Shown here: one piece after another, positions 1 through 64,000 of the stretch
Position numbering within the stretch: position 1 is the stretch's first letter
How the letters are laid out: each line of letters opens with the position of its first letter
Assembly: GCF_000828615.1 (NCBI RefSeq)
Contig: NZ_AP012273.1
Location: forward strand, 1,302,001 to 1,366,000
DNA length: 64,000 nt
Direction: 5' to 3'
Source: Thiolapillus brandeum
Lineage (GTDB): Bacteria; Pseudomonadota; Gammaproteobacteria; Chromatiales; Chromatiaceae
Made by a program: the position numbers and the translations under genes
Notes under the pieces: model-generated
Seen by the model: only the letters and a program-made list of their open reading frames with translations
What the model was told of the DNA's origin: nothing
Databases searched by the model: none

Positions 1-145
1 TCAGGCATTGTGCCCAGCGATAGGTAAAGGCATCTGCCATACAAAATACCGTTTCTGCACGCTGTATTTCGCTGATTGCGCGCTGCGAAATATGTCGCCC
101 AAGTTGTATGCCCGTGCCGACAATGACCAGCGAGCCAGATGTCAT
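1..145 (-). CDS. Split-borosin alpha-N-methyltransferase (SonM-like), N-terminal 48 residues only
   Basis: The frame opens at an ATG at 145-143 and stays open to the window edge, so this is the first 48 codons of a longer gene. Residues 6-16 read LVIVGTGIQLG, a glycine loop of the tetrapyrrole-methylase (SAM-binding) fold, followed by HISQRAISEIQRAETVF and a segment ending YRWAQ. This order matches my memory of the start of SonM, the Shewanella split-borosin methyltransferase (VGTGLQL, then Q-I-S, a helix, and a Q-R-W segment). Such enzymes transfer methyl groups from SAM to backbone amides of a separate precursor peptide. The start overlaps the stop of the diguanylate-cyclase gene by 4 nt (ATGA), implying translational coupling, and a matching 71-aa precursor lies two genes upstream in the same operon. 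The catalytic residues lie outside the window. The main alternative is another tetrapyrrole-methylase-fold enzyme, but the precursor argues against it. Confidence 0.75.
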   Translation of the reverse strand, partial: MTSGSLVIVGTGIQLGRHISQRAISEIQRAETVFCMADAFTYRWAQCL

Positions 146-1869
146 GTGGCCGCCTTTTTTAGATCGGACATATGGTAGATCTGATACTGATTTCTGCCAT
201 TTCGTTTGGCTTTATAAAGTGCGGAATCAGCGTCTCTTATCAAGGTATTCAGGGTTTCGTATTCACCACGCGATATAGCAATGCCAAAACTTAGCGTGAC
301 CTCGATGCTATGGTTTTCGTAGGCAACGGGTTTTAGCTGTTGGCTACAGTTTTCGATCAGATTCCTGGTCTGCTCCACGGACATTCCGGGGAAAAATGCG
401 GTGAATTCTTCCCCGCCAGTACGGCCTACGATGCCCTCGGTGCCAAAACAATTCCTGAGTACCTTGGCAACTGTCTGCAAAACCTTGTCGCCTGCGGCAT
501 GGCCATAGGTGTCATTGACGCGTTTGAACCAGTCTATGTCTGCCACCACCACCGAGAATGGTTTGCCGTCGCGATGATGCTCTTCAAAAATGGTTTCAGC
601 CAAGGTGCATACGTAGGCCTGATTATACAACTGGGTCAAGCCATCGACCTGAGACATGCGCTTGAATCGCCGACGTTCTTTGTGTGCCTGTAGCCACAGC
701 AGGAGAACGATCAGAAAAATACTGACTGAGCTGAGCATGATGATAATAAATTGCTGGTGATTGTTTTTTTTCTGTAGGGTAAGGAGCTGGTTTTCCTTTT
801 TTAGTTGTTCAATGTGTTGCTCCTTGTTTTTTACTTCGAAAGCGACGGTAAGTTGGGCAATGCGAATATTTTTTTTCTGGTCTATGGCTTGTTTTTCCAC
901 TGAACGTTGTTTTTCAAGCCATTTCAGTGCTGTTTTGTAGTTGCCCGCGTCTTTGCTGATTTGTTTTTTCAGTGTGTAGATATCCTGTAAATGCTCTAAA
1001 TAATCCTTAGCCTGAGGGAGTATGACGTCGAGGTAATGGTCTGCCAGTTGGTTGTTTCCCATCTGATAATAAATTTGGGCCATGGTCAGCTGGCTCAGTA
1101 CAATGCCATAGTTGTAATTTGCTGCATGACAGAGATCCAGAGCTTTGTTTGCCTGGGCCAAGGCAGCTTGGTATTTATGTTGTTGTAGCAGTGAGGCAGC
1201 AAGGCCATTGCGTGCCATTCCGATAAACAGTGGGTCTTTTGTGGTAGTGCAGATATCCAGCATGCGACGATAAGCTTTTTCCCCTTTTTTGGTTTCACCA
1301 CGGTGCTGGTATATCGAACCAATAGCATCCAGAGATGTGCAAATATTCATGGTGTTGTGGGTTTTTTTTGCTTCTTTGCTGGCGCTTAGTGCAAATAACA
1401 AAGCTTTATCATAGTCCCCGGCATCTGAATAGATTTCAGGAGCCAAACTGTTGGCAATATATCTCAGTGTGGGATGTTTTATTTTTGGTAATAGTCGCTG
1501 GATTTTGTTCAAAATCTTGAATGCTTCTACATATTTGTTCTGGATTTGGTAGATCAGAATAGCAATGGTATAGGCTCGCATGCGGTAGGCAGGCGGTATC
1601 GAAGGAATATCCAGTTGTTTCAGAATCTGTAACGATGCTGAATTGTCACCTGTAATCGCCAGGTAGCGCATTTTGAGTAAGTCAATCACCCATTGCTGCT
1701 GTGGCGTGGCTTGGTTTTCCAGTGGGGCAAGTTGTTTGACCAGTTTTTCAAGCTCTTGGGTGGGGATGGTGGTAAAAGGGTCAGCTTCCCCGATCAACTC
1801 GTCTAAAGTTTGGGCAATGATCGTCGGGCTAGCCAGCCATATCAGCAGTAAAAGTGCCCCGTACTTCAT
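142..1869 (-). CDS. TPR-repeat membrane-anchored diguanylate cyclase (GGDEF)
   Basis: A 575-aa protein predicted to make cyclic di-GMP from two GTP. Residues 1-19 form a signal peptide. Residues about 60-320 are helical TPR-type repeats in the periplasm. A coiled coil follows (about 333-373), one membrane helix (374-393) and a cytoplasmic GGDEF domain (about 405-566). Visible GGDEF features are DGLT (409-412), DIDWFKRVND (444-453) and the active-site loop GGEEF (485-489). The allosteric product-inhibition site (RxxD, nine residues before the GG) is absent; the equivalent residues are GTEG. There is no EAL domain. The gene sits between the borosin precursor (14 nt upstream) and the methyltransferase (4-nt overlap). 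The 14 nt before its ATG contain no Shine-Dalgarno-like run, unlike the precursor, which suggests lower expression. GC content is visibly lower than in the housekeeping genes nearby. Confidence 0.9.
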   Translation of the reverse strand: MKYGALLLLIWLASPTIIAQTLDELIGEADPFTTIPTQELEKLVKQLAPLENQATPQQQWVIDLLKMRYLAITGDNSASLQILKQLDIPSIPPAYRMRAYTIAILIYQIQNKYVEAFKILNKIQRLLPKIKHPTLRYIANSLAPEIYSDAGDYDKALLFALSASKEAKKTHNTMNICTSLDAIGSIYQHRGETKKGEKAYRRMLDICTTTKDPLFIGMARNGLAASLLQQHKYQAALAQANKALDLCHAANYNYGIVLSQLTMAQIYYQMGNNQLADHYLDVILPQAKDYLEHLQDIYTLKKQISKDAGNYKTALKWLEKQRSVEKQAIDQKKNIRIAQLTVAFEVKNKEQHIEQLKKENQLLTLQKKNNHQQFIIIMLSSVSIFLIVLLLWLQAHKERRRFKRMSQVDGLTQLYNQAYVCTLAETIFEEHHRDGKPFSVVVADIDWFKRVNDTYGHAAGDKVLQTVAKVLRNCFGTEGIVGRTGGEEFTAFFPGMSVEQTRNLIENCSQQLKPVAYENHSIEVTLSFGIAISRGEYETLNTLIRDADSALYKAKRNGRNQYQIYHMSDLKKAAT

Positions 1870-1883
1870 CGGTCGGGCGTAGT

Positions 1884-2099
1884 CTAGTGGATGTAGGGTT
1901 TAATAATCTTATTGGTTTTTGCTAACTCTCCCAATCCTGTAGCAGCTTCCAATTTGGATAAATCAGCGTCTTCCAGCAAGGCCATTTCATCGTCGGTTAA
2001 TCCGGCATGGGTCATCACCTGTTTTGGATCTTTTTCATAGGCGGTAGCCAGATCAGCATCCGAGCCCAATTTGACAAGCAGTTCAGCAAGTTTCGACAT
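1884..2099 (-). CDS. Split-borosin precursor peptide (SonA-like)
   Basis: A 71-aa acidic peptide. The leader is helical and follows the LigA-like borosin-binding-domain pattern: a first helix (MSKLAELLVKLGSD), then Y21-E-K-DP25 with VM (28-29), then GLTDDE (33-38), LL (41-42) and D-x-S-K-L (46-50). From memory this matches SonA of Shewanella nearly position for position. The C-terminus from about residue 61 (KTNKIIKPYIH) is short and rich in beta-branched and aromatic residues, which suits a core peptide for backbone N-methylation. An AAAGAGG ribosome-binding site lies 10 nt upstream of the ATG. It is the first gene of the operon, followed by the diguanylate cyclase and the SonM-like enzyme. 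Similar leaders occur in LigA-type and other RiPP precursors, so the borosin call rests on the co-located methyltransferase. The modified residues cannot be told from the sequence. Confidence 0.78.
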   Translation of the reverse strand: MSKLAELLVKLGSDADLATAYEKDPKQVMTHAGLTDDEMALLEDADLSKLEAATGLGELAKTNKIIKPYIH

Positions 2100-2145
2100 A
2101 TTGGTCTAGCCTCTTTCAGTTAATGACAAATAATTTTGTTTATGA

Positions 2146-2151
2146 ATTATA
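2146..2151 (-). promoter_or_regulatory. Candidate -10 box for the borosin operon
   Basis: Read on the minus strand this is a perfect TATAAT, 46 nt upstream of the precursor ATG. No good -35 hexamer sits 16-18 nt further upstream (C-rich sequence occupies that position), so the promoter may need an activator, or the match may be chance in AT-rich DNA. Confidence 0.4.
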
Positions 2152-2443
2152 GCGTGCGACTACTTCCACGGGGGAAACTATCGTGGTGTTCGCTTAAATT
2201 CGAATAGGTACAAATGAACTGACGTCGATGGTGGATGATTTCGATTTCCGGTTTGATGTAGTGCTGCCCTGATCCCGGGAGGGTTAAGGAATCTGATCAA
2301 GTCGTGAACTGGCAGCCAACGCCCAGGATGTCCCGCTTCTGCATTGCAAGTTTTCGCAATAGCCGGTTATGTGCAATTTGCGCCTTCACTCTGGCCATTC
2401 TGATTCACGAATCTGCTTCGTCCAGAATTAATCCGAGGTTCCT
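2152..2443. other. Intergenic DNA between borosin operon and queF
   Basis: With the leader of the precursor gene, this leaves about 340 nt without a gene. I see no convincing coding frame, tRNA or strong hairpin with a T-tract. It marks the change from AT-richer sequence on the left to GC-rich sequence on the right and may hold degenerate remnants of an older gene. Confidence 0.4.
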
Positions 2444-2833
2444 TCAGGGCAGGTCCACGCAAGCCGGAGCCTGCCAGTCGGGGTCACGGTACTCGGCAAC
2501 CACCTGGGTATAGATGCCGCCACGCACATTGAAATCGGCGGTCAGGCGCATGAAGCGGGGCTGAGTGGCGGTCACCAGATCATCGAGAATGCGGTTGGTC
2601 ACGGCTTCATGAAATGCCCCTTCGTCACGGAAGGACCAGACATACATCTTGAGGGCCTTGAGTTCCACGCAGAGGTGGTCCGGCACGTACTCCAGGTGCA
2701 GCTCGGCAAAATCGGGTTGGCCGGTCTTTGGACACAGGCAGGTAAACTCGGGAATGCGGATGCGGATGGTGTAGTCACGTTCCGGCTGGGGATTGTCGAA
2801 GGTTTCCAGTTCTTTGCTGGGCTGACTGGGCAT
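2444..2833 (-). CDS. queF: NADPH-dependent 7-cyano-7-deazaguanine reductase (short form)
   Basis: A 129-aa cytoplasmic enzyme that reduces the nitrile of preQ0 to the amine of preQ1 in queuosine tRNA modification. It has the single-domain (type I, B. subtilis-like) length rather than the about 280-aa bimodular form of E. coli. The nucleophilic cysteine lies in [13 protein letters not shown]. The family QueF motif appears as [20 protein letters not shown], with catalytic and substrate-binding acidic residues in the surrounding segment. It is divergent from smc across a 200-nt AT-rich intergenic region and has no obvious operon partner. folE2, which can supply dihydroneopterin triphosphate to the same pathway, lies 6.4 kb away. 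Confidence 0.95.
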
Positions 2834-3033
2834 GGGAAGCTCCTGAAAAAAATGATGCGCCGATTATACCGGAGTAGAGCGCTGCTGAGGGAGGCTTGTT
2901 CAGGGCCGTGAAAGTGCATGAAAAAATGATAAATAAATATATAAATCAAAGTAATATGTCATATATGTAAAGTATCTTATCAGTATAGATTCTGCTTGTA
3001 TCATCCCCCCTTGTTCCTGTATCTTTGCGCCCC

Positions 3034-6000
3034 ATGCGTCTGGAAAAAATCAAACTCGCCGGATTCAAGTCCTTCGTTGATCCCACCACCGTTCCCTTTC
3101 CCAGTGCTCTGGTGGGGGTGGTCGGACCCAATGGCTGTGGAAAATCCAATGTCATCGATGCCGTGCGCTGGGTCATGGGGGAAAGCTCCGCCAAGATGCT
3201 GCGTGGTGAATCCATGGCTGATGTCATCTTTAATGGTTCCAGCGCACGCAAACCCGTCGGTGTGGCCAGCGTCGAGCTGGTGTTCGACAACAGTGATGGC
3301 AAGGCTGGTGGGCAATATGCCCAATACAGCACGATTTCTGTGCGCCGCCAGGTGAGCCGGGAAGGCCAGTCCACTTATTTCCTCAACGGCGTGCGATGCC
3401 GCCGCCGGGATATCACTGACTTGTTCCTGGGTACCGGCCTGGGGCCACGCAGCTATGCCATCATCGAGCAGGGCATGATCTCGCGCATCATCGAATCCCG
3501 GCCCGAGGAACTGCGGGTCTATCTGGAAGAAGCGGCAGGTATCTCCAAGTATAAGGAGCGGCGCCGGGAAACGGAAAACCGCATCCGCCATACCCGTGAC
3601 AACCTGGAGCGCCTCACCGACCTTCGGGATGAAATCGAGAAACAGTTGCGCCACCTGGAACGACAGGCGGCCACCGCAGAAAAATACAAGACCTTCAAGG
3701 CTGAAGAACGCCAGGTGAATGCCGAACTGTTACTGCTGCGCCTGCGGGACATGGAGCAGGAGCAGGCGCGCAAGGACCGGCGTATCGCCGAGGAAAAGAA
3801 CCGCTTCGAGAAGGCTCTGGCCAACCAGCGCCGGGTGGAAAGCGAGATCGAAGCCCAGCGCGAGGCGCACAACGAAGCCAACGAAGTATTCAATGAGGTG
3901 CAGGGGCGCTTCTATGCCGCCGGGGCCGATATTGCCCGTCTCGAAGAGGCCATTCAGTATGCCCGGGAATCCCGCCAGCGCAACGAGGCAGAGTTGCTGC
4001 GGGCGCGCCAGGCCCTGGACGAAGCCCGGGCGCATCGTTCCCAGGATGAAGGCAAGCTTCAGGAGATGGCGCAGACCCTGATGCAGGATCAGCCCGAACT
4101 GGAAATGGCCCGGGCCCGGGCCGAAGAACTGGCCGAACGCCAGGCGGCTGCAGAACAGGCCATGCAGGCCTGGCAGGGGGAATGGGACAGTTTCAACGCC
4201 ACAGCCACTGAGCCCGCCCAGACGGCCCAGGTGGAGCGCACCCTGATCAACCAGCTGGAACAGCAGGAGAAGCAGCTCAAGACGCGCCTGGCTCGCCTGG
4301 AGGATGAGCAGCACAAACTGGCGGATCTCAAGCTGCAGGCGGAGATTGGCGAACTGGAAGCCCAGGAAGAGGAGAAGACCGCACTCCTGGAAGAGCTTCG
4401 AGAGGGTGCTGAAGAAGTCAATTTGATCATTGGGGAAACCCGAACCCGCCTGGAAGAGCAGCAGCAGTCTCTGGCCGGCGCCCGCAGTGAACTCGAGACT
4501 GCCCGGGGCCGCCTGGCCTCACTGCGAACCCTGCAACAGGCCGCCATGGGAGATGACGATGAAGCCTTTTCCTCCTGGCTGGAAGCCACCGGGCTGAAGG
4601 ATGCACCGCGCATTCTGGAGCAACTGCAGGTGGAACCCCGCTGGCAGCAGGCGGTGGAAGCCGTGCTGGCAGATCAGTTACAGGGATTGCTGGTGGACAA
4701 CCTGGAGTCACTGTCACCTCGGCTGGCGAGCCTGGAATCCGGACATCTCAACCTGATGGAAACCGGTGCGCTGGGGGTTGCTGACATCCAGGGTACGCTG
4801 GCATCCGTGGTCGAGGGCCCGGACGCACTGCGCCTGCTTCTGGGCCGGGTGCGTCTGGCTGATGATCTGGATAGCGCCCTGCGTCAGCGCGGCGACCTGT
4901 CCCCGGGTGAAATGCTGGTTACCCCCGAAGGCATTTGTCTGGGTAATGGCTGGCTGCGCCTGGAGCGTGGGGATGCCAGCGCCGGCATCCTGGCGCGGGA
5001 ACAGGAAATCCGCGAACTGGCAGCCCGGGTGGAAGAACTGGAACCCCGGGTGGAACAACTCAACCAGCAGCTTGCCGATGATCGCAGACAGCTGGCGCAA
5101 CAGGAACAACGCCGCACGGAACAGCAACACGCCATGGAGCAGGCCGGCAAGGAAGTGGCGGCCATCCAGGCCCAGCTCAGTGGCAAACGCGCCCGCGCCG
5201 ATCATATCCGCCAGCGCATGGAAGGCCTGGCTCAGGACATGCAGGAGATTCGCCAGCAGTTGGAGCAGGACAAGGAGAACATGGAACAGGCCCGCCAGCG
5301 TCTGCACCGGGCGTTGGAACAGATGGAAATCTTTAGCGTGCAGCGTGAACAGCTGGCTGCCCGTCGTGAGCGGTTGCAAAAGGAACTGGCGGATGCCCGG
5401 GAAACCTCCCGCCAGGCCCGCAGTGAAGCTCACCAGATTGCCTTGCGGGTGGAATCCATGCGCAGCTCGGAACAGTCCCTGCGTGATGGCATAGAGCGCG
5501 CCGCCCAGCAGCTCGCCCAGTACGAGGAACGCTGCCGGATTCTGGAAGAACAGATGGAGAAGGGCAGCGAGCCCCTCCAGGCTCAACAACAGGAACTGGA
5601 AGCCCTGCTGCAGAAACGGGTAGGAGTGGAAGCCGAACTCAAAACAGCCCGTCAGCAACTGGAATCCATCGACCATCGCCTGCGGGAGTTGGACAAGGAA
5701 CGCCATGAAGCAGAGCAGCAGGTACAGGAGCAGCGCGACAAGCTGAACCAGGCCAATCTTTCCCGGCAGGAAGTGGTGGTGCGTATCACCACCCTGGAAG
5801 AACAACTGCAACAGACGGGAAAACCCCGCGCGGAGTTGGAACAAGGCTTGCCCGAGGACGCGGATATCCATACCTGGAAAGAGCGTTCCGGACTTCTGGC
5901 CCGGCGCATCCAGCGCCTGGGGGCCATCAATCTGGCGGCTATCGACGAGTTCCGGGAACAGAAAGAGCGTATGGAATACATCGATGCCCAGCACGCGGAT

Positions 6001-6531
6001 GTCACCAAGTCCCTGGAAACCCTGGAAGAGGCGATCCGCAAGATCGACCGGGAGACCCGCACCCGTTTCAAGGAGACCTTCGACAAGGTCAATGGCGGAC
6101 TCAAGGCCATGTTTCCCAAGCTGTTCGGTGGGGGCCATGCCTACCTGGAAATGGTGGGCGAGGATCCCCTGGATGCCGGAGTGGCCATCATGGCGCGCCC
6201 CCCGGGCAAGCGCAACTCAAGTATCCATCTCCTTTCAGGTGGCGAGAAGGCCCTGTCTGCCGTGGCCCTGGTGTTCTCCATCTTCCAGCTCAACCCGGCG
6301 CCCTTCTGCATGCTGGACGAAGTGGACGCGCCCCTGGACGATGCCAACGTGGGGCGTTTCTGCGAGTTGGTCAAGGAAATGTCCGATACGGTGCAGTTCA
6401 TCTTCATCACCCACAACAAGGTGACCATGGCGATTTCCAACCAGCTGCTGGGTGTGACCATGAACGAACCGGGAGTCTCCCGCCTGGTGTCCGTGGACGT
6501 GGAGGAAGCGGCGCAGATGGCGGCCATGTAG
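3034..6531 (+). CDS. smc: Chromosome segregation/condensation ATPase SMC
   Basis: A 1165-aa SMC protein that, with ScpA/ScpB kleisin partners (not in this window), organises the nucleoid by ATP-driven DNA loop handling. The N-terminal head has Walker A GPNGCGKS at residues 31-38. Two very long Gln/Glu/Arg-rich coiled coils flank a hinge at about 500-660. The C-terminal head carries the ABC signature LLSGGEKALS, then Walker B FCMLDEVDAPLDD and a switch His in FIFITHNK. Length is normal for the family. I chose the ATG at 3034 (MRLEKIKLAGFKSF is the canonical start); an in-frame TTG nine bases upstream is possible. No clear Shine-Dalgarno precedes either start. The upstream 200 nt are AT-rich and shared with divergent queF. 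Confidence 0.96.
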   Translation: MRLEKIKLAGFKSFVDPTTVPFPSALVGVVGPNGCGKSNVIDAVRWVMGESSAKMLRGESMADVIFNGSSARKPVGVASVELVFDNSDGKAGGQYAQYSTISVRRQVSREGQSTYFLNGVRCRRRDITDLFLGTGLGPRSYAIIEQGMISRIIESRPEELRVYLEEAAGISKYKERRRETENRIRHTRDNLERLTDLRDEIEKQLRHLERQAATAEKYKTFKAEERQVNAELLLLRLRDMEQEQARKDRRIAEEKNRFEKALANQRRVESEIEAQREAHNEANEVFNEVQGRFYAAGADIARLEEAIQYARESRQRNEAELLRARQALDEARAHRSQDEGKLQEMAQTLMQDQPELEMARARAEELAERQAAAEQAMQAWQGEWDSFNATATEPAQTAQVERTLINQLEQQEKQLKTRLARLEDEQHKLADLKLQAEIGELEAQEEEKTALLEELREGAEEVNLIIGETRTRLEEQQQSLAGARSELETARGRLASLRTLQQAAMGDDDEAFSSWLEATGLKDAPRILEQLQVEPRWQQAVEAVLADQLQGLLVDNLESLSPRLASLESGHLNLMETGALGVADIQGTLASVVEGPDALRLLLGRVRLADDLDSALRQRGDLSPGEMLVTPEGICLGNGWLRLERGDASAGILAREQEIRELAARVEELEPRVEQLNQQLADDRRQLAQQEQRRTEQQHAMEQAGKEVAAIQAQLSGKRARADHIRQRMEGLAQDMQEIRQQLEQDKENMEQARQRLHRALEQMEIFSVQREQLAARRERLQKELADARETSRQARSEAHQIALRVESMRSSEQSLRDGIERAAQQLAQYEERCRILEEQMEKGSEPLQAQQQELEALLQKRVGVEAELKTARQQLESIDHRLRELDKERHEAEQQVQEQRDKLNQANLSRQEVVVRITTLEEQLQQTGKPRAELEQGLPEDADIHTWKERSGLLARRIQRLGAINLAAIDEFREQKERMEYIDAQHADVTKSLETLEEAIRKIDRETRTRFKETFDKVNGGLKAMFPKLFGGGHAYLEMVGEDPLDAGVAIMARPPGKRNSSIHLLSGGEKALSAVALVFSIFQLNPAPFCMLDEVDAPLDDANVGRFCELVKEMSDTVQFIFITHNKVTMAISNQLLGVTMNEPGVSRLVSVDVEEAAQMAAM

Positions 6532-6580
6532 GCTTGTCCATTGGCATCCTGAGTCACTGCAACAAAGGGGGAGACTGATC

Positions 6581-9199
6581 ATGGGGGAGAAACGCCGCAA
6601 TCACATCCATGGTCACGTCCGGTGTCCAGTGGTGTTGGGTTTCCTGTTGCTGCTTTGTTGGTTCAATCCGGCTTCTGCCGACACGCCCAACCTCACCTGG
6701 GAAGAGGCCATGGCCCGCAGCCGACTGGTTTCATCCGTGGACTACCAGCTGTATTTCGAGTTTGGCGCCGGCAGTGGGGAATACCTTGGCCGGGTGGAAG
6801 TGGCTTTCGACCTGGCGTCCCGGCCGGAATCCCTGTTTCTCGACTTTCAGGGAGATCACCTGAAAAAGTTGCGGGTCAATGACAGGGAAATACCGGATGC
6901 GGCCATCCGCAACTACCGGGTATATCTGGCGCCTGAATTGCTGAGGGTCGGCCGTAACCGGGTGACCCTGGAATATGAGAATGCCTTCGATACCAATGGC
7001 TCAGGTCTGAGCCGTTTCGTGGATCCGGCGGACGGCAATGCCTATTTCTTTTCCCACTTCGAGCCTTTCCATGCGAATCGCCTGTTTCCCTGTTTCGACC
7101 AGCCGGATCTCAAGGCCAGCTACGCGCTGACGGTAGTGGCGCCCAAAGGCTGGCGGATACTGAGCAATACTCTGGCCGACACCACTGTGAGTGGCAGCCG
7201 CGCCCGTCATGTGTTCAACAGGAGCAAGCGTTTTTCCACCTACCTGTTCGCCCTGGCGGGCGGTCCATTTGCGGTTTTCGAAGATCAACGGGCGAGGGTG
7301 CCCAGCCGTGTATTCACGACCCGGAGCATGGCGGCTTATGCCGATGTGGAACAGATCTTCGAAGTGACCCGCCAGGGGATGGATTTCTACGAGGATTATT
7401 TTGGCATTCCGTACCCTTTTGGCAAGTATGACCAGATTTTCGTGCCGCATTTCAACGAAGGGGCCATGGAGAATGTGGCTGCGGTCATCATCAATGAAGA
7501 CAGTTATCTTTACCGGGAAAAACCGCGGCCTTCCCAACTGAAGCGGCGGGCCAATACCTTGTTGCATGAAATGGCGCACATGTGGTTCGGGGATATTGTC
7601 ACCATGCGCTGGTGGAACGACCTGTGGCTGAATGAGAGTTTTGCCACCTACATGTCCTACCTCGCTCAGGTTCGTGCCACCGGGGACAAGGATGCCTGGC
7701 AGGGTTTTTCCAGCCGTATGAAAGCCTGGGCCTATTGGCAGGATCAGTTGCCCACCACCCATCCCATAGAAACCCGGGTGCCGGATACCTCGTCCACTTT
7801 CGATAATTTTGATGGCATTACTTACGGGAAAGGTGCTGCGGTACTCAAGCAACTGGCATTTTTTGTCGGCCCGGAAAATTTCAGGAAGGGCGTTGCGGCC
7901 TACCTCAAGGGTCATGCCTGGAAAAATGCCGCACGCAGGGATTTTACCCATGCCCTGGAAAAATCTTCCGGCAGGAATCTGGAGGACTGGACCCGCCTGT
8001 GGTTGCAGACCTCGGGCATCAATACCCTGGAGGTTGATTACCGCCTGGATTCCAAAGGCAGGATTTCGCACTTCGAGGTGTTGCAGGGCAAGGGAAATGG
8101 GGATGCCGTGCTGCGCCCCCATCGTCTGCAGATTGCTTTCTATACGGCCGGAATCAAGGTCAGGACCGTCAACGTGGAGATTCGCGGGGCGCGTACCCGG
8201 GTCAAAGCCCTGGAAGGTCTGGCTGCGCCGGACTTCATCTTTCCCAACCAGGGGGATCATGCCTATGCCAAGTGCTATCTGGATCAGCGCAGCCTGGACT
8301 GGGCCAGGGCCAGGGCCCATCTGGAACGTCTGCCGGGGGATATCCGTGTGGCGATCTGGAATACCCTCTGGTTCATGGTCCGGGATGGGCGCCTGCCACC
8401 TGCCGCCTACATGGAGATTTTTCTGGACAAGGTGGCCCGGGAAACGGATGCAAGCCTGGTCGAAGCCTTCCGCTGGAAACTTGACACCTTGCTGAATCAG
8501 TATATGAGCCAGGAGGAATGGCGCACCAGTGTCCGGCATTTATACGACCTGGCCTGGCAGCAGCTGAAATCACTGCCACCGGGATCCGATCTTCAGGCGG
8601 CCTGGCTGGAGCACTTCCTGCGTGGCGCGGAATCCGCGGAAGCTGCCCGGCGCCTGCAAGGCATGCTGGAAGGCAGGGTGGTGGTGCCAGGACTGGAACT
8701 TGGCCAGGACCGGCGCTGGCGGATTCTGATTCGTCTGGCGGCGTTGGGAGTCGAAGATATCGAAGCACTGCTGTCCCGGGAATCCTTGCGCGATCCCGGG
8801 GAACGGGGCCGCAAACAGCTGTTCGTGGCCCGGGCAGCCCTGCCTGATCCGGCTTCCAAGGCCAGGATCTGGAAGCGGCTGCTGGAGGACAGGAAACTAC
8901 CTCTGACCTATGTGCGTGCTGCCCTGGAGGTATTTTATCAGCGTTCCCACCCGGAACTGACCCATCCCTGGGCGGAGCGATACTTTCAGGTGCTGCCCGG
9001 CGTGGTGAAGAATCGCAGTCCCAGGTTCGCCCGGAGTTTCATTCGGTTTGCTTTTCCCCGTATGAACGTCGAGCCATCCGTTCTGGACGAGACTGACAGG
9101 CTGTTGCAGGAAGACATCGGCAAGACCGGTTTTCTGCACAGGCTGCTGCTCGAGGCGCGGGACTCCCTGGCCAGGGCCCTGCGAATCCGGCATTCCTGA
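6581..9199 (+). CDS. Exported M1-family zinc aminopeptidase (PepN-like)
   Basis: An 872-aa metallopeptidase that trims N-terminal residues from peptides. The exopeptidase motif GAMEN is at 294-298. The zinc site is HEMAH (329-333), with the third ligand Glu352 in NESF, giving the HEXXH-X18-E spacing of M1 enzymes. Helical ERAP1-like C-terminal sequence fills the rest. The N-terminus (basic residues, then a leucine-rich core ending near NPASADTP) is a convincing signal peptide, so it should act in the periplasm, unlike cytosolic E. coli PepN. A strong ribosome-binding site (AAAGGGGGA) lies upstream of the ATG. It follows smc after 49 nt with no terminator between them, but the pair is not functionally linked. 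Confidence 0.92.
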   Translation: MGEKRRNHIHGHVRCPVVLGFLLLLCWFNPASADTPNLTWEEAMARSRLVSSVDYQLYFEFGAGSGEYLGRVEVAFDLASRPESLFLDFQGDHLKKLRVNDREIPDAAIRNYRVYLAPELLRVGRNRVTLEYENAFDTNGSGLSRFVDPADGNAYFFSHFEPFHANRLFPCFDQPDLKASYALTVVAPKGWRILSNTLADTTVSGSRARHVFNRSKRFSTYLFALAGGPFAVFEDQRARVPSRVFTTRSMAAYADVEQIFEVTRQGMDFYEDYFGIPYPFGKYDQIFVPHFNEGAMENVAAVIINEDSYLYREKPRPSQLKRRANTLLHEMAHMWFGDIVTMRWWNDLWLNESFATYMSYLAQVRATGDKDAWQGFSSRMKAWAYWQDQLPTTHPIETRVPDTSSTFDNFDGITYGKGAAVLKQLAFFVGPENFRKGVAAYLKGHAWKNAARRDFTHALEKSSGRNLEDWTRLWLQTSGINTLEVDYRLDSKGRISHFEVLQGKGNGDAVLRPHRLQIAFYTAGIKVRTVNVEIRGARTRVKALEGLAAPDFIFPNQGDHAYAKCYLDQRSLDWARARAHLERLPGDIRVAIWNTLWFMVRDGRLPPAAYMEIFLDKVARETDASLVEAFRWKLDTLLNQYMSQEEWRTSVRHLYDLAWQQLKSLPPGSDLQAAWLEHFLRGAESAEAARRLQGMLEGRVVVPGLELGQDRRWRILIRLAALGVEDIEALLSRESLRDPGERGRKQLFVARAALPDPASKARIWKRLLEDRKLPLTYVRAALEVFYQRSHPELTHPWAERYFQVLPGVVKNRSPRFARSFIRFAFPRMNVEPSVLDETDRLLQEDIGKTGFLHRLLLEARDSLARALRIRHS

Positions 9200-9261
9200 G
9201 AGGCCGGTGAGAACCCTGATGGGAACTGGTGTCGTCTGAAGCGTCCCCGGGTGGGAGGATC

Positions 9262-10062
9262 TCAGGGTTTTTCGATGCGGGCGTAGGCCGAGTGATTGTG
9301 GATGGATTCGAAGTTTTCGGCTTCCACCACATAGGACTCGATGCGGGTATCCGCATTGAGCCGGCCTGCGACGTCCCGCACCACGTCTTCCACGAACTTG
9401 GGGTTGTCGTAGGCGCGCTCGGTGATGAATTTTTCATCGGGACGCTTGAGCAGACTGTAGAGTTCGCTGGAGGCTTCCGCCTCCACCAGTTCGATGATTT
9501 CCTCTATCCACATGAAATCACGGGTACTCACGGTAACCGTGACATGGGAACGCTGGTTGTGAGCGCCACGGTCGGAGATGGACTTGGAGCAGGGGCACAG
9601 GCTGGTGACGGGCACGACGACTTTGGTGAAGATGCTGGGCCTGCCGTCCTCGACTTCACCGATAAGGGTTACGTCGTAGTCCATGAGGCTCTGTACTCCG
9701 GACACGGGAGCCGTCTTGTTGACAAAGAACGGGAAGGCCATTTCGATATGCCCGGCTTCGGATTCCAGCAGCTCCACCATTTCCAGCAGCATGTCTTCAA
9801 AGGAACTGATGGAAATCTCACGTTCGTGGTTATTCAGTATCCCCACGAAGCGGGACATGTGCGTACCTTTGAAATTGTGCGGCAGGAACACATACATGTT
9901 GAAATTGGCAATGGTGTGCTGCTCACCCTCACTGCGGTCTTTCACCCGCACGGGATGGCGGATGTCCTTGATGCCGACGCGGTTGATGGCAATCTGCCGG
10001 GTATCGGCGCTGCCCTGTACGTCCTCGATTTCGGGAGTCGATGTGCTGCAGTGAGTGGTCAT
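9262..10062 (-). CDS. folE2: GTP cyclohydrolase FolE2 (type IB)
   Basis: A 266-aa enzyme converting GTP to 7,8-dihydroneopterin triphosphate, the entry step of folate and of deazaguanine synthesis. It belongs to the FolE2/MptA family rather than classical FolE, recognised from the [11 protein letters not shown] segment with the conserved cysteine, GAHNQRS, and the N-terminal [10 protein letters not shown]. FolE2 enzymes are known to tolerate zinc limitation because they can use other metals. Length is normal. It stands alone and convergent with the aminopeptidase gene. I see no Zur box or other control site that I can defend. Confidence 0.94.
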
Positions 10063-10169
10063 GGATGGACAATGGGTTCCGGATGATAGCCGCTCATTTT
10101 AGCCCGGTTGGGCATATAAGGGAAATCTGAAATAACCCTTGGCTTGTCGGGTCTGATTCCGGCTAATGG

Positions 10170-11066
10170 CTAATGAGCACGCTGCACCACATAACGGGCC
10201 AGGTGGCGCAGCTGATCCGCTTCCGCTCCGAAGTCCACCAGAGCATTCAGGGCTTCATCCAACAATTCCTGTGCCTTCTGCCGGGCGCCATCCAGTCCCA
10301 GCAGGCCGGGATAAGTCGGTTTGTTGGCAGCGGCATCCTTGCCTTGGGTCTTGCCCAGGGTGTCGGTATCGCTGGTGATATCCAGAATATCGTCCTGCAC
10401 CTGGAAGGCCAGGCCCACGGCCGTGGCGTAGTGGCCGAGCAACAGCAGTTGCTGTTCAGTGGCGCCAGCGGCCATGGCGCCCATTTGCACGCTGGCGCGG
10501 ATGAGGGCGCCGGTTTTGTGAATATGCATGATTTCCAGCTCCGGCAGGGTCAGTTCCCGGGCCACGGCGTCGATATCCATGGCCTGGCCTCCGGCCATGC
10601 CCCGGGAACCGCTGGCAGTGGCCAGCAGGCGCACCATCTGCAGGCAGGTATCCGCCGGGAGTTGATCCTGGTGATGGGTCAGCAGGCGAAAAGCCAGAGA
10701 CTGCAGGGCATCCCCTACCAGAATGGCTGTGGCTTCGTCATAGGCCCGGTGACAAGTGGGTTTGCCCCGTCGCAGGTCATCGTCGTCCATGGCGGGAAGA
10801 TCGTCATGCACCAGGGAATAGCTGTGAATCAGTTCCACGGCGCAGGCAGGTATGTCGAGTGCTTCCGGCGCGCCCCGGCAGGCCTGACCGCTGGCATAGA
10901 CGAGTATGGGGCGCACTCGCTTGCCACCGTTGAAGGTGGCGTAACGCATGGCTTCGTGCAGACGGGCAGGCTCGATGGAGGTGCCGGGCAGCTGCTGTTC
11001 CAGGGCTTGTTCCACCCGGGATACGCATGCTTTGGAAAATTCGCTGAAAGTGGCGTTAGTCGGCAT
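10170..11066 (-). CDS. ispA: Farnesyl diphosphate synthase (short-chain polyprenyl synthase)
   Basis: A 298-aa cytoplasmic prenyltransferase condensing isopentenyl diphosphate with DMAPP and GPP. The first aspartate-rich motif is DDLPAMDDDD, followed by RRGKPT; the second is DDILD. The GGKRVRP segment near the N-terminus binds diphosphate. I chose the start MPTNATFSEF at 11066 because it overlaps the end of xseB by 11 nt (xseB stop inside the ispA start region), the usual gammaproteobacterial arrangement. A longer frame continues upstream inside xseB and is not needed. dxs, the common third member of this operon, does not follow. Confidence 0.94.
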   Translation of the reverse strand: MPTNATFSEFSKACVSRVEQALEQQLPGTSIEPARLHEAMRYATFNGGKRVRPILVYASGQACRGAPEALDIPACAVELIHSYSLVHDDLPAMDDDDLRRGKPTCHRAYDEATAILVGDALQSLAFRLLTHHQDQLPADTCLQMVRLLATASGSRGMAGGQAMDIDAVARELTLPELEIMHIHKTGALIRASVQMGAMAAGATEQQLLLLGHYATAVGLAFQVQDDILDITSDTDTLGKTQGKDAAANKPTYPGLLGLDGARQKAQELLDEALNALVDFGAEADQLRHLARYVVQRAH

Positions 11067-11301
11067 GGTCGGGCTCGAAAGCTTCCGGCTCTGCATCCAT
11101 GCTTTTTTCACTGAGTATGCTGACTTTCTGCTCCGCTTCAGACAGCAGTTTCTGGCAGTTGCGGAACAGGGCTACGCCGCGTTCGAAGACTTTCAGGGAC
11201 TCTTCCAGGGAAATATCGCCCTGTTCAAGTTTTTCCACGATATCCTGGAGTTCGCCCCGGGCAGTTTCAAAATCCAGGTTTTCCGGTTTTTTTCGGCTCA
11301 T
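11056..11301 (-). CDS. xseB: Exodeoxyribonuclease VII small subunit
   Basis: An 81-aa helical protein, the small subunit of ExoVII, which degrades single-stranded DNA with XseA (not in the window). Diagnostic sequence is FETARGELQDIVEKLEQGDI followed by LEESLKVFERGVALFRNCQ. The start MSRKKPENLDF at 11301 gives the normal family length; the open frame extends 14 more codons upstream without resemblance to the family. It overlaps ispA and is divergent from the CNP1-like gene. Confidence 0.93.
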   Translation of the reverse strand: MSRKKPENLDFETARGELQDIVEKLEQGDISLEESLKVFERGVALFRNCQKLLSEAEQKVSILSEKSMDAEPEAFEPDHAD

Positions 11302-11444
11302 TGCAGCTCGGTGAATGGTTTCGCAGGCAGCAAAATACCCCACTCACCGGTCTGCTGCAATGATACGTGTGTATTTTGCCGAACCTTTCTGTTCTTTCCC
11401 GGGCGAGGGCTGTAAACTTTCGCCCTTGAATATCATCCTTTTCG

Positions 11445-12032
11445 GTGTGTGCTGTGTGTGGAATAAAACAAGGGCTTTTGCTTTCCCTGCTGCTTTGTGC
11501 CGGCGGCCTGTTTGCGGCCCCTACTGACCGGTACGAAGAACTGACCGGGGATCAGGACGATTTCGAGGCGAATGTGAAGGAATGGAAGGAGTTCCGCACG
11601 GAAATTCCGCCCATCCCCAATGATGATGACTGGACTCCGGTTGCCATCGATGCTTTGCCGAAAAATCTCCATGCCTACCTGGATCTGAATACCCTGAACC
11701 TGTCGGACAAGGACTTCGTAGTGCGCTACTGGCTGTTGATTCGTTCTGACAAGGGCGCCTACACGGCAACTTTTGAAGGCACTCGTTGCAGTGCCGGGGA
11801 GTACATCATCTACGCCTGGGGTTACCGGAAACGCACTCCTCCCTTGCGCCGGGTGAAACAGCCCCGATGGCGACCCCTGAATGGCCAGAGGAACGGCAAT
11901 TATCGCCAGGAGCTGGCCCGGGACATACTCTGTGCCGGAGAAACTCCACGCAGGAAGTATCAGATCCAACAGGCTGTGAAAGGCCTCTATGAAGCTCACA
12001 ACCCTTTCAATAATTGGGTGAACGATGACTGA
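11445..12032 (+). CDS. CNP1-like family exported protein
   Basis: A 195-aa protein with a signal peptide (LLLSLLLCAGGLFAAP) and a mature domain resembling the CNP1-like family of uncharacterised proteobacterial proteins (segments YLDLNTLNLSDKDFVVRYWL and CSAGEYIIYAWG). No function is known to me. The start is uncertain: GTG at 11445 or a second in-frame GTG at 11454. Its stop lies 8 nt inside parE, so it is translated as the first gene of the par cluster. Confidence 0.75.
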   Translation: MCAVCGIKQGLLLSLLLCAGGLFAAPTDRYEELTGDQDDFEANVKEWKEFRTEIPPIPNDDDWTPVAIDALPKNLHAYLDLNTLNLSDKDFVVRYWLLIRSDKGAYTATFEGTRCSAGEYIIYAWGYRKRTPPLRRVKQPRWRPLNGQRNGNYRQELARDILCAGETPRRKYQIQQAVKGLYEAHNPFNNWVNDD

Positions 12033-13941
12033 CGCATACGACGCCTCGGCTATCGAGGTTCTCAGTGGTCTGGAGCCCGTGCGCAAGCGCCCGGGAATGT
12101 ACACGGACACCACGCGCCCCAATCACCTGGCTCAGGAGGTTATCGACAACAGTGTGGATGAGGCCCTGGCGGGATTTGCCCACCAGATCGAGGTGACCCT
12201 GTACAAGGACGGTTCCCTGGAGGTGGCAGATGACGGTCGCGGCATGCCTGTGGATATCCATCCGGAGGAAGGTCTCCCCGGGGTGGAGGTCATCCTTTGC
12301 AAGCTGCATGCCGGAGGCAAGTTTTCCAACAAATCCTACCAGTTTTCCGGTGGTCTGCATGGCGTGGGAGTGTCTGTGGTGAATGCCTTGTCCCGGCATC
12401 TCGAGATCTGGGTCAAGCGTGATGGCAGGGAATACAATATTGCCTTCGCCAATGGCGAGAAGGTTTCGGACCTGGAAGTCGTGGGCAAGGTGGGCAAGCA
12501 GAATACCGGCACCCGTATTCGCTTTTGGCCGGACACCAGCTTTTTTGACAGCCCCAGATTCAGCGTGCGTCAGCTCAAGCATGTGCTGCGCGCCAAGGCC
12601 GTGCTATGCCCCGGCTTGCGGGTGCGGTTCACCGAGGAAAAGAGCGGCGAGACCGAGGAATGGCAATATGCCGACGGTCTCACGGACTATCTCATGGAAG
12701 CCCTGCAGGGATTTGAAATGCTGCCGGCAGAGCCTTTCACAGGGAGCATGTCCAGTGCTGTGGAAGCGGCCGACTGGGCGGTTGCCTGGCTGCCGGAGGG
12801 GGGCGAGCCTCTGACGGAAAGCTATGTCAACCTGATTCCCACGGCACAGGGGGGTACGCATGTGAACGGTTTGCGTGCGGGTCTTACGGAGGCCGTGCGT
12901 GAGTTCTGCGAGTTCCGCAATCTGCTGCCCCGGGGGGTGAAGATCACACCGGATGATGTCTGGAACCGGGTCAGCTATGTGCTGTCCGTAAAAATGGCGG
13001 ATCCCCAGTTTTCCGGCCAGACCAAGGAACGTCTGTCTTCCCGGGAATGCGCGGCCTTTGTTTCCGGTGTGGTAAAGGATGCCTTCAGCCTGTGGTTGAA
13101 TCAGAATACCGCTGTGGGTGAGGCGATTGCCGATTTGGCCATCAACGCCGCCCAGACGCGCATGCGTGCAGGGCGCAAGGTGGTGCGCAAGAAAGTCACC
13201 CAGGGACCGGCCCTGCCAGGCAAGCTGGCGGACTGCGCTTCGGACGACATGAAGCGCACAGAGTTGTTTCTGGTGGAAGGGGATTCTGCCGGAGGATCCG
13301 CCAAGCAGGCCCGGGACAAGGATTTCCAGGCCATCATGCCTTTGCGCGGCAAGATTTTGAATACCTGGGAGGTGGGATCGGCAGATGTACTGGCCTCCCA
13401 GGAAGTGCATGATATTTCCGTGGCCATCGGTGTGGAGCCGGGGGTGGATGATTTGTCCAAGCTGCGTTTCGGCAAGATCTGCATCCTGGCGGATGCCGAT
13501 TCCGATGGGCTGCATATCGCTACCTTGTTGTGCGCCCTGTTCGTGCGCCATTTCCCCAAGCTGGTGCGTGAAGGCCATGTGTATGTGGCGATGCCGCCCC
13601 TGTACCGCATCGACGTGGGCAAACAGGTGTTCTATGCTCTGGATGATGCTGAAAAACAGGGCATATTGGCACGTATTGAGGCGGAAAAACTGCGGGGCAG
13701 GGTCAATGTGCAGCGTTTCAAAGGGTTGGGTGAGATGAATCCTTTGCAGCTGCGCGAGACCACTATCCATCCCGATACCCGGCGCCTGGTGCAACTGGCC
13801 ATGGAGCCTGGGGATGAAACCATGAAGGTAATGGACATGCTGTTGGCAAAGAAACGTGCAGCCGATCGAAAATCCTGGTTGCAGGAAAAGGGCGATATGG
13901 CGGAAGCCGCCCAGGATCTTATTGCAGGAGTTGAAGCCTGA
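12025..13941 (+). CDS. parE: DNA topoisomerase IV subunit B
   Basis: A 638-aa ATPase subunit of topoisomerase IV, which decatenates daughter chromosomes. The GHKL ATP site shows EVIDNSVDEALAG, DDGRGMPVD and GGLHGVGVSVVNALS. The TOPRIM domain shows LFLVEGDSAGGSA and ILADADSDGLHI, and the C-terminal tail RFKGLGEMNP is typical. It opens inside the end of the CNP1-like gene, and its TGA shares one base with the ATG of the cytochrome gene (TGATG). ParE rather than GyrB is indicated by the length (no about 165-residue insert) and by the parC partner 1.5 kb downstream. Confidence 0.96.
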   Translation: MTDAYDASAIEVLSGLEPVRKRPGMYTDTTRPNHLAQEVIDNSVDEALAGFAHQIEVTLYKDGSLEVADDGRGMPVDIHPEEGLPGVEVILCKLHAGGKFSNKSYQFSGGLHGVGVSVVNALSRHLEIWVKRDGREYNIAFANGEKVSDLEVVGKVGKQNTGTRIRFWPDTSFFDSPRFSVRQLKHVLRAKAVLCPGLRVRFTEEKSGETEEWQYADGLTDYLMEALQGFEMLPAEPFTGSMSSAVEAADWAVAWLPEGGEPLTESYVNLIPTAQGGTHVNGLRAGLTEAVREFCEFRNLLPRGVKITPDDVWNRVSYVLSVKMADPQFSGQTKERLSSRECAAFVSGVVKDAFSLWLNQNTAVGEAIADLAINAAQTRMRAGRKVVRKKVTQGPALPGKLADCASDDMKRTELFLVEGDSAGGSAKQARDKDFQAIMPLRGKILNTWEVGSADVLASQEVHDISVAIGVEPGVDDLSKLRFGKICILADADSDGLHIATLLCALFVRHFPKLVREGHVYVAMPPLYRIDVGKQVFYALDDAEKQGILARIEAEKLRGRVNVQRFKGLGEMNPLQLRETTIHPDTRRLVQLAMEPGDETMKVMDMLLAKKRAADRKSWLQEKGDMAEAAQDLIAGVEA

Positions 13942-14969
13942 TGAAATACCTGAGTTTACTGTTGTTGTTTCTTGGTATGCCCTTGTCAGCGGCGCCTAAC
14001 GGCAAGGCCCTCTACGAGGAGAAATGCAGTGTCTGCCACCACTTCAGGGGTGAGGGCGGTATTGGCCTGCCGCTGACACAGGAGATCCTTTCCCAGGTGC
14101 CGGATGATTATATTGCGCACACCATTCGTGTAGGGCGCCCGGGACGTATCATGCCGTCCTTCAATACCCTGAGTGATGCCCAGGTCGATGCGATCATCCG
14201 CTATATCCGCAGTTGGTCCGGAAAACCCGGCCCGGTTTTCAAGGCGGCCAGGCTCAAGGGGAATGCGGCAAAGGGTAAACCTCTTTATGAAAAGCACTGT
14301 GTGCGCTGCCATGGCCAGGATGGCAGTGGGGAAGGGGCGGGTACGGGAGTGACCCTGTCACGGGAACGCTCTTTCATGGTAATGCCTGCGGCCCTGAACA
14401 ATCCCGGTTTTCAGCAGTCGGCTTCGGATGCCATGATTCACGATATTGTCCTGTCCGGGCGCAAAGTGGGGGGCATGCCCTCCTTCAAGAGCAAACTTAC
14501 GGATCAGGAGGTGGCTGATGTTGTCGCCTATGTCCGTACCCTGAAACCGCCAGTGGCAAAACAGGGTATGGAAGAATGGCGCGGCAAGCCGGCTTACATC
14601 ATGGAGTCTCCCTATGATTTCGAGACCACGGTGGAGAATGTGAAACAGGCTCTGACCGGCGCCAACTTCCGCATCTTCCCCCAGCGTTACCTGGAGCAGG
14701 GCCTCACAGACGAGTTCAGTGTGAATACCCGTCAGATCAGCATCCGTTTTTGCAACTTCAAGGAGCTTTACCATCTGCTCAACATCGATCCGCGGTTGGG
14801 CACGGTATTGCCCTGCCGTATCAATGTCATCGAGCAGGATGGCAAGGTGCTGGTGATTTCCGCCAATGTTGCGCAACTGGCCACATTGTTCAACAACCAG
14901 GAGCTGTCTGAAGTGGGCGTGCTCATGGAAGAGATCATTCTTTCCGTGATGGAGGAGGCAACCCTGTGA
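13941..14969 (+). CDS. Di-haem cytochrome c with C-terminal DUF302 domain
   Basis: A 342-aa exported electron-transfer protein. Signal peptide at about 1-18. The first c-type haem domain has CSVCH at 29-33 with a likely axial Met in RIMPSF (Met71). The second has CVRCH at 120-124 with GGMPSF as candidate Met ligand. From about residue 225 a DUF302-type domain follows (FETTVENVKQAL, then a region with CNF and CRINV). The fusion of cytochrome and DUF302 in one chain is unusual, and so is its place between parE and parC with overlapping stops and starts on both sides. The redox partner and role of DUF302 are unknown. Confidence 0.9.
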   Translation: MKYLSLLLLFLGMPLSAAPNGKALYEEKCSVCHHFRGEGGIGLPLTQEILSQVPDDYIAHTIRVGRPGRIMPSFNTLSDAQVDAIIRYIRSWSGKPGPVFKAARLKGNAAKGKPLYEKHCVRCHGQDGSGEGAGTGVTLSRERSFMVMPAALNNPGFQQSASDAMIHDIVLSGRKVGGMPSFKSKLTDQEVADVVAYVRTLKPPVAKQGMEEWRGKPAYIMESPYDFETTVENVKQALTGANFRIFPQRYLEQGLTDEFSVNTRQISIRFCNFKELYHLLNIDPRLGTVLPCRINVIEQDGKVLVISANVAQLATLFNNQELSEVGVLMEEIILSVMEEATL

Positions 14970-15430
14970 GAAAACTGATTGCAATAGCCCTGATACTGCT
15001 GATGGCAGGCCTGGCATCGGCCGCAGAACAGACCCTGGTCATGGTGCGCAGCCCCGCCAAATCCAGTCATGTCATGGATGTGCTCAAGGAGACGATTCTT
15101 GAATATGGCTACCAGGTGGCGCATGTGCAACGCTGTGATGGCGGCATGGCGGAGTTCCATTACAAGTCGGATTTCTACCGTGTGGTATTTTTCGGCAAGG
15201 TGGAGGAGGTGCGTGCGGTGCTCAAGCGTCATCCGGAGATGTCGCCCTATCTGCCCCTGAAGATCGCGGTAGTGGCGGAGAACAAGGATACGGTGCTGGC
15301 CTCGGTGGATCCCCGGGCCCTGGCTCCTCTGTTTCCGGATGATCCTGAGCTCCAGGTATTGCTGGCCCGCTGGTACAACGATATCCGTTCCGTGATGGAT
15401 GAAATGCGCAACCTGAACAATACCCAATGA
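14966..15430 (+). CDS. Exported DUF302-family protein
   Basis: A 154-aa protein with a signal peptide ([18 protein letters not shown]) and a mature part related to DUF302, the fold also fused to the preceding cytochrome. It starts with GTG in a GTGA overlap with the cytochrome stop and ends in an ATGA overlap with parC, so all three are translationally coupled. No catalytic residues can be named. A single cysteine remains in the mature chain (VQRCDGG). Function is unknown; an interaction with the neighbouring cytochrome is plausible but inferred only from coupling. Confidence 0.8.
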
Positions 15431-17670
15431 GCGAACACTATACCGAGGAAGGCACGGAACGCATCCGTCTTGCCGAATTCACTGAGAAGGCGTACCTGGA
15501 CTATTCCATGTATGTCATTCTCGACCGCGCCCTGCCGCATATTGGCGACGGTCTCAAGCCCGTACAGCGACGCATCGTGTACGCCATGTCCGAGCTGGGA
15601 CTGTCTGCGGCCAGCAAACACAAGAAATCTGCCCGCACCGTGGGCGATGTGCTGGGCAAGTTTCATCCTCATGGCGATACGGCTTGTTATGAAGCCATGG
15701 TGCTCATGGCCCAGTCCTTTTCCTATCGTTACCCGCTCATCGACGGTCAGGGAAACTGGGGCTCCCCGGACGATCCCAAATCCTTTGCCGCCATGCGCTA
15801 TACGGAAGCCCGCCTGACGCCTTATGCCAAAGTGCTGCTGGCGGAGCTCGGGCAGGGTACCGTGGAATGGACGCCCAACTTCGATGGCACCATGAAGGAA
15901 CCCAGCCTGCTGCCCGCACGACTGCCCAATGTGCTGCTCAATGGGGCCACGGGTATTGCCGTGGGCATGGCTACGGATATTCCTCCCCACAACCTGCGGG
16001 AAGTGGTCAGCGCCTGCATCCGCCTTATCGAGGCGCCGAAGAGCACCCTGGAAGAGCTCTGTGAGCATGTGCCGGGGCCGGATTTCCCGACCCGGGCAGA
16101 GATCGTCACCCCCAGGGCGGATCTTCTGAAGATCTACCAGACCGGTCGCGGAAGCGTCAAAGCCCGGGCGCGCTGGGAAAGAGAGGAGGGCAACCTGGTG
16201 GTGAATGCCTTGCCCTACCAGGTGTCCGGCGCCAGGATCCTGGAACAGATCGCCAGCCAGATGCGGGCAAAGAAACTGCCCTGGATCGAGGATCTGCGGG
16301 ACGAGTCCGACCATGAGAATCCTACCCGCCTGGTGATCGTGCCACGCTCCAACCGGGTGGATGTGGAACGGCTCATGTCCCATCTGTTCGCCACTACGGA
16401 TCTGGAGCGCAGCTACCGGGTGAATCTCAACCTTATCGGCCTGGATGGTCGCCCACAGGTGAAGAACCTGCGGGAGATTCTGGTGGAGTGGCTGGAGTTC
16501 CGCTTCGCTACCGTCCGTCGGCGGTTGCAGCATCGCCTTAACAAGGTGCTGGACAGGCTGCACCTGCTGGAAGGCCTGCTCGTTGCATTCCTCAATATCG
16601 ATGAGGTCATCCATATCATCCGCACTGAAGATGAGCCCCGGCCCGTGCTCATGTCGCGCTTTGAGCTCACGGAAATCCAGGCGGACTATGTACTGGATAC
16701 CAAGTTGCGGCAACTCGCCCGTCTGGAAGAAATGAAGATCCGCGCCGAGCAGGAAGAGCTGGCAACAGAACGGGACTGGCTGGAGAAGACTCTGGGGTCG
16801 AAACAACGCATGAAAACCCTGGTACGCAAGGAGTTGCTGGCGGATGCCGAAGAATACGGCGATGCGCGCTGTTCCCTGCTGGTGGCCAGGGAAGCGGCAG
16901 TGGCCATGGATGAGTCGGAATTGGCCCCCAGCGAGCCGGTCACCGTGGTGCTGTCGGAAAAAGGCTGGGTGCGTGCCGCCAAGGGACATGAGATCGATCC
17001 CGCCGGCCTGAACTACAAAGCAGGTGATGGTTTCTGTGATGCGGTGCGTCTGCGCAGCAACCAGCCGGCCATATTCCTTGATTCCACGGGGCGCAGCTAT
17101 TCTCTCATGGCCCATACCCTGCCTTCGGCCCGGGGGCAGGGGGAACCGCTTACCGGTCGCTTTGCGCCGCCGGATGGCGCTGTGTTCAGGGCCGCTCTGG
17201 GCGGTGCTCCCGAGCAGCGCTGGCTGCTGGCTTCGGATGCCGGTTATGGTTTTATCACCCAGGCCGGGAGCCTCATTGCCAACACCAGGAAAGGCAAGTC
17301 GGTGTTGACCTTGCCCAAGGGCGCCCGGGTACTGAAAGCACGCCCGGTAGTGGACCTGCACACTGACCGGGTTGTGGCCGTCACCAATGAGGGACGCATG
17401 CTGGTGATTCCCTTGAGTGATCTGCCGGAAATGGCCCGGGGCAAGGGCAACAAGATCATCGGTATTCCCGGCAAGCGCGTTGCCATACGGGAAGAATATG
17501 TCGTGGACATGCTGGTGGTGCCGGAAGGTGGCAAGGTGCGCCTGATTTCCGGCAAGCGCCACCTCAACCTCAAGGCCGCTGACCTCAATGCCTACGAAGG
17601 TGAACGGGGACGCCGGGGCAACAAGCTGCCCCGGGGCTTTCAGAAGGTGGACGGCCTGGAGCTCATGTGA
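15427..17670 (+). CDS. parC: DNA topoisomerase IV subunit A
   Basis: A 747-aa breakage-reunion subunit of topoisomerase IV. N-terminal winged-helix/tower domain with [14 protein letters not shown], the quinolone-pocket segment [16 protein letters not shown] and the catalytic tyrosine in [11 protein letters not shown]. The C-terminal beta-pinwheel is short, as in ParC rather than GyrA. The residue corresponding to Ser80 of E. coli ParC is Thr (HPHGDT). The ATG lies in a 4-nt overlap with the DUF302 gene. Downstream 158 nt separate it from yajC; no clear terminator is visible there. Confidence 0.96.
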
Positions 17671-17828
17671 AACCGCTGTGGCCTCTCGGCCGGAGCCCGG
17701 CAATGAGGCAAGGGGCATGAACCGCTAATTCTGGATGCTTATGAAGGGATTTATGGCATAATGTCCGGCTTCATCATCCTTCTATTTTGCAGAGTGTTGC
17801 CCGATGGTGGCATTCTTGGAGATATACA

Positions 17829-18167
17829 ATGAGCTTTTTCATCAACGACGCCCTTGCCGAGGCCGCTCCTGCTGCAGCGGCGGCTGGTCCCAACGGTCTG
17901 GCTGGTCTGCTTTTCCCTATTGGTCTGATCATCATTCTGTATTTCTTCATGATCCGTCCCCAGGTGAAACGCCAGAAAGCCCACCGCGCCCTGGTGGAAA
18001 GCCTGAAGAAAGGCGACGAAGTGCAGACCATGGGTGGCCTCATGGGGAAAATCACCGATGTGGGTGAAAATTTCGTGAAAGTGGAGATTGCGGATGGCAT
18101 GGTGGTTACCGTACGCCGTTCTGCTGTTGAAGCGGTTATGCCCAAGGGAACCCTCAAGGAACTTTGA
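17829..18167 (+). CDS. yajC: Sec translocase accessory subunit YajC
   Basis: A 112-aa inner-membrane protein of the SecDF-YajC complex. The N-terminus has an Ala-rich stretch, then one membrane helix (about 26-43, LLFPIGLIIILYFFMI), the hallmark RPQVKRQK and a small cytoplasmic domain with VQTMGGLMGKI and VTVRRSAVEAVMPKGTLK. The ATG at 17829 is preceded by GGAG at good spacing; the frame extends 14 codons upstream without family resemblance. It heads yajC-secD-secF. The usual upstream neighbours queA/tgt are replaced by parC. Confidence 0.95.
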   Translation: MSFFINDALAEAAPAAAAAGPNGLAGLLFPIGLIIILYFFMIRPQVKRQKAHRALVESLKKGDEVQTMGGLMGKITDVGENFVKVEIADGMVVTVRRSAVEAVMPKGTLKEL

Positions 18168-18225
18168 GAATCCCTTGCTACTCCATTACATCTACTTCCC
18201 AGTAAATAACCATTAAGCCCAAAAC

Positions 18226-20082
18226 ATGCTGAATCAATATCCCCTGTGGAAAAATCTCATGGTTGTCTTTGTATTGGCAATCGGACTCTTTTATGCGCTG
18301 CCCAATGTGTACAGCCAGGATCCCGCCATCGCCATTTCCGGCGTACGGGGTGCGGCTGTGGAGCAGTCGGTCAAGGACAGGATCAATGATGCCCTGAAAA
18401 AGGCCGATATCGCACCCAAGGAAGTGGAGGACAAGGGAAGCAGCCTGTTGATTCATTTCTCTTCCACTACTGATCAGCAGAAGGCCCAGAAGGTCATTGC
18501 CGGGGTGCTGCCGGAAACGGTTTCATATGCCTTGACCAGCGCAGCCAACGTGCCGGACTGGCTTCTGGGTATGGGCGGCAAACCCATGAACCTGGGTCTG
18601 GACCTTCGTGGCGGTATTCATGTGCTTATCGATGTGGATATGGATGCGGCCATCAAGGACAAGGTGGAAGCCTATACAGGGGATGTGCGTTCGACTCTGC
18701 GTGGAAAGAAAATCCGTTACCTGACGGTCAAAGCCGATTCTCTGGGAATCAACATCAAGTTCAAGGATCCTGCGACCCGGGACAAGGCGGAGGAAGTGCT
18801 GGGCAATGAATTCCGCAATCTGGGCGTTGAGCCCCTGGATGTCGATGGCGGCTACCTGGTGCGTTTGACATTGCCACCATCCGAGATTCGTGCCATCAAA
18901 AAGTTTGCGTTGCAGCAGAATATCACTACCATCCGCAACCGGGTCAATGCCCTGGGCGTGGCCGAACCCCTGGTGCAGCAACAGGGTGAGCGCCGTATCG
19001 TAGTGGAACTGCCCGGTGTGCAGGATCCCACCCAGGTCAAGAACATTCTGGGTGCTACCGCCACTTTGGAATACCGCCTGGTGGATACCGAGCATGATGC
19101 TCTGGATGCCAAGAACTCCGGCAAGGTTCCCCCGGGATCGCGTCTGTATACCGTGCGTGAGGATGGCCGACCCATTCTGCTCAAGAAGCGGGTGATCGTT
19201 ACCGGCAACCAGATTACCGATGCCGCTTCCGGTTTCGATCAGCGTTCCGGCAGCCCCATGGTTACCGTGAATCTGGACAGCAAAGGCGCACGGCGCATGC
19301 GCAATGTCACCATCGATAACGTGGGCAAGCCCATGGCTGTGGTGTTCAAGGAGAACCGGGTAGTGAGCCGGGATGCCGATGGCAAGCCCGTCAAACGTCT
19401 GGTGGAAGATGTCATCAGCGTCGCCAATATCCTCGAACCCCTGGGGGCGCGCTTCCAGACCACGGGCCTGGATAGTCCCCAGGAAGCCCATGAACTGGCC
19501 CTGCTGCTGCGTGCAGGCGCCCTGGCTGCCCCCATCGATATCGTCGAAGAACGAACCATTGGCCCCAGCCTGGGACAGGAGAATATCAATCAGGGTTTGA
19601 ATTCCGTGCTCATTGGTCTGTTGGCCGTGATGGTATTCATGGTGGTTTACTACAAGATTTTTGGGCTGTTTGCCAACGCAGCCCTGCTGGCCAACCTGGT
19701 GCTCATCGTGGCCATTCTGTCCCTGCTTCAGGCGACCCTGACTTTGCCGGGCATCGCAGGCATCGTGCTTACCGTGGGTATGGCGGTGGATGCCAACGTA
19801 CTGATCTATGAGCGCATCCGTGAGGAGTTGCGTGTGGGCAGTACGCCCCAGGCGGCCATTCACGCGGGTTATGAAAAAGCCTTCAGTACCATCATGGATG
19901 CCAACGTCACCACACTCATTGCGGCTATTGTGCTGTTTTCCATCGGTAGTGGCCCGGTGAAAGGCTTTGCCGTAACTCTGGCCATCGGCATTGTGACCTC
20001 CATGTTTACCTCCATCGTGGGAACCCGCGCCCTGGCCAACCTGGTGTATGGCGGGAAATCCGTCAAGAAACTGGCCATCTGA
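18226..20082 (+). CDS. secD: Protein translocase subunit SecD
   Basis: A 618-aa RND-type membrane protein that uses the proton gradient to help preproteins leave SecYEG. TM1 is at residues 8-27, then the large periplasmic P1 domain with GLDLRGGIH and DVDMD, the conserved RxxNRVNALGVAEPLVQQQG segment, and a C-terminal block of five helices with GMAVDANVLIYERIREE. Length is in the proteobacterial range. It is followed after 15 nt by secF. Confidence 0.97.
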   Translation: MLNQYPLWKNLMVVFVLAIGLFYALPNVYSQDPAIAISGVRGAAVEQSVKDRINDALKKADIAPKEVEDKGSSLLIHFSSTTDQQKAQKVIAGVLPETVSYALTSAANVPDWLLGMGGKPMNLGLDLRGGIHVLIDVDMDAAIKDKVEAYTGDVRSTLRGKKIRYLTVKADSLGINIKFKDPATRDKAEEVLGNEFRNLGVEPLDVDGGYLVRLTLPPSEIRAIKKFALQQNITTIRNRVNALGVAEPLVQQQGERRIVVELPGVQDPTQVKNILGATATLEYRLVDTEHDALDAKNSGKVPPGSRLYTVREDGRPILLKKRVIVTGNQITDAASGFDQRSGSPMVTVNLDSKGARRMRNVTIDNVGKPMAVVFKENRVVSRDADGKPVKRLVEDVISVANILEPLGARFQTTGLDSPQEAHELALLLRAGALAAPIDIVEERTIGPSLGQENINQGLNSVLIGLLAVMVFMVVYYKIFGLFANAALLANLVLIVAILSLLQATLTLPGIAGIVLTVGMAVDANVLIYERIREELRVGSTPQAAIHAGYEKAFSTIMDANVTTLIAAIVLFSIGSGPVKGFAVTLAIGIVTSMFTSIVGTRALANLVYGGKSVKKLAI

Positions 20083-20097
20083 ATTCGGAAAACATCT

Positions 20098-21033
20098 ATG
20101 AAAACCCTGACTTCAAATCTGAATTTCAACTTCATGGGCAAGCGTAAGCTGGCCATGACTTTTTCCATTACTCTGGTGTTGATCTCCCTGGCTTCTCTAC
20201 TGACACGGGGATTGGTGTTCGGTATAGACTTTACCGGTGGTACTCTCATCGAGGTAGGCTATACCGAGGATGTCGATCTGGAATCCGTACGCGGCAAGCT
20301 GGAGGGCAATGGCTTTGGAGATGCCCAGGTGCAGCAGTTTGGGACTCCAAGAGACGTGTTGATTCGTCTGGCTCCCCGTGAAGGGGTCAAGAGCTCCGAG
20401 CTCAGTGACAAGGTATTTCAAGTACTCAGCAAGGACTCCCCGGGGAAAGTAGAGCTGCGCCGGGTGGAATTCGTCGGCCCTCAGGTGGGTGATGAGCTTA
20501 CGGAAGATGGCGCCCTTGCCGTACTGGTTTCACTGATTGCCATACTCATGTATGTCGCCGTTCGTTTCGAGTGGCGCTTTGCCGTGGGTTCGGTTATCGC
20601 CCTGGTACACGATGTGACCATCACCCTGGGTTTTTTCTCAATCTTCAATATCGAATTCGATTTGACGGTGCTGGCAGCCGTACTGGCGGTCATTGGTTAC
20701 TCTCTGAACGATACCATCGTAGTATTTGACCGTATTCGTGAAAACTTCCGCAAGATCCGTAAGGGGGATTCGGAAGAGATCATCAATACTTCATTGAATC
20801 AGACTCTGTCACGCACCATGGTGACTTCACTGACTACACTGATCGTGCTGGTTGCCTTGTTCGTTATCGGTGGGGAAATCATCCATAACTTCTCCCTGGC
20901 GTTGATCCTGGGCGTGGTGGTGGGCACCTATTCTTCAATTTATGTGGCCAGTAGCGCAGTGCTCATGCTGGGTGTGAGCAAGGCGGATCTTATGCCGGTG
21001 CAGAAGGAAGGGGTCATCGACGATATGCCTTGA
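20098..21033 (+). CDS. secF: Protein translocase subunit SecF
   Basis: A 311-aa partner of SecD with six membrane helices. The first is at about 19-38; the periplasmic segment carries GIDFTGGTLIEV; conserved VIGYSLNDTIVVFDRIREN is in the C-terminal helical bundle, near the residues implicated in proton transfer in SecDF. It is the last gene of the unit, with a strong terminator 12 nt downstream. Confidence 0.97.
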   Translation: MKTLTSNLNFNFMGKRKLAMTFSITLVLISLASLLTRGLVFGIDFTGGTLIEVGYTEDVDLESVRGKLEGNGFGDAQVQQFGTPRDVLIRLAPREGVKSSELSDKVFQVLSKDSPGKVELRRVEFVGPQVGDELTEDGALAVLVSLIAILMYVAVRFEWRFAVGSVIALVHDVTITLGFFSIFNIEFDLTVLAAVLAVIGYSLNDTIVVFDRIRENFRKIRKGDSEEIINTSLNQTLSRTMVTSLTTLIVLVALFVIGGEIIHNFSLALILGVVVGTYSSIYVASSAVLMLGVSKADLMPVQKEGVIDDMP

Positions 21034-21045
21034 TCAGCCAGGCTC

Positions 21046-21083
21046 AAAAAGCCCGGGAGAGGCCTCTCCCGGGCTTTTTTTTT
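21046..21083 (+). terminator. Rho-independent terminator of yajC-secD-secF
   Basis: A perfect inverted repeat centred near 21062: arm AGCCCGGGAGAGG at 21050-21062 pairs with CCTCTCCCGGGCT, flanked by an A-run on the left and a run of T on the right (21075-21083). The A/T flanks also make it usable for transcripts from the opposite strand. Confidence 0.88.
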
Positions 21084-21162
21084 GCCAGGGTTGTTTCCAG
21101 GTGTCGGGCAGGATGCCGGCGAAACATTGCCGGAGATGATGGGTTCCTTCTGATACGACACC

Positions 21163-21190
21163 GCTCCCCTTGTGTATGGGCAGGGGGAGC
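21163..21190 (-). terminator. Possible weak terminator hairpin after the bat operon
   Basis: GCTCCCCT at 21163-21170 pairs with AGGGGGAGC at 21182-21190, just beyond the stop of the last bat gene on the minus strand. There is no T-tract, so it may only stabilise the transcript end; the secF terminator beyond it could finish termination. Confidence 0.3.
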
Positions 21191-21197
21191 CTGGCTG

Positions 21198-23030
21198 TTA
21201 CCAGGGACGTGATTCCTGCAAGGGCGCCGCCCGGGTGCTGATGGCGCGTTTTTCTTCCAGCATGAACTGGTTGCGCATCAGGTAGGCCGGATTGCCTTCT
21301 GCCTGTTGTAACCATTGTTCCATGAGTCCCATGGCGCCATTGCCGGCTTTTTCAGCATTGGATCCTTGCGCATCCTGATCATTTTGCCGTTCGCTGTCCT
21401 TGTCTGGCTGGTTGCCCTGTTGATCAAACTTTTCAACGGCTCCTTGGGTTTCTCCCGCCTTTTCCGCATCAAAGGTTTCGGTTTCTCTGGCCGCAGGCCC
21501 GGGATGCTGTGGCGGTGTGGGGGGCTGATTGGGTGAGGGCGCCTTGGGTGGCTGGGATCCTTCAGCAGGCTGTTCTCCCTGCTGTTCCTGATCACGGGCT
21601 TCCTTGTTGTCTTCTTTCCCCTGGTCTCCTTCCTGTTCCTTATCGGCTTTGCTGCCCTGAAAATCCCGGGTGGCTTGCGACTCTTCGGAGGGTTTGCCGT
21701 TTTCCTCCTGTTCAGTCGTGTCCGGTTTTTGTTGATTCTGTTCTTCAGAATTTGAGGAACTCTGATCTTTTTCCGGCTTCTTGTCACCAGAAGTTTCTTG
21801 TTGCTCAGATTCCTGGTCGCCGGAGGACTGCTGCTCCTCGGATTCCTGGTCACCGGAGGACTGCTGCTGTTCAGATTCCTGGTCACCAGAGGACTGCTGT
21901 TCCTCGGATTCCTGGTCACCAGAGGACTGTTGTTGCTCGGACTCCTGATCGCCGGAGGACTGCCGTTGCTCGGACTCCTGATCGCCGGAGGACTGCTGCT
22001 TCTCGGATTCCTGGTCGCCGGAGGACTGTTGCTTCTCGGATTCCTGGTCGCCGGAGGACTGTTGCTGTTCAGATTCCTGGTCGCCGGAGGATTGCTGCTC
22101 CTCGGATTCCTGGTCACCAGAGGACTGTTGTTGCTCGGACTCCTGATCGCCAGAGGACTGCTGCTGTTCAGATTCCTGGTCGCCGGAGGATTGCTGTTGC
22201 TCGGATTCCTGGTCACCAGAGGACTGCTGTTCCTCGGACTCCTGATCGCCGGAGGATTGCTGTTGCTCGGATTCCTGGTCACCAGAGGACTGCTGTTCCT
22301 CGGACTCCTGATCGCCGGAGGATTGCTGTTCCTCGGACTCCTGGTCGCCGGAGGATTGTTGTTGCTCGGACTCCTGATCGCCGGAGGACTGCTGTTCCTC
22401 GGATTCCTGGTCACCAGAGGACTGCTGTTCCTCGGACTCCTGGTCGCCGGAGGATTGCTGCTCTTCGGATTCCTGGTCACCAGAGGATTGCTGTTCCTCG
22501 GATTCCTGGTCGCCGGAAGATTCCTGCTTCTCTGACTCCTGTTCAGAGGAGGACTGCTTTTCTTCTTTCTTTTCCTGTTGCCCGGATTGTTTTTGTTCCT
22601 GTTTTTTCTGCTCTTCTGCTTCTTTTTCCTTGCGCTGCAGCTCAGCTTCCGCCGCGAGAGCGGTTACCAGGGAAAGGTTGTAGCGGGCATCCGAGTGATC
22701 AGCCTTGTTCTTCAGTACCTGGCGATAAGTATCAGCCGCTTCTTGAAGGTGGTTGAGCTGAAACAGGCAATTGCCCAGGTTATACAGGGCTTCGTCACGC
22801 AGTTCCCTGTCCTTTACAGCTGCGAACCGGGCGGCAGCCTCCTGGTAGTGACCCGCTCGATACAGCGCCACCCCCTGGCGAAAAGGATCACTGTATTTTT
22901 TTGCGGCATCCTCATATTTTCCTGCCTGATAGAGTTCCACAGCCTGCAGGTTGTGATTCTTGAACCAGTCTGCCTGGCCAAGGGAGGAAGAAATCAATAG
23001 AGACAGCAAAAGGCCTGTACGTGTTTTCAT
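21198..23030 (-). CDS. BatC-like TPR protein with a long Ser/Gly/Asp/Gln/Glu tandem-repeat region
   Basis: A 610-aa exported protein, last in the moxR-bat operon. Signal peptide about 1-20 (TGLLLSLLISSSLGQA). TPR-like helices fill about 25-120 (LYQAGKYEDAAKKY, GNCLFQLNHLQEAADTYRQVL), the usual BatC/BatE part. After a Lys/Glu/Gln stretch come 22 tandem copies of an 11-residue unit, consensus QSSGDQESEEQ (residues about 170-411), then a disordered Gln/Glu/Pro-rich tail and a short helical end (AMGLMEQWLQQAEGNPAYLMRNQF) resembling the conserved C-terminus of this family. The start MKTRTGLLL at 23030 overlaps the batB stop (ATGA). The role is probably with the two VWA proteins at the envelope; the specific function is unknown. 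Confidence 0.85.
   Translation of the reverse strand: MKTRTGLLLSLLISSSLGQADWFKNHNLQAVELYQAGKYEDAAKKYSDPFRQGVALYRAGHYQEAAARFAAVKDRELRDEALYNLGNCLFQLNHLQEAADTYRQVLKNKADHSDARYNLSLVTALAAEAELQRKEKEAEEQKKQEQKQSGQQEKKEEKQSSSEQESEKQESSGDQESEEQQSSGDQESEEQQSSGDQESEEQQSSGDQESEEQQSSGDQESEQQQSSGDQESEEQQSSGDQESEEQQSSGDQESEQQQSSGDQESEEQQSSGDQESEQQQSSGDQESEQQQSSGDQESEQQQSSGDQESEEQQSSGDQESEQQQSSGDQESEKQQSSGDQESEKQQSSGDQESEQRQSSGDQESEQQQSSGDQESEEQQSSGDQESEQQQSSGDQESEEQQSSGDQESEQQETSGDKKPEKDQSSSNSEEQNQQKPDTTEQEENGKPSEESQATRDFQGSKADKEQEGDQGKEDNKEARDQEQQGEQPAEGSQPPKAPSPNQPPTPPQHPGPAARETETFDAEKAGETQGAVEKFDQQGNQPDKDSERQNDQDAQGSNAEKAGNGAMGLMEQWLQQAEGNPAYLMRNQFMLEEKRAISTRAAPLQESRPW
21798..22523 (-). repeat. 22 tandem 33-bp repeats inside the batC-like gene
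   Basis: Twenty-two uninterrupted copies of a 33-bp unit encode SSGDQESE plus a variable triplet (EQQ, QQQ, KQQ, QRQ). Copies differ mainly at the residue after ESE and at synonymous sites, so the array is old enough to have diverged yet still homogenised. Such arrays change copy number easily and can be miscounted in assemblies. Confidence 0.95.
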
Positions 23031-24040
23031 GATAGCCTCCGGGAAAACCGGTTGCTGCGGCCAAACAGGTAGAGCACCAGGAAAATCACCGGAATGAGGA
23101 ACAGGTAGAAACGTTCGTTCCATACCCGGGTGGGCATTTCCTTGAACTGCTGCTGCTCTGCATCAGCAAGGATGTTATCCAGCAGCTTGCGCGTGTCGTC
23201 TTGCTGGTAATCCGCCAGCTGGTAGAGACCATCACCATGTTGGGCGAGGGTTTTGAGTTCTTCTTCGTTCAGGCGGGAAACGGGGGTGCGGGTGCCAGGT
23301 GGGAGATAGCGATCGGGCACCAGACCTCCTCCATCCGTGCCCACGCCCAAAATATGCAGGTGGATATTCCTGCCACGTAGCTCATCCACCTTTTCCAGCA
23401 ATTTGGGTTCGTCAAAATCACCGTCTGTAATGAGCAGTATATGGCGGGCCATTTTGTTGCCGTCTTCATGCAGTAGCAGGGCTGCCTTGTCCAGAGCATT
23501 GCCCAGGCGACTGCCAGGCAGAGCCACCAGGTCGGTGGACAGGCTGGGCAAGGTGCGCTTCAGGGTTTCCATGTCTTCGGTGACGGGTGAAATAACGTGG
23601 GCCACGGTGGCAAAAGCCACCAGGCCGATGCGTATGCCGGGATTGAGGCGCAGCAGATCCTGTACTTCCTGGCGTGCCCGGGCCAGGCGGGATGGCCGTA
23701 CGTCCCTGATGTTCATGGAAGCGGATATGTCGAGCAGAACGGCCAGTTCGGCGGCAGGACGGAAGGCGGAAATGCGTTCATAGTCCCAGCGCGGCCCGGC
23801 CATGGCCATAACCATGAGAAGCCAGGTCAGACTCCAGACTGTGAGGATGCCCCGGTAAGGTCGTGCCTGGCCTCCGGCCTCGCCCAGGAGCCAGGGGAGC
23901 AACTGCTCGTCGGCATACAGGGTTTCCTTTCCCCGTCGGCGGATGGTTTTTGAGTAACGCAGCCACAGCCATACCAGGGGAATGACCAGTAGTGCCCAGA
24001 GCCATAGAGGTTGGTCGAAATGAAAGCCGGATTCAGGCAT
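23027..24040 (-). CDS. VWA-domain protein BatB
   Basis: A 337-aa inner-membrane protein. Two N-terminal membrane helices (about 12-26 and 67-83) precede a von Willebrand A domain with the metal-ion (MIDAS) motif DISAS, the Thr/Asp sites in the following loops and LLITDGDFDE. A C-terminal membrane helix (FYLFLIPVIFLVLYLFG) closes the chain. The TPR part often fused to BatB-type proteins is here a separate downstream gene. Start and stop overlap both neighbours (8 nt with batA, 4 nt with the TPR gene). Confidence 0.9.
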   Translation of the reverse strand: MPESGFHFDQPLWLWALLVIPLVWLWLRYSKTIRRRGKETLYADEQLLPWLLGEAGGQARPYRGILTVWSLTWLLMVMAMAGPRWDYERISAFRPAAELAVLLDISASMNIRDVRPSRLARARQEVQDLLRLNPGIRIGLVAFATVAHVISPVTEDMETLKRTLPSLSTDLVALPGSRLGNALDKAALLLHEDGNKMARHILLITDGDFDEPKLLEKVDELRGRNIHLHILGVGTDGGGLVPDRYLPPGTRTPVSRLNEEELKTLAQHGDGLYQLADYQQDDTRKLLDNILADAEQQQFKEMPTRVWNERFYLFLIPVIFLVLYLFGRSNRFSRRLS

Positions 24041-25070
24041 GCCGACCTCCCGTGGGCTTTCTCAGGCGTGCACCAGGGAACAGGCCAAGGATCAGCAGGC
24101 AGAGCATGGCCAGGCCCAGGGGCCAGCGATATAGGGGTTGAGGTACATAGACGGTGCGTGATTCAGCCCGGGTCTTTTCCAGTTCATTGATGCGTTGAGA
24201 GATCTTTTCCATGGCATCCGTATCACTGGCCCGAAAGTAGGCGCCGCCGGTGATTTCCGCCAGCTTGCGCATCATGCTTTCATCGAAACCCAGGTCGGTA
24301 CGGGTTACGAGCCGGCCATCTTCGACAATGGGCACTTCCTTGCGATGACTCCCCACGCCGATGGTGTAGATGCGCACGCCTTCGGCGGCGGCCAGTTTTG
24401 CCGCTTCCAGGGGGGGGATGGTGCCAGCCGTGTTTTCGCCATCGGCGACCAGGATCAGTACTCGTGACCCCGGGGGGCGTTCCCGCAGTTTTCTGACGCC
24501 CAGACCAAGAGCATCACCCATGGCTGTGCCATCCCCGGCAATTCGGGGCACCAGGTTTTCCAGCAGTTCGCGTACGGACTGGCGATCCAGGGTCAGGGGC
24601 GACAGTACGAAAGCCTGGTTGCCGAATATGATCAGTCCCACCCGGTCGTTTTCCCGCTGCTCCAGGAAATGCCCCATGACGCCCTTCACGACCTGGATGC
24701 GGCTTACCTGCTGACCATTCACGCTGAAATCCAGGGCTTCCATGGAATGGGAGGCGTCCACGGCCAGCAGCAGGTCATAGCCTTCGATGTGTTCCTGAGT
24801 ATAGGGCTGTAGCCACTGGGGGCGCATCAGGGCAAAGGTCAGGCCCAGCCATAACAGAACGATGAGCAGCTGTTGCAGAAGGGAGCCGGCACTGCGATGC
24901 GGCCGGTCACCCTCGAAGGCTTGCTGCAACAAGGCGAGCTGGGGATGCAGCAGGGTACTATGGCGCTGCCGCTGATCCTGATTGATTTCCACAGAGGTGC
25001 GGCGCCATAGCCACTGAATTGCCGGAAGCAACAGCAGAAAGATCATCCATGGCCAGTGAAACTGCATCAT
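24033..25070 (-). CDS. VWA-domain protein BatA
   Basis: A 345-aa inner-membrane VWA protein, partner of BatB. N-terminal helices at about 8-22 and 66-82, VWA domain with MIDAS DASHS, LILVADGENTAG, and a C-terminal helix (LGLAMLCLLILGLFPGA). I chose the ATG at 25070, in an ATGA overlap with the upstream DUF4381 gene; the open frame extends another 59 codons upstream, inside that gene, without family resemblance. Known for aerotolerance/envelope-stress roles in Bacteroides and Leptospira; in this organism the function is inferred only. Confidence 0.9.
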   Translation of the reverse strand: MMQFHWPWMIFLLLLPAIQWLWRRTSVEINQDQRQRHSTLLHPQLALLQQAFEGDRPHRSAGSLLQQLLIVLLWLGLTFALMRPQWLQPYTQEHIEGYDLLLAVDASHSMEALDFSVNGQQVSRIQVVKGVMGHFLEQRENDRVGLIIFGNQAFVLSPLTLDRQSVRELLENLVPRIAGDGTAMGDALGLGVRKLRERPPGSRVLILVADGENTAGTIPPLEAAKLAAAEGVRIYTIGVGSHRKEVPIVEDGRLVTRTDLGFDESMMRKLAEITGGAYFRASDTDAMEKISQRINELEKTRAESRTVYVPQPLYRWPLGLAMLCLLILGLFPGARLRKPTGGRHA

Positions 25071-25573
25071 GAGTTGAGTTTCCGGTCGTATCTGGCCCAA
25101 ACCAGAGAAGCATTGATGAGTTCGATGACCTGGGTCCGGCTGACCGGAAATTGCCCCGGTGGCGCATAGGGAACCTGAGTCAGTACACGTCCTTTTTCCG
25201 TCCAGGAGAAGTTGGCGGGATCCTGATCCTGCAGCCATTGCAGCCACTTTTCATCGGCCAGTCCTGCGGCCTGCTCCCGGCCAATACGCGTGATGGCAAT
25301 GCGCCGCAACAGTTCGGACAACTCCCTGAGGCTTTGTTCCGGAGCCAATTGGCGAGACAGCTTGCGCAGGGCTACAAGCTGGTTGCGTGCATCCCTGTGC
25401 CAGGTGCCGGGAGGATAGGCGATTAGGTTGCGCAGCCCCCACCAGACAAGGATCAGGAGCAGCACTGCCCCCAGGGCCACCAGCCACCAGCCGGGGGCCG
25501 GGGGCCACCAGGATGCCTGGTCCATATTCAGGTCATGGATGTCGCGCATGCGTGCCAGGAGATCCGGGTTCAC
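25067..25573 (-). CDS. DUF4381 single-pass membrane protein of the bat operon
   Basis: A 168-aa protein with a short N-terminus rich in Trp/Pro (WWPPAPGWWLVA), one membrane helix (about 30-46) and a cytoplasmic helical domain (LVALRKLSRQL, LSELLRRIAITRIGREQAAGL, KWLQWLQ). This matches DUF4381, which is regularly found between DUF58 and BatA genes. The start is GTG in a GTGA overlap with the DUF58 gene. Molecular function unknown. Confidence 0.88.
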   Translation of the reverse strand: MNPDLLARMRDIHDLNMDQASWWPPAPGWWLVALGAVLLLILVWWGLRNLIAYPPGTWHRDARNQLVALRKLSRQLAPEQSLRELSELLRRIAITRIGREQAAGLADEKWLQWLQDQDPANFSWTEKGRVLTQVPYAPPGQFPVSRTQVIELINASLVWARYDRKLNS

Positions 25574-26493
25574 AGCCAGGCCCTCATGCGCAGGCGCCGC
25601 TCCAGGCCATGCATCAGCGCCTTGTGTACATCGGTGTTGGTTGCTATGGGAATCACGGCAATACCCAGGCCGGCTGCCATCTGCTGCAGTTGCTGACGGC
25701 GTGCTTCCCAGGCCTGAGTGTAGGCCGCCCGGCCCTTGCTGTCGGAGGTGTCGATACTCAGGAGTTCTCCCTGTGAATCACGAAACAGCACCTGACCCAT
25801 GTCGGGCAATTCCCGGTCGGCAGGATCGTCCACCGGCACCAACACTACGGAATGATGCTGGCATAGTTGCGACAAGGCCTTTTTCAAGTCCACCCAGGGG
25901 CGGTTGAAATCGGCGATAACGAATACCAGGCCTCCAGTACCTATGCCCCGGCTCGCCTTGCGCAGAATATCCGGCAGTTGTTCCTCTGTCGGGGAAGTGG
26001 AATCCACGGGATCCGTGGTGAGGGCCTGTAACAATCGCCACAGGGCGCGCCGGTCCTTGGTGGCCCGAAACCACTGGTTTTCCTGATGGGCATCGGCAAA
26101 CAGCAACCCGCCGACCCGGTCATGCTGATGATTCGCGGCCCAGCCCAGCAGGGCTGCCGCCCGGGCCGCTTGTATGGATTTGAAGGTGCCCCGGGTGCCG
26201 AAGTTCATGTGGGAGCCTTTGTCCACGCAGAGCATGACGCTGCGCTCGCGTTCTTCGCGGAACACTTTGAGATGAGGGTCACCGGTGCGTGCGGTGACCT
26301 TCCAGTCCATGTTGCGGATGTCGTCGCCTTCCTGGTATTCCCGCACTTCCTCGAAATTCAGGCCCTGGCCGCGAAATACTGAAGCGTACAAGCCGGCAAA
26401 CGAGGAATTGACCAGGTGATGGGAGGCCATGCCCAAGGCATGCGCCTGGTGACGCAATTCCAGCAGGTCATCCAGAACAGGCTTCAGGCTCAT
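25570..26493 (-). CDS. DUF58 protein of the moxR-bat operon
   Basis: A 307-aa cytoplasmic protein with the DUF58 hallmark F-R-G-Q-G-x-x-FEEVREYQEGDDIRNMDW (split here into the visible GQGLNFEEVREYQEGDDIR part) and a VWA-like fold after it (VMLCVDKGSHMNFG, GLVFVIADFNRP). I chose the ATG of MSLKPVLDDLLELR at 26493, 8 nt after the moxR stop; the frame upstream runs through moxR and is low-complexity. DUF58 proteins pair with MoxR ATPases, probably as a substrate or adaptor. Confidence 0.9.
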   Translation of the reverse strand: MSLKPVLDDLLELRHQAHALGMASHHLVNSSFAGLYASVFRGQGLNFEEVREYQEGDDIRNMDWKVTARTGDPHLKVFREERERSVMLCVDKGSHMNFGTRGTFKSIQAARAAALLGWAANHQHDRVGGLLFADAHQENQWFRATKDRRALWRLLQALTTDPVDSTSPTEEQLPDILRKASRGIGTGGLVFVIADFNRPWVDLKKALSQLCQHHSVVLVPVDDPADRELPDMGQVLFRDSQGELLSIDTSDSKGRAAYTQAWEARRQQLQQMAAGLGIAVIPIATNTDVHKALMHGLERRLRMRAWL

Positions 26494-26501
26494 GAGGTGC
26501 C

Positions 26502-27458
26502 TCAGGGAATGGCGACCAGGGAGAGTAAGCGCTGGATGAGATCGTCTGAAGTGATGCCTTCGGCTTCGGCTTCGAAGCTGAGCAGCACCCGGTGACGCAG
26601 GATGTCCGCAGCGATGCGCTGTATATGGCCGGGCGACACGAAATCCTCGCCATCCAGCCAGGCGCGGACCCGGGCGCAACGGGCCAGGGCCAGGGTGGCC
26701 CGGGGGGAAGCTCCGAAACGGCACCAGCGCGCCAGTTCCTCGTCATAGGCAGCAGGATTGCGCGTGGCCTGCACCAGATCCACGATGTACTGGTTGAGTT
26801 TGGGATCCACGAATACGTCTGCCGCGGCGCGCCGCATGGCAAACAGGGTGTCCTGGGGCAATGGCGATGGAGGAGGGGTTTCCTTTGCCTGTTGGCGATT
26901 GTGATCCAGCTCCAGAATTTCCAGCTCTTCGGCGTGGGTCGGGTAGTCCACCACGACCTGCATGAGAAAACGGTCCAGCTGAGCTTCCGGCAGCTGGTAA
27001 GTGCCTTCCTGTTCCACCGGGTTTTGGGTTGCCAATACCATGAACAGTTCGGGGAGGGGATAGGTCTTCTGTCCCACGGTGATCTGACGTTCGCCCATGG
27101 CTTCCAGCAGAGCCGCCTGTACCTTGGCTGGTGCGCGGTTGACCTCATCAGCCAACAGAATATTGTGAAACAGGGGGCCGGGGCGGAACTCGAATTCCGC
27201 CTTTTCGTGGCGGTAGATGTCCGTGCCCACCAGATCGGAGGGCAGCAGGTCAGGAGTGAACTGAACCCGGTGAAAATCGCCTTCCAGAGCATCGGAAAGA
27301 GCATTGACGGCTGTCGTCTTGGCCAGGCCAGGCATGCCTTCAACCAGAAGATGTCCATCTGCCAGAAGGCAGGTGAGCATGCCGTCGATAAGATTTTTCT
27401 GGCCGATTACTTTTGAACTGACATGATTGCGAACGGGGTCGAGATCCTTGGGATTCAT
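26502..27458 (-). CDS. MoxR-family AAA+ ATPase
   Basis: A 318-aa AAA+ chaperone-like ATPase. Walker A GMPGLAKTT (residues about 41-49), Walker B LLADEVNRAP, sensor 1 MVLATQNP, arginine region in QLPEAQLDRFLM, and the C-terminal lid with GASPRATLALARCARVRA. It heads the operon moxR-DUF58-DUF4381-batA-batB-TPR. MoxR proteins are thought to remodel or load metal into VWA partner proteins. Divergent from tpiA over 189 nt of AT-rich DNA. Confidence 0.93.
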   Translation of the reverse strand: MNPKDLDPVRNHVSSKVIGQKNLIDGMLTCLLADGHLLVEGMPGLAKTTAVNALSDALEGDFHRVQFTPDLLPSDLVGTDIYRHEKAEFEFRPGPLFHNILLADEVNRAPAKVQAALLEAMGERQITVGQKTYPLPELFMVLATQNPVEQEGTYQLPEAQLDRFLMQVVVDYPTHAEELEILELDHNRQQAKETPPPSPLPQDTLFAMRRAAADVFVDPKLNQYIVDLVQATRNPAAYDEELARWCRFGASPRATLALARCARVRAWLDGEDFVSPGHIQRIAADILRHRVLLSFEAEAEGITSDDLIQRLLSLVAIP

Positions 27459-27558
27459 ACTGCCTTACTACTTTGAATAGTTATATTTAGAATATCTCTT
27501 AATCCTGCGCTCTTTTGGACATTCGTGCAACTGCTTCGTGGAAAAGCGGCATTAATGA

Positions 27559-27586
27559 TTGAAAAATTCCCTTTACTTGGTAAACT
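27559..27586 (+). promoter_or_regulatory. Sigma70-type promoter for tpiA-secG
   Basis: TTGAAA (27559-27564), 16-nt spacer and TAAACT (27581-27586) lie 61 nt upstream of the tpiA ATG, leaving a leader of about 55 nt with a tiny CCCGA/TCGGG hairpin and an AAGGAG ribosome-binding site. Confidence 0.55.
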
Positions 27587-27647
27587 ACGCGGCTTGATTT
27601 TTCCGGAACCCCGATGTGTCGGGATGTTTCAATAAGGAGTTCAGAGT

Positions 27648-28403
27648 ATGCGTCAACCATTGGTGGCTGGAAACTGGAAGATGAATGGTTCACTGGCAAG
27701 CGTCAGGGATCTGTTGGCCGGTCTGAAGGCGGGCATTGGTGATGTCAAGGTGGCTGAAGTTGCCGTATGCCCTCCTGCCGTATTTATTCCGGAAGTGCAG
27801 GCCCAGCTGGATGGAACGCCTATCGCCTGGGGTGGTCAGGATCTTTCCGTACATGAGTCTGGTGCTTACACCGGTGAGATCGCCGGTTCCATGCTTACGG
27901 ACTTTGGCTGTAAATACGTCATCATCGGTCATTCCGAACGCCGCACCTATCATGGTGAAACGGATGAATTGGTGGCGGAGAAATTCACTGCTGCGCGCAA
28001 ATCCGGCCTGGTGCCACTGTTTTGCATCGGCGAGACTCAGGAAGAGCGTGAAAGTGGAGTCACGGAAGAAGTGGTTGCTCGTCAGATCGATGCGGTGATC
28101 AAACATTGTGGTGTGGATATGCTGGGTGAAGGTGTCATCGCCTATGAACCCGTCTGGGCCATCGGCACGGGCCTTACCGCCAGTCCTGAGCAGGCTCAGG
28201 ACGTACATGCCTTTATTCGTCAGCGTGTGTCCGAGAGCAGTGCTGATGTGGCTGACAAGCTGCGGATCCTTTATGGTGGCAGCATGAAGCCCGGCAATGC
28301 GGCAGAATTGCTGGCCAAGCCGGATATTGATGGTGGCCTGATTGGTGGCGCCGCCCTGAAAGCGGAAGATTTTCTTGGTATCTGTACCGCCGCCAACGAC
28401 TGA
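27648..28403 (+). CDS. tpiA: Triosephosphate isomerase
   Basis: A 251-aa TIM-barrel enzyme interconverting dihydroxyacetone phosphate and glyceraldehyde 3-phosphate. Catalytic features: GNWKMNG (Asn/Lys), IIGHSERR (electrophilic His) and AYEPVWAIGTG (catalytic Glu plus flexible loop 6), then LYGGSMKPGN and GGLIGGAAL for the phosphate site. ATG with AAGGAG upstream. Followed at 21 nt by secG, the common proteobacterial pairing. Confidence 0.98.
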   Translation: MRQPLVAGNWKMNGSLASVRDLLAGLKAGIGDVKVAEVAVCPPAVFIPEVQAQLDGTPIAWGGQDLSVHESGAYTGEIAGSMLTDFGCKYVIIGHSERRTYHGETDELVAEKFTAARKSGLVPLFCIGETQEERESGVTEEVVARQIDAVIKHCGVDMLGEGVIAYEPVWAIGTGLTASPEQAQDVHAFIRQRVSESSADVADKLRILYGGSMKPGNAAELLAKPDIDGGLIGGAALKAEDFLGICTAAND

Positions 28404-28424
28404 AAGTTAGAGAGACAAGAGTAA

Positions 28425-28868
28425 ATGCATACAATTCTGGTAATGGTTCATCTGTTTCTGTCCATCGGGCTCATAGGTCTGATCCTGATCCAGCATGGCA
28501 AGGGCGCTGATGCCGGTGCCGCATTCGGCAGTGGTGCTTCCGCCACAGTATTTGGCGCACAGGGTTCGGCAAACTTTCTCAGCCGTACCACGGGAGTGCT
28601 GGCCCTGTTGTTTTTTGTGACCAGTCTGACCCTGGCCTGGATGGCGCTGAATACAGCCCGTGATTCAGGTCTGATGGTGGATGTACCTGCGGAGCAGGCG
28701 CAGGAGATTCCTCCGGCCCAGAGTGACCTTCCAGAGGTGCCCGTTTCAAATAGTGACGTGCCTGTAGTGCCCCAGAGCAACGCCGGCGCGGCTGATGTTC
28801 CGGCTGTGGAAGCCCCTGCAGCGGCTGGGCAGGGCGATGCCGTGAAGGAACCCGCCAAGCCTGAGTAA
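28425..28868 (+). CDS. secG: Protein translocase subunit SecG
   Basis: A 147-aa inner-membrane subunit of SecYEG. Two membrane helices (about 2-20 and 52-71) separated by the conserved loop GKGADAGAAFGSGASATVFG. The tail from about residue 85 is Pro/Glu/Ala-rich and longer than in E. coli, but such tails are common. It lies between tpiA and tRNA-Leu, so the tRNA may be co-transcribed. Confidence 0.96.
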   Translation: MHTILVMVHLFLSIGLIGLILIQHGKGADAGAAFGSGASATVFGAQGSANFLSRTTGVLALLFFVTSLTLAWMALNTARDSGLMVDVPAEQAQEIPPAQSDLPEVPVSNSDVPVVPQSNAGAADVPAVEAPAAAGQGDAVKEPAKPE

Positions 28869-28889
28869 GGATGGTGACAACAAGTTTAT

Positions 28890-28974
28890 GCCGAAGTGGT
28901 GGAATTGGTAGACACGCTATCTTGAGGGGGTAGTGGCGCAAGCCGTGCCGGTTCAAGTCCGGCCTTCGGCACCA
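28890..28974 (+). tRNA. tRNA-Leu (anticodon GAG)
   Basis: An 85-nt class II tRNA with CCA encoded. Acceptor stem GCCGAAG (28890-28896) pairs with CTTCGGC; anticodon stem CTATC/GGTAG with loop TTGAGGG gives anticodon GAG, reading CUC and CUU. A long variable arm and T-loop GTTCAAGTC are present. The tpiA-secG-tRNA-Leu-nuo order is common in gammaproteobacteria. Confidence 0.97.
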
Positions 28975-28980
28975 TCTTTG

Positions 28981-29012
28981 AACAGTATCCGGCCCTCGGA
29001 TACTGTTTTTTT
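28981..29012 (+). terminator. Rho-independent terminator after tRNA-Leu
   Basis: AACAGTATCCG (28981-28991) pairs perfectly with CGGATACTGTT (28997-29007) around a 5-nt loop, followed by a T-run to 29012. Confidence 0.88.
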
Positions 29013-29072
29013 ATGCCAGCAGAAAAATTTTATTATTCAAATAAAAACAATTGTTTATCATGCACGCCAAAT

Positions 29073-29101
29073 TTGACCTTGGGGCGGCACTGCAATAGAC
29101 T
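29073..29101 (+). promoter_or_regulatory. Sigma70-type promoter of the nuo operon
   Basis: TTGACC (29073-29078), 17-nt spacer and TAGACT (29096-29101). Transcription should start near 29108, about 30 nt before the chosen nuoA start. AT-rich sequence upstream (29015-29060) could act as an UP element. Confidence 0.65.
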
Positions 29102-29139
29102 AGGTGCGCCTGAAAATTCAAGCCAAGGGGCAATTCCAA

Positions 29140-29496
29140 GTGCTGGAAAACTATCTGCCAATCCTGATTTTCATCGTCATCGGCCTGTTTGTCGGTGTCG
29201 CCGCCATGGGCATGGGATTCATATTGTCGCCCCGCAATCCCGACGAAGAAAAAGGCTCCCGTTACGAGTGTGGTTTTGAGGCGTTCGAAGATGCGCGCAT
29301 GAAGTTCGATGTGCGTTTCTATCTGGTGGCTATCCTGTTCATCCTCTTTGATCTGGAAATCGCCTTCTTCTTTCCCTGGGCGGTGGTACTGGATCAGATC
29401 GGTCCCACGGGTTTTTGGGCCATGATGATATTCCTCGGTATCCTGGTGGTCGGCTTCATCTATGAATGGAAAAAGGGAGCGCTGGAATGGGAATAG
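29140..29496 (+). CDS. nuoA: NADH-quinone oxidoreductase subunit A
   Basis: A 118-aa membrane subunit of complex I with three helices. Conserved segments are [28 protein letters not shown] (read in parts: YECG, FDVRFY) and [14 protein letters not shown] chose the GTG at 29140 ([10 protein letters not shown]), preceded by AAGGGG; the frame also opens at 29104, but this would remove most of the leader. First gene of the operon; overlaps nuoB by 10 nt. Confidence 0.94.
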
Positions 29497-29987
29497 AAGG
29501 CGTATTCGAGGAGGGCTTCGTCACCACCTCGCTGGACACTGTCATCAACTGGGCCCGCACCGGCTCCATGTGGCCCATGACCTTTGGCCTGGCCTGTTGC
29601 GCCGTGGAAATGATGCAGGCTGGCGCCTCGCGCTACGATCTGGACCGTTTTGGCATCATCTTCCGTCCCAGTCCCAGGCAGTCTGACGTGATGATCGTTG
29701 CGGGCACTCTGGTGAACAAGATGGCGCCGGCCCTGCGCAAGGTTTACGATCAGATGCCCGACCCGAAATGGGTGATTTCCATGGGTTCCTGCGCCAATGG
29801 CGGTGGTTACTATCATTATTCCTATTCTGTAGTACGGGGCTGTGACCGGGTGGTTCCGGTGGATGTCTACGTACCCGGCTGTCCGCCTACTGCCGAGGCT
29901 CTTTTGTATGGCATCGTGCAGCTGCAGAACAAGATCAAACGCACCAACACTATCGCACGCACCAAGCCGGTTGAGGAAACCCCATGA
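29487..29987 (+). CDS. nuoB: NADH-quinone oxidoreductase subunit B
   Basis: A 166-aa peripheral-arm subunit holding the terminal 4Fe-4S cluster N2 next to the quinone site. Cluster ligands are seen in [10 protein letters not shown] (adjacent cysteines), [18 protein letters not shown] and [14 protein letters not shown]. Start ATG at 29487 ([15 protein letters not shown]); a further upstream in-frame ATG lies inside nuoA. Overlaps nuoC by 4 nt. Confidence 0.97.
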
Positions 29988-30703
29988 GCCTGGAAGACCG
30001 CCTGGACGATCTGGAAGAAGCCTTCGAGGACCATCTGGAGGAAGACTTCCCCGATTGCAAGTGGACCCGCGCCCTGGGCGAGATGAGCCTTGTTGTGCCC
30101 CGGGAACAGTTGTTGCCGGTAATGGAGATCCTGCGCAGCAACAGCAATCTGAGTTTTGAACAATGCATCGACGTGTGCGGCGTGGACTACGCCGCCTATG
30201 GCCATTCCGAGTGGAATGCCGAGGATGCGCCCAACACGGGCTTCAGCCGGGGCGCGGAGCGGGAGCTGGTTACTGAATTCGAGGCCGAGAGCCGCTTTGC
30301 CGTGGTCTATCATCTCCTGTCATTGGCGCACAATGTCCGCTTGCGGGTGAAGGTTTTCCTGGATGCTGATTATCCTGTCGTGGATTCCGTTACCGGGATC
30401 TGGACGGGTGCCAACTGGTTTGAGCGGGAAGCCTTCGACCTGTTCGGCATTTTGTTCAATGGCCATCCGGATTTGCGCCGAATCCTCACGGATTATGGTT
30501 TCATTGGCCATCCTTTCCGCAAGGACTTTCCCATGGTTGGGCAGGTTGAGATGCGCTATGACGAGGACAAGGGCAGGGTGGTCTATGAGCCTGTCACCGT
30601 GGAGCAGCGAACCCTGGTGCCCCGGATAGTGCGTCATGACTATCGTTACGAGGAAGGTTGTGCGCCGGTGAGTGAAGAAGAACAGGAGCCTGCAGATGGC
30701 TGA
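29984..30703 (+). CDS. nuoC: NADH-quinone oxidoreductase subunit C
   Basis: A 239-aa 30-kDa-type subunit of the hydrophilic arm, separate from NuoD (in E. coli they are fused). The signature is [11 protein letters not shown]-like, here [23 protein letters not shown], followed by [14 protein letters not shown]. It has an acidic extension at both ends. Overlaps nuoB and nuoD. Confidence 0.96.
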
Positions 30704-31949
30704 GATTCGCAACTATACCCTGAATTTCGGTCCCCAGCATCCCGCTGCCCACGGTGTACTGCGCCTGGTGCTGGAGATGGATGGCGAGGTCATTGAGCGT
30801 GCCGATCCTCACGTTGGCCTGCTGCACCGGGGAACGGAAAAGCTGGCAGAGCACAAGCCGTTCAATCATTCCATCCCTTATATGGATCGCCTGGACTACG
30901 TGTCCATGATGTGCAATGAACACGGTTATGTGGGCACTATTGAAAAGCTCCTGGGCGTTAAAGTGCCTGAGCGCGCTCAATATATCCGTGTTATGTTCGA
31001 TGAGATTACGCGTATTCTCAACCATCTCATGTGGTTGGGCGCTCATGCGCTGGATGTTGGGGCCATGACCGTGTTCCTGTATGCCTTCCGTGAACGGGAA
31101 GACCTCATGGATTGCTACGAGGCCGTGTCCGGCGCACGTATGCATGCGGCCTACTACCGGGTGGGCGGCGTGTATCGCGACCTGCCGGATCAGATGCCAC
31201 GCTATACCAGGGATCATCTGCGCAAGGAAAAGGATGTCAAGTACCGCAACCGCGCCCGGGAAGGCTCCCTGCTGGATTTCATCGAGGACTTTACTGAGCG
31301 CTTCCCCGGGTACATCGACGAGTACGAAACCCTGCTCACGGATAACCGCATCTGGAAGCAGCGCCTGGTGGGCATTGGGGTAGTCACCCCCGAACGCGCG
31401 CGCCAGCTGGGATTCACCGGCCCCATGATCCGCGGTTCCGGCATCGCCTGGGATCTGCGCAAAAAGCAGCCTTACGCCGCGTATGACAAGGTGGATTTCG
31501 ACATCCCCGTGGGCAGCAATGGTGATTCCTACGATCGCTATCTGGTACGCGTGGAGGAAATGCGTCAGTCGAATCGCATCATCAAACAATGCGTGGACTG
31601 GCTGAAGAACAATCCCGGTCCGGTGATGGTGGGTGACCCCAAGGTGGCGCCGCCACCCCGGGAAAAGATGAAAGGCGACATGGAAGCCCTGATTCATCAT
31701 TTCAAGCTGTTTACTGAAGGTTACACGGTGCCGGAAGGCGAAGCCTATTTCGCCGTGGAAGCGCCCAAGGGCGAATTTGGCTGCTACATCATTTCCGATG
31801 GCGCCAACAAACCTTACCGACTGAAAATCCGTGCCCCGGGATTTGCCCACATGGCAGCCATGGACGAGATGACCCGGGGACATATGCTGGCAGACGTGGT
31901 GGCCGTGATCGGCACCATGGACGTTGTTTTTGGGGAGATCGACCGCTGA
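30696..31949 (+). CDS. nuoD: NADH-quinone oxidoreductase subunit D
   Basis: A 417-aa 49-kDa-type subunit forming the quinone-binding cavity with NuoB. Conserved [39 protein letters not shown] and the C-terminal [35 protein letters not shown] region (last part). Start chosen at [12 protein letters not shown], overlapping the nuoC stop by 8 nt. Confidence 0.97.
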
Positions 31950-32494
31950 TGAGTCTTCGTTGTGAGCCCTGGGCCCGTACCGACAAGCGGGAAGACAAGG
32001 AAAACCTGTTTTCTCCCGAGATACGCGCCGAGATCGACCAGTGGGTCGCCAAGTATCCTGATGAATGGAAGCAGTCCGCAGTGATGGCTGCCCTGCGCAT
32101 CGTGCAGGACAGCAATGGCGGTTACCTGACTGAGGAACTCATGGACCAGGTGGCAGACTACCTGGATATGCCTCCCATTGCGGTTTACGAGGTGGCTACC
32201 TTCTATTCCATGTATGAGCTCAGTGAGGTGGGGCAGCATAAGATCAATGTCTGCACCAATGTGTCCTGCATGATCTGCGGATCGGAGAACATCGTCGAAC
32301 ACCTGGAAAAGCGCCTGGGCATCAAATTGGGAGAAACCACGGAAGATGGCCGTTTTACGCTCAAGGAAGTGGAGTGTCTGGGAGCATGTGGCGGTGCGCC
32401 CATGTTTCAGATCGGCAGGCAGTACTATGAGAACCTGACCCCGGAACTGGTGGATTCCATTCTCGACAGCCTGGAGCAAGACGATGGCGAATGA
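31949..32494 (+). CDS. nuoE: NADH-quinone oxidoreductase subunit E
   Basis: A 181-aa 24-kDa-type subunit with the 2Fe-2S cluster N1a. Thioredoxin-like fold with ligands in [12 protein letters not shown] and in [12 protein letters not shown]. The N-terminus is somewhat longer than usual. Stop of nuoD and start share one base (TGATG); the end overlaps nuoF by 11 nt. Confidence 0.96.
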
Positions 32495-33758
32495 AGTCTG
32501 CCTGCGCACTCTGCACCTGGATCGTCCCTGGCTGCTGTCCAGCTACGAATCCGAAGGGGGCTATGAAGCTCTGCGCAGGATTCTCACGGAGAAGATCTCC
32601 CAGGAAGACATCATCGAAACGGTCAAGACCTCAGGTCTGCGCGGCCGGGGTGGGGCGGGTTTTCCCACTGGTCTGAAATGGAGTTTCATCAATCGCAGTG
32701 CTCCCGGCGAGAAATACATCGTATGCAATTCCGACGAAGGCGAGCCGGGTACCTTCAAGGACCGGGATATCCTGCGTTATAACCCCCACGCCCTTATTGA
32801 GGGCATGATCATCGCTGGCTACGCCATTGGCGGCACGGCGGGCTACAACTATATTCGCGGGGAGTTCTGGGAACCCTATGAGCGTTTCGAGGCCGCCCTG
32901 CAGGAGGCCCGGGACGCGGGTTTGCTGGGAGAGAATATCCTGGGTTCCGGCTTCAGCTTCGACATTCATGCCCACCTGGGCGGCGGCGCCTATGTCTGTG
33001 GCGAGGAGACCGCCTTGCTGGAATCCATCGAAGGCAAGAAAGGGCAACCGCGCTTCAAACCGCCGTTCCCGGCCATGTTTGGCCTGTATGGGCGGCCCAC
33101 CATCATCAACAACACTGAGTCCCTGGCCTCCATTCCGGACATCATCCGCCAGGGCGGTGAATGGTTCCGCGACCTGGGGGTGGAGAACTCCGGTGGTTCC
33201 AAGTTGTTCTCCATTTCCGGCAATATCAACAATCCCGGGGTGTTCGAGATTCCCATGGGCACGCCTTTTTCCGAACTGCTGGAGATGGCCGGGGGCATGA
33301 AGGATGGCTACCAACTCAAGGCGGTGATTCCCGGCGGTTCCTCCTCACCGGTGCTTCCTGCAGAGGTGATGATGGATCTGACCATGGACTATGACAGCAT
33401 CGCCAAGGCCGGTTCCATGCTGGGATCCGGGGCAGTGATCGTCATCGACGATCAGCAGTGCATGGTGAAGTTGCTGGATCGCATCTCCTACTTCTACTAT
33501 GAGGAATCCTGCGGTCAGTGCACCCCCTGCCGGGAGGGTACGGGCTGGATGCACCGGGTCATTCACCGCATAGAGAACGGACAGGGACGCCCCGAGGATA
33601 TGGACCTGCTGGATGATGTCACCCAGCGTATCATGGGGCGTACCATCTGCGCTCTGGGCGATGCAGCGGCCATGCCGGTAGCGGCTTTCATCCAGCATTT
33701 CCGCGAAGAATTCCAGTATCATATCGATCACAAGAAGTGCATGGTAGGGGGGCGCTAG
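32484..33758 (+). CDS. nuoF: NADH-quinone oxidoreductase subunit F
   Basis: A 424-aa 51-kDa-type subunit where NADH reduces FMN. FMN/NADH site [16 protein letters not shown] and [16 protein letters not shown]; 4Fe-4S cluster N3 ligands in [15 protein letters not shown] plus a later cysteine in [11 protein letters not shown]. Overlaps nuoE; 4 nt before nuoG. Confidence 0.97.
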
Positions 33759-33762
33759 CAGC

Positions 33763-36066
33763 ATGTCCGATCAGCAGACCATTACCATCGAAGTCGATGG
33801 CAGGAAGCTCGAAGCCGCTCCGGGGCAGATGCTCATCGAGGTGACGGATGCCGCAGGCATCACCCTGCCGCGCTTCTGTTACCACAAGAAGCTCTCCGTG
33901 GCCGCCAACTGCCGCATGTGCCTGGTGGAAGTGGAAAATGCCCCCAAGCCTTTGCCTGCCTGCGCCACTCCCGTGGCGGACGGCATGAAGGCCTGGACTT
34001 GTTCCCCCCTGGCGCGCCAGGCTCAGAAGGGCACCATGGAATTCCTGCTCATCAACCACCCTCTGGACTGCCCCATCTGCGACCAGGGGGGCGAATGCGA
34101 GCTTCAGGACGTGGCCATGGGCTTTGGTGGCGGCCTTTCCCGGTTCGTGGAAGGCAAACGGGTGGTGAAGAGCGACGACATCGGTCCTCTCATCGCCACG
34201 GACATGACCCGCTGCATCCATTGTACCCGCTGTGTGCGTTTCGGTGACGAGATTGCCGGAGTACGGGAAATGGGCGCCACGGGCCGTGGCGAGCACATGA
34301 AGATCGGCGTGTACGTGGAACATGCCGTGGCTTCCGAACTGTCGGGTAACATCATCGACCTCTGTCCCGTGGGGGCCTTGACCTCCAAGCCTTTCCGCTA
34401 CCAGGCCCGCGCCTGGGAGCTGACCACTCGTGACAGCATCGCCGCCCATGACGGCGTGGGTTCCAACATCCATGTGCACGTGCGCAATCACCAGGTGATG
34501 CGCGTGGTGCCCAAGGACAACGAAGCGGTGAATGAGACCTGGCTGTCCGACCGCGATCGTTTCAGTTACCAGGCCCTGTACAGCGGCGACCGCCTGGAAA
34601 AGCCCCTGCTGCGCAAGAATGGCGAGCTGGTGGCAGCCGAGTGGCAGGAAGCCCTGCTGGAAGCGGCCAGCATCCTCAAGGATGCCGACAAGGAGCGTCT
34701 GGGCGCCCTGGTGTCGCCCAGCGCCACTCTGGAGGAAATGCACCTGCTGCGCCGCCTCCTGGCCGGCCTGGGATCTCACAATGTGGATTTCCGCCTGGGG
34801 CAGGGAGATTTTCGCAGTGCGGATCCCGCCGTTCCCTGGTTGGGTCAGAAGCTCGCCGAGGTGGAGAACAATCAGGCGGTACTCCTGATCGGTTCCTGGT
34901 TGCGCAAGGATCAGCCCCTGCTCAACCACCGGGTGCGCAAATCGGCACTCGCGGGTGGCCGGGTCATGGCCATCAATCCGGTGGATTATGATTTCAATTT
35001 CAGTCTTTCCGGAAAACTGGTTTGCGCGCCTTCCGGCATGGCGGCAGAACTGGCGGGAGTGGCTGGTGCTTTGGGCGCGGATACCTGTGGCCTCTCTGTT
35101 GATGTCAGTGATCAGCACAGAGGGATTGCCGAGACCCTGAAGAGTGCCGATCGAGGCCTGGTGCTGCTGGGCAGTGTCGCTCAATCTCATCCTGATTTTT
35201 GTTTGTTGCGGCAGTTGGCCGCAAATATTGCCGATGCTGCCACTGTGAATCTGGGTTTTGCAGGCGAGGGCGCCAACAGCACTGGCGCTGCCATGCTGGC
35301 CAATGCCGCGGATACCGGCCTTTCCGTGGGCGATATGCTGGAACAGGGTTTGGATGCCTGCCTGCTGATGAACGTCGAGCCGGAATACGACAGCACGGAT
35401 CCCCGGGCCATGAACAAACTGTTGAGCAAGGCAAAAGTCGTGGCTTTGAGCACACACCTCAGCCCCTGGCTGGAAGAGCATGCCGACGTGGTGTTGCCTA
35501 TTGCAGCATTCCTGGAGACCGCTGGCAGTTTCATCAACCTCCAGGGCGATATCCAGTCCTTCAACGGAACCGCCCGTCCCGTCGGGGAGGCCCGCCCGGC
35601 CTGGAAAGTCCTGCGCGTGCTGGGCAATCTCGCGGATGTCGACGGCTTCGATTATGAGAGTGCAGCGGATGTGCGGGACGAGTTGATGAAGATCATCGCC
35701 GATACCCGCCTGGACAACAGCCTGCCCCAGGCGGATGCTCCCGCGCCCCGGCTGGCGGACAGCGATTTGCAGCGTATTGGTGGTACTCCTCTCTACCATA
35801 CGGACATGCTGGTGCGCCGGGCTCAGGCCTTGCAGCATACCCCGGATGCCTGGAAAGCCTGCCTGTGGGTGAATCCCGCCCTGGCCCAGGCTCTGGGCCT
35901 GGAGGACGGAGATTCGGTGACCATCAGACAGGGTGAGGGTGAACTGACCCTGCTCCTGGGTATGGATGAACGGGTGCCAGGCAACTGTGTGTGGATGCCC
36001 ACGGGAGTACCCGGCAGCGAGCTGCTGGGTGAAGGCTTCGGTGCGGTCTCACTGGAGAAGGCATGA
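33763..36066 (+). CDS. nuoG: NADH-quinone oxidoreductase subunit G
   Basis: A 767-aa 75-kDa-type subunit. The N-terminal ferredoxin-like part holds N1b ([15 protein letters not shown]), N4/N5 ligands ([28 protein letters not shown]) and a following cysteine in [15 protein letters not shown]. The remainder is a molybdopterin-oxidoreductase-like fold that has lost its cofactor in this family, ending in a short molydopterin-dinucleotide-binding-like domain ([16 protein letters not shown]). Overlaps nuoH by 4 nt. Confidence 0.96.
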
Positions 36067-37106
36067 TGGATTTTCTTATTGGAATCTATGAATGGCTGCC
36101 GGTCTGGATCCAGATCATTCTGAAGATCGTGGTGATCATGGCGCCCCTGATGGTGTTGGTAGCCTATTACACCTACGCCGAACGCAAGATCATCGGCTAC
36201 ATGCAGATTCGCCTGGGGCCGAACCGGGTTGGTCCCAAGGGCTGGCTGCAACCCATTGCCGACGCTTTCAAACTCATGTTCAAGGAAATCGTCCTGCCCA
36301 CTCATGCGGACAAGACCCTGTTTCTCATTGCGCCTTTGCTCAGTATCGGTCCGGCCCTGGCGGCCTGGGCGGTGTTTCCCTTCGATTCCGGCCTGGTATT
36401 GTCCAACATCAATGCCGGACTGCTATACCTGCTGGCCATGACCTCTATTGGTGTCTACGGTGTCATAATTGCCGGCTGGGCGTCCAATTCAAAGTATGCA
36501 TTCCTGGGGGCGATACGCTCCGCAGCGCAGATCGTTTCCTACGAAATCGCCATGGGCTTTGCTCTGGTGGGTGTGCTGATCGCCGCCGGCAGTTTGAATC
36601 TGGGGCAGATCGTGGAAGGCCAGTCCGGTGGTTTCTGGCACTGGTACTGGCTGCCCCTGTTGCCCTTGTTCGTGATCTATTTCATCTCCGGTGTGGCGGA
36701 AACCAACCGTTCTCCCTTCGATGTGGCGGAAGGAGAGTCCGAGATCGTTGCCGGTTTCCACGTGGATTATTCCGGCATGGCCTTCGCTGTGTTCTTCCTT
36801 GCGGAATATGCCAACATGATTCTCATCTCCGCCCTCACCGCGCTGATGTTCCTGGGCGGCTGGCTGTCTCCCTTCCAGGGAACCTTCATGGAGTCCTGGT
36901 TCGCCTGGGTGCCTGGCATCCTGTGGCTGGTGGCCAAAACGTTTATCTTCATGTTCCTGTTCCTGTGGTTCAGGGCGACTTTCCCACGCTATCGCTATGA
37001 CCAGATCATGCGCCTGGGCTGGAAAGTCTTCATTCCCATTACCATTGTGTGGATTGTCGTGGCGGGAGCCATGCAGGTCTATGACATTGGTCCCTGGTAC
37101 CAGTGA
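36063..37106 (+). CDS. nuoH: NADH-quinone oxidoreductase subunit H
   Basis: A 347-aa membrane subunit with about eight helices at the junction of the two arms, next to the quinone chamber. Conserved [24 protein letters not shown] and [26 protein letters not shown] (acidic residues of the E-channel). Overlaps nuoG, 14 nt before nuoI. Confidence 0.97.
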
Positions 37107-37120
37107 GGAGGCGCTGAAAC

Positions 37121-37621
37121 ATGAAGACCATGATTCACTATATCCGCTCCCTGTTCCTCCTGGAACTGTTCAAGGGCATGAGCGTGACCGGGCGTTATCT
37201 GTTCCGCAAGAAGTTCACTCTGAACTATCCCGAGGAGAAGGCGCCGGTATCCCCGCGTTTCCGCGGCCTGCATGCCCAGCGGCGCTATCCCAACGGGGAG
37301 GAGCGCTGTATTGCCTGCAAACTGTGCGAGGCAGTCTGCCCGGCCAATGCCATCACCATCGAGGCGGCCCCCCGGGAAGATGGCTCACGCCGCACCACGC
37401 GTTATGATATCGACTTGTTCAAGTGCATCTTCTGCGGGTTTTGTGAGGAATCCTGTCCTGTGGATGCCATCGTGGAGACACGTTTGTACGAATATCATTT
37501 CGAAGATACGGACAAGGTGGCGGGGAACTACATCATGACCAAGGAGAAACTTCTGGCCATGGGCGACAAATACGAGGCGCAGCTGGCTGAAGACCGCGCG
37601 GCCCAGGCGAAATACCGGTGA
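37121..37621 (+). CDS. nuoI: NADH-quinone oxidoreductase subunit I
   Basis: A 166-aa 8Fe ferredoxin-type subunit carrying N6a and N6b. Two motifs: [20 protein letters not shown] and [18 protein letters not shown]. The N-terminal amphipathic part anchors it to the membrane arm. Length normal. Confidence 0.97.
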
Positions 37622-37628
37622 TTGAGAC

Positions 37629-38234
37629 ATGAGCTTCGAGAAATTCCTGTTCTACATGTTTGCCGTGATCCTGCTCGGAGCTGCCGTGATGGTGGTGACC
37701 CGGCGTAACCCGGTGCATTCTGCGCTGTTCCTGGTGCTGGTGTTTTTCAATATGGCGGGTATCTGGATTCTGGCGGAAGCGGAGTTCCTGGCCATCGCTC
37801 TGGTGCTGGTCTACGTGGGGGCGGTGATGGTGCTGTTCCTGTTCGTGATCATGATGCTGGATATTGATCTGGCCACGGTACGGGCCGGGTTCGTGCGGCA
37901 TCTGCCCCTGGGCCTGCTGGTGAGCGCCCTGATGTTCATGGAAATGGCTCTGGTTCTTGGCCCCAAGCATTTTGGTCTGGCCAGATATGCTGCGCCGGAA
38001 GCTGCTCCTGCAGACTACAACAATACGGCTGAGCTGGGCCTGTCCCTGTTCACCCGGCATCTGTATGCCCTGGAGATAGCCGCGGTTATTCTGTTGGTGG
38101 CCATGATTGCGGCTATCAGCCTGACCCTGCGCAAGCGTCCTGGAACCAAACGTCAGAATATTACCGAGCAGCACATGGTCAGGAAAAAAGACCGTCTGAA
38201 GATCGTCAAGATGGCGGCGGAGGAGAAGGGCTGA
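37629..38234 (+). CDS. nuoJ: NADH-quinone oxidoreductase subunit J
   Basis: A 201-aa membrane subunit with five helices, including the segment [20 protein letters not shown] around the pi-bulge helix. The C-terminus is basic ([20 protein letters not shown]). Its TGA shares one base with the nuoK ATG. Confidence 0.96.
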
Positions 38235-38539
38235 TGATTTCCCTGTCTGAATATCTTATTCTCGGCGCCCTGCTGTTCGTCATCAGCGTGGCGGGTATTT
38301 TCATCAATCGTAAAAATCTCATTGTGCTGCTCATGTGCATCGAGCTGATGCTGCTGGCGGTGAATATCAACTTCGTGGCTTTCTCCCATTTCCTTGGAGA
38401 CGTAACGGGGCAGGTATTCGTGTTCTTCATTCTCACGGTAGCGGCAGCGGAGGCGGCCATTGGTCTGGCCATCCTCATTGTGCTGTTCCGCAACCGCAGA
38501 ACCATCGATGTCGAAGATCTCGACACCCTGAAGGGGTAG
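38234..38539 (+). CDS. nuoK: NADH-quinone oxidoreductase subunit K
   Basis: A 101-aa three-helix subunit. Conserved Glu residues of the proton path lie in [19 protein letters not shown] and [18 protein letters not shown]. Exact family length. Four nt before nuoL. Confidence 0.97.
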
Positions 38540-38543
38540 CGCC

Positions 38544-40511
38544 ATGCCAGATATCGACATGAAAACCCTTTATCTCGCCCTGGTGCTGGCGCCTTTGGCC
38601 GGCTCCATCATCGCCGGCCTGTTCCGCAACCAGATCGGCAAGGCCGGTGCTCACTGGGCGGCCATTCTGGGAGTGGGTGTCTCTTTCGTCCTGTCGGCCT
38701 ACGTATTCTGGCTACATGCGTTCCAGGGCGCGCCGGTGTTCAACGAGAACATATACACCTGGATGGTCGTGGATGGTCTGCAGTTGCATGTGGGCTTCCT
38801 GGTGGACAACCTCACGGCCATGATGATTACCGTGGTGACCTTTGTCTCCCTCATGGTGCATATCTACACCATCGGCTATATGGCCCATGAAGAAGGCTAT
38901 CAACGCTTTTTCAGCTACATTGCCCTGTTTACCTTTTCCATGCTTATGCTGGTCATGGCCAATAATTTCCTGCAGCTGTTTTTCGGCTGGGAAGCCGTGG
39001 GTCTGGTGTCCTACCTGCTCATTGGTTTCTATTTCAAGAGGGAGACGGCCATCTTCGCCAACATGAAGGCCTTCCTGGTGAACCGGGTGGGAGACTTCGG
39101 TTTCATTCTCGGGATTGCCGCCGTGGCCATGTACTTCGGCAGTCTGGATTACACCCAGGTATTCGATGCCGCGCCGGGCAAGGCGGGTGAGACCATCAAT
39201 ATTCTCGGCAGCAGCCAGTGGTCCCTGATGACGGTCATCTGCATCCTGCTATTCATTGGCGCCATGGGCAAGTCCGCCCAGATGCCTCTGCATGTGTGGC
39301 TGCCGGACTCCATGGAAGGCCCGACTCCCATTTCCGCCCTGATTCACGCGGCCACCATGGTCACCGCCGGTATCTTCATGGTGGCGCGTATGTCGCCGTT
39401 GTATGAGTTGTCCGAGACGGCCTTGAGCTTCGTTCTGGTGATTGGCGCGACCACAGCCTTCTTCATGGGCGTCATCGGCATCGTGCAGAACGACATCAAG
39501 CGGGTCATTGCCTATTCCACCTTGTCCCAGCTGGGCTATATGATTGCTGCCCTGGGGGCGTCGGCCTATGCTGCGGGGCTGTTCCATCTCATGACCCATG
39601 CCTTTTTCAAGGCCCTGCTGTTCCTGGCTGCCGGTTCCGTCATCATCGGCATGCATCATGATCAGGATATCCGCAACATGGGCGGGGTGCGCAAGTATAT
39701 GAAGATCACCTGGTTCACCTTCCTGCTGGGTACTCTGGCCCTTATCGGTTTCCCGGGCTTTTCCGGTTTCTTCTCCAAGGACGCCATTATCGAGGCAGTG
39801 GGGGAATCCCAGATTCTGGGTTCCGGCTATGCCCACTGGCTGCTGGTGGCTGGAGTCTTCGTTACTGCTCTGTATTCTTTCCGCCTGTACTTTATCGTCT
39901 TTCACGGCAAGGGGCCACGGGACGAGCATGCGAAAGAACACATCAAGGAATCCCCGGCTGTGGTCACTGTGCCCCTGATTCTACTGGCCATACCCTCGGT
40001 GATCATTGGCTGGATGACCATCGAACCCATGTTGTTCGGCGATTATTTCAAGGGCGTGCTGCACGTGGCGTCCGCCCATGACACCCTGGGGGAGATGGGT
40101 GAGCATTACCACAACCAGATCGGCTTTGTCTCTCACGGGGTAATGGCGCTGCCATTCTGGCTGGCCATGGGTGGCCTGGCAGTGGCATTTTATGTGTACA
40201 TGATCAAACCGGAAATCGCCCGTAATCTGGCCATCCGCTTTGACTGGCTGTACGGCCTGCTGGTGCGTAAATACGGGTTCGACGAGTTGTACCAGGCGGT
40301 ATTTGCCAAGGGCAGCCTGCTGCTGGGCAAGGGGCTGTGGGTCGTTGGCGACCGTACCCTCATCGATGGTATTGCGGTGAATGGTTCGGCGCGTTCCGTG
40401 GGCGTACTGGCCCAGACCCTGCGCTGGTTGCAGAGCGGTTACCTGTATCACTATGCCGTTGCCATGATTCTGGGCCTGTTGGGCCTGGTGTACTGGTTCG
40501 TGATTCGCTGA
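38544..40511 (+). CDS. nuoL: NADH-quinone oxidoreductase subunit L
   Basis: A 655-aa antiporter-like proton-pumping subunit with about 14-16 helices and the long lateral helix near the C-terminus. Conserved WEAVGLVSYLLIGFYF, MGKSAQMPLHVWLPDSMEGPTPISALIHAATMV (in parts) with the key Lys and His residues, and GFFSKDAII. RBS precedes the ATG in the short gap after nuoK. Confidence 0.97.
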   Translation: MPDIDMKTLYLALVLAPLAGSIIAGLFRNQIGKAGAHWAAILGVGVSFVLSAYVFWLHAFQGAPVFNENIYTWMVVDGLQLHVGFLVDNLTAMMITVVTFVSLMVHIYTIGYMAHEEGYQRFFSYIALFTFSMLMLVMANNFLQLFFGWEAVGLVSYLLIGFYFKRETAIFANMKAFLVNRVGDFGFILGIAAVAMYFGSLDYTQVFDAAPGKAGETINILGSSQWSLMTVICILLFIGAMGKSAQMPLHVWLPDSMEGPTPISALIHAATMVTAGIFMVARMSPLYELSETALSFVLVIGATTAFFMGVIGIVQNDIKRVIAYSTLSQLGYMIAALGASAYAAGLFHLMTHAFFKALLFLAAGSVIIGMHHDQDIRNMGGVRKYMKITWFTFLLGTLALIGFPGFSGFFSKDAIIEAVGESQILGSGYAHWLLVAGVFVTALYSFRLYFIVFHGKGPRDEHAKEHIKESPAVVTVPLILLAIPSVIIGWMTIEPMLFGDYFKGVLHVASAHDTLGEMGEHYHNQIGFVSHGVMALPFWLAMGGLAVAFYVYMIKPEIARNLAIRFDWLYGLLVRKYGFDELYQAVFAKGSLLLGKGLWVVGDRTLIDGIAVNGSARSVGVLAQTLRWLQSGYLYHYAVAMILGLLGLVYWFVIR

Positions 40512-40531
40512 TAAGGATTGGATAGAAGATA

Positions 40532-42046
40532 ATGAGTGCAGATTGGCCAATTTTGAGTGCGATTATCTGGTTACCCGTCCTGGGTGGCCTGCTGGTCCTG
40601 TTCAGCGGTGACAAGGCACCCAACGTCAGCCGTTGGCTGGCCCTGGGGGTAGCGGTGCTGACTTTCCTGCTCAGTATTCCTTTGTGGACAGGTTTCGATG
40701 CTTCCACTGCTGCCATGCAGTATCAGGAAAACCTCCCCTGGATCGAATCCTTCAAGGTGAACTATCATCTGGGCGTGGATGGTATTTCCATGCCCCTGAT
40801 CCTGTTGACTACTTTCATTACCATTCTGGTGCTTATCGCGGGTTGGCAGGTCATCCAGTACAAGCCTTCCCAATATATGGCCGCCTTCCTCATCATGGAA
40901 GGTGTCATGGTTGGGGTTTTCTCGGCGCTGGATGCCATGCTGTTCTATGTGTTCTGGGAAGCCATGCTCATCCCCATGTTCCTGATCATCGGTATTTGGG
41001 GCGGGCCGAACCGGGTGTATGCCACCATCAAGTTCTTCCTCTATACCTTTCTCGGTTCCGTGTTCATGCTGGTGGCCCTGGTGTACATGTACTTCCAGTC
41101 CGGAAGCATGGAGATTCTCGGGTTCCACACGCTGAAACTGGGTCTCACGGAACAGATTCTCATTTTCCTGGCTTTCCTGGCGGCCTTTGCCGTCAAGGTG
41201 CCCATGTGGCCGGTACATACCTGGCTGCCGGATGCCCACGTGGAAGCGCCCACCGGTGGTTCCGTGATACTGGCAGCCATCATGCTCAAGATTGGCGGCT
41301 ACGGTTTCCTGCGCTTCAGTCTGCCCATCACGCCGGATGCCAGCCATCACCTGGACTGGTTGATCATTGCCATGTCTCTCATCGCTGTGGTGTACATCGG
41401 GTTCGTTGCTCTGGCTCAGAAGGACATGAAGAAGCTCATTGCCTATTCCTCTATTGCCCACATGGGTTTCGTCACTCTGGGCTTTTTCATCGTATTCATG
41501 ATCGCCGCCAATCCTGAAGTCAATAGTGGTGGTGTCCTGGGCGTGCAGGGTGGCATGGTGCAGATGGTGTCCCATGGCTTCATCTCTGCCGCCATGTTCC
41601 TGTGTGTCGGAGTGCTCTATGACCGTATGCACAGCCGCGAGATTGCCGACTATGGCGGTGTGGTGAATACCATGCCCTGGTTTGCTGCCTTTATGGTGTT
41701 TTTCGCCATGGCCAATGCCGGTTTGCCTGGCACCTCAGGTTTCGTGGGAGAATTCATGGTGATTCTGGCAAGCTTCCGGGCGGATTTCTGGTTTGCTTTC
41801 CTGGCGGCCACTACTCTTATTATCGGGGCGGCCTATACGTTGTGGATGGTGAAACGGGTCATTTTCGGCGATGTGGCCAACGACCGCGTGGCAGCCCTGC
41901 AGGACGTGAACAAACGGGAAGTTCTGGTACTGGGATCTCTGACTCTGGCGGTACTCGCCCTGGGTCTGTGGCCCGAGCCCCTGGTGAAGGTCATGGACGC
42001 CTCCATCACCCATCTGGTCAATCACATTGCCGTATCCAAACTCTAA
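40532..42046 (+). CDS. nuoM: NADH-quinone oxidoreductase subunit M
   Basis: A 504-aa antiporter-like subunit. Conserved FYVFWEAMLIPMFLIIGIWGG (Glu of the channel), KVPMWPVHTWLPDAHVEAPT with the pumping Lys, and YSSIAHMGF. Separate from nuoL by 20 nt and from nuoN by 12 nt. Confidence 0.97.
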   Translation: MSADWPILSAIIWLPVLGGLLVLFSGDKAPNVSRWLALGVAVLTFLLSIPLWTGFDASTAAMQYQENLPWIESFKVNYHLGVDGISMPLILLTTFITILVLIAGWQVIQYKPSQYMAAFLIMEGVMVGVFSALDAMLFYVFWEAMLIPMFLIIGIWGGPNRVYATIKFFLYTFLGSVFMLVALVYMYFQSGSMEILGFHTLKLGLTEQILIFLAFLAAFAVKVPMWPVHTWLPDAHVEAPTGGSVILAAIMLKIGGYGFLRFSLPITPDASHHLDWLIIAMSLIAVVYIGFVALAQKDMKKLIAYSSIAHMGFVTLGFFIVFMIAANPEVNSGGVLGVQGGMVQMVSHGFISAAMFLCVGVLYDRMHSREIADYGGVVNTMPWFAAFMVFFAMANAGLPGTSGFVGEFMVILASFRADFWFAFLAATTLIIGAAYTLWMVKRVIFGDVANDRVAALQDVNKREVLVLGSLTLAVLALGLWPEPLVKVMDASITHLVNHIAVSKL

Positions 42047-42058
42047 GGTCTCCAGCTG

Positions 42059-43516
42059 ATGGAATACAACGCATCCACATTGCTCCCCCTGCTGCCGGAA
42101 ATCGTGCTCCTGTCGGCCATTGCCGCTATTCTCATCCTTGACCTGTTCCTGGATCAGGCCAAACGTTTCTTCACATACGGCCTCTCCATCGCGGCTCTGG
42201 TGGCTACCATTGCTGCCGTCATGGCCAGTGGCGGCGAGCACAGCCAGACGCTCATGTATGGTGCCTATGTGCGCGATGCCATGAGTGATGTTCTGAAGAT
42301 ATCCCTGCTCAGTGTCGGCATCTTTGCATTCATCTATTCACGCGCCTACCTGGTGGAGCGGGGGTTGTTCCGGGGCGAATTCTACACCCTGGGTATGCTC
42401 GCCATCCTGGGTATGATGATCATGGTCTCCGCCGGGGGATTTCTCAGCTTGTATCTGGGTTTGGAGCTGTTGGCTCTGAGCTTGTATGCCCTGGTGGCTT
42501 TCGATGGAAAATCCAAAGCAGGCTCTGAAGCGGCCATGAAATATTTCGTTCTGGGAGCTTTGGCATCCGGTATGTTGCTTTACGGCATCTCCATGATCTA
42601 CGGTGGCACCGGCATGCTGGACTTTGCTGGCGTCGCCAAGGCTATCGCCAGTGGTGAGACGGACAAGACCGTACTTACCTTTGGCCTGGTGTTCGTGCTC
42701 ATCGGTATCGCCTTCAAGTTTGGTGCGGTGCCTTTTCACATGTGGGCACCGGATGTCTATCAGGGCGCGCCCGTGGTGGTCACGGCATTCCTGGGCAGCG
42801 TGCCCAAGATTGCTGCCTTCGCCATGGCCATGCGTATTCTTTCCCAGGGCCTGGGGGGGCTGGGACCCGAGGTAGGCTGGCAGGGCTGGCAGGGCATGCT
42901 CATTATTCTGGCGGTGTTGTCTGTGGCCCTGGGTAACGTGGTGGCCGTGGTGCAGGACAACATCAAGCGCATGCTGGCTTATTCCACCATATCCCACGTG
43001 GGTTTCATCTTCATGGGTCTTCTGGCCGGAGCCGGAAAGGGTTACACCTCGGCCATGTTTTACACCATTGTGTATGCCCTGACCGCCGTGGGCGCTTTTG
43101 GTTTGCTGGCGATTCTAAGCCGCAAGGGAGTGGAGGCAGAGAATATCCATGATCTCAAGGGCCTGAACAAGCGCAGCCCCTGGCTGGCGGCGATGATGAT
43201 GTTGATGATGTTCTCCATGGCAGGTGTGCCTCCCACTGTGGGATTCTTCGCCAAACTGTTCGTTCTGGATGCCCTGGTCAATGCCAACATGCTATGGCTG
43301 GCCTTGGTGGCGGTGGCATTTTCCGTCATTGGAGCCTTCTACTATCTGCGGGTGGTCAAGGCCATGTATTTCGATATGCCCATATCCCAGGCGCCCATTG
43401 TGGCAGGTGCTGATGCCAGGATAGCCATCTCCGTCAATGGTCTGGCGATGCTGTATTACGGTATTTTCCCGGCTTCCCTGTTGACTCTGTGTCAGGCGGC
43501 GATTCAGTCACTGTAG
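42059..43516 (+). CDS. nuoN: NADH-quinone oxidoreductase subunit N
   Basis: A 485-aa antiporter-like subunit, last of the operon. Conserved YLGLELLALSLYALVAFD, FKFGAVPFHMWAPDVYQGAP and AYSTISHVGFI. About 14 helices. A terminator follows 25 nt after the stop. Confidence 0.97.
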   Translation: MEYNASTLLPLLPEIVLLSAIAAILILDLFLDQAKRFFTYGLSIAALVATIAAVMASGGEHSQTLMYGAYVRDAMSDVLKISLLSVGIFAFIYSRAYLVERGLFRGEFYTLGMLAILGMMIMVSAGGFLSLYLGLELLALSLYALVAFDGKSKAGSEAAMKYFVLGALASGMLLYGISMIYGGTGMLDFAGVAKAIASGETDKTVLTFGLVFVLIGIAFKFGAVPFHMWAPDVYQGAPVVVTAFLGSVPKIAAFAMAMRILSQGLGGLGPEVGWQGWQGMLIILAVLSVALGNVVAVVQDNIKRMLAYSTISHVGFIFMGLLAGAGKGYTSAMFYTIVYALTAVGAFGLLAILSRKGVEAENIHDLKGLNKRSPWLAAMMMLMMFSMAGVPPTVGFFAKLFVLDALVNANMLWLALVAVAFSVIGAFYYLRVVKAMYFDMPISQAPIVAGADARIAISVNGLAMLYYGIFPASLLTLCQAAIQSL

Positions 43517-43541
43517 AGGAAGTGCTTGATCTGATGGTAGC

Positions 43542-43576
43542 AAGGGGATGCAATCCGGGGTTGCATCCCTTTTTTA
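43542..43576 (+). terminator. Rho-independent terminator of the nuo operon
   Basis: GGGATGCAA (43545-43553) pairs with TTGCATCCC (43561-43569), extended by G-T and A-T pairs and followed by a T-run; loop of 7 nt. Confidence 0.87.
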
Positions 43577-43593
43577 TTGACTGAGGAAAACAC

Positions 43594-45240
43594 ATGTCTG
43601 AAATGTATTGTGAGATCGTTCTCTTTCATGAGAATCCGGAAGCCGTCCGTGCCCTGAAAACACTGTTTTCACCATTGCAGGAATCCAGGGAAACGGAGTT
43701 TGGTGAATACCACATCGAGAGTGGCATGATTGCAGAACATGTGATCATCGCATATCCCGTCGGATTGCTGGACAGTGACAAATTGATGGATGTGCTGTCG
43801 GCTTGTGATCCCGACTGGCTTTATGTGAGTGTCCATGATTCCGGGGTGGGGCATGAGGAAACCTGGTGTTTCAGAAAGGGGCACAGGAAAACCACACAAA
43901 AAACCCTGCTCAAGGCAGTGCGGGAACGCTCGGAAGAGGCTGACCTTTATTTCTCCATCGCCAATCAGGAGAAGGAGCGGTTGGGTGAATTGTTGAAGCA
44001 GGGGATATTCGATCCGGGCATGAAGATTGATGGAACGCCGCTGTTTTATCACGTCATGGCTATTGGCGGCCTTGGTTTGCTGAAATTGGCCATCAGGCAG
44101 GGGGCTGATATTCATGCCCTGGTGGAAAGGGATCACTGGATAGAAGTGGGTGATCAGATTCCTTTCCAGGCTATTCAGGGCATGAATCTGTTGAGTATCG
44201 CCATAGGCATCAATGAGGCGCCCATTGTGAAGTTTCTCCTGAACTCGGGCATCGATGTCAATGCCGCGGACAGGAATGGGGATTCGCCTCTTAATATCGC
44301 CGCAAAAGACAGGCTGGGACACAAGTTTATCGAGCCCTTGGTCAACGAAGGAGGAGATATCAATCATGAAAACAGAGCCGGATATACGCCACTGTTTTCC
44401 CTGCTTGAAGACAGAGAGTACAACGCCAAAAAAATGCTTGCCGTAGCCGGGAAATGGATTGAATTGGGCGCGGATATTCGGCACCAGAGCAGCAATGGCC
44501 TCAATGCCTTGTGGCTGGTTCTGAACAAATCTCCGGAGGTCGTCGATTTCGTGCGGAGCCAGGGCGTTACGGAGTATCGCGTGCCGGATGGTTATTATGA
44601 TGGTATGGGGCTGAATGAATGCCTGGGAAAAGCCATGACCATCAATGACGTCAATACATTCGAACAGCGCCTGGATGTGGATGCACTGGACAAAAGTGTT
44701 CAAGCCAGCCTGCTGCACGATGCTGCTTACCAAGGCCGAATGGAGATTATAAGAATCATGCTCGAACAGGGTATAAAACCCTATCTTATGGACAGGGATC
44801 TGTTTTTTGCGCACCAGAAGGCCAGGGAATCCGGCAACAGGGCGGTGGCCGACTACCTCAAGGCAGAAACGGCCGGGTTTCTGGAAGAGGCCAAAAGCAG
44901 GATCAAAACAGCCCGCCCCCTGTATGACAGCCTCATGGTGGCTTTTGAGACTGTTACGAAGATGGTATCGGAATCACAGGGGGAAACCGGGAGCAGGGAT
45001 TTGTCCCCTCTGGAGATGTTCCAGGAGCATCCCTTCATGCAGCGACTGAAGAGTGAGCAACTGGAATTTCAGGCAGGCAAGGCGGTTTCATGCAAAGGTG
45101 AAAGGCTGACGACCAAGGTCAATGATGAATTCGAGGTGATCTTCCAAAGAGGTGATCCGGAATTTGGAATGGCCGTAAAAATCAGCACCAACGGCAAACC
45201 GAAGATTCTGGATATTGGCAAGGTGAAATATGCTGCCTGA
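43594..45240 (+). CDS. Ankyrin-repeat-like protein of unknown function
   Basis: A 548-aa cytoplasmic protein with no signal peptide or membrane helix. Residues about 1-115 form an alpha/beta domain with no family I recognise. Residues about 125-430 contain ankyrin-like units: GTPLFYHVMAIGGLGLLKLAIRQGADIHA, then NLLSIAIGINEAPIVKFLLNSGIDVNA, GDSPLNIAAKD, GYTPLFSLLED and LLHDAAYQGRMEIIRIMLEQG (each given in part). The C-terminal about 120 residues are predicted helical, then a small beta domain (KVNDEFEVIFQRGDPEFG). A RBS (TGAGGA) precedes the ATG. It stands alone between the nuo terminator and a hairpin. Ankyrin proteins bind other proteins; the partner is unknown. Confidence 0.75.
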   Translation: MSEMYCEIVLFHENPEAVRALKTLFSPLQESRETEFGEYHIESGMIAEHVIIAYPVGLLDSDKLMDVLSACDPDWLYVSVHDSGVGHEETWCFRKGHRKTTQKTLLKAVRERSEEADLYFSIANQEKERLGELLKQGIFDPGMKIDGTPLFYHVMAIGGLGLLKLAIRQGADIHALVERDHWIEVGDQIPFQAIQGMNLLSIAIGINEAPIVKFLLNSGIDVNAADRNGDSPLNIAAKDRLGHKFIEPLVNEGGDINHENRAGYTPLFSLLEDREYNAKKMLAVAGKWIELGADIRHQSSNGLNALWLVLNKSPEVVDFVRSQGVTEYRVPDGYYDGMGLNECLGKAMTINDVNTFEQRLDVDALDKSVQASLLHDAAYQGRMEIIRIMLEQGIKPYLMDRDLFFAHQKARESGNRAVADYLKAETAGFLEEAKSRIKTARPLYDSLMVAFETVTKMVSESQGETGSRDLSPLEMFQEHPFMQRLKSEQLEFQAGKAVSCKGERLTTKVNDEFEVIFQRGDPEFGMAVKISTNGKPKILDIGKVKYAA

Positions 45241-45249
45241 AGCAATATG

Positions 45250-45285
45250 TCCCGGGATTCAAGGCAGTATCCCTGAATCCCGGGA
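45250..45285. terminator. Bidirectional hairpin between convergent genes
   Basis: TCCCGGGATTCA (45250-45261) pairs perfectly with TGAATCCCGGGA (45274-45285) around a 12-nt loop. No T-tract on either side, so it may be a weak or Rho-assisted terminator. Confidence 0.5.
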
Positions 45286-45300
45286 TGGTGGTTCGGTGAG

Positions 45301-46332
45301 TTACTGGTCGATACGATTCAGTTCCACCCGCCGGTTCCGGGCCATGCCCTCCGGGGTGTCATTGCCGGCGATGGGGCGTTCTTCACCATAGCCCCGGGCA
45401 ATGAGATTGTCGGCCTTTACGCCGTGATCCACCAGATATTTCATGACGGCTATGGCCCGGCGCTCGCTCAGTTTCTTGTTGTAGGCATCGTCACCACGGC
45501 TGTCGGTGTGGCCGGAGACTTCCAGTTTTACTTCCGGATGAGCCTTGAGGGTATTGACCACGCGATCCAGAATGGCGATTGAATCGTCGGTCAGCTTGTC
45601 GGAATCCGTGTGGAAATTGACGCCGCGCAGAATCATGGCGTCCGTATCCTGGCAGCCGAAGGCATTGACCTTGACCCCGGCAGGAGTATTGGCGCAGAGG
45701 TCCGAGAGATTGTCCACACCGTCTTTGTCATCGTCGGTACTGGCTGGCGCGGGAGCAGGTTCCGGCGCTTGTTGCGGTTCCTGAACCCCGGGAGCGGCGA
45801 ACAGGGGGAGTGCCGGAGTATCCCACCAGGAGTTGCGGAGTTGATGGTATCCGTTGCCACGGCCATGGCCGGACATATTGCCACCAAAGTCGAAATTCAT
45901 ATTGCCATTACCATTCCCGTCCATGAGTCCATCCATGGGGCCCCAGTCGCTGCGGTGGCCCCAAGGCATGTAGTTGCGGCCATAGGGGGTATTCCAGGCT
46001 GGAGCAGGATAGTAGGGGTAGGGACGTTGAGCAGGAACAGGGGCAGGGAAGCGCTGGTTGTTCGTGCCGGGTGCCCGGGGAGCATCAGAAGGGGTAACCT
46101 GGCTTTGCATGGGGCGTGACAATGGTGATTGAGGACGCATCCATGCAGGGGCCTGGCCCATGGGATGGTACAGGCGACTGCGCCTTTCCATCACCCAGGC
46201 TGGTGGTGTGGGCATCTGATGGGTTGAATTGCCGGCTGCTTTACAGTCCTGCTGTGCCAGTGCCGGAGCAGTGAATACAAAGGGGCTGGATACAGATATG
46301 ATGGCGGCGATTGCCTTGTTTACGGTCTTCAT
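45301..46332 (-). CDS. OmpA-family outer-membrane/peptidoglycan-associated protein
   Basis: A 343-aa exported protein. Signal peptide about 1-26 (to APALAQ). The middle (about 35-200) is Pro/Met/Asn/Gly-rich low complexity instead of a beta-barrel. A thrombospondin-3-type calcium-binding stretch (DDDKDGVDNLSDLC) precedes the OmpA-like peptidoglycan-binding domain: NFHTDSDKLTDDS, VSGHTDSRGDDAYNKKLSERRA, GYGEERPIAGNDTPEGMARNRRVE (part). Start MKTVNKAIAA at 46332 is preceded by GGAGGA; the frame runs another 47 codons upstream, without a signal-peptide pattern. Likely tethers the envelope to the cell wall. Confidence 0.88.
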   Translation of the reverse strand: MKTVNKAIAAIISVSSPFVFTAPALAQQDCKAAGNSTHQMPTPPAWVMERRSRLYHPMGQAPAWMRPQSPLSRPMQSQVTPSDAPRAPGTNNQRFPAPVPAQRPYPYYPAPAWNTPYGRNYMPWGHRSDWGPMDGLMDGNGNGNMNFDFGGNMSGHGRGNGYHQLRNSWWDTPALPLFAAPGVQEPQQAPEPAPAPASTDDDKDGVDNLSDLCANTPAGVKVNAFGCQDTDAMILRGVNFHTDSDKLTDDSIAILDRVVNTLKAHPEVKLEVSGHTDSRGDDAYNKKLSERRAIAVMKYLVDHGVKADNLIARGYGEERPIAGNDTPEGMARNRRVELNRIDQ

Positions 46333-46597
46333 TTGATGTCCTCCGCAGGATGGTTCTGTTTGTAGTGAAACTCCAGGAGCAGGTACTACCAGTACATGAC
46401 AGCACCGGAGATATACAACTTTTGTATGCCGATACAAACTGCGGATCAGGCAACACCTGAAGAATATTAGCATATTCTAATATGAATCACAACTGCCGGT
46501 TCAGGATGGGTTAAGGCAGTCTGCAGCAGACTCTTCTACAAGGAGTCCGGCCAATTGGCATAATAGGGCATGAATTCGTTCATGCCAGGTTGCTTAT

Positions 46598-46915
46598 ATG
46601 AATGCTCAAATCAAGAATTGCCTGATGGTGCTGTTGACAATATTGTGCCTTTGGTCGTTTTCAGCCATGGCCGGGGGCAGGGAGAGTGGAAGGAAGCCCG
46701 ACCATCATTACAAAGCCGAGGCTGCCATGCGGAAGAAGGAATTCCGCCGAGGCATCAGTCTGGACGAGGCAGTGAGCCGGGTGAGAGCAGAAACCTCTGG
46801 TCGGGTTCTGTCAGTCCAGGAACTGGATTCGGAGTATCGGGTTTGCCTGTTGACTCCGGACGGTGTGGTCAGGCGCCTGCGCATCGATCCGGCAACCGGC
46901 GAAATACTGCGGTAG
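46598..46915 (+). CDS. Small exported PepSY-domain protein
   Basis: A 105-aa protein with a signal peptide (LMVLLTILCLWSFSAMA) and one PepSY-type domain (ISLDEAVSRVRAETSGRVLSVQ, then VRRLRIDPATGEIL). PepSY proteins are often encoded beside two-component systems and may modulate the sensor or peptidases. It lies 10 nt before the response-regulator gene and divergent from the OmpA-family gene over a 265-nt region where I see no definite promoter. Confidence 0.82.
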   Translation: MNAQIKNCLMVLLTILCLWSFSAMAGGRESGRKPDHHYKAEAAMRKKEFRRGISLDEAVSRVRAETSGRVLSVQELDSEYRVCLLTPDGVVRRLRIDPATGEILR

Positions 46916-46925
46916 TCCCTGCATC

Positions 46926-47612
46926 ATGCATTTACTGTTGATAGAAGATGATGCCCCTTTGCGGGGACAACTGGCCCGTCAGCTGGAAACCAGTGGCTAT
47001 GCCGTGGCGAAGGCCGACAATGGTGCCGAAGGCCTGTACCTGGGAAGAGAGTTACCCCTGGATATTGCTATTGTGGATCTGGGGTTGCCTGATATTTCCG
47101 GCATGGAGATTATCCGCACCCTGCGCGAGGAAGGTCGCGACTTCCCCATTCTCATTCTTACTGCCCGGGGACGCTGGGAGGAGAAGGTGGAAGGACTGGA
47201 GGCCGGTGCTGACGACTACCTGGTCAAACCCTTTCAGATTGAGGAACTGCTGGCGCGCCTGAATGCCTTGTTGCGCCGTAGTGGTGGTTGGGCCAGCCCG
47301 GTATTGTCTTTCGCTCCTCTGGAACTGGATACCATGGCCCAGCAGGTGCAGGTGGATGGCAAGCCTGTGGCGCTGACGGCCTATGAATACAGGGTACTGG
47401 AGTATCTGGCGGTGCATGCCGGAAAAGTGATTTCCAAGAGTGAGCTGACCGAGCATATCTACGACCAGGACTATGACCGGGATAGTAATGTGCTGGAGGT
47501 ATTGCTCAGCCGGTTGCGGCGCAAGTTGGACCCTGACGGGGATATCCAGCCCATAGAGACACTGCGGGGTCGAGGTTACCGTTTCAGTCTGAAGAAAACC
47601 AGGAACTCATGA
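46926..47612 (+). CDS. OmpR/PhoP-family response regulator
   Basis: A 228-aa DNA-binding regulator. Receiver domain with acidic pocket E7-D8-D9, phosphorylated Asp51 in IVDLGLPD, Thr in LILTARG and Lys in YLVKPF; C-terminal winged helix with LTAYEYRVLEYLAVHAG and NVLEVLLSRLRRKLD and RGRGYRF. Start MHLLLIEDD at 46926; the frame extends 21 codons upstream inside the PepSY gene. It overlaps the sensor kinase gene by 4 nt. Confidence 0.93.
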   Translation: MHLLLIEDDAPLRGQLARQLETSGYAVAKADNGAEGLYLGRELPLDIAIVDLGLPDISGMEIIRTLREEGRDFPILILTARGRWEEKVEGLEAGADDYLVKPFQIEELLARLNALLRRSGGWASPVLSFAPLELDTMAQQVQVDGKPVALTAYEYRVLEYLAVHAGKVISKSELTEHIYDQDYDRDSNVLEVLLSRLRRKLDPDGDIQPIETLRGRGYRFSLKKTRNS

Positions 47613-48937
47613 ATTCCATCCATTCCCGCCTTCTTGCTGCGGCGACCCTGGTACTGGCAGGCTTCCTTGTTGCCACGGGTGTGGCCCTGGAACAGGGTTT
47701 TCGTGCCGGGTTGGAGGGTGCCCTGAAGGACAAGTTGCAGTCCGTGATCTATGGGTTGCTGGCAGCCGCAGATGTGGATGACAAGGGCCGCATGATGCTG
47801 TCTGAGCGTCTGGCAGAGCCGCGTTTTTCCAGCCCGGATTCCGGTCTGTATGCCCTGGTGCTCACGGAACAGGGGAAACTCTTCTGGCGTTCGCCATCCT
47901 CTCTGGGCAGGAGCCTGCCGGAAATCCGGTTCCTGCCGCCAGGAAAAAACGCCTTTGCCCGCCGTGATGGCTGGTTCATTTTTTCCCAGGGTATTGGCTG
48001 GGAGGATGACAAGGGAAGCACCCGGCGATACACCTATGTAGTTGCCGAGGATTCTGGCGGGTTCGAAGAACAGATGCAGGCGTTTCGCATCAACCTTTGG
48101 TCCTGGCTGGGGGGAATGGCACTGGTGTTGCTGTTGGTTCAGGGATTGATACTGCGCTGGGGACTGCGTCCGCTGCGCGTAGTGGAGAAGGATCTGGAAG
48201 ATATACGGGAGGGCCTGCGATCCCGCCTGGAAGGTGACTATCCCCGGGAGTTACAGGGTCTGGTTTCCAGTCTCAACAACCTGATGGAGCATGCCGGCGC
48301 TGTGCAGGAACGCTATCGCACCAGCCTGGATGATCTGGCTCACAGCCTGAAAACACCCATGGCCTACCTCAAGAGCGTGGTGCAGGATCGGGAAATCTCC
48401 TGCGATCAATTGCGTAGAATTGCCGATGAGCAGCTGCGGCGCCTGGATCATATTATCGAACATCAACTGCGTCGCGCCGCAGTTTCCGCGCGATCCACCC
48501 TGACGGCGCCGGTTGCTGTCGCCCCGGTTATCGAACGCTTGTTGGCCACTCTGGACAAGATTTATGCGGACAAACACCTGCAGGTGGTGCGGCACCTGGC
48601 TCCTCAAGCGGTATTTCGCGGAGATGAAGCCGACCTAATGGAGATGCTTGGCAACCTCCTGGAAAATGCCTTCAAGTACGGGCAGGGCCAGGTTGTTGTC
48701 AGCGCTGAGCATCGGGACGGTTTACGCCTGGTCATCGAGGATGATGGCCCCGGCATTACGCCGGAGGTTTGGCCTCAGGTTTTGCGCCGGGGGCAGCGGG
48801 CGGATGAAGCCCGCCCGGGGCAGGGCATTGGTCTCACCGTGTCCCGGGAGATCATCACCCTCTACGGGGGCAGCCTGGAAGCCGGGCGATCCACCATCGG
48901 CGGATTGAAACTCACCATCATTCTTCCTGAGGCATGA
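47609..48937 (+). CDS. PhoQ-like sensor histidine kinase
   Basis: A 442-aa membrane kinase. Two helices (about 8-28 and 163-183) bracket a periplasmic sensor of about 135 residues; a HAMP-like linker follows. The phosphorylated His245 lies in DLAHSLKTP; ATP-binding boxes are NLLENAFKYG, EDDGPGI and GQGIGLTVS. The DLAHSLKTP box is typical of PhoQ-type kinases. The signal sensed cannot be told from the sequence. Coupled to the regulator by an ATGA overlap. Confidence 0.93.
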   Translation: MNSIHSRLLAAATLVLAGFLVATGVALEQGFRAGLEGALKDKLQSVIYGLLAAADVDDKGRMMLSERLAEPRFSSPDSGLYALVLTEQGKLFWRSPSSLGRSLPEIRFLPPGKNAFARRDGWFIFSQGIGWEDDKGSTRRYTYVVAEDSGGFEEQMQAFRINLWSWLGGMALVLLLVQGLILRWGLRPLRVVEKDLEDIREGLRSRLEGDYPRELQGLVSSLNNLMEHAGAVQERYRTSLDDLAHSLKTPMAYLKSVVQDREISCDQLRRIADEQLRRLDHIIEHQLRRAAVSARSTLTAPVAVAPVIERLLATLDKIYADKHLQVVRHLAPQAVFRGDEADLMEMLGNLLENAFKYGQGQVVVSAEHRDGLRLVIEDDGPGITPEVWPQVLRRGQRADEARPGQGIGLTVSREIITLYGGSLEAGRSTIGGLKLTIILPEA

Positions 48938-49183
48938 TCAATGGCGATTGTCGTAGCGTATGCCCCGGCGGGTATCTTCGATAGCGGCGCGTACATGCCT
49001 TAGAGCGGCTGCACGGTGCCCCCCCTTGTCGTGGCTGGCATTCTCCAGGGCACGTTCTGCCACCAGTAGTGCTTCGAGCGCCTTTTCCATGGCTGGTTGA
49101 TACTCTGCTGTACTCAGATTGCTGCAACCCATGAGTAAAATCGTAGCGGTGATGGTGAGTTTGTTTCTGATTGCATTGGACAT
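48938..49183 (-). CDS. Small putative lipoprotein
   Basis: An 81-aa protein with a lipoprotein signal: a short basic start, hydrophobic core and lipobox LLMGC (Cys20). The mature part is helical (EKALEALLVAERALENASHD, RAAALRHVRAAIEDTRRGI). AAAGGAG lies 7 nt upstream of the ATG. It ends directly after the histidine-kinase stop on the other strand. No family recognised. Confidence 0.7.
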   Translation of the reverse strand: MSNAIRNKLTITATILLMGCSNLSTAEYQPAMEKALEALLVAERALENASHDKGGHRAAALRHVRAAIEDTRRGIRYDNRH

Positions 49184-49330
49184 TGAATGTCTCCTTTCCT
49201 GGTTTGATATCCCTGATAACGTCCCTGGGGGTGAAGTGGTTGACCGGATGGAAACAGCTCCCTGTAGTAGAGCTGCTATTGATGCAGGTCAGACAGACTG
49301 AAGATTATCTGTTAGCGGGCCGACAATCCC

Positions 49331-50176
49331 ATGCATGAGAGATGGCATCAGGCGGTTGCTATTGTTAGGATTCCGTTTTTTCTGAGCCGGGAGTTCCGTT
49401 TGTTGAAAAGCTTATTTGAACATATTTTTCTTGTCATTCTTTCCTGTTTACTGCTCATTTTTCCTCTGAGCGTTTCCGCGCTTACCATGGGTGATGCCAT
49501 TGGCAAGGCCGGTCAACAGCGCATGCTTAGCCAGCGTATGGTTAAAGCCTATGCGCTCATCGGCCAGGGGAAGATGCTCAGTGCCGTAAAACAGATGGAT
49601 GACACCATCAAACAGTTCAACAGCAATCTGGAGCAATTGAATGATTTTGTCAAAACCCCCCAGGAGAAGAAGGTTATTGGCAAAATCAACCGCCTTTGGT
49701 TCGCCTACAACCTTCTGGTCGAAACCAGGCCCAATACTGCCCAGGCGAACCAGGTCAACGCGATTGCGGACAAAATGCTCAAGTTTTCCGATCAGCTTAC
49801 CCACCTGCTGGAGAAACGTGCGGGTACCAGCAAGGGAAAGCTCATCAATCTTGCAGACCGCCAGCGCATGTTGTCGCAACGTATCGCCAAGTATTATGTG
49901 TTTAAGGCCTGGGGGCTGGATAACGAGGCTTACAGCAAGGAATACGATACGGCAGTGCAGGAATTCAGCGACGCGTTGAATACTTTGAAGAAGGCGCCAG
50001 AGAATACGTCTGATATCAATGCGGCTTTGGCCAAGGTAGAGAAGGACTGGAATACGTTTAAAGTCAGTTTCAAGCTCAGAGGCGGGCAGTTCGTTCCTTC
50101 CCTGGTGACCCGATCCCTTGACAAGATTCTGGGGCAGATGGATTACATCACTGCCCTGTATGTCGGAATCAAGTGA
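49331..50176 (+). CDS. PilJ/type IV pili chemotaxis-transducer N-terminal-domain protein
   Basis: A 281-aa exported protein with one hydrophobic segment (about 30-50, signal peptide or anchor) and two copies of the PilJ-type motif: GQQRMLSQRMVK (61-72) and DRQRMLSQRIAK (176-187), separated by a helical bundle. It matches the sensory N-terminal domain of PilJ-like chemoreceptors, but no HAMP or signalling domain follows, so it is a stand-alone periplasmic sensor. Start uncertain: ATG at 49331, or TTG at 49400/49403 behind GGGAG, which gives a more typical signal peptide. A terminator follows 20 nt after the stop. Confidence 0.82.
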   Translation: MHERWHQAVAIVRIPFFLSREFRLLKSLFEHIFLVILSCLLLIFPLSVSALTMGDAIGKAGQQRMLSQRMVKAYALIGQGKMLSAVKQMDDTIKQFNSNLEQLNDFVKTPQEKKVIGKINRLWFAYNLLVETRPNTAQANQVNAIADKMLKFSDQLTHLLEKRAGTSKGKLINLADRQRMLSQRIAKYYVFKAWGLDNEAYSKEYDTAVQEFSDALNTLKKAPENTSDINAALAKVEKDWNTFKVSFKLRGGQFVPSLVTRSLDKILGQMDYITALYVGIK

Positions 50177-50196
50177 GCTGAACCCTTGGCAGGGTG

Positions 50197-50226
50197 TTGA
50201 AAAAGCCTTTCTGAGGGCTTTTTCAA
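50197..50226. terminator. Bidirectional terminator between PilJ-domain gene and sufE
   Basis: TTGAAAAAGCC (50197-50207) pairs with GGCTTTTTCAA (50216-50226) with an 8-nt loop; A- and T-runs are inside the stem ends, so it can act on both strands. Confidence 0.72.
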
Positions 50227-50259
50227 TTCTGAAAGACGGAAATGCGATTTTGTCTTTTC

Positions 50260-50292
50260 CCCTTTTCAATGATCTATGGCCATTGAAAAGGG
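50260..50292. repeat. Second inverted repeat in the same intergenic region
   Basis: CCCTTTTCAATG (50260-50271) pairs with CATTGAAAAGGG (50281-50292) around a 9-nt loop. No T-tract follows on either strand. It may support termination of the suf transcript. Confidence 0.5.
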
Positions 50293-50354
50293 CTGCGCCA
50301 TCCTGTGCGAGACCAGTCTGATGAAAAACGCTGTTGCAGGCCCTGGTGATTCCT

Positions 50355-50774
50355 TCAGTCCGCCAGAGAAGCAGCCTTTTCCTTCATCAGTTCCACCAGG
50401 GCGTAGATGCCGAAGTGGCGGTTGGGGGAAAGGTGCTCATCCAGTTTCAGACGGCGGAAAAATTCATCGACATCGAGTGCCTGGATTTCTTCTGCGCTCC
50501 TGCCGTCAAGCAGCTGAATCAATAGGGCCAGTACACCCTTGATAATGCTGGTATCACAATCGCCATAAAAGTGGATACGGTGGGGATCCTGCTCGTCACG
50601 GTAAGCGCTGACCCAGACCTGGCTCATGCAGCCCTTGACCTTGTTGTCATCGGTCTTCAGGGAGTCAGGCATGGGAGGTAGTTTTTCCCCCAGCTCCACC
50701 AGGTACTGATAGCGCTGATCCCAATCTCCAAGAATCTCGAAGATATCGACAATTTCATCCAGATTCATACTCAT
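50355..50774 (-). CDS. sufE: Cysteine desulfuration protein SufE
   Basis: A 139-aa sulfur-acceptor protein that takes persulfide sulfur from the desulfurase SufS and passes it to SufBCD. The acceptor cysteine is in KVKGCMSQVWV. Conserved C-terminal HFGIYALVELMKEKA region. Overlaps the preceding A-type carrier gene by 4 nt and is last in the suf operon. Its partner sufS is not in the window. Confidence 0.94.
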   Translation of the reverse strand: MSMNLDEIVDIFEILGDWDQRYQYLVELGEKLPPMPDSLKTDDNKVKGCMSQVWVSAYRDEQDPHRIHFYGDCDTSIIKGVLALLIQLLDGRSAEEIQALDVDEFFRRLKLDEHLSPNRHFGIYALVELMKEKAASLAD

Positions 50775-51097
50775 ACGGCAAAAGACTCTCCGCAGCCACA
50801 GGTGTCGGTAACATTGGGATTGTGAAACTCGAAACCTTCGTTGAGGAGGTTGTTCTTCACGAAGTCCACTACCAGACCATCGATGCGGGGCAGGCTTTCC
50901 GCATCCACAAGAATCCTGATGCCATGGCTGTCGAAGACCTGGTCGTCTTCACCAATGGCATGGGCGTAGTCCACCACATAGGCGAATCCCGTGCAGCCTG
51001 CCGCTTTGGTTCCCAGGCGTAGCCCGATGGCGTCTGGCTGGTTTGCGAGCATCTTCTTTACATGCGCTGCGGCATTGTCGGTCAGTTGTACGCTCAT
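50771..51097 (-). CDS. A-type Fe-S carrier (SufA/IscA family)
   Basis: A 108-aa Fe-S carrier or scaffold with the three conserved cysteines: one in GCTGFAY and two in the C-terminal CGCGES. Position inside the suf operon favours SufA as the role, but IscA/ErpA cannot be separated by sequence alone here, so I give no symbol. It lies 81 nt after sufT, the widest gap in the operon. Confidence 0.92.
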   Translation of the reverse strand: MSVQLTDNAAAHVKKMLANQPDAIGLRLGTKAAGCTGFAYVVDYAHAIGEDDQVFDSHGIRILVDAESLPRIDGLVVDFVKNNLLNEGFEFHNPNVTDTCGCGESFAV

Positions 51098-51178
51098 AAT
51101 GTTCTCCAGAAAGTTGGTGCCGGTATTGGGTGGTGCAATTCGCTGTGCTCATGGCGCCCTACGGAAAACCACCATCCA

Positions 51179-51493
51179 TCACATCAACCCCAGCTGCAAC
51201 CGGGCTTCCTCGCTCATGCGCTCCTGGCTCCAGGGCGGATCCCAGACCAGTTCCACTTCTGCATCGCTGATGCCTTCGACGGCCTTTGCGGCCTGTTCCA
51301 CCTGGCCGGGCAGGATGCCTGCTACGGGACAGGCCGGGGCCGTGAGGGTCATGAGAATACGGGCCTTGCCCCCGTCGTCCACGTCAATATCATAAATCAG
51401 CCCAAGGTCATGGATATTGACCGGGATTTCCGGATCGTAAACCTGCTTCAGGGCTTCGATGATATCGGCTTTTGGGTCATTTTGGTCCATCAC
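51179..51493 (-). CDS. sufT: SUF-associated DUF59/MIP18-family protein (SufT-like)
   Basis: A 104-aa protein of the DUF59 family. Signature YDPEIPVNIHDLGLIYDI and a conserved cysteine in TLTAPACPVAG. SufT proteins assist maturation of Fe-S proteins under high demand. ATG overlaps the sufD stop by 4 nt. Confidence 0.92.
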   Translation of the reverse strand: MMDQNDPKADIIEALKQVYDPEIPVNIHDLGLIYDIDVDDGGKARILMTLTAPACPVAGILPGQVEQAAKAVEGISDAEVELVWDPPWSQERMSEEARLQLGLM

Positions 51494-52779
51494 AGGCTAT
51501 CCAATGTTTTCAACAGGCGTTCTGCGGATTGTTCCCGCAGTTCGGGCAGGTGTATATGATCGATGATCTCTCCGGCAAAACCCTGGCACAGGAGTTGGAT
51601 GGCCCGCTGTTCTTCGATACCCCGGGTGCGCAGATAGAAGAGCTGCCGGGGATCGAGCTGGCCCACAGTGGTACCGTGGCTACATTTTACGTCATCGGCG
51701 TAGATCTCCAGCTGGGGCTTGGTATCCACCTCGGCTTCCCGGCTCAAAAGCAGATTGTCATTGGTCAGCTGGGCATCCGTGCCCTGGGCGATCCGCTCCA
51801 CCAGGATGCGACCATCGAATACCGCGCGTCCCTTGCTGTGCAACAGTCCCTTGAACTGTTCGCGGCTTTGGCAACCGGGCTGGTCGTGATGCACGTCCAG
51901 GTGGAAGTCGCTGAGTTGTCCGTCTCCCACCAGGTAAAGGCCGCGCAGATCGCAACGGGCATGGGGCGCACCGAACCGGGTCTTGTATTCAGTACGTGCC
52001 CAGTGACCGCCAAAAGACAGGGTTATCCCATGGTAGTGGCTGTTGCCGCCTTGTTCCAGGTAGAGATTGCTCAGATGCCAGGCGGTTCTGGCTTCATCCT
52101 GCATACGGTAGTGGGCCAGTTGCGCCCCGGCTTCCAGGTGGATCTCGGTGATGCCATTGTGAAAATAGTCCTTGCCCTGGCCGGGCAGGAAATGCTCTAT
52201 CAGGGTCAGTTGGGCTTGCTGCCCCATCAGCACCAGATTGCGCGGCTGCGCCAGCACAGGGGTGTCGGAGGCACTGTTCAGGTAAAAGACTTCGATGGGA
52301 GTCTCCAGCACCAGATCGTCCGGGATTTCCAGAAACAGCCCGTCGTTGAGCAGTGCCGTATTCAGGGCAGTGAACAGGTTTTCTCCGGCATTCGCCAGGC
52401 GCCCCAGATGTTGCTTGACGGAAGCACGGTCCAGATGGTCTCGCAGGCTGCCCAACTGGATTTCCCGGGGCAGCTCATCTGTCCGGGACAGGCCGGGGGA
52501 GAACCAGCCGTCCACGAACACCAGCACATGGGGGCCGAGGGCCACTGGGGTTTCCAGGCCGCTGTCGTCCGGCGCCTGCACCACGGGGTTGAAGGCCTGC
52601 TGTTTGAGGAGGGTTTCCACCCGGCTGTAGCGCCAGGCTTCGAGCTTGCGCCGGGGCGGGGGAAGACTGGCGGCTTCCCCGGTGGCCTGGTGGCGCAACC
52701 TTGCTACCCAGTCGGCCGGGGCAGGCGCGCTGTCCCGGCCAAGAATGTCCAGCACCCAGTTGCTGCCTGATGTGCTCAT
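51490..52779 (-). CDS. sufD: Fe-S cluster assembly protein SufD
   Basis: A 429-aa beta-helix subunit of the SufBC2D scaffold. Family marks: [37 protein letters not shown] (part) near the C-terminus with the conserved His, and [10 protein letters not shown]. The N-terminal helical part ([14 protein letters not shown]) is normal. Overlaps both sufC and sufT. Confidence 0.95.
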
Positions 52780-53528
52780 GCTGCGTTCTCCTCCAGCACC
52801 CAGCCATACCCCTTGTCTTCCAGTTCCAGGGCGAGTTCCTTGCCTCCGGAGCGGATGATGCGCCCGTCAGCCAGCACATGCACGAAATCAGGCTGAATGT
52901 AGTCCAGCAGGCGCTGGTAGTGGGTGATCATGATGATGGAACGCCTGGGGCTGCGCAGCAGGTTCACCCCTTCGGAGACGATGCGCAGCGCGTCGATATC
53001 CAGGCCGGAATCGGTTTCATCCAGAATGGCCAGTTTGGGTTCCAGCATGGCCATTTGCAGAATCTCATTGCGCTTCTTCTCTCCGCCGGAAAAACCGGCA
53101 TTGACGCTGCGCTTGAGCAGCTTGTCATCCAGCTTTACCGTGGCGGCCTTTTCCCGTACCAGTTTCATGAATGCGACGGCATCCAGTTCTTCCTCACCAC
53201 GCGCCCGGCGTACGGCATTCAGGGATTCACGCAAAAAGGTCATGTTGTTCACTCCCGGCAGTTCCACGGGATATTGCATGGCCAGGAAAATACCGGCCCA
53301 GGCCCGCTCCTCGGGCGCCATGTCCAACAGGTTTTTGCCTTCGAACAGGATCTCGCCTTGGGTTACCTCGTAACCTTCACGGCCCGCCAGGACGTAAGAC
53401 AGGGTGCTTTTTCCCGAACCGTTGGGCCCCATGATGGCATGCACTTCGCCGGTGCCGATCTCCAGATTCAGGCCTTTGAGAATTTCCTTGTCATCCACTT
53501 TGACGTGCAGGTTTTTGATGCTAAGCAT
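52776..53528 (-). CDS. sufC: Fe-S cluster assembly ATPase SufC
   Basis: A 250-aa ABC-type ATPase of the SufBCD complex. Walker [10 protein letters not shown] (about 35-43), signature [11 protein letters not shown], Walker [17 protein letters not shown] and switch His in MITHYQRLL. Located 43 nt after sufB and overlapping sufD. Confidence 0.97.
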
Positions 53529-53571
53529 GTTCTGTTACTCCGAATTCTTGTCTGGTTGATCTGGTCGCCGT

Positions 53572-55032
53572 TCAGCCCACCGCGCCTTCCAGGGTAATGT
53601 CCAGCAGTTTGCGTGCTTCCACGGCAAACTCCATGGGCAGTTCGTTGAAGACTTCCTTGCAGAAGCCGTTGACGATCATGGAAACCGCGTCTTCCTCCTT
53701 CAGCCCGCGCTGGCGGCAGTAGAAGAGTTGATCCTCGCTGATCTTGGAGGTGGTGGCCTCATGTTCCACCTTGGCGGTGGGATTGCGCACCTCGATATAG
53801 GGGAAGGTATGTGCGCCGCACTGGTCGCCAATGAGCAGGGAGTCGCACTGGGTGTGGTTGCGGGCGTTTTCCGCCTTGATGCCCATGCGCACCAGGCCCC
53901 GGTAGGCGTTCTGTCCATGAGCGGCAGAGATGCCTTTGGAGACGATGGTGCTGCGGGTATTCCTGCCCATGTGGTACATCTTGGTGCCCGTGTCTGCCTG
54001 CTGGTAGCCCCGGGTGACGGCCACGGAATAGAATTCCCCCACGGAATCGTCGCCACGCAGAATGCAGCTGGGATACTTCCAGGTGATGGCCGAGCCGGTT
54101 TCCACCTGGGTCCATGAAATGTGTGAACGATCACCCCGGCAGTCGCCGCGCTTGGTGACGAAGTTGTAGATACCTCCCACACCGTTCTCATCGCCGGGAT
54201 ACCAGTTTTGCACGGTGGAATACTTGATTTTGGCATCTTCCATGGCAATGAGTTCCACGACAGCCGCATGCAGCTGATTTTCATCGCGCATGGGAGCGGT
54301 GCAGCCTTCCAGATAACTGACCCAACTGCCTTTTTCCGCAATAATCAGAGTGCGCTCGAACTGGCCGGTATTGGCTTCGTTGATACGAAAATAGGTGGAC
54401 AACTCCATGGGGCAGCGCACCCCCTCGGGGATATACACAAAGGTTCCGTCACTGAAAACGGCCGCGTTGAGGGCGGCAAAATAATTGTCCGTATGGGGCA
54501 CCACGGAACCCAGGTACTTCTGGATCAGCTGCGGATGCTCATGCACAGCTTCCGATATGGAACAGAAGATAATCCCCACGTCCGCCAGTTGTTTGCGGAA
54601 AGTGGTGGCGACGGAAACACTGTCGAAAACCGCGTCCACGGCCACTCCGGCCAGGGCTTTCTGTTCTTCCAGGGGAATGCCCAGCTTCTCGTACGTGGCC
54701 AGCAGTTCCGGATCCACCTCATCCAGGCTCTGGGGGCTGTCGCTGGCCTTTTTGGGCGCCGAAAAGTAGGAAATGTCCTGGAAATCAATGGGATCATAGT
54801 GCAAATGCGCCCAATCAGGCTCTTCCATCTCCCGCCAGTGATGATAGGCTTTGAGACGATAGTCCAGCATCCACGCCGGTTCGTTCTTTTTTCCTGAGAT
54901 AAAGCGGATGGTGTCCTCATTCAGGCCTGGGGGCAGGGTGTCTGACTCCACTTTGGAGACAAAACCATGCTCATACCCGCCTTTCACCAGGTCATCGACC
55001 TCATCCTGCTGCCCATTCATGTTGTTTTCCAT
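53572..55032 (-). CDS. sufB: Fe-S cluster assembly protein SufB
   Basis: A 486-aa scaffold protein, first gene of the operon. Conserved [38 protein letters not shown] (part), [23 protein letters not shown] (part), and the C-terminal [22 protein letters not shown] (part) carrying the cluster-site cysteine. Length typical. No iscR/sufR regulator lies upstream in this window; the next gene is divergent and unrelated. Confidence 0.96.
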
Positions 55033-55064
55033 TGCCTGGTAATAGTTGAGTGATTTACTGTGTT

Positions 55065-55070
55065 ATTATA
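55065..55070 (-). promoter_or_regulatory. Candidate -10 box for the suf operon
   Basis: A TATAAT on the minus strand, 32 nt upstream of the sufB start. A TTGAAA lies 20 nt further upstream, which is longer than the ideal 16-18, so this is tentative. I cannot point to a Fur or IscR site. Confidence 0.38.
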
Positions 55071-55134
55071 GTGGGCGCTTAAGCATGGAATTTCAATCCC
55101 TGTTTTTGTAATGCTTTTTTATGTGGAGAACAAG

Positions 55135-55488
55135 GTGAAGGCACCCCATATCCAATCGGCGATTCCCAGGCGTCGTTATGAGATCGATAATTTTTCCGTA
55201 GTAGTGCTGGGCGATGTTCAGAGTAACGACCCGGTGAACTACAAATACATTATGGCTTTTGTGGATGTATCGGAAACCGATCCGCTCATGTACATCACAT
55301 CTGAGGAAAACCCACCCAATCAACGGGAGCATGGCCGCTACCGGGTGCGGGTGATCTACGGAGAGGATGAACGGGACATGGGATCCGATGAGTTTCCCGG
55401 TGATCTGGAGCAGTTTACCGAGTACGGCATCCAACTGGCCGCCCGGCTGCTTCAGCTCACAGAGGAAGAACCCATTCGGCTCATGTGA
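55135..55488 (+). CDS. Small conserved-looking hypothetical protein
   Basis: A 117-aa soluble protein starting with GTG at 55135, behind GGAGA at good spacing; an in-frame ATG at 55111 is an alternative. The composition is even and no membrane segment is present (RRRYEIDNFSVVVLGDVQS, YKYIMAFVDVSE, YRVRVIYGEDERDM). I do not recognise the family. It runs convergent with the antiporter gene, 4 nt apart, and is divergent from sufB. Confidence 0.65.
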   Translation: MKAPHIQSAIPRRRYEIDNFSVVVLGDVQSNDPVNYKYIMAFVDVSETDPLMYITSEENPPNQREHGRYRVRVIYGEDERDMGSDEFPGDLEQFTEYGIQLAARLLQLTEEEPIRLM

Positions 55489-55492
55489 TTGT

Positions 55493-56869
55493 TCAAAGTA
55501 TTGCCAGCACGTAACCCGTGGCGAGCACGATCTGCATAATGGCAAAGGGCAGGGCGATTCTGATGAAGCCACCAAAGCTGAGCTTGAGATGGTATTTGTG
55601 AATGATGGTTACTGCCACCAGGGTGGAAGCACTGCCGATGGGCGTGATATTGCCTCCCAGGTTGGCGCCGAAGACCACCGCCCACCACAAGGAAGAATCC
55701 CCATCGATGCCCAGGCCCACCAGAATCTTGGCCAGCATGGCAGCCAGGGGGATATTGTCGGTCACGGAACTGAATACGGATGAGGCAAGGAGCAGAGCGG
55801 CGGTACCCAGGCTGCTTTCCCCGCTACCGATCATCCAGGCCACACCGCTGCCGATGAGTTCCAGCACCCGGGCGTGCTCCATGACATTGATCACCACGAA
55901 CAGGGACATGAAGAACAGGATCAGGTCCCAGTCGATGGAATCATAAAACTCTTCGACTTCGTGCTTGAAACGAGCCAGCACCACCACAGCAAAGGCCATG
56001 GCAACGAAACCCATGCCCAGATCACTGATCACGGGGGTGATGGAAGTGGTGGCGATGGCCAGGATGAACGCTACCAGGGCCGCGCTGGAAAACCAGAAAA
56101 ATCCCTGACTGTGGATACCATCGCGTTCATCGAAACCCCGTATGAGCTCTGCGGCCTGCTGTTTCTCGAAATCGGTTCGCAGGGCGCGAATGCCGAACAG
56201 CCTGGCTCCCATGAGCAGGGTGGCGATGGTTGCCACCAGTACATACGGGCTGGCCTTGAGGAAGAAACTGACGAAACTGATGCCTGCGGCATTGCCCACG
56301 ATGATGTTGGGTACGGAGCTGATCAGGGTGAGCAGGCCACCTACATTGGTAAGCAGACCCTCGATGAGCAGAAAACCCAGGAGCATCCTGTCCTGTCCCA
56401 GTTTCTTCAGAGACACCCCGGTGAGGGAGCCGACGATGATCATGGCAGTGACGTTGTTCAGCACCGCGGAAAACAGCACGGTCATGCCGCCGTAGTACCA
56501 AAGCAGTTTCAGGGGGTCGCCGGAAGATGCCTTGGTCAGGCGTATGGCAATCCAGCTGAACAACCCCGAGCGGGAGGTAACGTCCACGAACAGACTGGAG
56601 CCGATGATAATGGCAATGACCTCCCAGTCCACGGCCTCGATATACACAGGCATATGCAGGCGCTGGCCACCGGGAATGATGATGTCGCCAAAGGGTACGA
56701 GACCGAACATGGACGCCAGCAGCAGGCTGCCAATGGCGAATACGCCCACGATGAGGGATTTCCTGGCGTGCAGCTTTTCCTCCAGAGCCAGGGCCAGGAT
56801 CATGGCAGCGAGGATCGCGGAGAACAGGTAGGTGGTGCCGGCGGATACGGCGTGATGGGCAGTTTCCAT
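55493..56869 (-). CDS. ArsB/NhaD-superfamily ion transporter
   Basis: A 458-aa membrane protein with about 11-12 helices. Family features are a symmetric pair of half-repeats: VLNNVTAMIIVGSLTGVSL in the first, and SSVTDNIPLAAMLAKI plus GANLGGNITPIGSASTLVAVTI (in parts) in the second. Fits Na+/H+ antiporter NhaD-like or related ion-transport proteins; substrate not decidable here. It follows the tandem Usp gene by 12 nt and probably shares its transcript. Confidence 0.85.
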   Translation of the reverse strand: METAHHAVSAGTTYLFSAILAAMILALALEEKLHARKSLIVGVFAIGSLLLASMFGLVPFGDIIIPGGQRLHMPVYIEAVDWEVIAIIIGSSLFVDVTSRSGLFSWIAIRLTKASSGDPLKLLWYYGGMTVLFSAVLNNVTAMIIVGSLTGVSLKKLGQDRMLLGFLLIEGLLTNVGGLLTLISSVPNIIVGNAAGISFVSFFLKASPYVLVATIATLLMGARLFGIRALRTDFEKQQAAELIRGFDERDGIHSQGFFWFSSAALVAFILAIATTSITPVISDLGMGFVAMAFAVVVLARFKHEVEEFYDSIDWDLILFFMSLFVVINVMEHARVLELIGSGVAWMIGSGESSLGTAALLLASSVFSSVTDNIPLAAMLAKILVGLGIDGDSSLWWAVVFGANLGGNITPIGSASTLVAVTIIHKYHLKLSFGGFIRIALPFAIMQIVLATGYVLAIL

Positions 56870-56881
56870 GAAGCTTCTCCG

Positions 56882-57742
56882 TTACAGCATCAACAGGGGA
56901 ATCTGACGCAGTTCCACCGCCAGGGGATAGGCCACGGAGTGCATGGCATGCTGGCGTTCATCCTTGGCGCTGAGCACCAGGAGATCCAGCTTACGGGATT
57001 CGATCTGGTGGCGGTATTCCTCCACCAGTTCGCCAAAACACACCATGGAGAGCACGTTCAATCGTGGAAATTCCTGTTTCAATGCCAGAGCACAGGAATG
57101 AAAATAATCTTCAGGTTCCTTGAGCAGCTGTTCTTTCAGGCGTTTTCGGGCCAGATCGGTATCGATCACATCGATGCGCCCAATGGCATCCATGTAGCGT
57201 TCAAAGATACGCTTGTCCTCCACATGGGAGAGATACAGGTTGCCCGCGGGCTGAGAGAAGGCCGCCGCATAGTTGACCAGTCTGTCATTCATGGCCAGCA
57301 GATCCGTGACCACCATGATCTCCGAAGTATCCTGGAAAGCATGAGCGGCTTCGTATCCGGCTTCCGGGTGGGGCAGTACCATCACCGGCACCCGGGTTTT
57401 CTGCAGTAACACATCCAGATGTTCCCCCAGCGAGTGGGGAAAGCGCCAGGCCCGGCTGTGCAGGTTTCGGTAGGTCAGGATCAAGCCGGGCTGGTAACGC
57501 TCAACGACCTTCAGCAGATCTTCCGTGGTCTCGAAGTCGCTGCCACAAACCAGAAAGTAGTCTGCCTGATCCATTCCCCGGGACTGGTGCAGAAACCCCT
57601 GGATTTTTTGCCGGTAGGATCGAGCCTGGCGGTCGTCCAGATCAGTGACCAGCAACACCGGGCCGATGGTTACCGGCTCATAGGAATAAACATCCTTCAG
57701 TGCTGAACGAAAAACACTTTCGAACTGGTCTACCTGAGACAA
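56882..57742 (-). CDS. Tandem universal-stress-protein (UspA-like) domain protein
   Basis: A 286-aa cytoplasmic protein of two Usp-type alpha/beta domains: the first from PVLLVTDLDD to VPVMVLPHP, the second from EIMVVTDLLAMND to IPLLML. The second contains LDLLVLSAKDERQ where an ATP-binding glycine motif would lie, but the G-2x-G-9x-G signature is not complete. I chose a TTG at 57742 behind AGGAG, because longer starts would overlap the divergent gene. Operon with the ion transporter, as Usp proteins often accompany antiporters. Confidence 0.75.
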   Translation of the reverse strand: MSQVDQFESVFRSALKDVYSYEPVTIGPVLLVTDLDDRQARSYRQKIQGFLHQSRGMDQADYFLVCGSDFETTEDLLKVVERYQPGLILTYRNLHSRAWRFPHSLGEHLDVLLQKTRVPVMVLPHPEAGYEAAHAFQDTSEIMVVTDLLAMNDRLVNYAAAFSQPAGNLYLSHVEDKRIFERYMDAIGRIDVIDTDLARKRLKEQLLKEPEDYFHSCALALKQEFPRLNVLSMVCFGELVEEYRHQIESRKLDLLVLSAKDERQHAMHSVAYPLAVELRQIPLLML

Positions 57743-57860
57743 GGGGCCGCTCCTGGAATGGCAATAGGCGAAGGCCGTATTATAGACCCCTGGAAAGGAA
57801 CCGGTGAGCGTATCTTTGGTCTGAGAACTACAAGGGTAAATGACTATTTTGGGGCAGGCC

Positions 57861-58538
57861 ATGGAAGCTGTGGAGAACAAGAGGGAGCTCCGGTTTTCCC
57901 TGGGGGGATGGCTGGTGTTCGCCCTGCTGGTGCATCTGTTGCTGATGCGTCAGCTGTCCATGGATTTCCGGCCCCGGGGCAATGTGGAATCCGCATCATT
58001 GCCTCTGGAAGTGGTGTTGGATCACAGGATCAGTGCCGCATCTCAGACGCCCGTCGCCGCGCAGCCATCAGCGGATGAACCAGCGCCGACGGCCCAACCA
58101 TCACCGGTGAAAAAAGAGCAGGCGGAACCCGTACCGTCGAATCCCCGGAAAGCCAAAACCAATAAGCCTGAGCGGCGTTCCGGAACCGCACATACGGAAG
58201 TTGTCCGTCCACCACCCAAAATCGATGCCCGGCAGCTCGAAGAGTCCCTGCGGAGTTACCGTTTGCCGGAACAGGGTGGTCAGGAGCCATTTACCCGCAT
58301 CCTGCCCCAGGGCCTGGATAGCGGGGCTTTTTCCGCCAATACGGCGGCGCGTATCAATGCCCGCATTCGAGAGTATGATGGGCGGGGTGGGGCCGAGGTG
58401 GTACGGGTACGCCGATTCGGAAAAAAGGACCGCTGCTTTCTGGTACACCGGGAAGGCTTTGACGTGGAACGAGAAGACTGGGATCCCGGTATGGAGACCA
58501 TGGTCGGTTATGGAGCAGAGGAAATAGCATGCGAATAG
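57861..58538 (+). CDS. Single-pass Pro-rich periplasmic protein, TonB-like layout
   Basis: A 225-aa protein with one N-terminal membrane helix (GGWLVFALLVHLLLMRQL), a Pro/Ala/Lys-rich linker with alternating QPSP/EPVPS/KPERR and a C-terminal domain (about 135-225, containing RIREYDGRGGAEVVRVRRFG and an acidic end). The layout resembles TonB or a small energy-transduction protein, but no TonB box-binding domain is recognised. Start ATG 57861 is preferred over 57840. It overlaps the MBL gene by 10 nt. Confidence 0.6.
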   Translation: MEAVENKRELRFSLGGWLVFALLVHLLLMRQLSMDFRPRGNVESASLPLEVVLDHRISAASQTPVAAQPSADEPAPTAQPSPVKKEQAEPVPSNPRKAKTNKPERRSGTAHTEVVRPPPKIDARQLEESLRSYRLPEQGGQEPFTRILPQGLDSGAFSANTAARINARIREYDGRGGAEVVRVRRFGKKDRCFLVHREGFDVEREDWDPGMETMVGYGAEEIACE

Positions 58539-59446
58539 ACAGATTGATGTTGGGCCTGGCCGTGTTGCTGGCGCCTCTTTCCATTCAGGCTGCCGGATGT
58601 GAGTCCGGACGGGTCAGCCTGCAGATGCTGGGTACCCGGGGTCCGGAGTTGTGGGATGCCCGGGCGTCCACAGGCTATCTCTTGTGGCTGGATGGCAAGG
58701 CCCGGGTAGTGGTGGATGCCGGTCCCGGCAGCGTGCAGAACTTTGAAGCCTCGGGGGCGCGCTATGAAGACCTGTCCCTGTTTCTGTTCAGCCATTTCCA
58801 TATCGATCACAGCGCAGATTTTCCCGCCTATGTAAAAGGTGGATTTTTCACCGGACGCAAGGATGACCTGCTGATCATCGGTCCCGATGGCAATGACTAT
58901 CTGCCTTCAGCGGATGAATTTCTCACCCGTCTTTTCGCACCCAGGACCGGACTGTATCCTTACATGAGCAGCTTCATCGACGGCAGTGGCGCTTACCGCA
59001 TCCGGGCGAAAACCGTGCCGTCCTCTTACAAGCTCCTGGATGAACGCAGGGTCTATGATCACAATGGCATCCGGGTCACGGCGGTTTCCGTGCATCATGC
59101 CGTGCTGCCTGCTCTGGCCTACCGGGTGGAAATGGCCGGTTGCGTCATCAGCTTTACCGGGGATATGAGCGGACGCTTCCATACCATGCCCGACCTGGCG
59201 AAAGGCTCGGATATTCTCGTGGCTCACAATGCCATTCCCGAGGATCAGACCGGCGCCGGACAGTTGCTGCATATGAGGCCCGGCTACATTGGAAAACTGG
59301 CGGCTGAGGCGGGAGTCAGGAAACTGATTCTCACCCATCTTATGAAACGCAGTGCCGGGCGCAGGGATGAAACCCTGAAACTCATACGGCAGCACTACCA
59401 GGGGCCGGTGGTGTTCGCGGATGATTTGCAGCGTTTTCAGCCCTGA
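58529..59446 (+). CDS. Exported metallo-beta-lactamase-fold hydrolase
   Basis: A 305-aa protein with a signal peptide (LMLGLAVLLAPLSIQAAG). The metal site HFHIDHS is the HxHxDH motif; the third Asp is in SFTGDMSG and a late His in LILTHLMKRS. The fold matches RNase Z/arylsulfatase-like MBL hydrolases acting in the periplasm; substrate unknown. Translationally coupled to the Pro-rich protein and convergent with the amidohydrolase gene. Confidence 0.85.
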   Translation: MRIDRLMLGLAVLLAPLSIQAAGCESGRVSLQMLGTRGPELWDARASTGYLLWLDGKARVVVDAGPGSVQNFEASGARYEDLSLFLFSHFHIDHSADFPAYVKGGFFTGRKDDLLIIGPDGNDYLPSADEFLTRLFAPRTGLYPYMSSFIDGSGAYRIRAKTVPSSYKLLDERRVYDHNGIRVTAVSVHHAVLPALAYRVEMAGCVISFTGDMSGRFHTMPDLAKGSDILVAHNAIPEDQTGAGQLLHMRPGYIGKLAAEAGVRKLILTHLMKRSAGRRDETLKLIRQHYQGPVVFADDLQRFQP

Positions 59447-59468
59447 GGCTGTTCCCTGCCATTGTGGG

Positions 59469-60482
59469 TCATTCTCTGCCCGCCAGCTCGAATCCAGTGG
59501 TCAGCACTTTTCGATGGTTTCCCCATACCGGGCTGTCTTCGGGAAAGAATTTCATCAGCGCCGTGGCATAACGGTCGAAGGGGTTTCTTATTTTGCGGAT
59601 ACGCCGTATTTCCTGCCGGGGCAGGCCATGGGTGTTGAAACGCAGAGTAAAGGGAACGGGATAGTCCGTGCCGAACAGCAGTTTGTGGTGAATATGTTTC
59701 TGTGTAGCGAGATGCGCCAGAGCCCGGGCGCGCATGGGAATGAGCAGGGCGGACAGATCCGCGTACAAATGGTTCTCGGTTTCCAGTAGCCCGAGGATCT
59801 GATGATAGTCGGCATCGAACCAGCGGGGGTTCTTCGACAGGTTGCGCCAGGGCCTTGCCCAGTGGTCGAATTGCCCCAGCCCCATGTGGGCGGCGATGAC
59901 CGTCACGCCGCAATCCAGGGGCAGGCGCAGCATGGCGGCTCCTTCATACGCCCGTTTCGATGCGATGGTTATCTCGCTGCCCACATGTACGACCAGAGGG
60001 AGCTGCAGGGCCGCCAGCTTTTCATAATAGGGAATCAGGGTTTTGTCATTCAGATCCACTTCCCAGTAGTTCTGCAGGAATTTGGCGCCCAGGCAACCGG
60101 ATTGCGCATATTCATCCAATAGATCCAGGGCATTGGGACGCAAGGGATTGACGCTCAGAAAGGGAATGAACTGTCGGGGAAAACGCCCGGCCACGCCGAG
60201 TACGTCACGGGTATCGGCGCACACCGTGCCATCCCGGTGCAGCTCCCGGCCCCTGCGGTCCACCCGGGCATCCACGGCGAACAGACAGGTTTGCCGGACA
60301 ATGGCTGATTGTCTGACAGCATCAGCCATGGCCTGTACATAGGTCTCCCAGGGATCCTGCCGGAGGGCTTTGGCATCGACGCCCAGGCTGCTGGCGAAAA
60401 CGGGAATCACCAGCCGGTCGAACAGTCGGTCGAAACGCACCTGCGGATTCAGCAGATGGGTATGGATGTCGATGGTGTTCAT
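59469..60482 (-). CDS. Amidohydrolase-family (metal-dependent hydrolase) protein
   Basis: A 337-aa TIM-barrel metal hydrolase. Metal ligands are DIHTHLL near the N-terminus, VVHVGSE and AAHMG in the middle and FGTDYPV near the C-terminus, the pattern of the amidohydrolase-2 (PF04909-like) group of decarboxylases and hydrolases. The chain has FLSVNPLRPNALDLLDEYA between. Its ATG overlaps the stop of the large fusion gene by 4 nt, so the two are translated together; substrate unknown. Confidence 0.82.
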   Translation of the reverse strand: MNTIDIHTHLLNPQVRFDRLFDRLVIPVFASSLGVDAKALRQDPWETYVQAMADAVRQSAIVRQTCLFAVDARVDRRGRELHRDGTVCADTRDVLGVAGRFPRQFIPFLSVNPLRPNALDLLDEYAQSGCLGAKFLQNYWEVDLNDKTLIPYYEKLAALQLPLVVHVGSEITIASKRAYEGAAMLRLPLDCGVTVIAAHMGLGQFDHWARPWRNLSKNPRWFDADYHQILGLLETENHLYADLSALLIPMRARALAHLATQKHIHHKLLFGTDYPVPFTLRFNTHGLPRQEIRRIRKIRNPFDRYATALMKFFPEDSPVWGNHRKVLTTGFELAGRE

Positions 60483-63436
60483 GAGGCGGCTTCCAGAGCC
60501 AGTTTTCCGGCAGTGGAAAAATCGTTTTTACCGCTGCCCAGTTTGGGAATGGCCTCTACCGGCACCAGGAGTGATGGTCGGGCCAGGGGATTCAGGGAGG
60601 ATGACCTGATAAGCTTTTTGAGCTCGTCGTTGCTCATGCCGCCGCTATGGAGCAATACCAGCTTTTCTCCTTTCCTGCCATCGGGGATGCTGACGGCAAG
60701 AATTTCCACGCCTTCGGGGAGCAGGGGGTTCAGGGCCGCTTCGATACCGCCCAGGCTCACCATCTCACCGCCGATCTTGGCGAACCGGGAATAGCGATCC
60801 ACGATGGTCAGGAAACCGTCTTCGTCCAGATGACCCTTGTCACCGGTCTTGTACCAACGGTGGCCATCCATTTCCACGATGACGGATTCGGTCTTTTCCC
60901 GGTCCTTGAGGTAACCCAGCATGACCTGTGCGCCGCCAAAAAGAATCAGCCCGTCTTCGCCGGTAGGCAGGTTTTCCAGGGTGTCGGGATCGACGATACG
61001 AAAGGCGCCGCCGGGCAAAGGCAGGCCCACGGTGCCGGGCTTGTGGCCGATCTGCACCTTCCAGGTATTGGGGTCGAGGCGGTCGGGAATGTTCACGCTG
61101 GCCACGGGAGTGGTTTCCGTGGAACCGTAACCTTCGTAGATTTCCTTGCCGAACTTGAGCTTGAAGGCGTCCCGCACCTCCGGGCTGAGGCGCTCCGCTC
61201 CGGCCACCACCACACGCAGGGATTCCAGCATCAGGGGATGCACCTTGCGGTTGGCGGTGAACAGGCGCAGGAAGGTGGACGTGGCGCAGAGAATACTGCC
61301 CTGGTGACGGTAAATGCCCTTGGCGATATTGAGGACGTCCGTGGGATCGGGATGGCACACGGCGGGAATGCCTTCCACCAGGGGCATCAGGCCGGTCACC
61401 GTCAGACCAAAGGCATGGAACAGGGGCAGGGTGGCCATGATGCAATCATCGGCCCGGGTATCCAGTACGTCGGAGACCTGGAGAATATTGGCCAGGATGT
61501 TGCGCTGACTGAGCATCACGCCCTTGGGAGCGCCCTCGCTGCCACTGGAGAACAGAATGGCGGCGGGATCCTCCAGGGAGACGCGCCGGCCGAATAGGGC
61601 ATACAGCCAGGAGGCGGGCAGCAAGGTGGCGCAAATCAGCAGGAACCACTTGAGGCCGGAGCCAATCTCCCCGGCCAGATCCTCCAGATAATAGACTTCC
61701 ACATGAGTGAACAGGGGTGACAGATCCACGCCCTTGCGTTGCAGTTTTTTCAGGAACTGCCGGGAAGTGTAGATGGATTTGATTTCGGCTTTATCCAGGC
61801 TGGATTGCAGGGCAGCCGGACTCGCGGTGAAATTCAGGTTGACCAGGGTTTTGCCCAATAGCAACACCGCCATGTTGGTGATCAGACCGGCACTGCTGGT
61901 AGGCAGCAACAGGCCGATGTTCTGTTCGGGGCTGCGTTTGCGGATCAGGCGGGAGAAAGCCAGCACCGCGGTCATGAAGCGCCGCGCCGACAGGGGTTTG
62001 CCGCCACGGGCTTCGGCGACGGCATTGGCGCTGCCCCGGCGCCTGGCCGTGCGTAGCCAGCGCAGGGCCAAAGGCTCCAGGCTGTGGGTATGTTCTTCCC
62101 AGGCGCTGACAGAAAGCTCGGATACCTGATGTTTTACCTGGATGGCGCTGGAATGCAGGGGCAGCGGCTTGCCGAATGCCACGATGACTTCCCGGCGCAG
62201 ACGGTCATGACGGTTGTCCTGCAGTTGACGGCTGGCCCGGGAGAAGCGGCTGCCCCAGAGGCCCCGCAGATAAAAGGGCAGGATCACGCCATCATTGTCG
62301 GACAGCTCCTTCACCGCTCGTTCAAAGCCGTTCCTGAAGCTGCCCAGCTGTCCATTGCGGCTGATGGCGCCTTCGGGAAACAGGCACACGACTTCTCCTT
62401 TTCTCAACAGGTCGCCGATCTGCGCCAGGGCTTCCCTGCTGTGTCCGGGAGCAATGGGAATCACGCCAAAGAAATCCAGGAACCACTTCAGGTACCAGCG
62501 CTGATAGAGATTGCGATCCATGATGAAGCGTATGGGGCGGGGGCAGGCGATCTGCAACATGGCCCAGTCCAGCCAGCTGATGTGGTTGCCCAGCATGAGT
62601 ACGCCCCCCTGGCCGGGGAGATTTTCAAAGCCCATGACGCGGATGCGGTAGCCTCCGGCGAACAGCCGCCCGATAACATAGCGCACCAGAGACTGGGGCA
62701 ACTGCCAGACCGTGTAGAGGGCGCCCGCCAGGGCGGTGAAGGTCAGCAGGTGAAACAGTCCGGTGCTGTTCATGCCGGTGATGGCGAAAGCCACGGTCAG
62801 GCCGAGGAAGGCCAGCATGACGATGTTCTGCACCCAGTTGTTCCCCGCCAGTATGGTGCCCAGCTCCCGGTCCGGGGCATGGAACTGGATCAGGGCATTC
62901 AGAGGCACGATGAACAGTCCCCCGGCCACGCCCAGGAGCAGGAAATCCAGCCCCAGGAGCAGGTTGGAATCCAGCTGCGGGGTAAAGAACAGACTGGCCA
63001 CGATACCCAAAGCGCCCAGGGGCACCAGGCCGGTTTCGATGCTGCGCCGGGAAGCCTGTCCGGCAATCAGGGAACCGATGATGATGCCGATGCCCGAGGC
63101 CGCCATGAGTCCCTGGATGACCACGGTATTGGTTTCTCCCAGGTGTTCCTTGGCATAGGCGGGAAAGGCCGCCAGCACTACCTGGGAAATGCCCCAGAAC
63201 ACGGACAGACCAATGATGGATAGCCAGATGCTGCGGTTGTCCAGAAGCTTGCGCACATTGTTGCGCAGATAGCCGCCGGAGGCATAGCTGCCGATCTGAA
63301 AGGCCAGATCCGGCGCTTCGGCTGGCGTGGCCGGCAGGCGCAGGGTGAAGAGGAATTCCGCCACGGAGCAGATCACCAGTATCCAGCCGATGGGAGCAAT
63401 GGCCTGTTTATAATAATGAATATTGGTTGGTTCCAT
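60479..63436 (-). CDS. MFS-acyltransferase-acyl-activating fusion (LplT-Aas-like), N-terminally truncated
   Basis: A 985-aa fusion. Residues about 1-260 are the second half of an MFS transporter (helices such as IWLSIIGLSVFWGISQVVL). About 265-460 are a PlsC-type acyltransferase with NHISWLDW (HX4D) and FPEGAISRNG. About 480-980 are an AMP-forming acyl-ACP/CoA synthetase: FSSGSEGAPKGVMLSQRN, YEGYGSTETTP, WYKTGDKGHLDEDGFL, catalytic Lys in LGSGKNDF. This domain set re-acylates lysophospholipid. Family members of this layout are about 1130-1150 aa and start with a full MFS; here the first six helices are missing. The stop 12 codons upstream of the ATG lies in AT-rich DNA, so the gene is probably broken by an insertion and might be inactive as a transporter. 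Confidence 0.85.
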   Translation of the reverse strand: MEPTNIHYYKQAIAPIGWILVICSVAEFLFTLRLPATPAEAPDLAFQIGSYASGGYLRNNVRKLLDNRSIWLSIIGLSVFWGISQVVLAAFPAYAKEHLGETNTVVIQGLMAASGIGIIIGSLIAGQASRRSIETGLVPLGALGIVASLFFTPQLDSNLLLGLDFLLLGVAGGLFIVPLNALIQFHAPDRELGTILAGNNWVQNIVMLAFLGLTVAFAITGMNSTGLFHLLTFTALAGALYTVWQLPQSLVRYVIGRLFAGGYRIRVMGFENLPGQGGVLMLGNHISWLDWAMLQIACPRPIRFIMDRNLYQRWYLKWFLDFFGVIPIAPGHSREALAQIGDLLRKGEVVCLFPEGAISRNGQLGSFRNGFERAVKELSDNDGVILPFYLRGLWGSRFSRASRQLQDNRHDRLRREVIVAFGKPLPLHSSAIQVKHQVSELSVSAWEEHTHSLEPLALRWLRTARRRGSANAVAEARGGKPLSARRFMTAVLAFSRLIRKRSPEQNIGLLLPTSSAGLITNMAVLLLGKTLVNLNFTASPAALQSSLDKAEIKSIYTSRQFLKKLQRKGVDLSPLFTHVEVYYLEDLAGEIGSGLKWFLLICATLLPASWLYALFGRRVSLEDPAAILFSSGSEGAPKGVMLSQRNILANILQVSDVLDTRADDCIMATLPLFHAFGLTVTGLMPLVEGIPAVCHPDPTDVLNIAKGIYRHQGSILCATSTFLRLFTANRKVHPLMLESLRVVVAGAERLSPEVRDAFKLKFGKEIYEGYGSTETTPVASVNIPDRLDPNTWKVQIGHKPGTVGLPLPGGAFRIVDPDTLENLPTGEDGLILFGGAQVMLGYLKDREKTESVIVEMDGHRWYKTGDKGHLDEDGFLTIVDRYSRFAKIGGEMVSLGGIEAALNPLLPEGVEILAVSIPDGRKGEKLVLLHSGGMSNDELKKLIRSSSLNPLARPSLLVPVEAIPKLGSGKNDFSTAGKLALEAAS

Positions 63437-63445
63437 TATGGGTAA
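63405..63445. other. Probable insertion junction (composition break)
   Basis: GC-rich fusion-gene sequence ends near here and AT-rich DNA begins. One 60-base line at 63541-63600 has 11 G/C bases, against 40 at 4081-4140. I see no clear target duplication or terminal inverted repeat, since the other end of the insertion lies outside the window. Confidence 0.5.
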
Positions 63446-63447
63446 GC

Positions 63448-63933
63448 ATGTACGAGAATTCCGAAACTTCTACTATTGGTAAAGAGTTAACAAGGGCGTT
63501 TATTAAAAACTGCATCTCTCAAACCACGTCTGATCTTTTAAAATCAGTCAATGATAAAGTCGATAAAAAACATATAAACACAAAATATATTTCTAATTTA
63601 AATAATTTTTACAGAGAGGTTTTTTCTATTAAGAATATAATTAAAAATATGAGAACCCCTGTAAGGAAAAAGCTATTTCGTCATTACAAAGAGAGCAAGA
63701 ATAGGAATCTCTTAAGTGAATTAAAGGCGCTCAATACAAGCTCTAAAGACTCTTTATCAGTTTTATTTGAACAACATGGACTTAGTGGCTTTAAACCATT
63801 AGTAGGTCTAACGTCAGATTTTGATAATGAAGATGGAATACATGGATTTGAGATATTTGCCTTGTTTCTGAGTAGAATGAGAGCGAAGGGGGAATTTAAG
63901 AAAGAGCTCAGAAGAGTTACAAAAGGTGATTGA
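63448..63933 (+). CDS. AT-rich hypothetical protein on foreign DNA
   Basis: A 161-aa Lys/Asn/Ser-rich protein, start ATG 63448 (MYENSETSTIGKELTRAF). Mostly helical, no membrane helix, no motif I know. The codon use is strongly AT-biased, unlike all other genes in the window except the next. Likely accessory DNA: phage, plasmid or genomic island. Confidence 0.6.
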   Translation: MYENSETSTIGKELTRAFIKNCISQTTSDLLKSVNDKVDKKHINTKYISNLNNFYREVFSIKNIIKNMRTPVRKKLFRHYKESKNRNLLSELKALNTSSKDSLSVLFEQHGLSGFKPLVGLTSDFDNEDGIHGFEIFALFLSRMRAKGEFKKELRRVTKGD

Positions 63934-63934
63934 A

Positions 63935-64000
63935 ATGGAAAATCCTGAGACGTCTATTAGTAATTTTTCAAAACATCTACTTATCACAATTTTCGCGATA
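63935..64000 (+). CDS. Second AT-rich ORF, cut by the window edge
   Basis: Starts ATG 63935, one base after the previous stop, and runs open to the end (22 codons). N-terminus MENPETSISNFSKHLLITIFA. The first residues resemble the start of the preceding protein (ENSETSTIGKEL against ENPETSISNFSK), then turn hydrophobic. Too short to classify. Confidence 0.45.
   Translation, partial: MENPETSISNFSKHLLITIFAI

Follow-up and report, generated by a model that had tools for sequence, protein, structure and literature searches.

The window analysed here, 64,000 nucleotides of the Thiolapillus brandeum contig NZ_AP012273.1, carries at its left edge three tightly spaced, co-linear genes, all on the minus strand, in the order precursor, TPR-GGDEF sensor, methyltransferase. 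The two open reading frames (ORFs) reported in an earlier note on this DNA, one of 71 aa at 1884-2099 and a partial one at 1-145, are present as claimed, both on the minus strand. That note had placed precursor and enzyme in one operon, and the genes are indeed co-linear, but the gene between them, the largest of the operon, had been left out. The 4-nt overlap that it described is also real, but joins the methyltransferase to this 575-aa ORF (142-1869, minus strand), which the earlier text does not mention; the precursor stop lies 14 nt from the same ORF. Judged by sequence, the genes for the precursor, the TPR-TM-GGDEF protein and the SonM-type methyltransferase form one gene set and are putatively cotranscribed. 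The features are as follows.

1..145, minus strand, continuing leftwards to G000:C1:1301357: SonM-type alpha-N-methyltransferase, first 48 of 262 codons (SonM match)
142..1869, minus strand: TPR-TM-GGDEF sensor, 575 aa (Pfam GGDEF, 3.4e-42, and several TPR families)
172..663, minus strand: GGDEF domain, residues 403-566, active-type GGEEF (Pfam, motif counts)
691..747, minus strand: predicted membrane helix, residues 375-393 (Kyte-Doolittle scan)
835..1797, minus strand: TPR superhelix, about residues 25-345, predicted periplasmic (TPR model with pLDDT 95.4, Foldseek, alignment)
1884..2099, minus strand: borosin precursor 1, a 71-aa protein with a borosin-binding-domain (BBD) leader followed by the core at its C-terminus (phmmer, profile, alignment with 13 relatives)
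1887..1919, minus strand: predicted core, residues 61-71, KTNKIIKPYIH (alignments of 39 loci and of 14 precursors)
2213..2294, no strand: right copy of an 82-nt direct repeat flanking the operon (repeat search, 80% identity)

The left copy of the repeat is the 3' end of an alkyl-sulfatase gene (Pfam for the gene) outside the window, at 8894-8975 of L004, a stretch of the same genome that reaches left of the window. No tRNA was found within L004, and promoter and terminator scans gave no excess over shuffles.

Extension to the left, for which the earlier note had asked, completed the methyltransferase (262 aa, G000:C1:1301357-1302145), which matches SonM over residues 4-260 (231.8 bits, E=9.4e-68); its matches to fungal borosin enzymes lie between 1e-44 and about 1e-40. 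The SonM-type loop proposed for the partial ORF can be read at its start, MTSGSLVIVGTGIQLG, against GSLVCVGTGLQLA in SonM. The SonM active-site residues Y58, R67, Y71, Y93, F99, E146, W166 and Q167, as named in the accessible part of PMC8429565, correspond to Y59, R65, Y69, Y91, F97, E144, W164 and Q165 by hand counting on the pairwise alignment, and the latter are invariant across 7 aligned homologues. A cobalamin or other tetrapyrrole methylase, which the earlier note had named as the alternative, was rejected, its scores lying far under cut-off: three cobalamin models reached 12-17 bits (cut-offs 163-391).

The earlier note had given the 71-aa protein the BBD pattern and a short tail of beta-branched residues, in agreement with its match to SonA (7ltc_B; phmmer E=5e-6, residues 1-55). 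It also matches a 14-row precursor profile, of which it is itself a member, at E=6e-30, and in this genome the profile, which includes both sequences matched, gave exactly two matches at E<=0.01 (1.2e-30 and 6e-30). The predicted core resembles the clade pattern T-N-x-x-I/V-K/R-A-Y-D/E, and in the alignment of 39 loci the tail is short and its pattern is kept across the clade. Because enzyme and precursor are separate and of the SonM and BBD types, the catalytic residues are kept and the genes are co-linear, assignment to the split borosins, an already known class, is supported. The three-gene operon should yield a small backbone-methylated peptide.

The full-length model of the sensor has a pLDDT of 94.1 and a pTM of 0.67. 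In addition to the membrane helix, the hydropathy scan gave a weaker hydrophobic stretch at the N-terminus (residues 4-22), which lies above the scan threshold in 63/75 sensors, and the order of N-terminal stretch, TPR domain and membrane helix predicts a periplasmic TPR domain. By its GG(D/E)EF signature (GGEEF) and its metal-binding residues, D444, D446, N452, D453 and E488, invariant in 40 aligned sequences, the diguanylate cyclase appears intact. The inhibitory I-site RxxD, which is common among diguanylate cyclases and not essential, is absent from this sensor according to the motif count, GTEG standing in its place; RxxD occurs in 0/25 fused, 2/16 upstream and 30/34 downstream sensors. 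Within the TPR domain, Cys177 and Cys207 are invariant (40 aligned sequences). The TPR region diverges more than the GGDEF domain in 15/15 comparisons of six sensors (52% vs 87% in one example), and quicker divergence of a repeat domain beside a catalytic domain is usual anyway.

Since the 50 listed matches of the full-length fold search were GGDEF proteins, a separate model of the TPR part was built and used for a second search. Fifteen of the 50 PDB chains then listed are Rap/NprR-type receptors, several with peptide, at TMq up to 0.70; LGN/Pins chains rank first and second and make up about 26 of the 50, with the same TM-scores, so that the modelled superhelix resembles Rap/NprR and LGN equally well and has a generic fold. 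Pfam likewise assigns this part to generic TPR families, with TPR_MalT below cut-off, and no RRNPP-specific Pfam model matched the sensor. RRNPP receptors such as Rap and NprR have a TPR superhelix of similar size and shape and are encoded beside a small peptide gene, as is the sensor described here. They are cytoplasmic, whereas this sensor is predicted to be periplasmic and belongs to a group with a membrane helix and GGDEF or histidine-kinase output; it also differs in having generic TPR sequence families only and a peptide partner that would be backbone-methylated.

Among the 80 closest named relatives, a GGDEF sensor is fused (25) or adjacent (50) to the methyltransferase in 75, of which 68 are also matched by the TPR query, and the 5 loci without a sensor are contig-edge cases. 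In an evenly drawn phylum sample, 15/16 loci besides this one have an adjacent sensor, and in three of these operons a histidine kinase takes the place of the cyclase. These samples overlap: the genus genomes G185, G167, G562 and G077 are the source of L032-L035, and some other loci, such as L086 and L171, appear by length to be the same contigs. At the thresholds used, such a sensor is absent from six more distant borosin-type methyltransferases of a class sample, from the fused enzyme L013 and from L184. A SonM homologue is present in 101/117 sampled genomes of the genus of G906 (Shewanella). The sensor is no bystander but a near-constant partner in this split-borosin clade.

The precursor is the most constant neighbour of the sensor. 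In 69/70 named loci with a detected precursor, one stops no more than 300 bp from where the sensor begins (median 13 bp), and counted by ORF, 73/81 precursors have a sensor within 300 bp and 8/81 do not. Ten of the 80 named loci lack a precursor ORF under the model, among them the contig-edge loci L033, L052, L067 and L076, and L050 and L107, where the precursor lies inside an over-long ORF; the remaining four are L072, L083, L091 and L098. Read by eye, and outside these counts, the gaps of L179, L072, L083 and L091 contain a likely small precursor ORF, and that of L098 contains none. Near-full-length sensor matches in 14 genomes lie in or near borosin loci or have their own precursor in 16/16 cases, and the weaker TPR-GGDEF matches of the same genomes have no detected precursor (6/6); in G906, one full-length sensor has no detected precursor. 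Precursor-sensor pairs are also found without a neighbouring methyltransferase, both in this genome, which has a second pair, and in G758. In L080 and L092 they are duplicated behind a single methyltransferase, and in L176, where the methyltransferase is divergent, the two remain together.

Across 39 of 64 precursor-sensor pairs (the precursor-upstream type, minus L095 and L104), core distance tracks TPR distance with GGDEF distance removed (partial r=0.31, p=0.005), and the correlation falls to r=0.16 (p=0.058) when methyltransferase distance is also removed. The BBD tracks the TPR domain at least as well as the core does. Co-evolution of core and TPR domain is only suggestive and not core-specific.

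The closest known system is the type IV split borosin SonM/SonA of Shewanella oneidensis (PMC8429565), in which a homologous methyltransferase is likewise separate from a homologous 71-aa BBD precursor. In a genome with a 100% identical SonM, a TPR-GGDEF sensor gene begins directly after SonA, so that the sensor is common to both systems, and in the genus of that genome a TPR sensor follows the precursor in 20/20 loci fetched. The systems differ in gene order (methyltransferase, precursor, sensor in SonM/SonA), in tail (TNKIIKPYIH here, YLVISHGNGD in SonA) and in the cyclase I-site, which is lost here and kept in the SonM/SonA operon (RNGD). The TPR-GGDEF-methyltransferase fusions, mostly from Lysobacterales/Xanthomonadales, share with this operon its three modules, their order and a core of similar type, for which ATNHxIKAYDE is the commonest form, whereas here the modules sit in three separate genes; precursor followed by fusion is the arrangement in 23/80 named loci. 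The homologous fungal fused enzymes of the OphMA type bear their own core, unlike the separate precursor found here. A link between GGDEF and borosins is already in print, since the legend of Figure 1 in PMC11395268, the part of that paper accessible to us, lists a GGDEF domain among borosin architectures.

We propose that this split-borosin operon is coupled to its own transmembrane sensor and that the mature N-methylated peptide serves as a signal to the TPR sensor next to it, a reading to which we give an even chance. By analogy with SonM/SonA, the methyltransferase would dock the BBD and N-methylate the backbone at amides around the core's Ile-Ile. The tail would then be cleaved, leave the cytoplasm via general machinery and bind the neighbouring sensor at its periplasmic TPR domain, and binding would shift GGDEF activity and hence c-di-GMP. 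The pair would work like a Gram-positive peptide pheromone and its TPR receptor, but with the receptor facing the periplasm, and its output would be c-di-GMP, or a phosphorelay in some relatives. The second pair of this genome, with no methyltransferase beside it, suggests that one methyltransferase may serve several precursor-sensor pairs.

By eye, no exporter or protease was recognised as recurring near the operon in the 22 largest neighbour clusters. Shewasin A, a pepsin-type protease, reportedly acts on a borosin precursor; a Pfam Asp search found no match in this genome, but none in 14 controls (0/14) either, and so says nothing on a maturation protease. Full-text searches of the PMC open subset found no paper on borosins with diguanylate cyclase or c-di-GMP, on regulation of borosins in Shewanella, or on TPR-GGDEF proteins under that pairing. 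In the same subset no paper treating shewasin together with borosins was found, nor, in the text accessible there, a function for type IV borosins.

The sensor might instead control the pathway, its TPR domain sensing another cue while borosin synthesis is turned on or off by c-di-GMP made locally or by tethering to the membrane, and the peptide acts elsewhere. The 25/80 loci in which methyltransferase and TPR-GGDEF sensor are one polypeptide fit regulation of the enzyme by the sensor, since fusion would hold the enzyme close to the cyclase at the membrane. In 25/25 fused sensors the GGDEF motif is kept and the I-site is missing. This explanation is nevertheless unlikely in view of the pairs without a neighbouring methyltransferase, those duplicated behind one enzyme, the pair that stays together beside a divergent enzyme in L176, and the precursor as the sensor's most constant neighbour. 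We regard it as quite improbable that the product is an ordinary secreted compound, such as an antimicrobial or a metal binder, whose operon includes the TPR-GGDEF gene only as a co-transcribed element of general regulation: the partner is one specific sensor subfamily, as the 16/16 near-full-length matches against the 6/6 weaker ones indicate, and the short tail has a conserved pattern, although the fungal borosin omphalotin A is nematocidal, according to the accessible part of PMC11285071, and GGDEF proteins are abundant in this genome, where the sensor has 25 matches, itself included.

It is hardly credible that the locus is no borosin system at all, the enzyme being a tetrapyrrole-type methylase from a different pathway and its small neighbour unrelated to it. 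Pfam does assign the enzyme to TP_methylase only, and the NCBIfam matches to YabN (26 vs 525 bits) for the enzyme and to IniB N-terminal (27.4 vs 40 bits) and NHLP-type RiPP models for the precursor are below cut-off, but the strength of the SonM match, the SonA match of the neighbouring gene, the kept active site and the low cobalamin scores all point the other way.

Returning to the peptide as a signal for the adjoining sensor, we extend this proposal tentatively, at somewhat less than an even chance, to the split borosins of the clade, SonM/SonA included: these may be Gram-negative peptide signalling systems in which a pheromone acts through the adjoining periplasmic TPR domain on c-di-GMP or a phosphorelay, and whose precursor-sensor pairs spread, duplicate and share one methyltransferase in trans. 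A TPR sensor that is almost always present and pairs with the precursor and not the enzyme, together with the pairs that lack a methyltransferase, leads to a concrete hypothesis in which ligand, receptor and output are all defined. At their first description, the type IV borosin pathways all lacked a final product, as stated in the accessible part of PMC8429565, and a signal role would give a poorly understood natural-product class a function. If the proposal is true, backbone N-methylation would be a route to a stable peptide signal in Gram-negative bacteria.

The earlier note placed a split borosin operon at the left edge of the window on the basis of two minus-strand features, a 71-aa gene (1884-2099) and the opening part of a methyltransferase gene (1-145). 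Both were recovered as it described them, and the leftward extension that it proposed completed the methyltransferase in the adjoining sequence (L004) of the 3.15-Mb genome (G000). The 4-nt overlap that it reported is real, but it lies between the methyltransferase and a 575-aa gene absent from the text of the note, although this ORF makes up most of the interval given there. Only 14 nt separate the precursor end from the start of the 575-aa gene; overlap and spacing therefore give the order precursor, 575-aa gene, methyltransferase:

1884-2099, minus strand: borosin precursor, 71 aa
142-1869, minus strand: middle gene (sensor), 575-aa ORF, same strand as precursor and methyltransferase
G000:C1:1301357-1302145, minus strand: complete methyltransferase, 262 aa, from the left-hand sequence L004

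The complete enzyme aligns with SonM (PDB 7ltc) over residues 4-260 (E=9.4e-68, 231.8 bits), in agreement with the SonM-type assignment first made from its opening residues, and fungal borosin enzymes match it at 1e-44 to about 1e-40. Its closest named relative comes from Thiolapillus brandeum HyVt-458 (70% identity), which makes G000 a probable member of that genus. The SonM residues Y58, R67, Y71, Y93, F99, E146, W166 and Q167, shown to matter in PMC8429565, correspond here to Y59, R65, Y69, Y91, F97, E144, W164 and Q165, as counted by hand on the pairwise alignment, and none of the eight varies among seven aligned homologues. The genome gave three matches to the Pfam TP_methylase model and a single match to the SonM-type enzyme. 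Two other readings were discarded on score: a cobalamin-pathway methylase, with three models at or below 16.6 bits where the cut-offs are 163-391, and YabN (26 of 525 bits). The precursor matches SonA over the borosin-binding domain (BBD; E=5e-6) and ends in KTNKIIKPYIH; its relatives have similar endings, most often TNHxIKAYDE. The operon is almost certainly a split borosin, a known class, with putative backbone methylation.

Profile searches with the 575-aa protein matched the GGDEF domain at 3.4e-42, along with several TPR families. Its hydropathy order is an N-terminal hydrophobic stretch (4-22), the TPR region, one strong membrane helix (375-393) and the GGDEF domain, an order that would put the TPR domain in the periplasm and the cyclase in the cytoplasm, on the basis of a simple hydropathy scan rather than a dedicated topology program. 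The same scan predicted a helix shortly before GGDEF in 75/75 homologous sensors, and the N-terminal stretch was above threshold in 63 of them. The cyclase signature is GGEEF; its catalytic positions are invariant in 40 aligned sequences, as are C177 and C207 of the TPR region. The inhibitory I-site (RxxD) is absent from this sensor. Across 75 loci it occurs in 0/25 sensors fused to the methyltransferase, 2/16 encoded upstream and 30/34 encoded downstream.

A scan of named genomes gave 80 loci, the best 80 of at least 580 relatives and hence the closest to the query. Of these, 25 have a GGDEF sensor fused to the methyltransferase and 50 have one encoded within 1,100 bp of it on the same strand, 75 in all; the TPR query matches 68 of the 75 at 1e-4, and the other seven are similar in length. 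The remaining five are contig-edge cases: a partial sensor is visible at L052 and L077, a GGDEF-domain end lies on the contig of L033 (= L011), and L067 and L076 are uninformative on sensor presence. For bias reduction, 398 genomes, sampled evenly across the phylum, were searched with the methyltransferase at 1e-25, and 15 matched, G000 among them. With the G000 locus left out, an adjacent sensor was present in 15 of 16 loci (13 of 14 in one locus set, plus L024 and L025) and was not found at L184; at L176 the methyltransferase lies on the opposite strand from the sensor, and at four of the 14 loci only the GGDEF part was above threshold. Three of these 15 sensors are TPR-histidine-kinase proteins. 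In the borosin operons at L025, L172 and L180 the place of TPR-GGDEF is taken by a hybrid histidine kinase that has TPR and receiver domains, and at L023 such a kinase stands alongside the TPR-GGDEF sensor. A class sample yielded methyltransferase matches at 1e-10 in 10 of 369 genomes; leaving out G000, a sensor was present in 3 of 9 (G479, G557, G539). At the thresholds used, no sensor was found for the six class-sample enzymes at 28-37% identity or at L013 (39%), and thus the sensor link is a property of a clade.

Within this clade, a BBD model detected precursors in 70 of the 80 named loci, 81 ORFs in all, and 73 of these ORFs end within 300 bp of a same-strand sensor start (median gap 13 bp, overlaps of called ORFs allowed). 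At least one precursor-sensor pair occurs in 69 of the 70 loci; at the one remaining locus, L045, the ORF call seems to be over-extended. In a second locus set, precursors were detected in 16/17 loci and paired with a sensor in all 16. It is precursor and sensor that stay together, whereas the methyltransferase may be upstream, downstream, fused or divergent, and at L080 and L092 two such pairs come after a single methyltransferase. At L102, a single methyltransferase precedes five precursor ORFs and two TPR-GGDEF genes. At 13 loci, mostly from Rheinheimera, an additional ORF (202 aa in L092, 8743-9351) recurs between methyltransferase and precursor.

The specificity of the pairing was tested by a sensor-profile search of 14 genomes, 11 of which had matches; the other three are those with the histidine-kinase version. 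Sixteen of the matches are near full length (about 1e-105 or better), and six are weaker. Locus data placed a detected precursor directly upstream of 12 of the 16, and the other four are all in or near borosin loci: the G479 sensor and the second G828 sensor lie inside the operon with no detected precursor directly upstream, the G821 sensor has a small ORF visible by eye but below detection by the model, and the G906 sensor is about 2.4 kb from a methyltransferase with no precursor found. No precursor was detected beside any of the six weaker paralogues.

A SonM query (sequence from the PDB alignment) at a cut-off of 1e-20 matched 101 of 117 genomes of G906's genus. The match in G998 is at 100%, and this genome presumably comes from S. 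oneidensis or a very close relative of it. Its locus (L190) reads:

L190:4112-4903: SonM
L190:4948-5163: SonA, after SonM
L190:5164-6954: 596-aa GGDEF protein with a weak TPR match, no gap after SonA

In 20 chosen loci fetched from 19 of the 101 genomes, a TPR sensor lies directly downstream of the precursor in every case; at L191 its ORF is 432 aa, with TPR and without a GGDEF match. The main text of PMC8429565 contains neither "GGDEF" nor "diguanylate". Apparent decay was seen at L196, where a second methyltransferase ORF is truncated, at L094, where the sensor ORF stops inside the GGDEF domain, and at L191, in its sensor without GGDEF.

The sensor protein has 25 matches in G000 including itself, of which one other is full-length. 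By the pairing rule a precursor was expected beside this second sensor, and it was found there:

G000:C1:2036233-2038210 (L137:6234-8229): second precursor-sensor pair, methyltransferase not adjacent
G000:C1:2036513-2038210: second sensor, 51% identity to the operon sensor

The second precursor (71 aa, ending KTNIIVKAYDQ) lies directly upstream of its sensor; no methyltransferase is adjacent, and a genome search found only the one SonM-type enzyme. The neighbouring genes, which we take by eye to be ATP-grasp-like, MFS, START and BatD-like, also flank the complete operon of congeners; apparently the methyltransferase was either lost here or gained at the congeners' sites. Of 15 genomes from this genus, six have the enzyme, and five of the six have both precursors and full-length sensors; in the sixth, G167, the contig breaks off at the sensor. 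All three genes are absent from the other nine. Precursor and sensor counts are equal in every genome (two and two in G000), although most of these precursors were part of the search profile and their own detection is by construction; the G559 precursor lay outside it. G758 also has a methyltransferase-less pair; its one detected methyltransferase lies on the contig of the pair, at a distance of about 87 kb.

G+C content is 44-48.5% in the three operon genes and 56.7% in the whole window. In the second pair the precursor has 45% and the sensor 52%, and values for the complete G077 and G185 operons are 45-58%. A direct repeat (82 nt, 80% identity) flanks the operon:

L004:8894-8975: left copy, 3' end of an alkyl-sulfatase gene
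2213-2294: right copy

Gain of the operon by transfer or recombination at the repeat site is plausible.

The TPR region modelled alone reached a pLDDT of 95.4. Rap or NprR-type peptide-pheromone receptors, several with peptide bound, account for 15 of the 50 PDB chains listed (TMq up to 0.70), and LGN/Pins for about 26, including ranks 1 and 2; since TPR superhelices are generic, the likeness to Rap/NprR is support rather than proof. In 15/15 pairs among six sensors of the genus, the TPR region has diverged further than GGDEF (G077 versus G562: TPR 52%, GGDEF 87%); this would fit a ligand-reading part, but many repeat domains next to a catalytic domain would show the same. Across 39 loci, core distance correlates with TPR distance after removal of GGDEF distance (partial r=0.31, p=0.005), and GGDEF adds nothing beyond TPR (-0.005). 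With methyltransferase distance also removed, the core-TPR correlation is r=0.16 (p=0.058), and the BBD tracks TPR no less well than the core does (r=0.36, p=0.001). These correlations hint weakly that the TPR domain may recognise the core.

The Figure 1 legend of PMC11395268 includes a GGDEF domain among borosin architectures, so a GGDEF-borosin link is not new in itself. Neither the pairing of precursor and TPR sensor, nor methyltransferase-less pairs, nor a reading of the peptides as signals was found in searches of the PMC open subset; Imani 2022 and Lee 2024 may contain part of this. Our findings suggest a signalling mechanism, to which we give even weight for and against, in which the N-methylated peptide would serve as the signal for the TPR sensor paired with its precursor.
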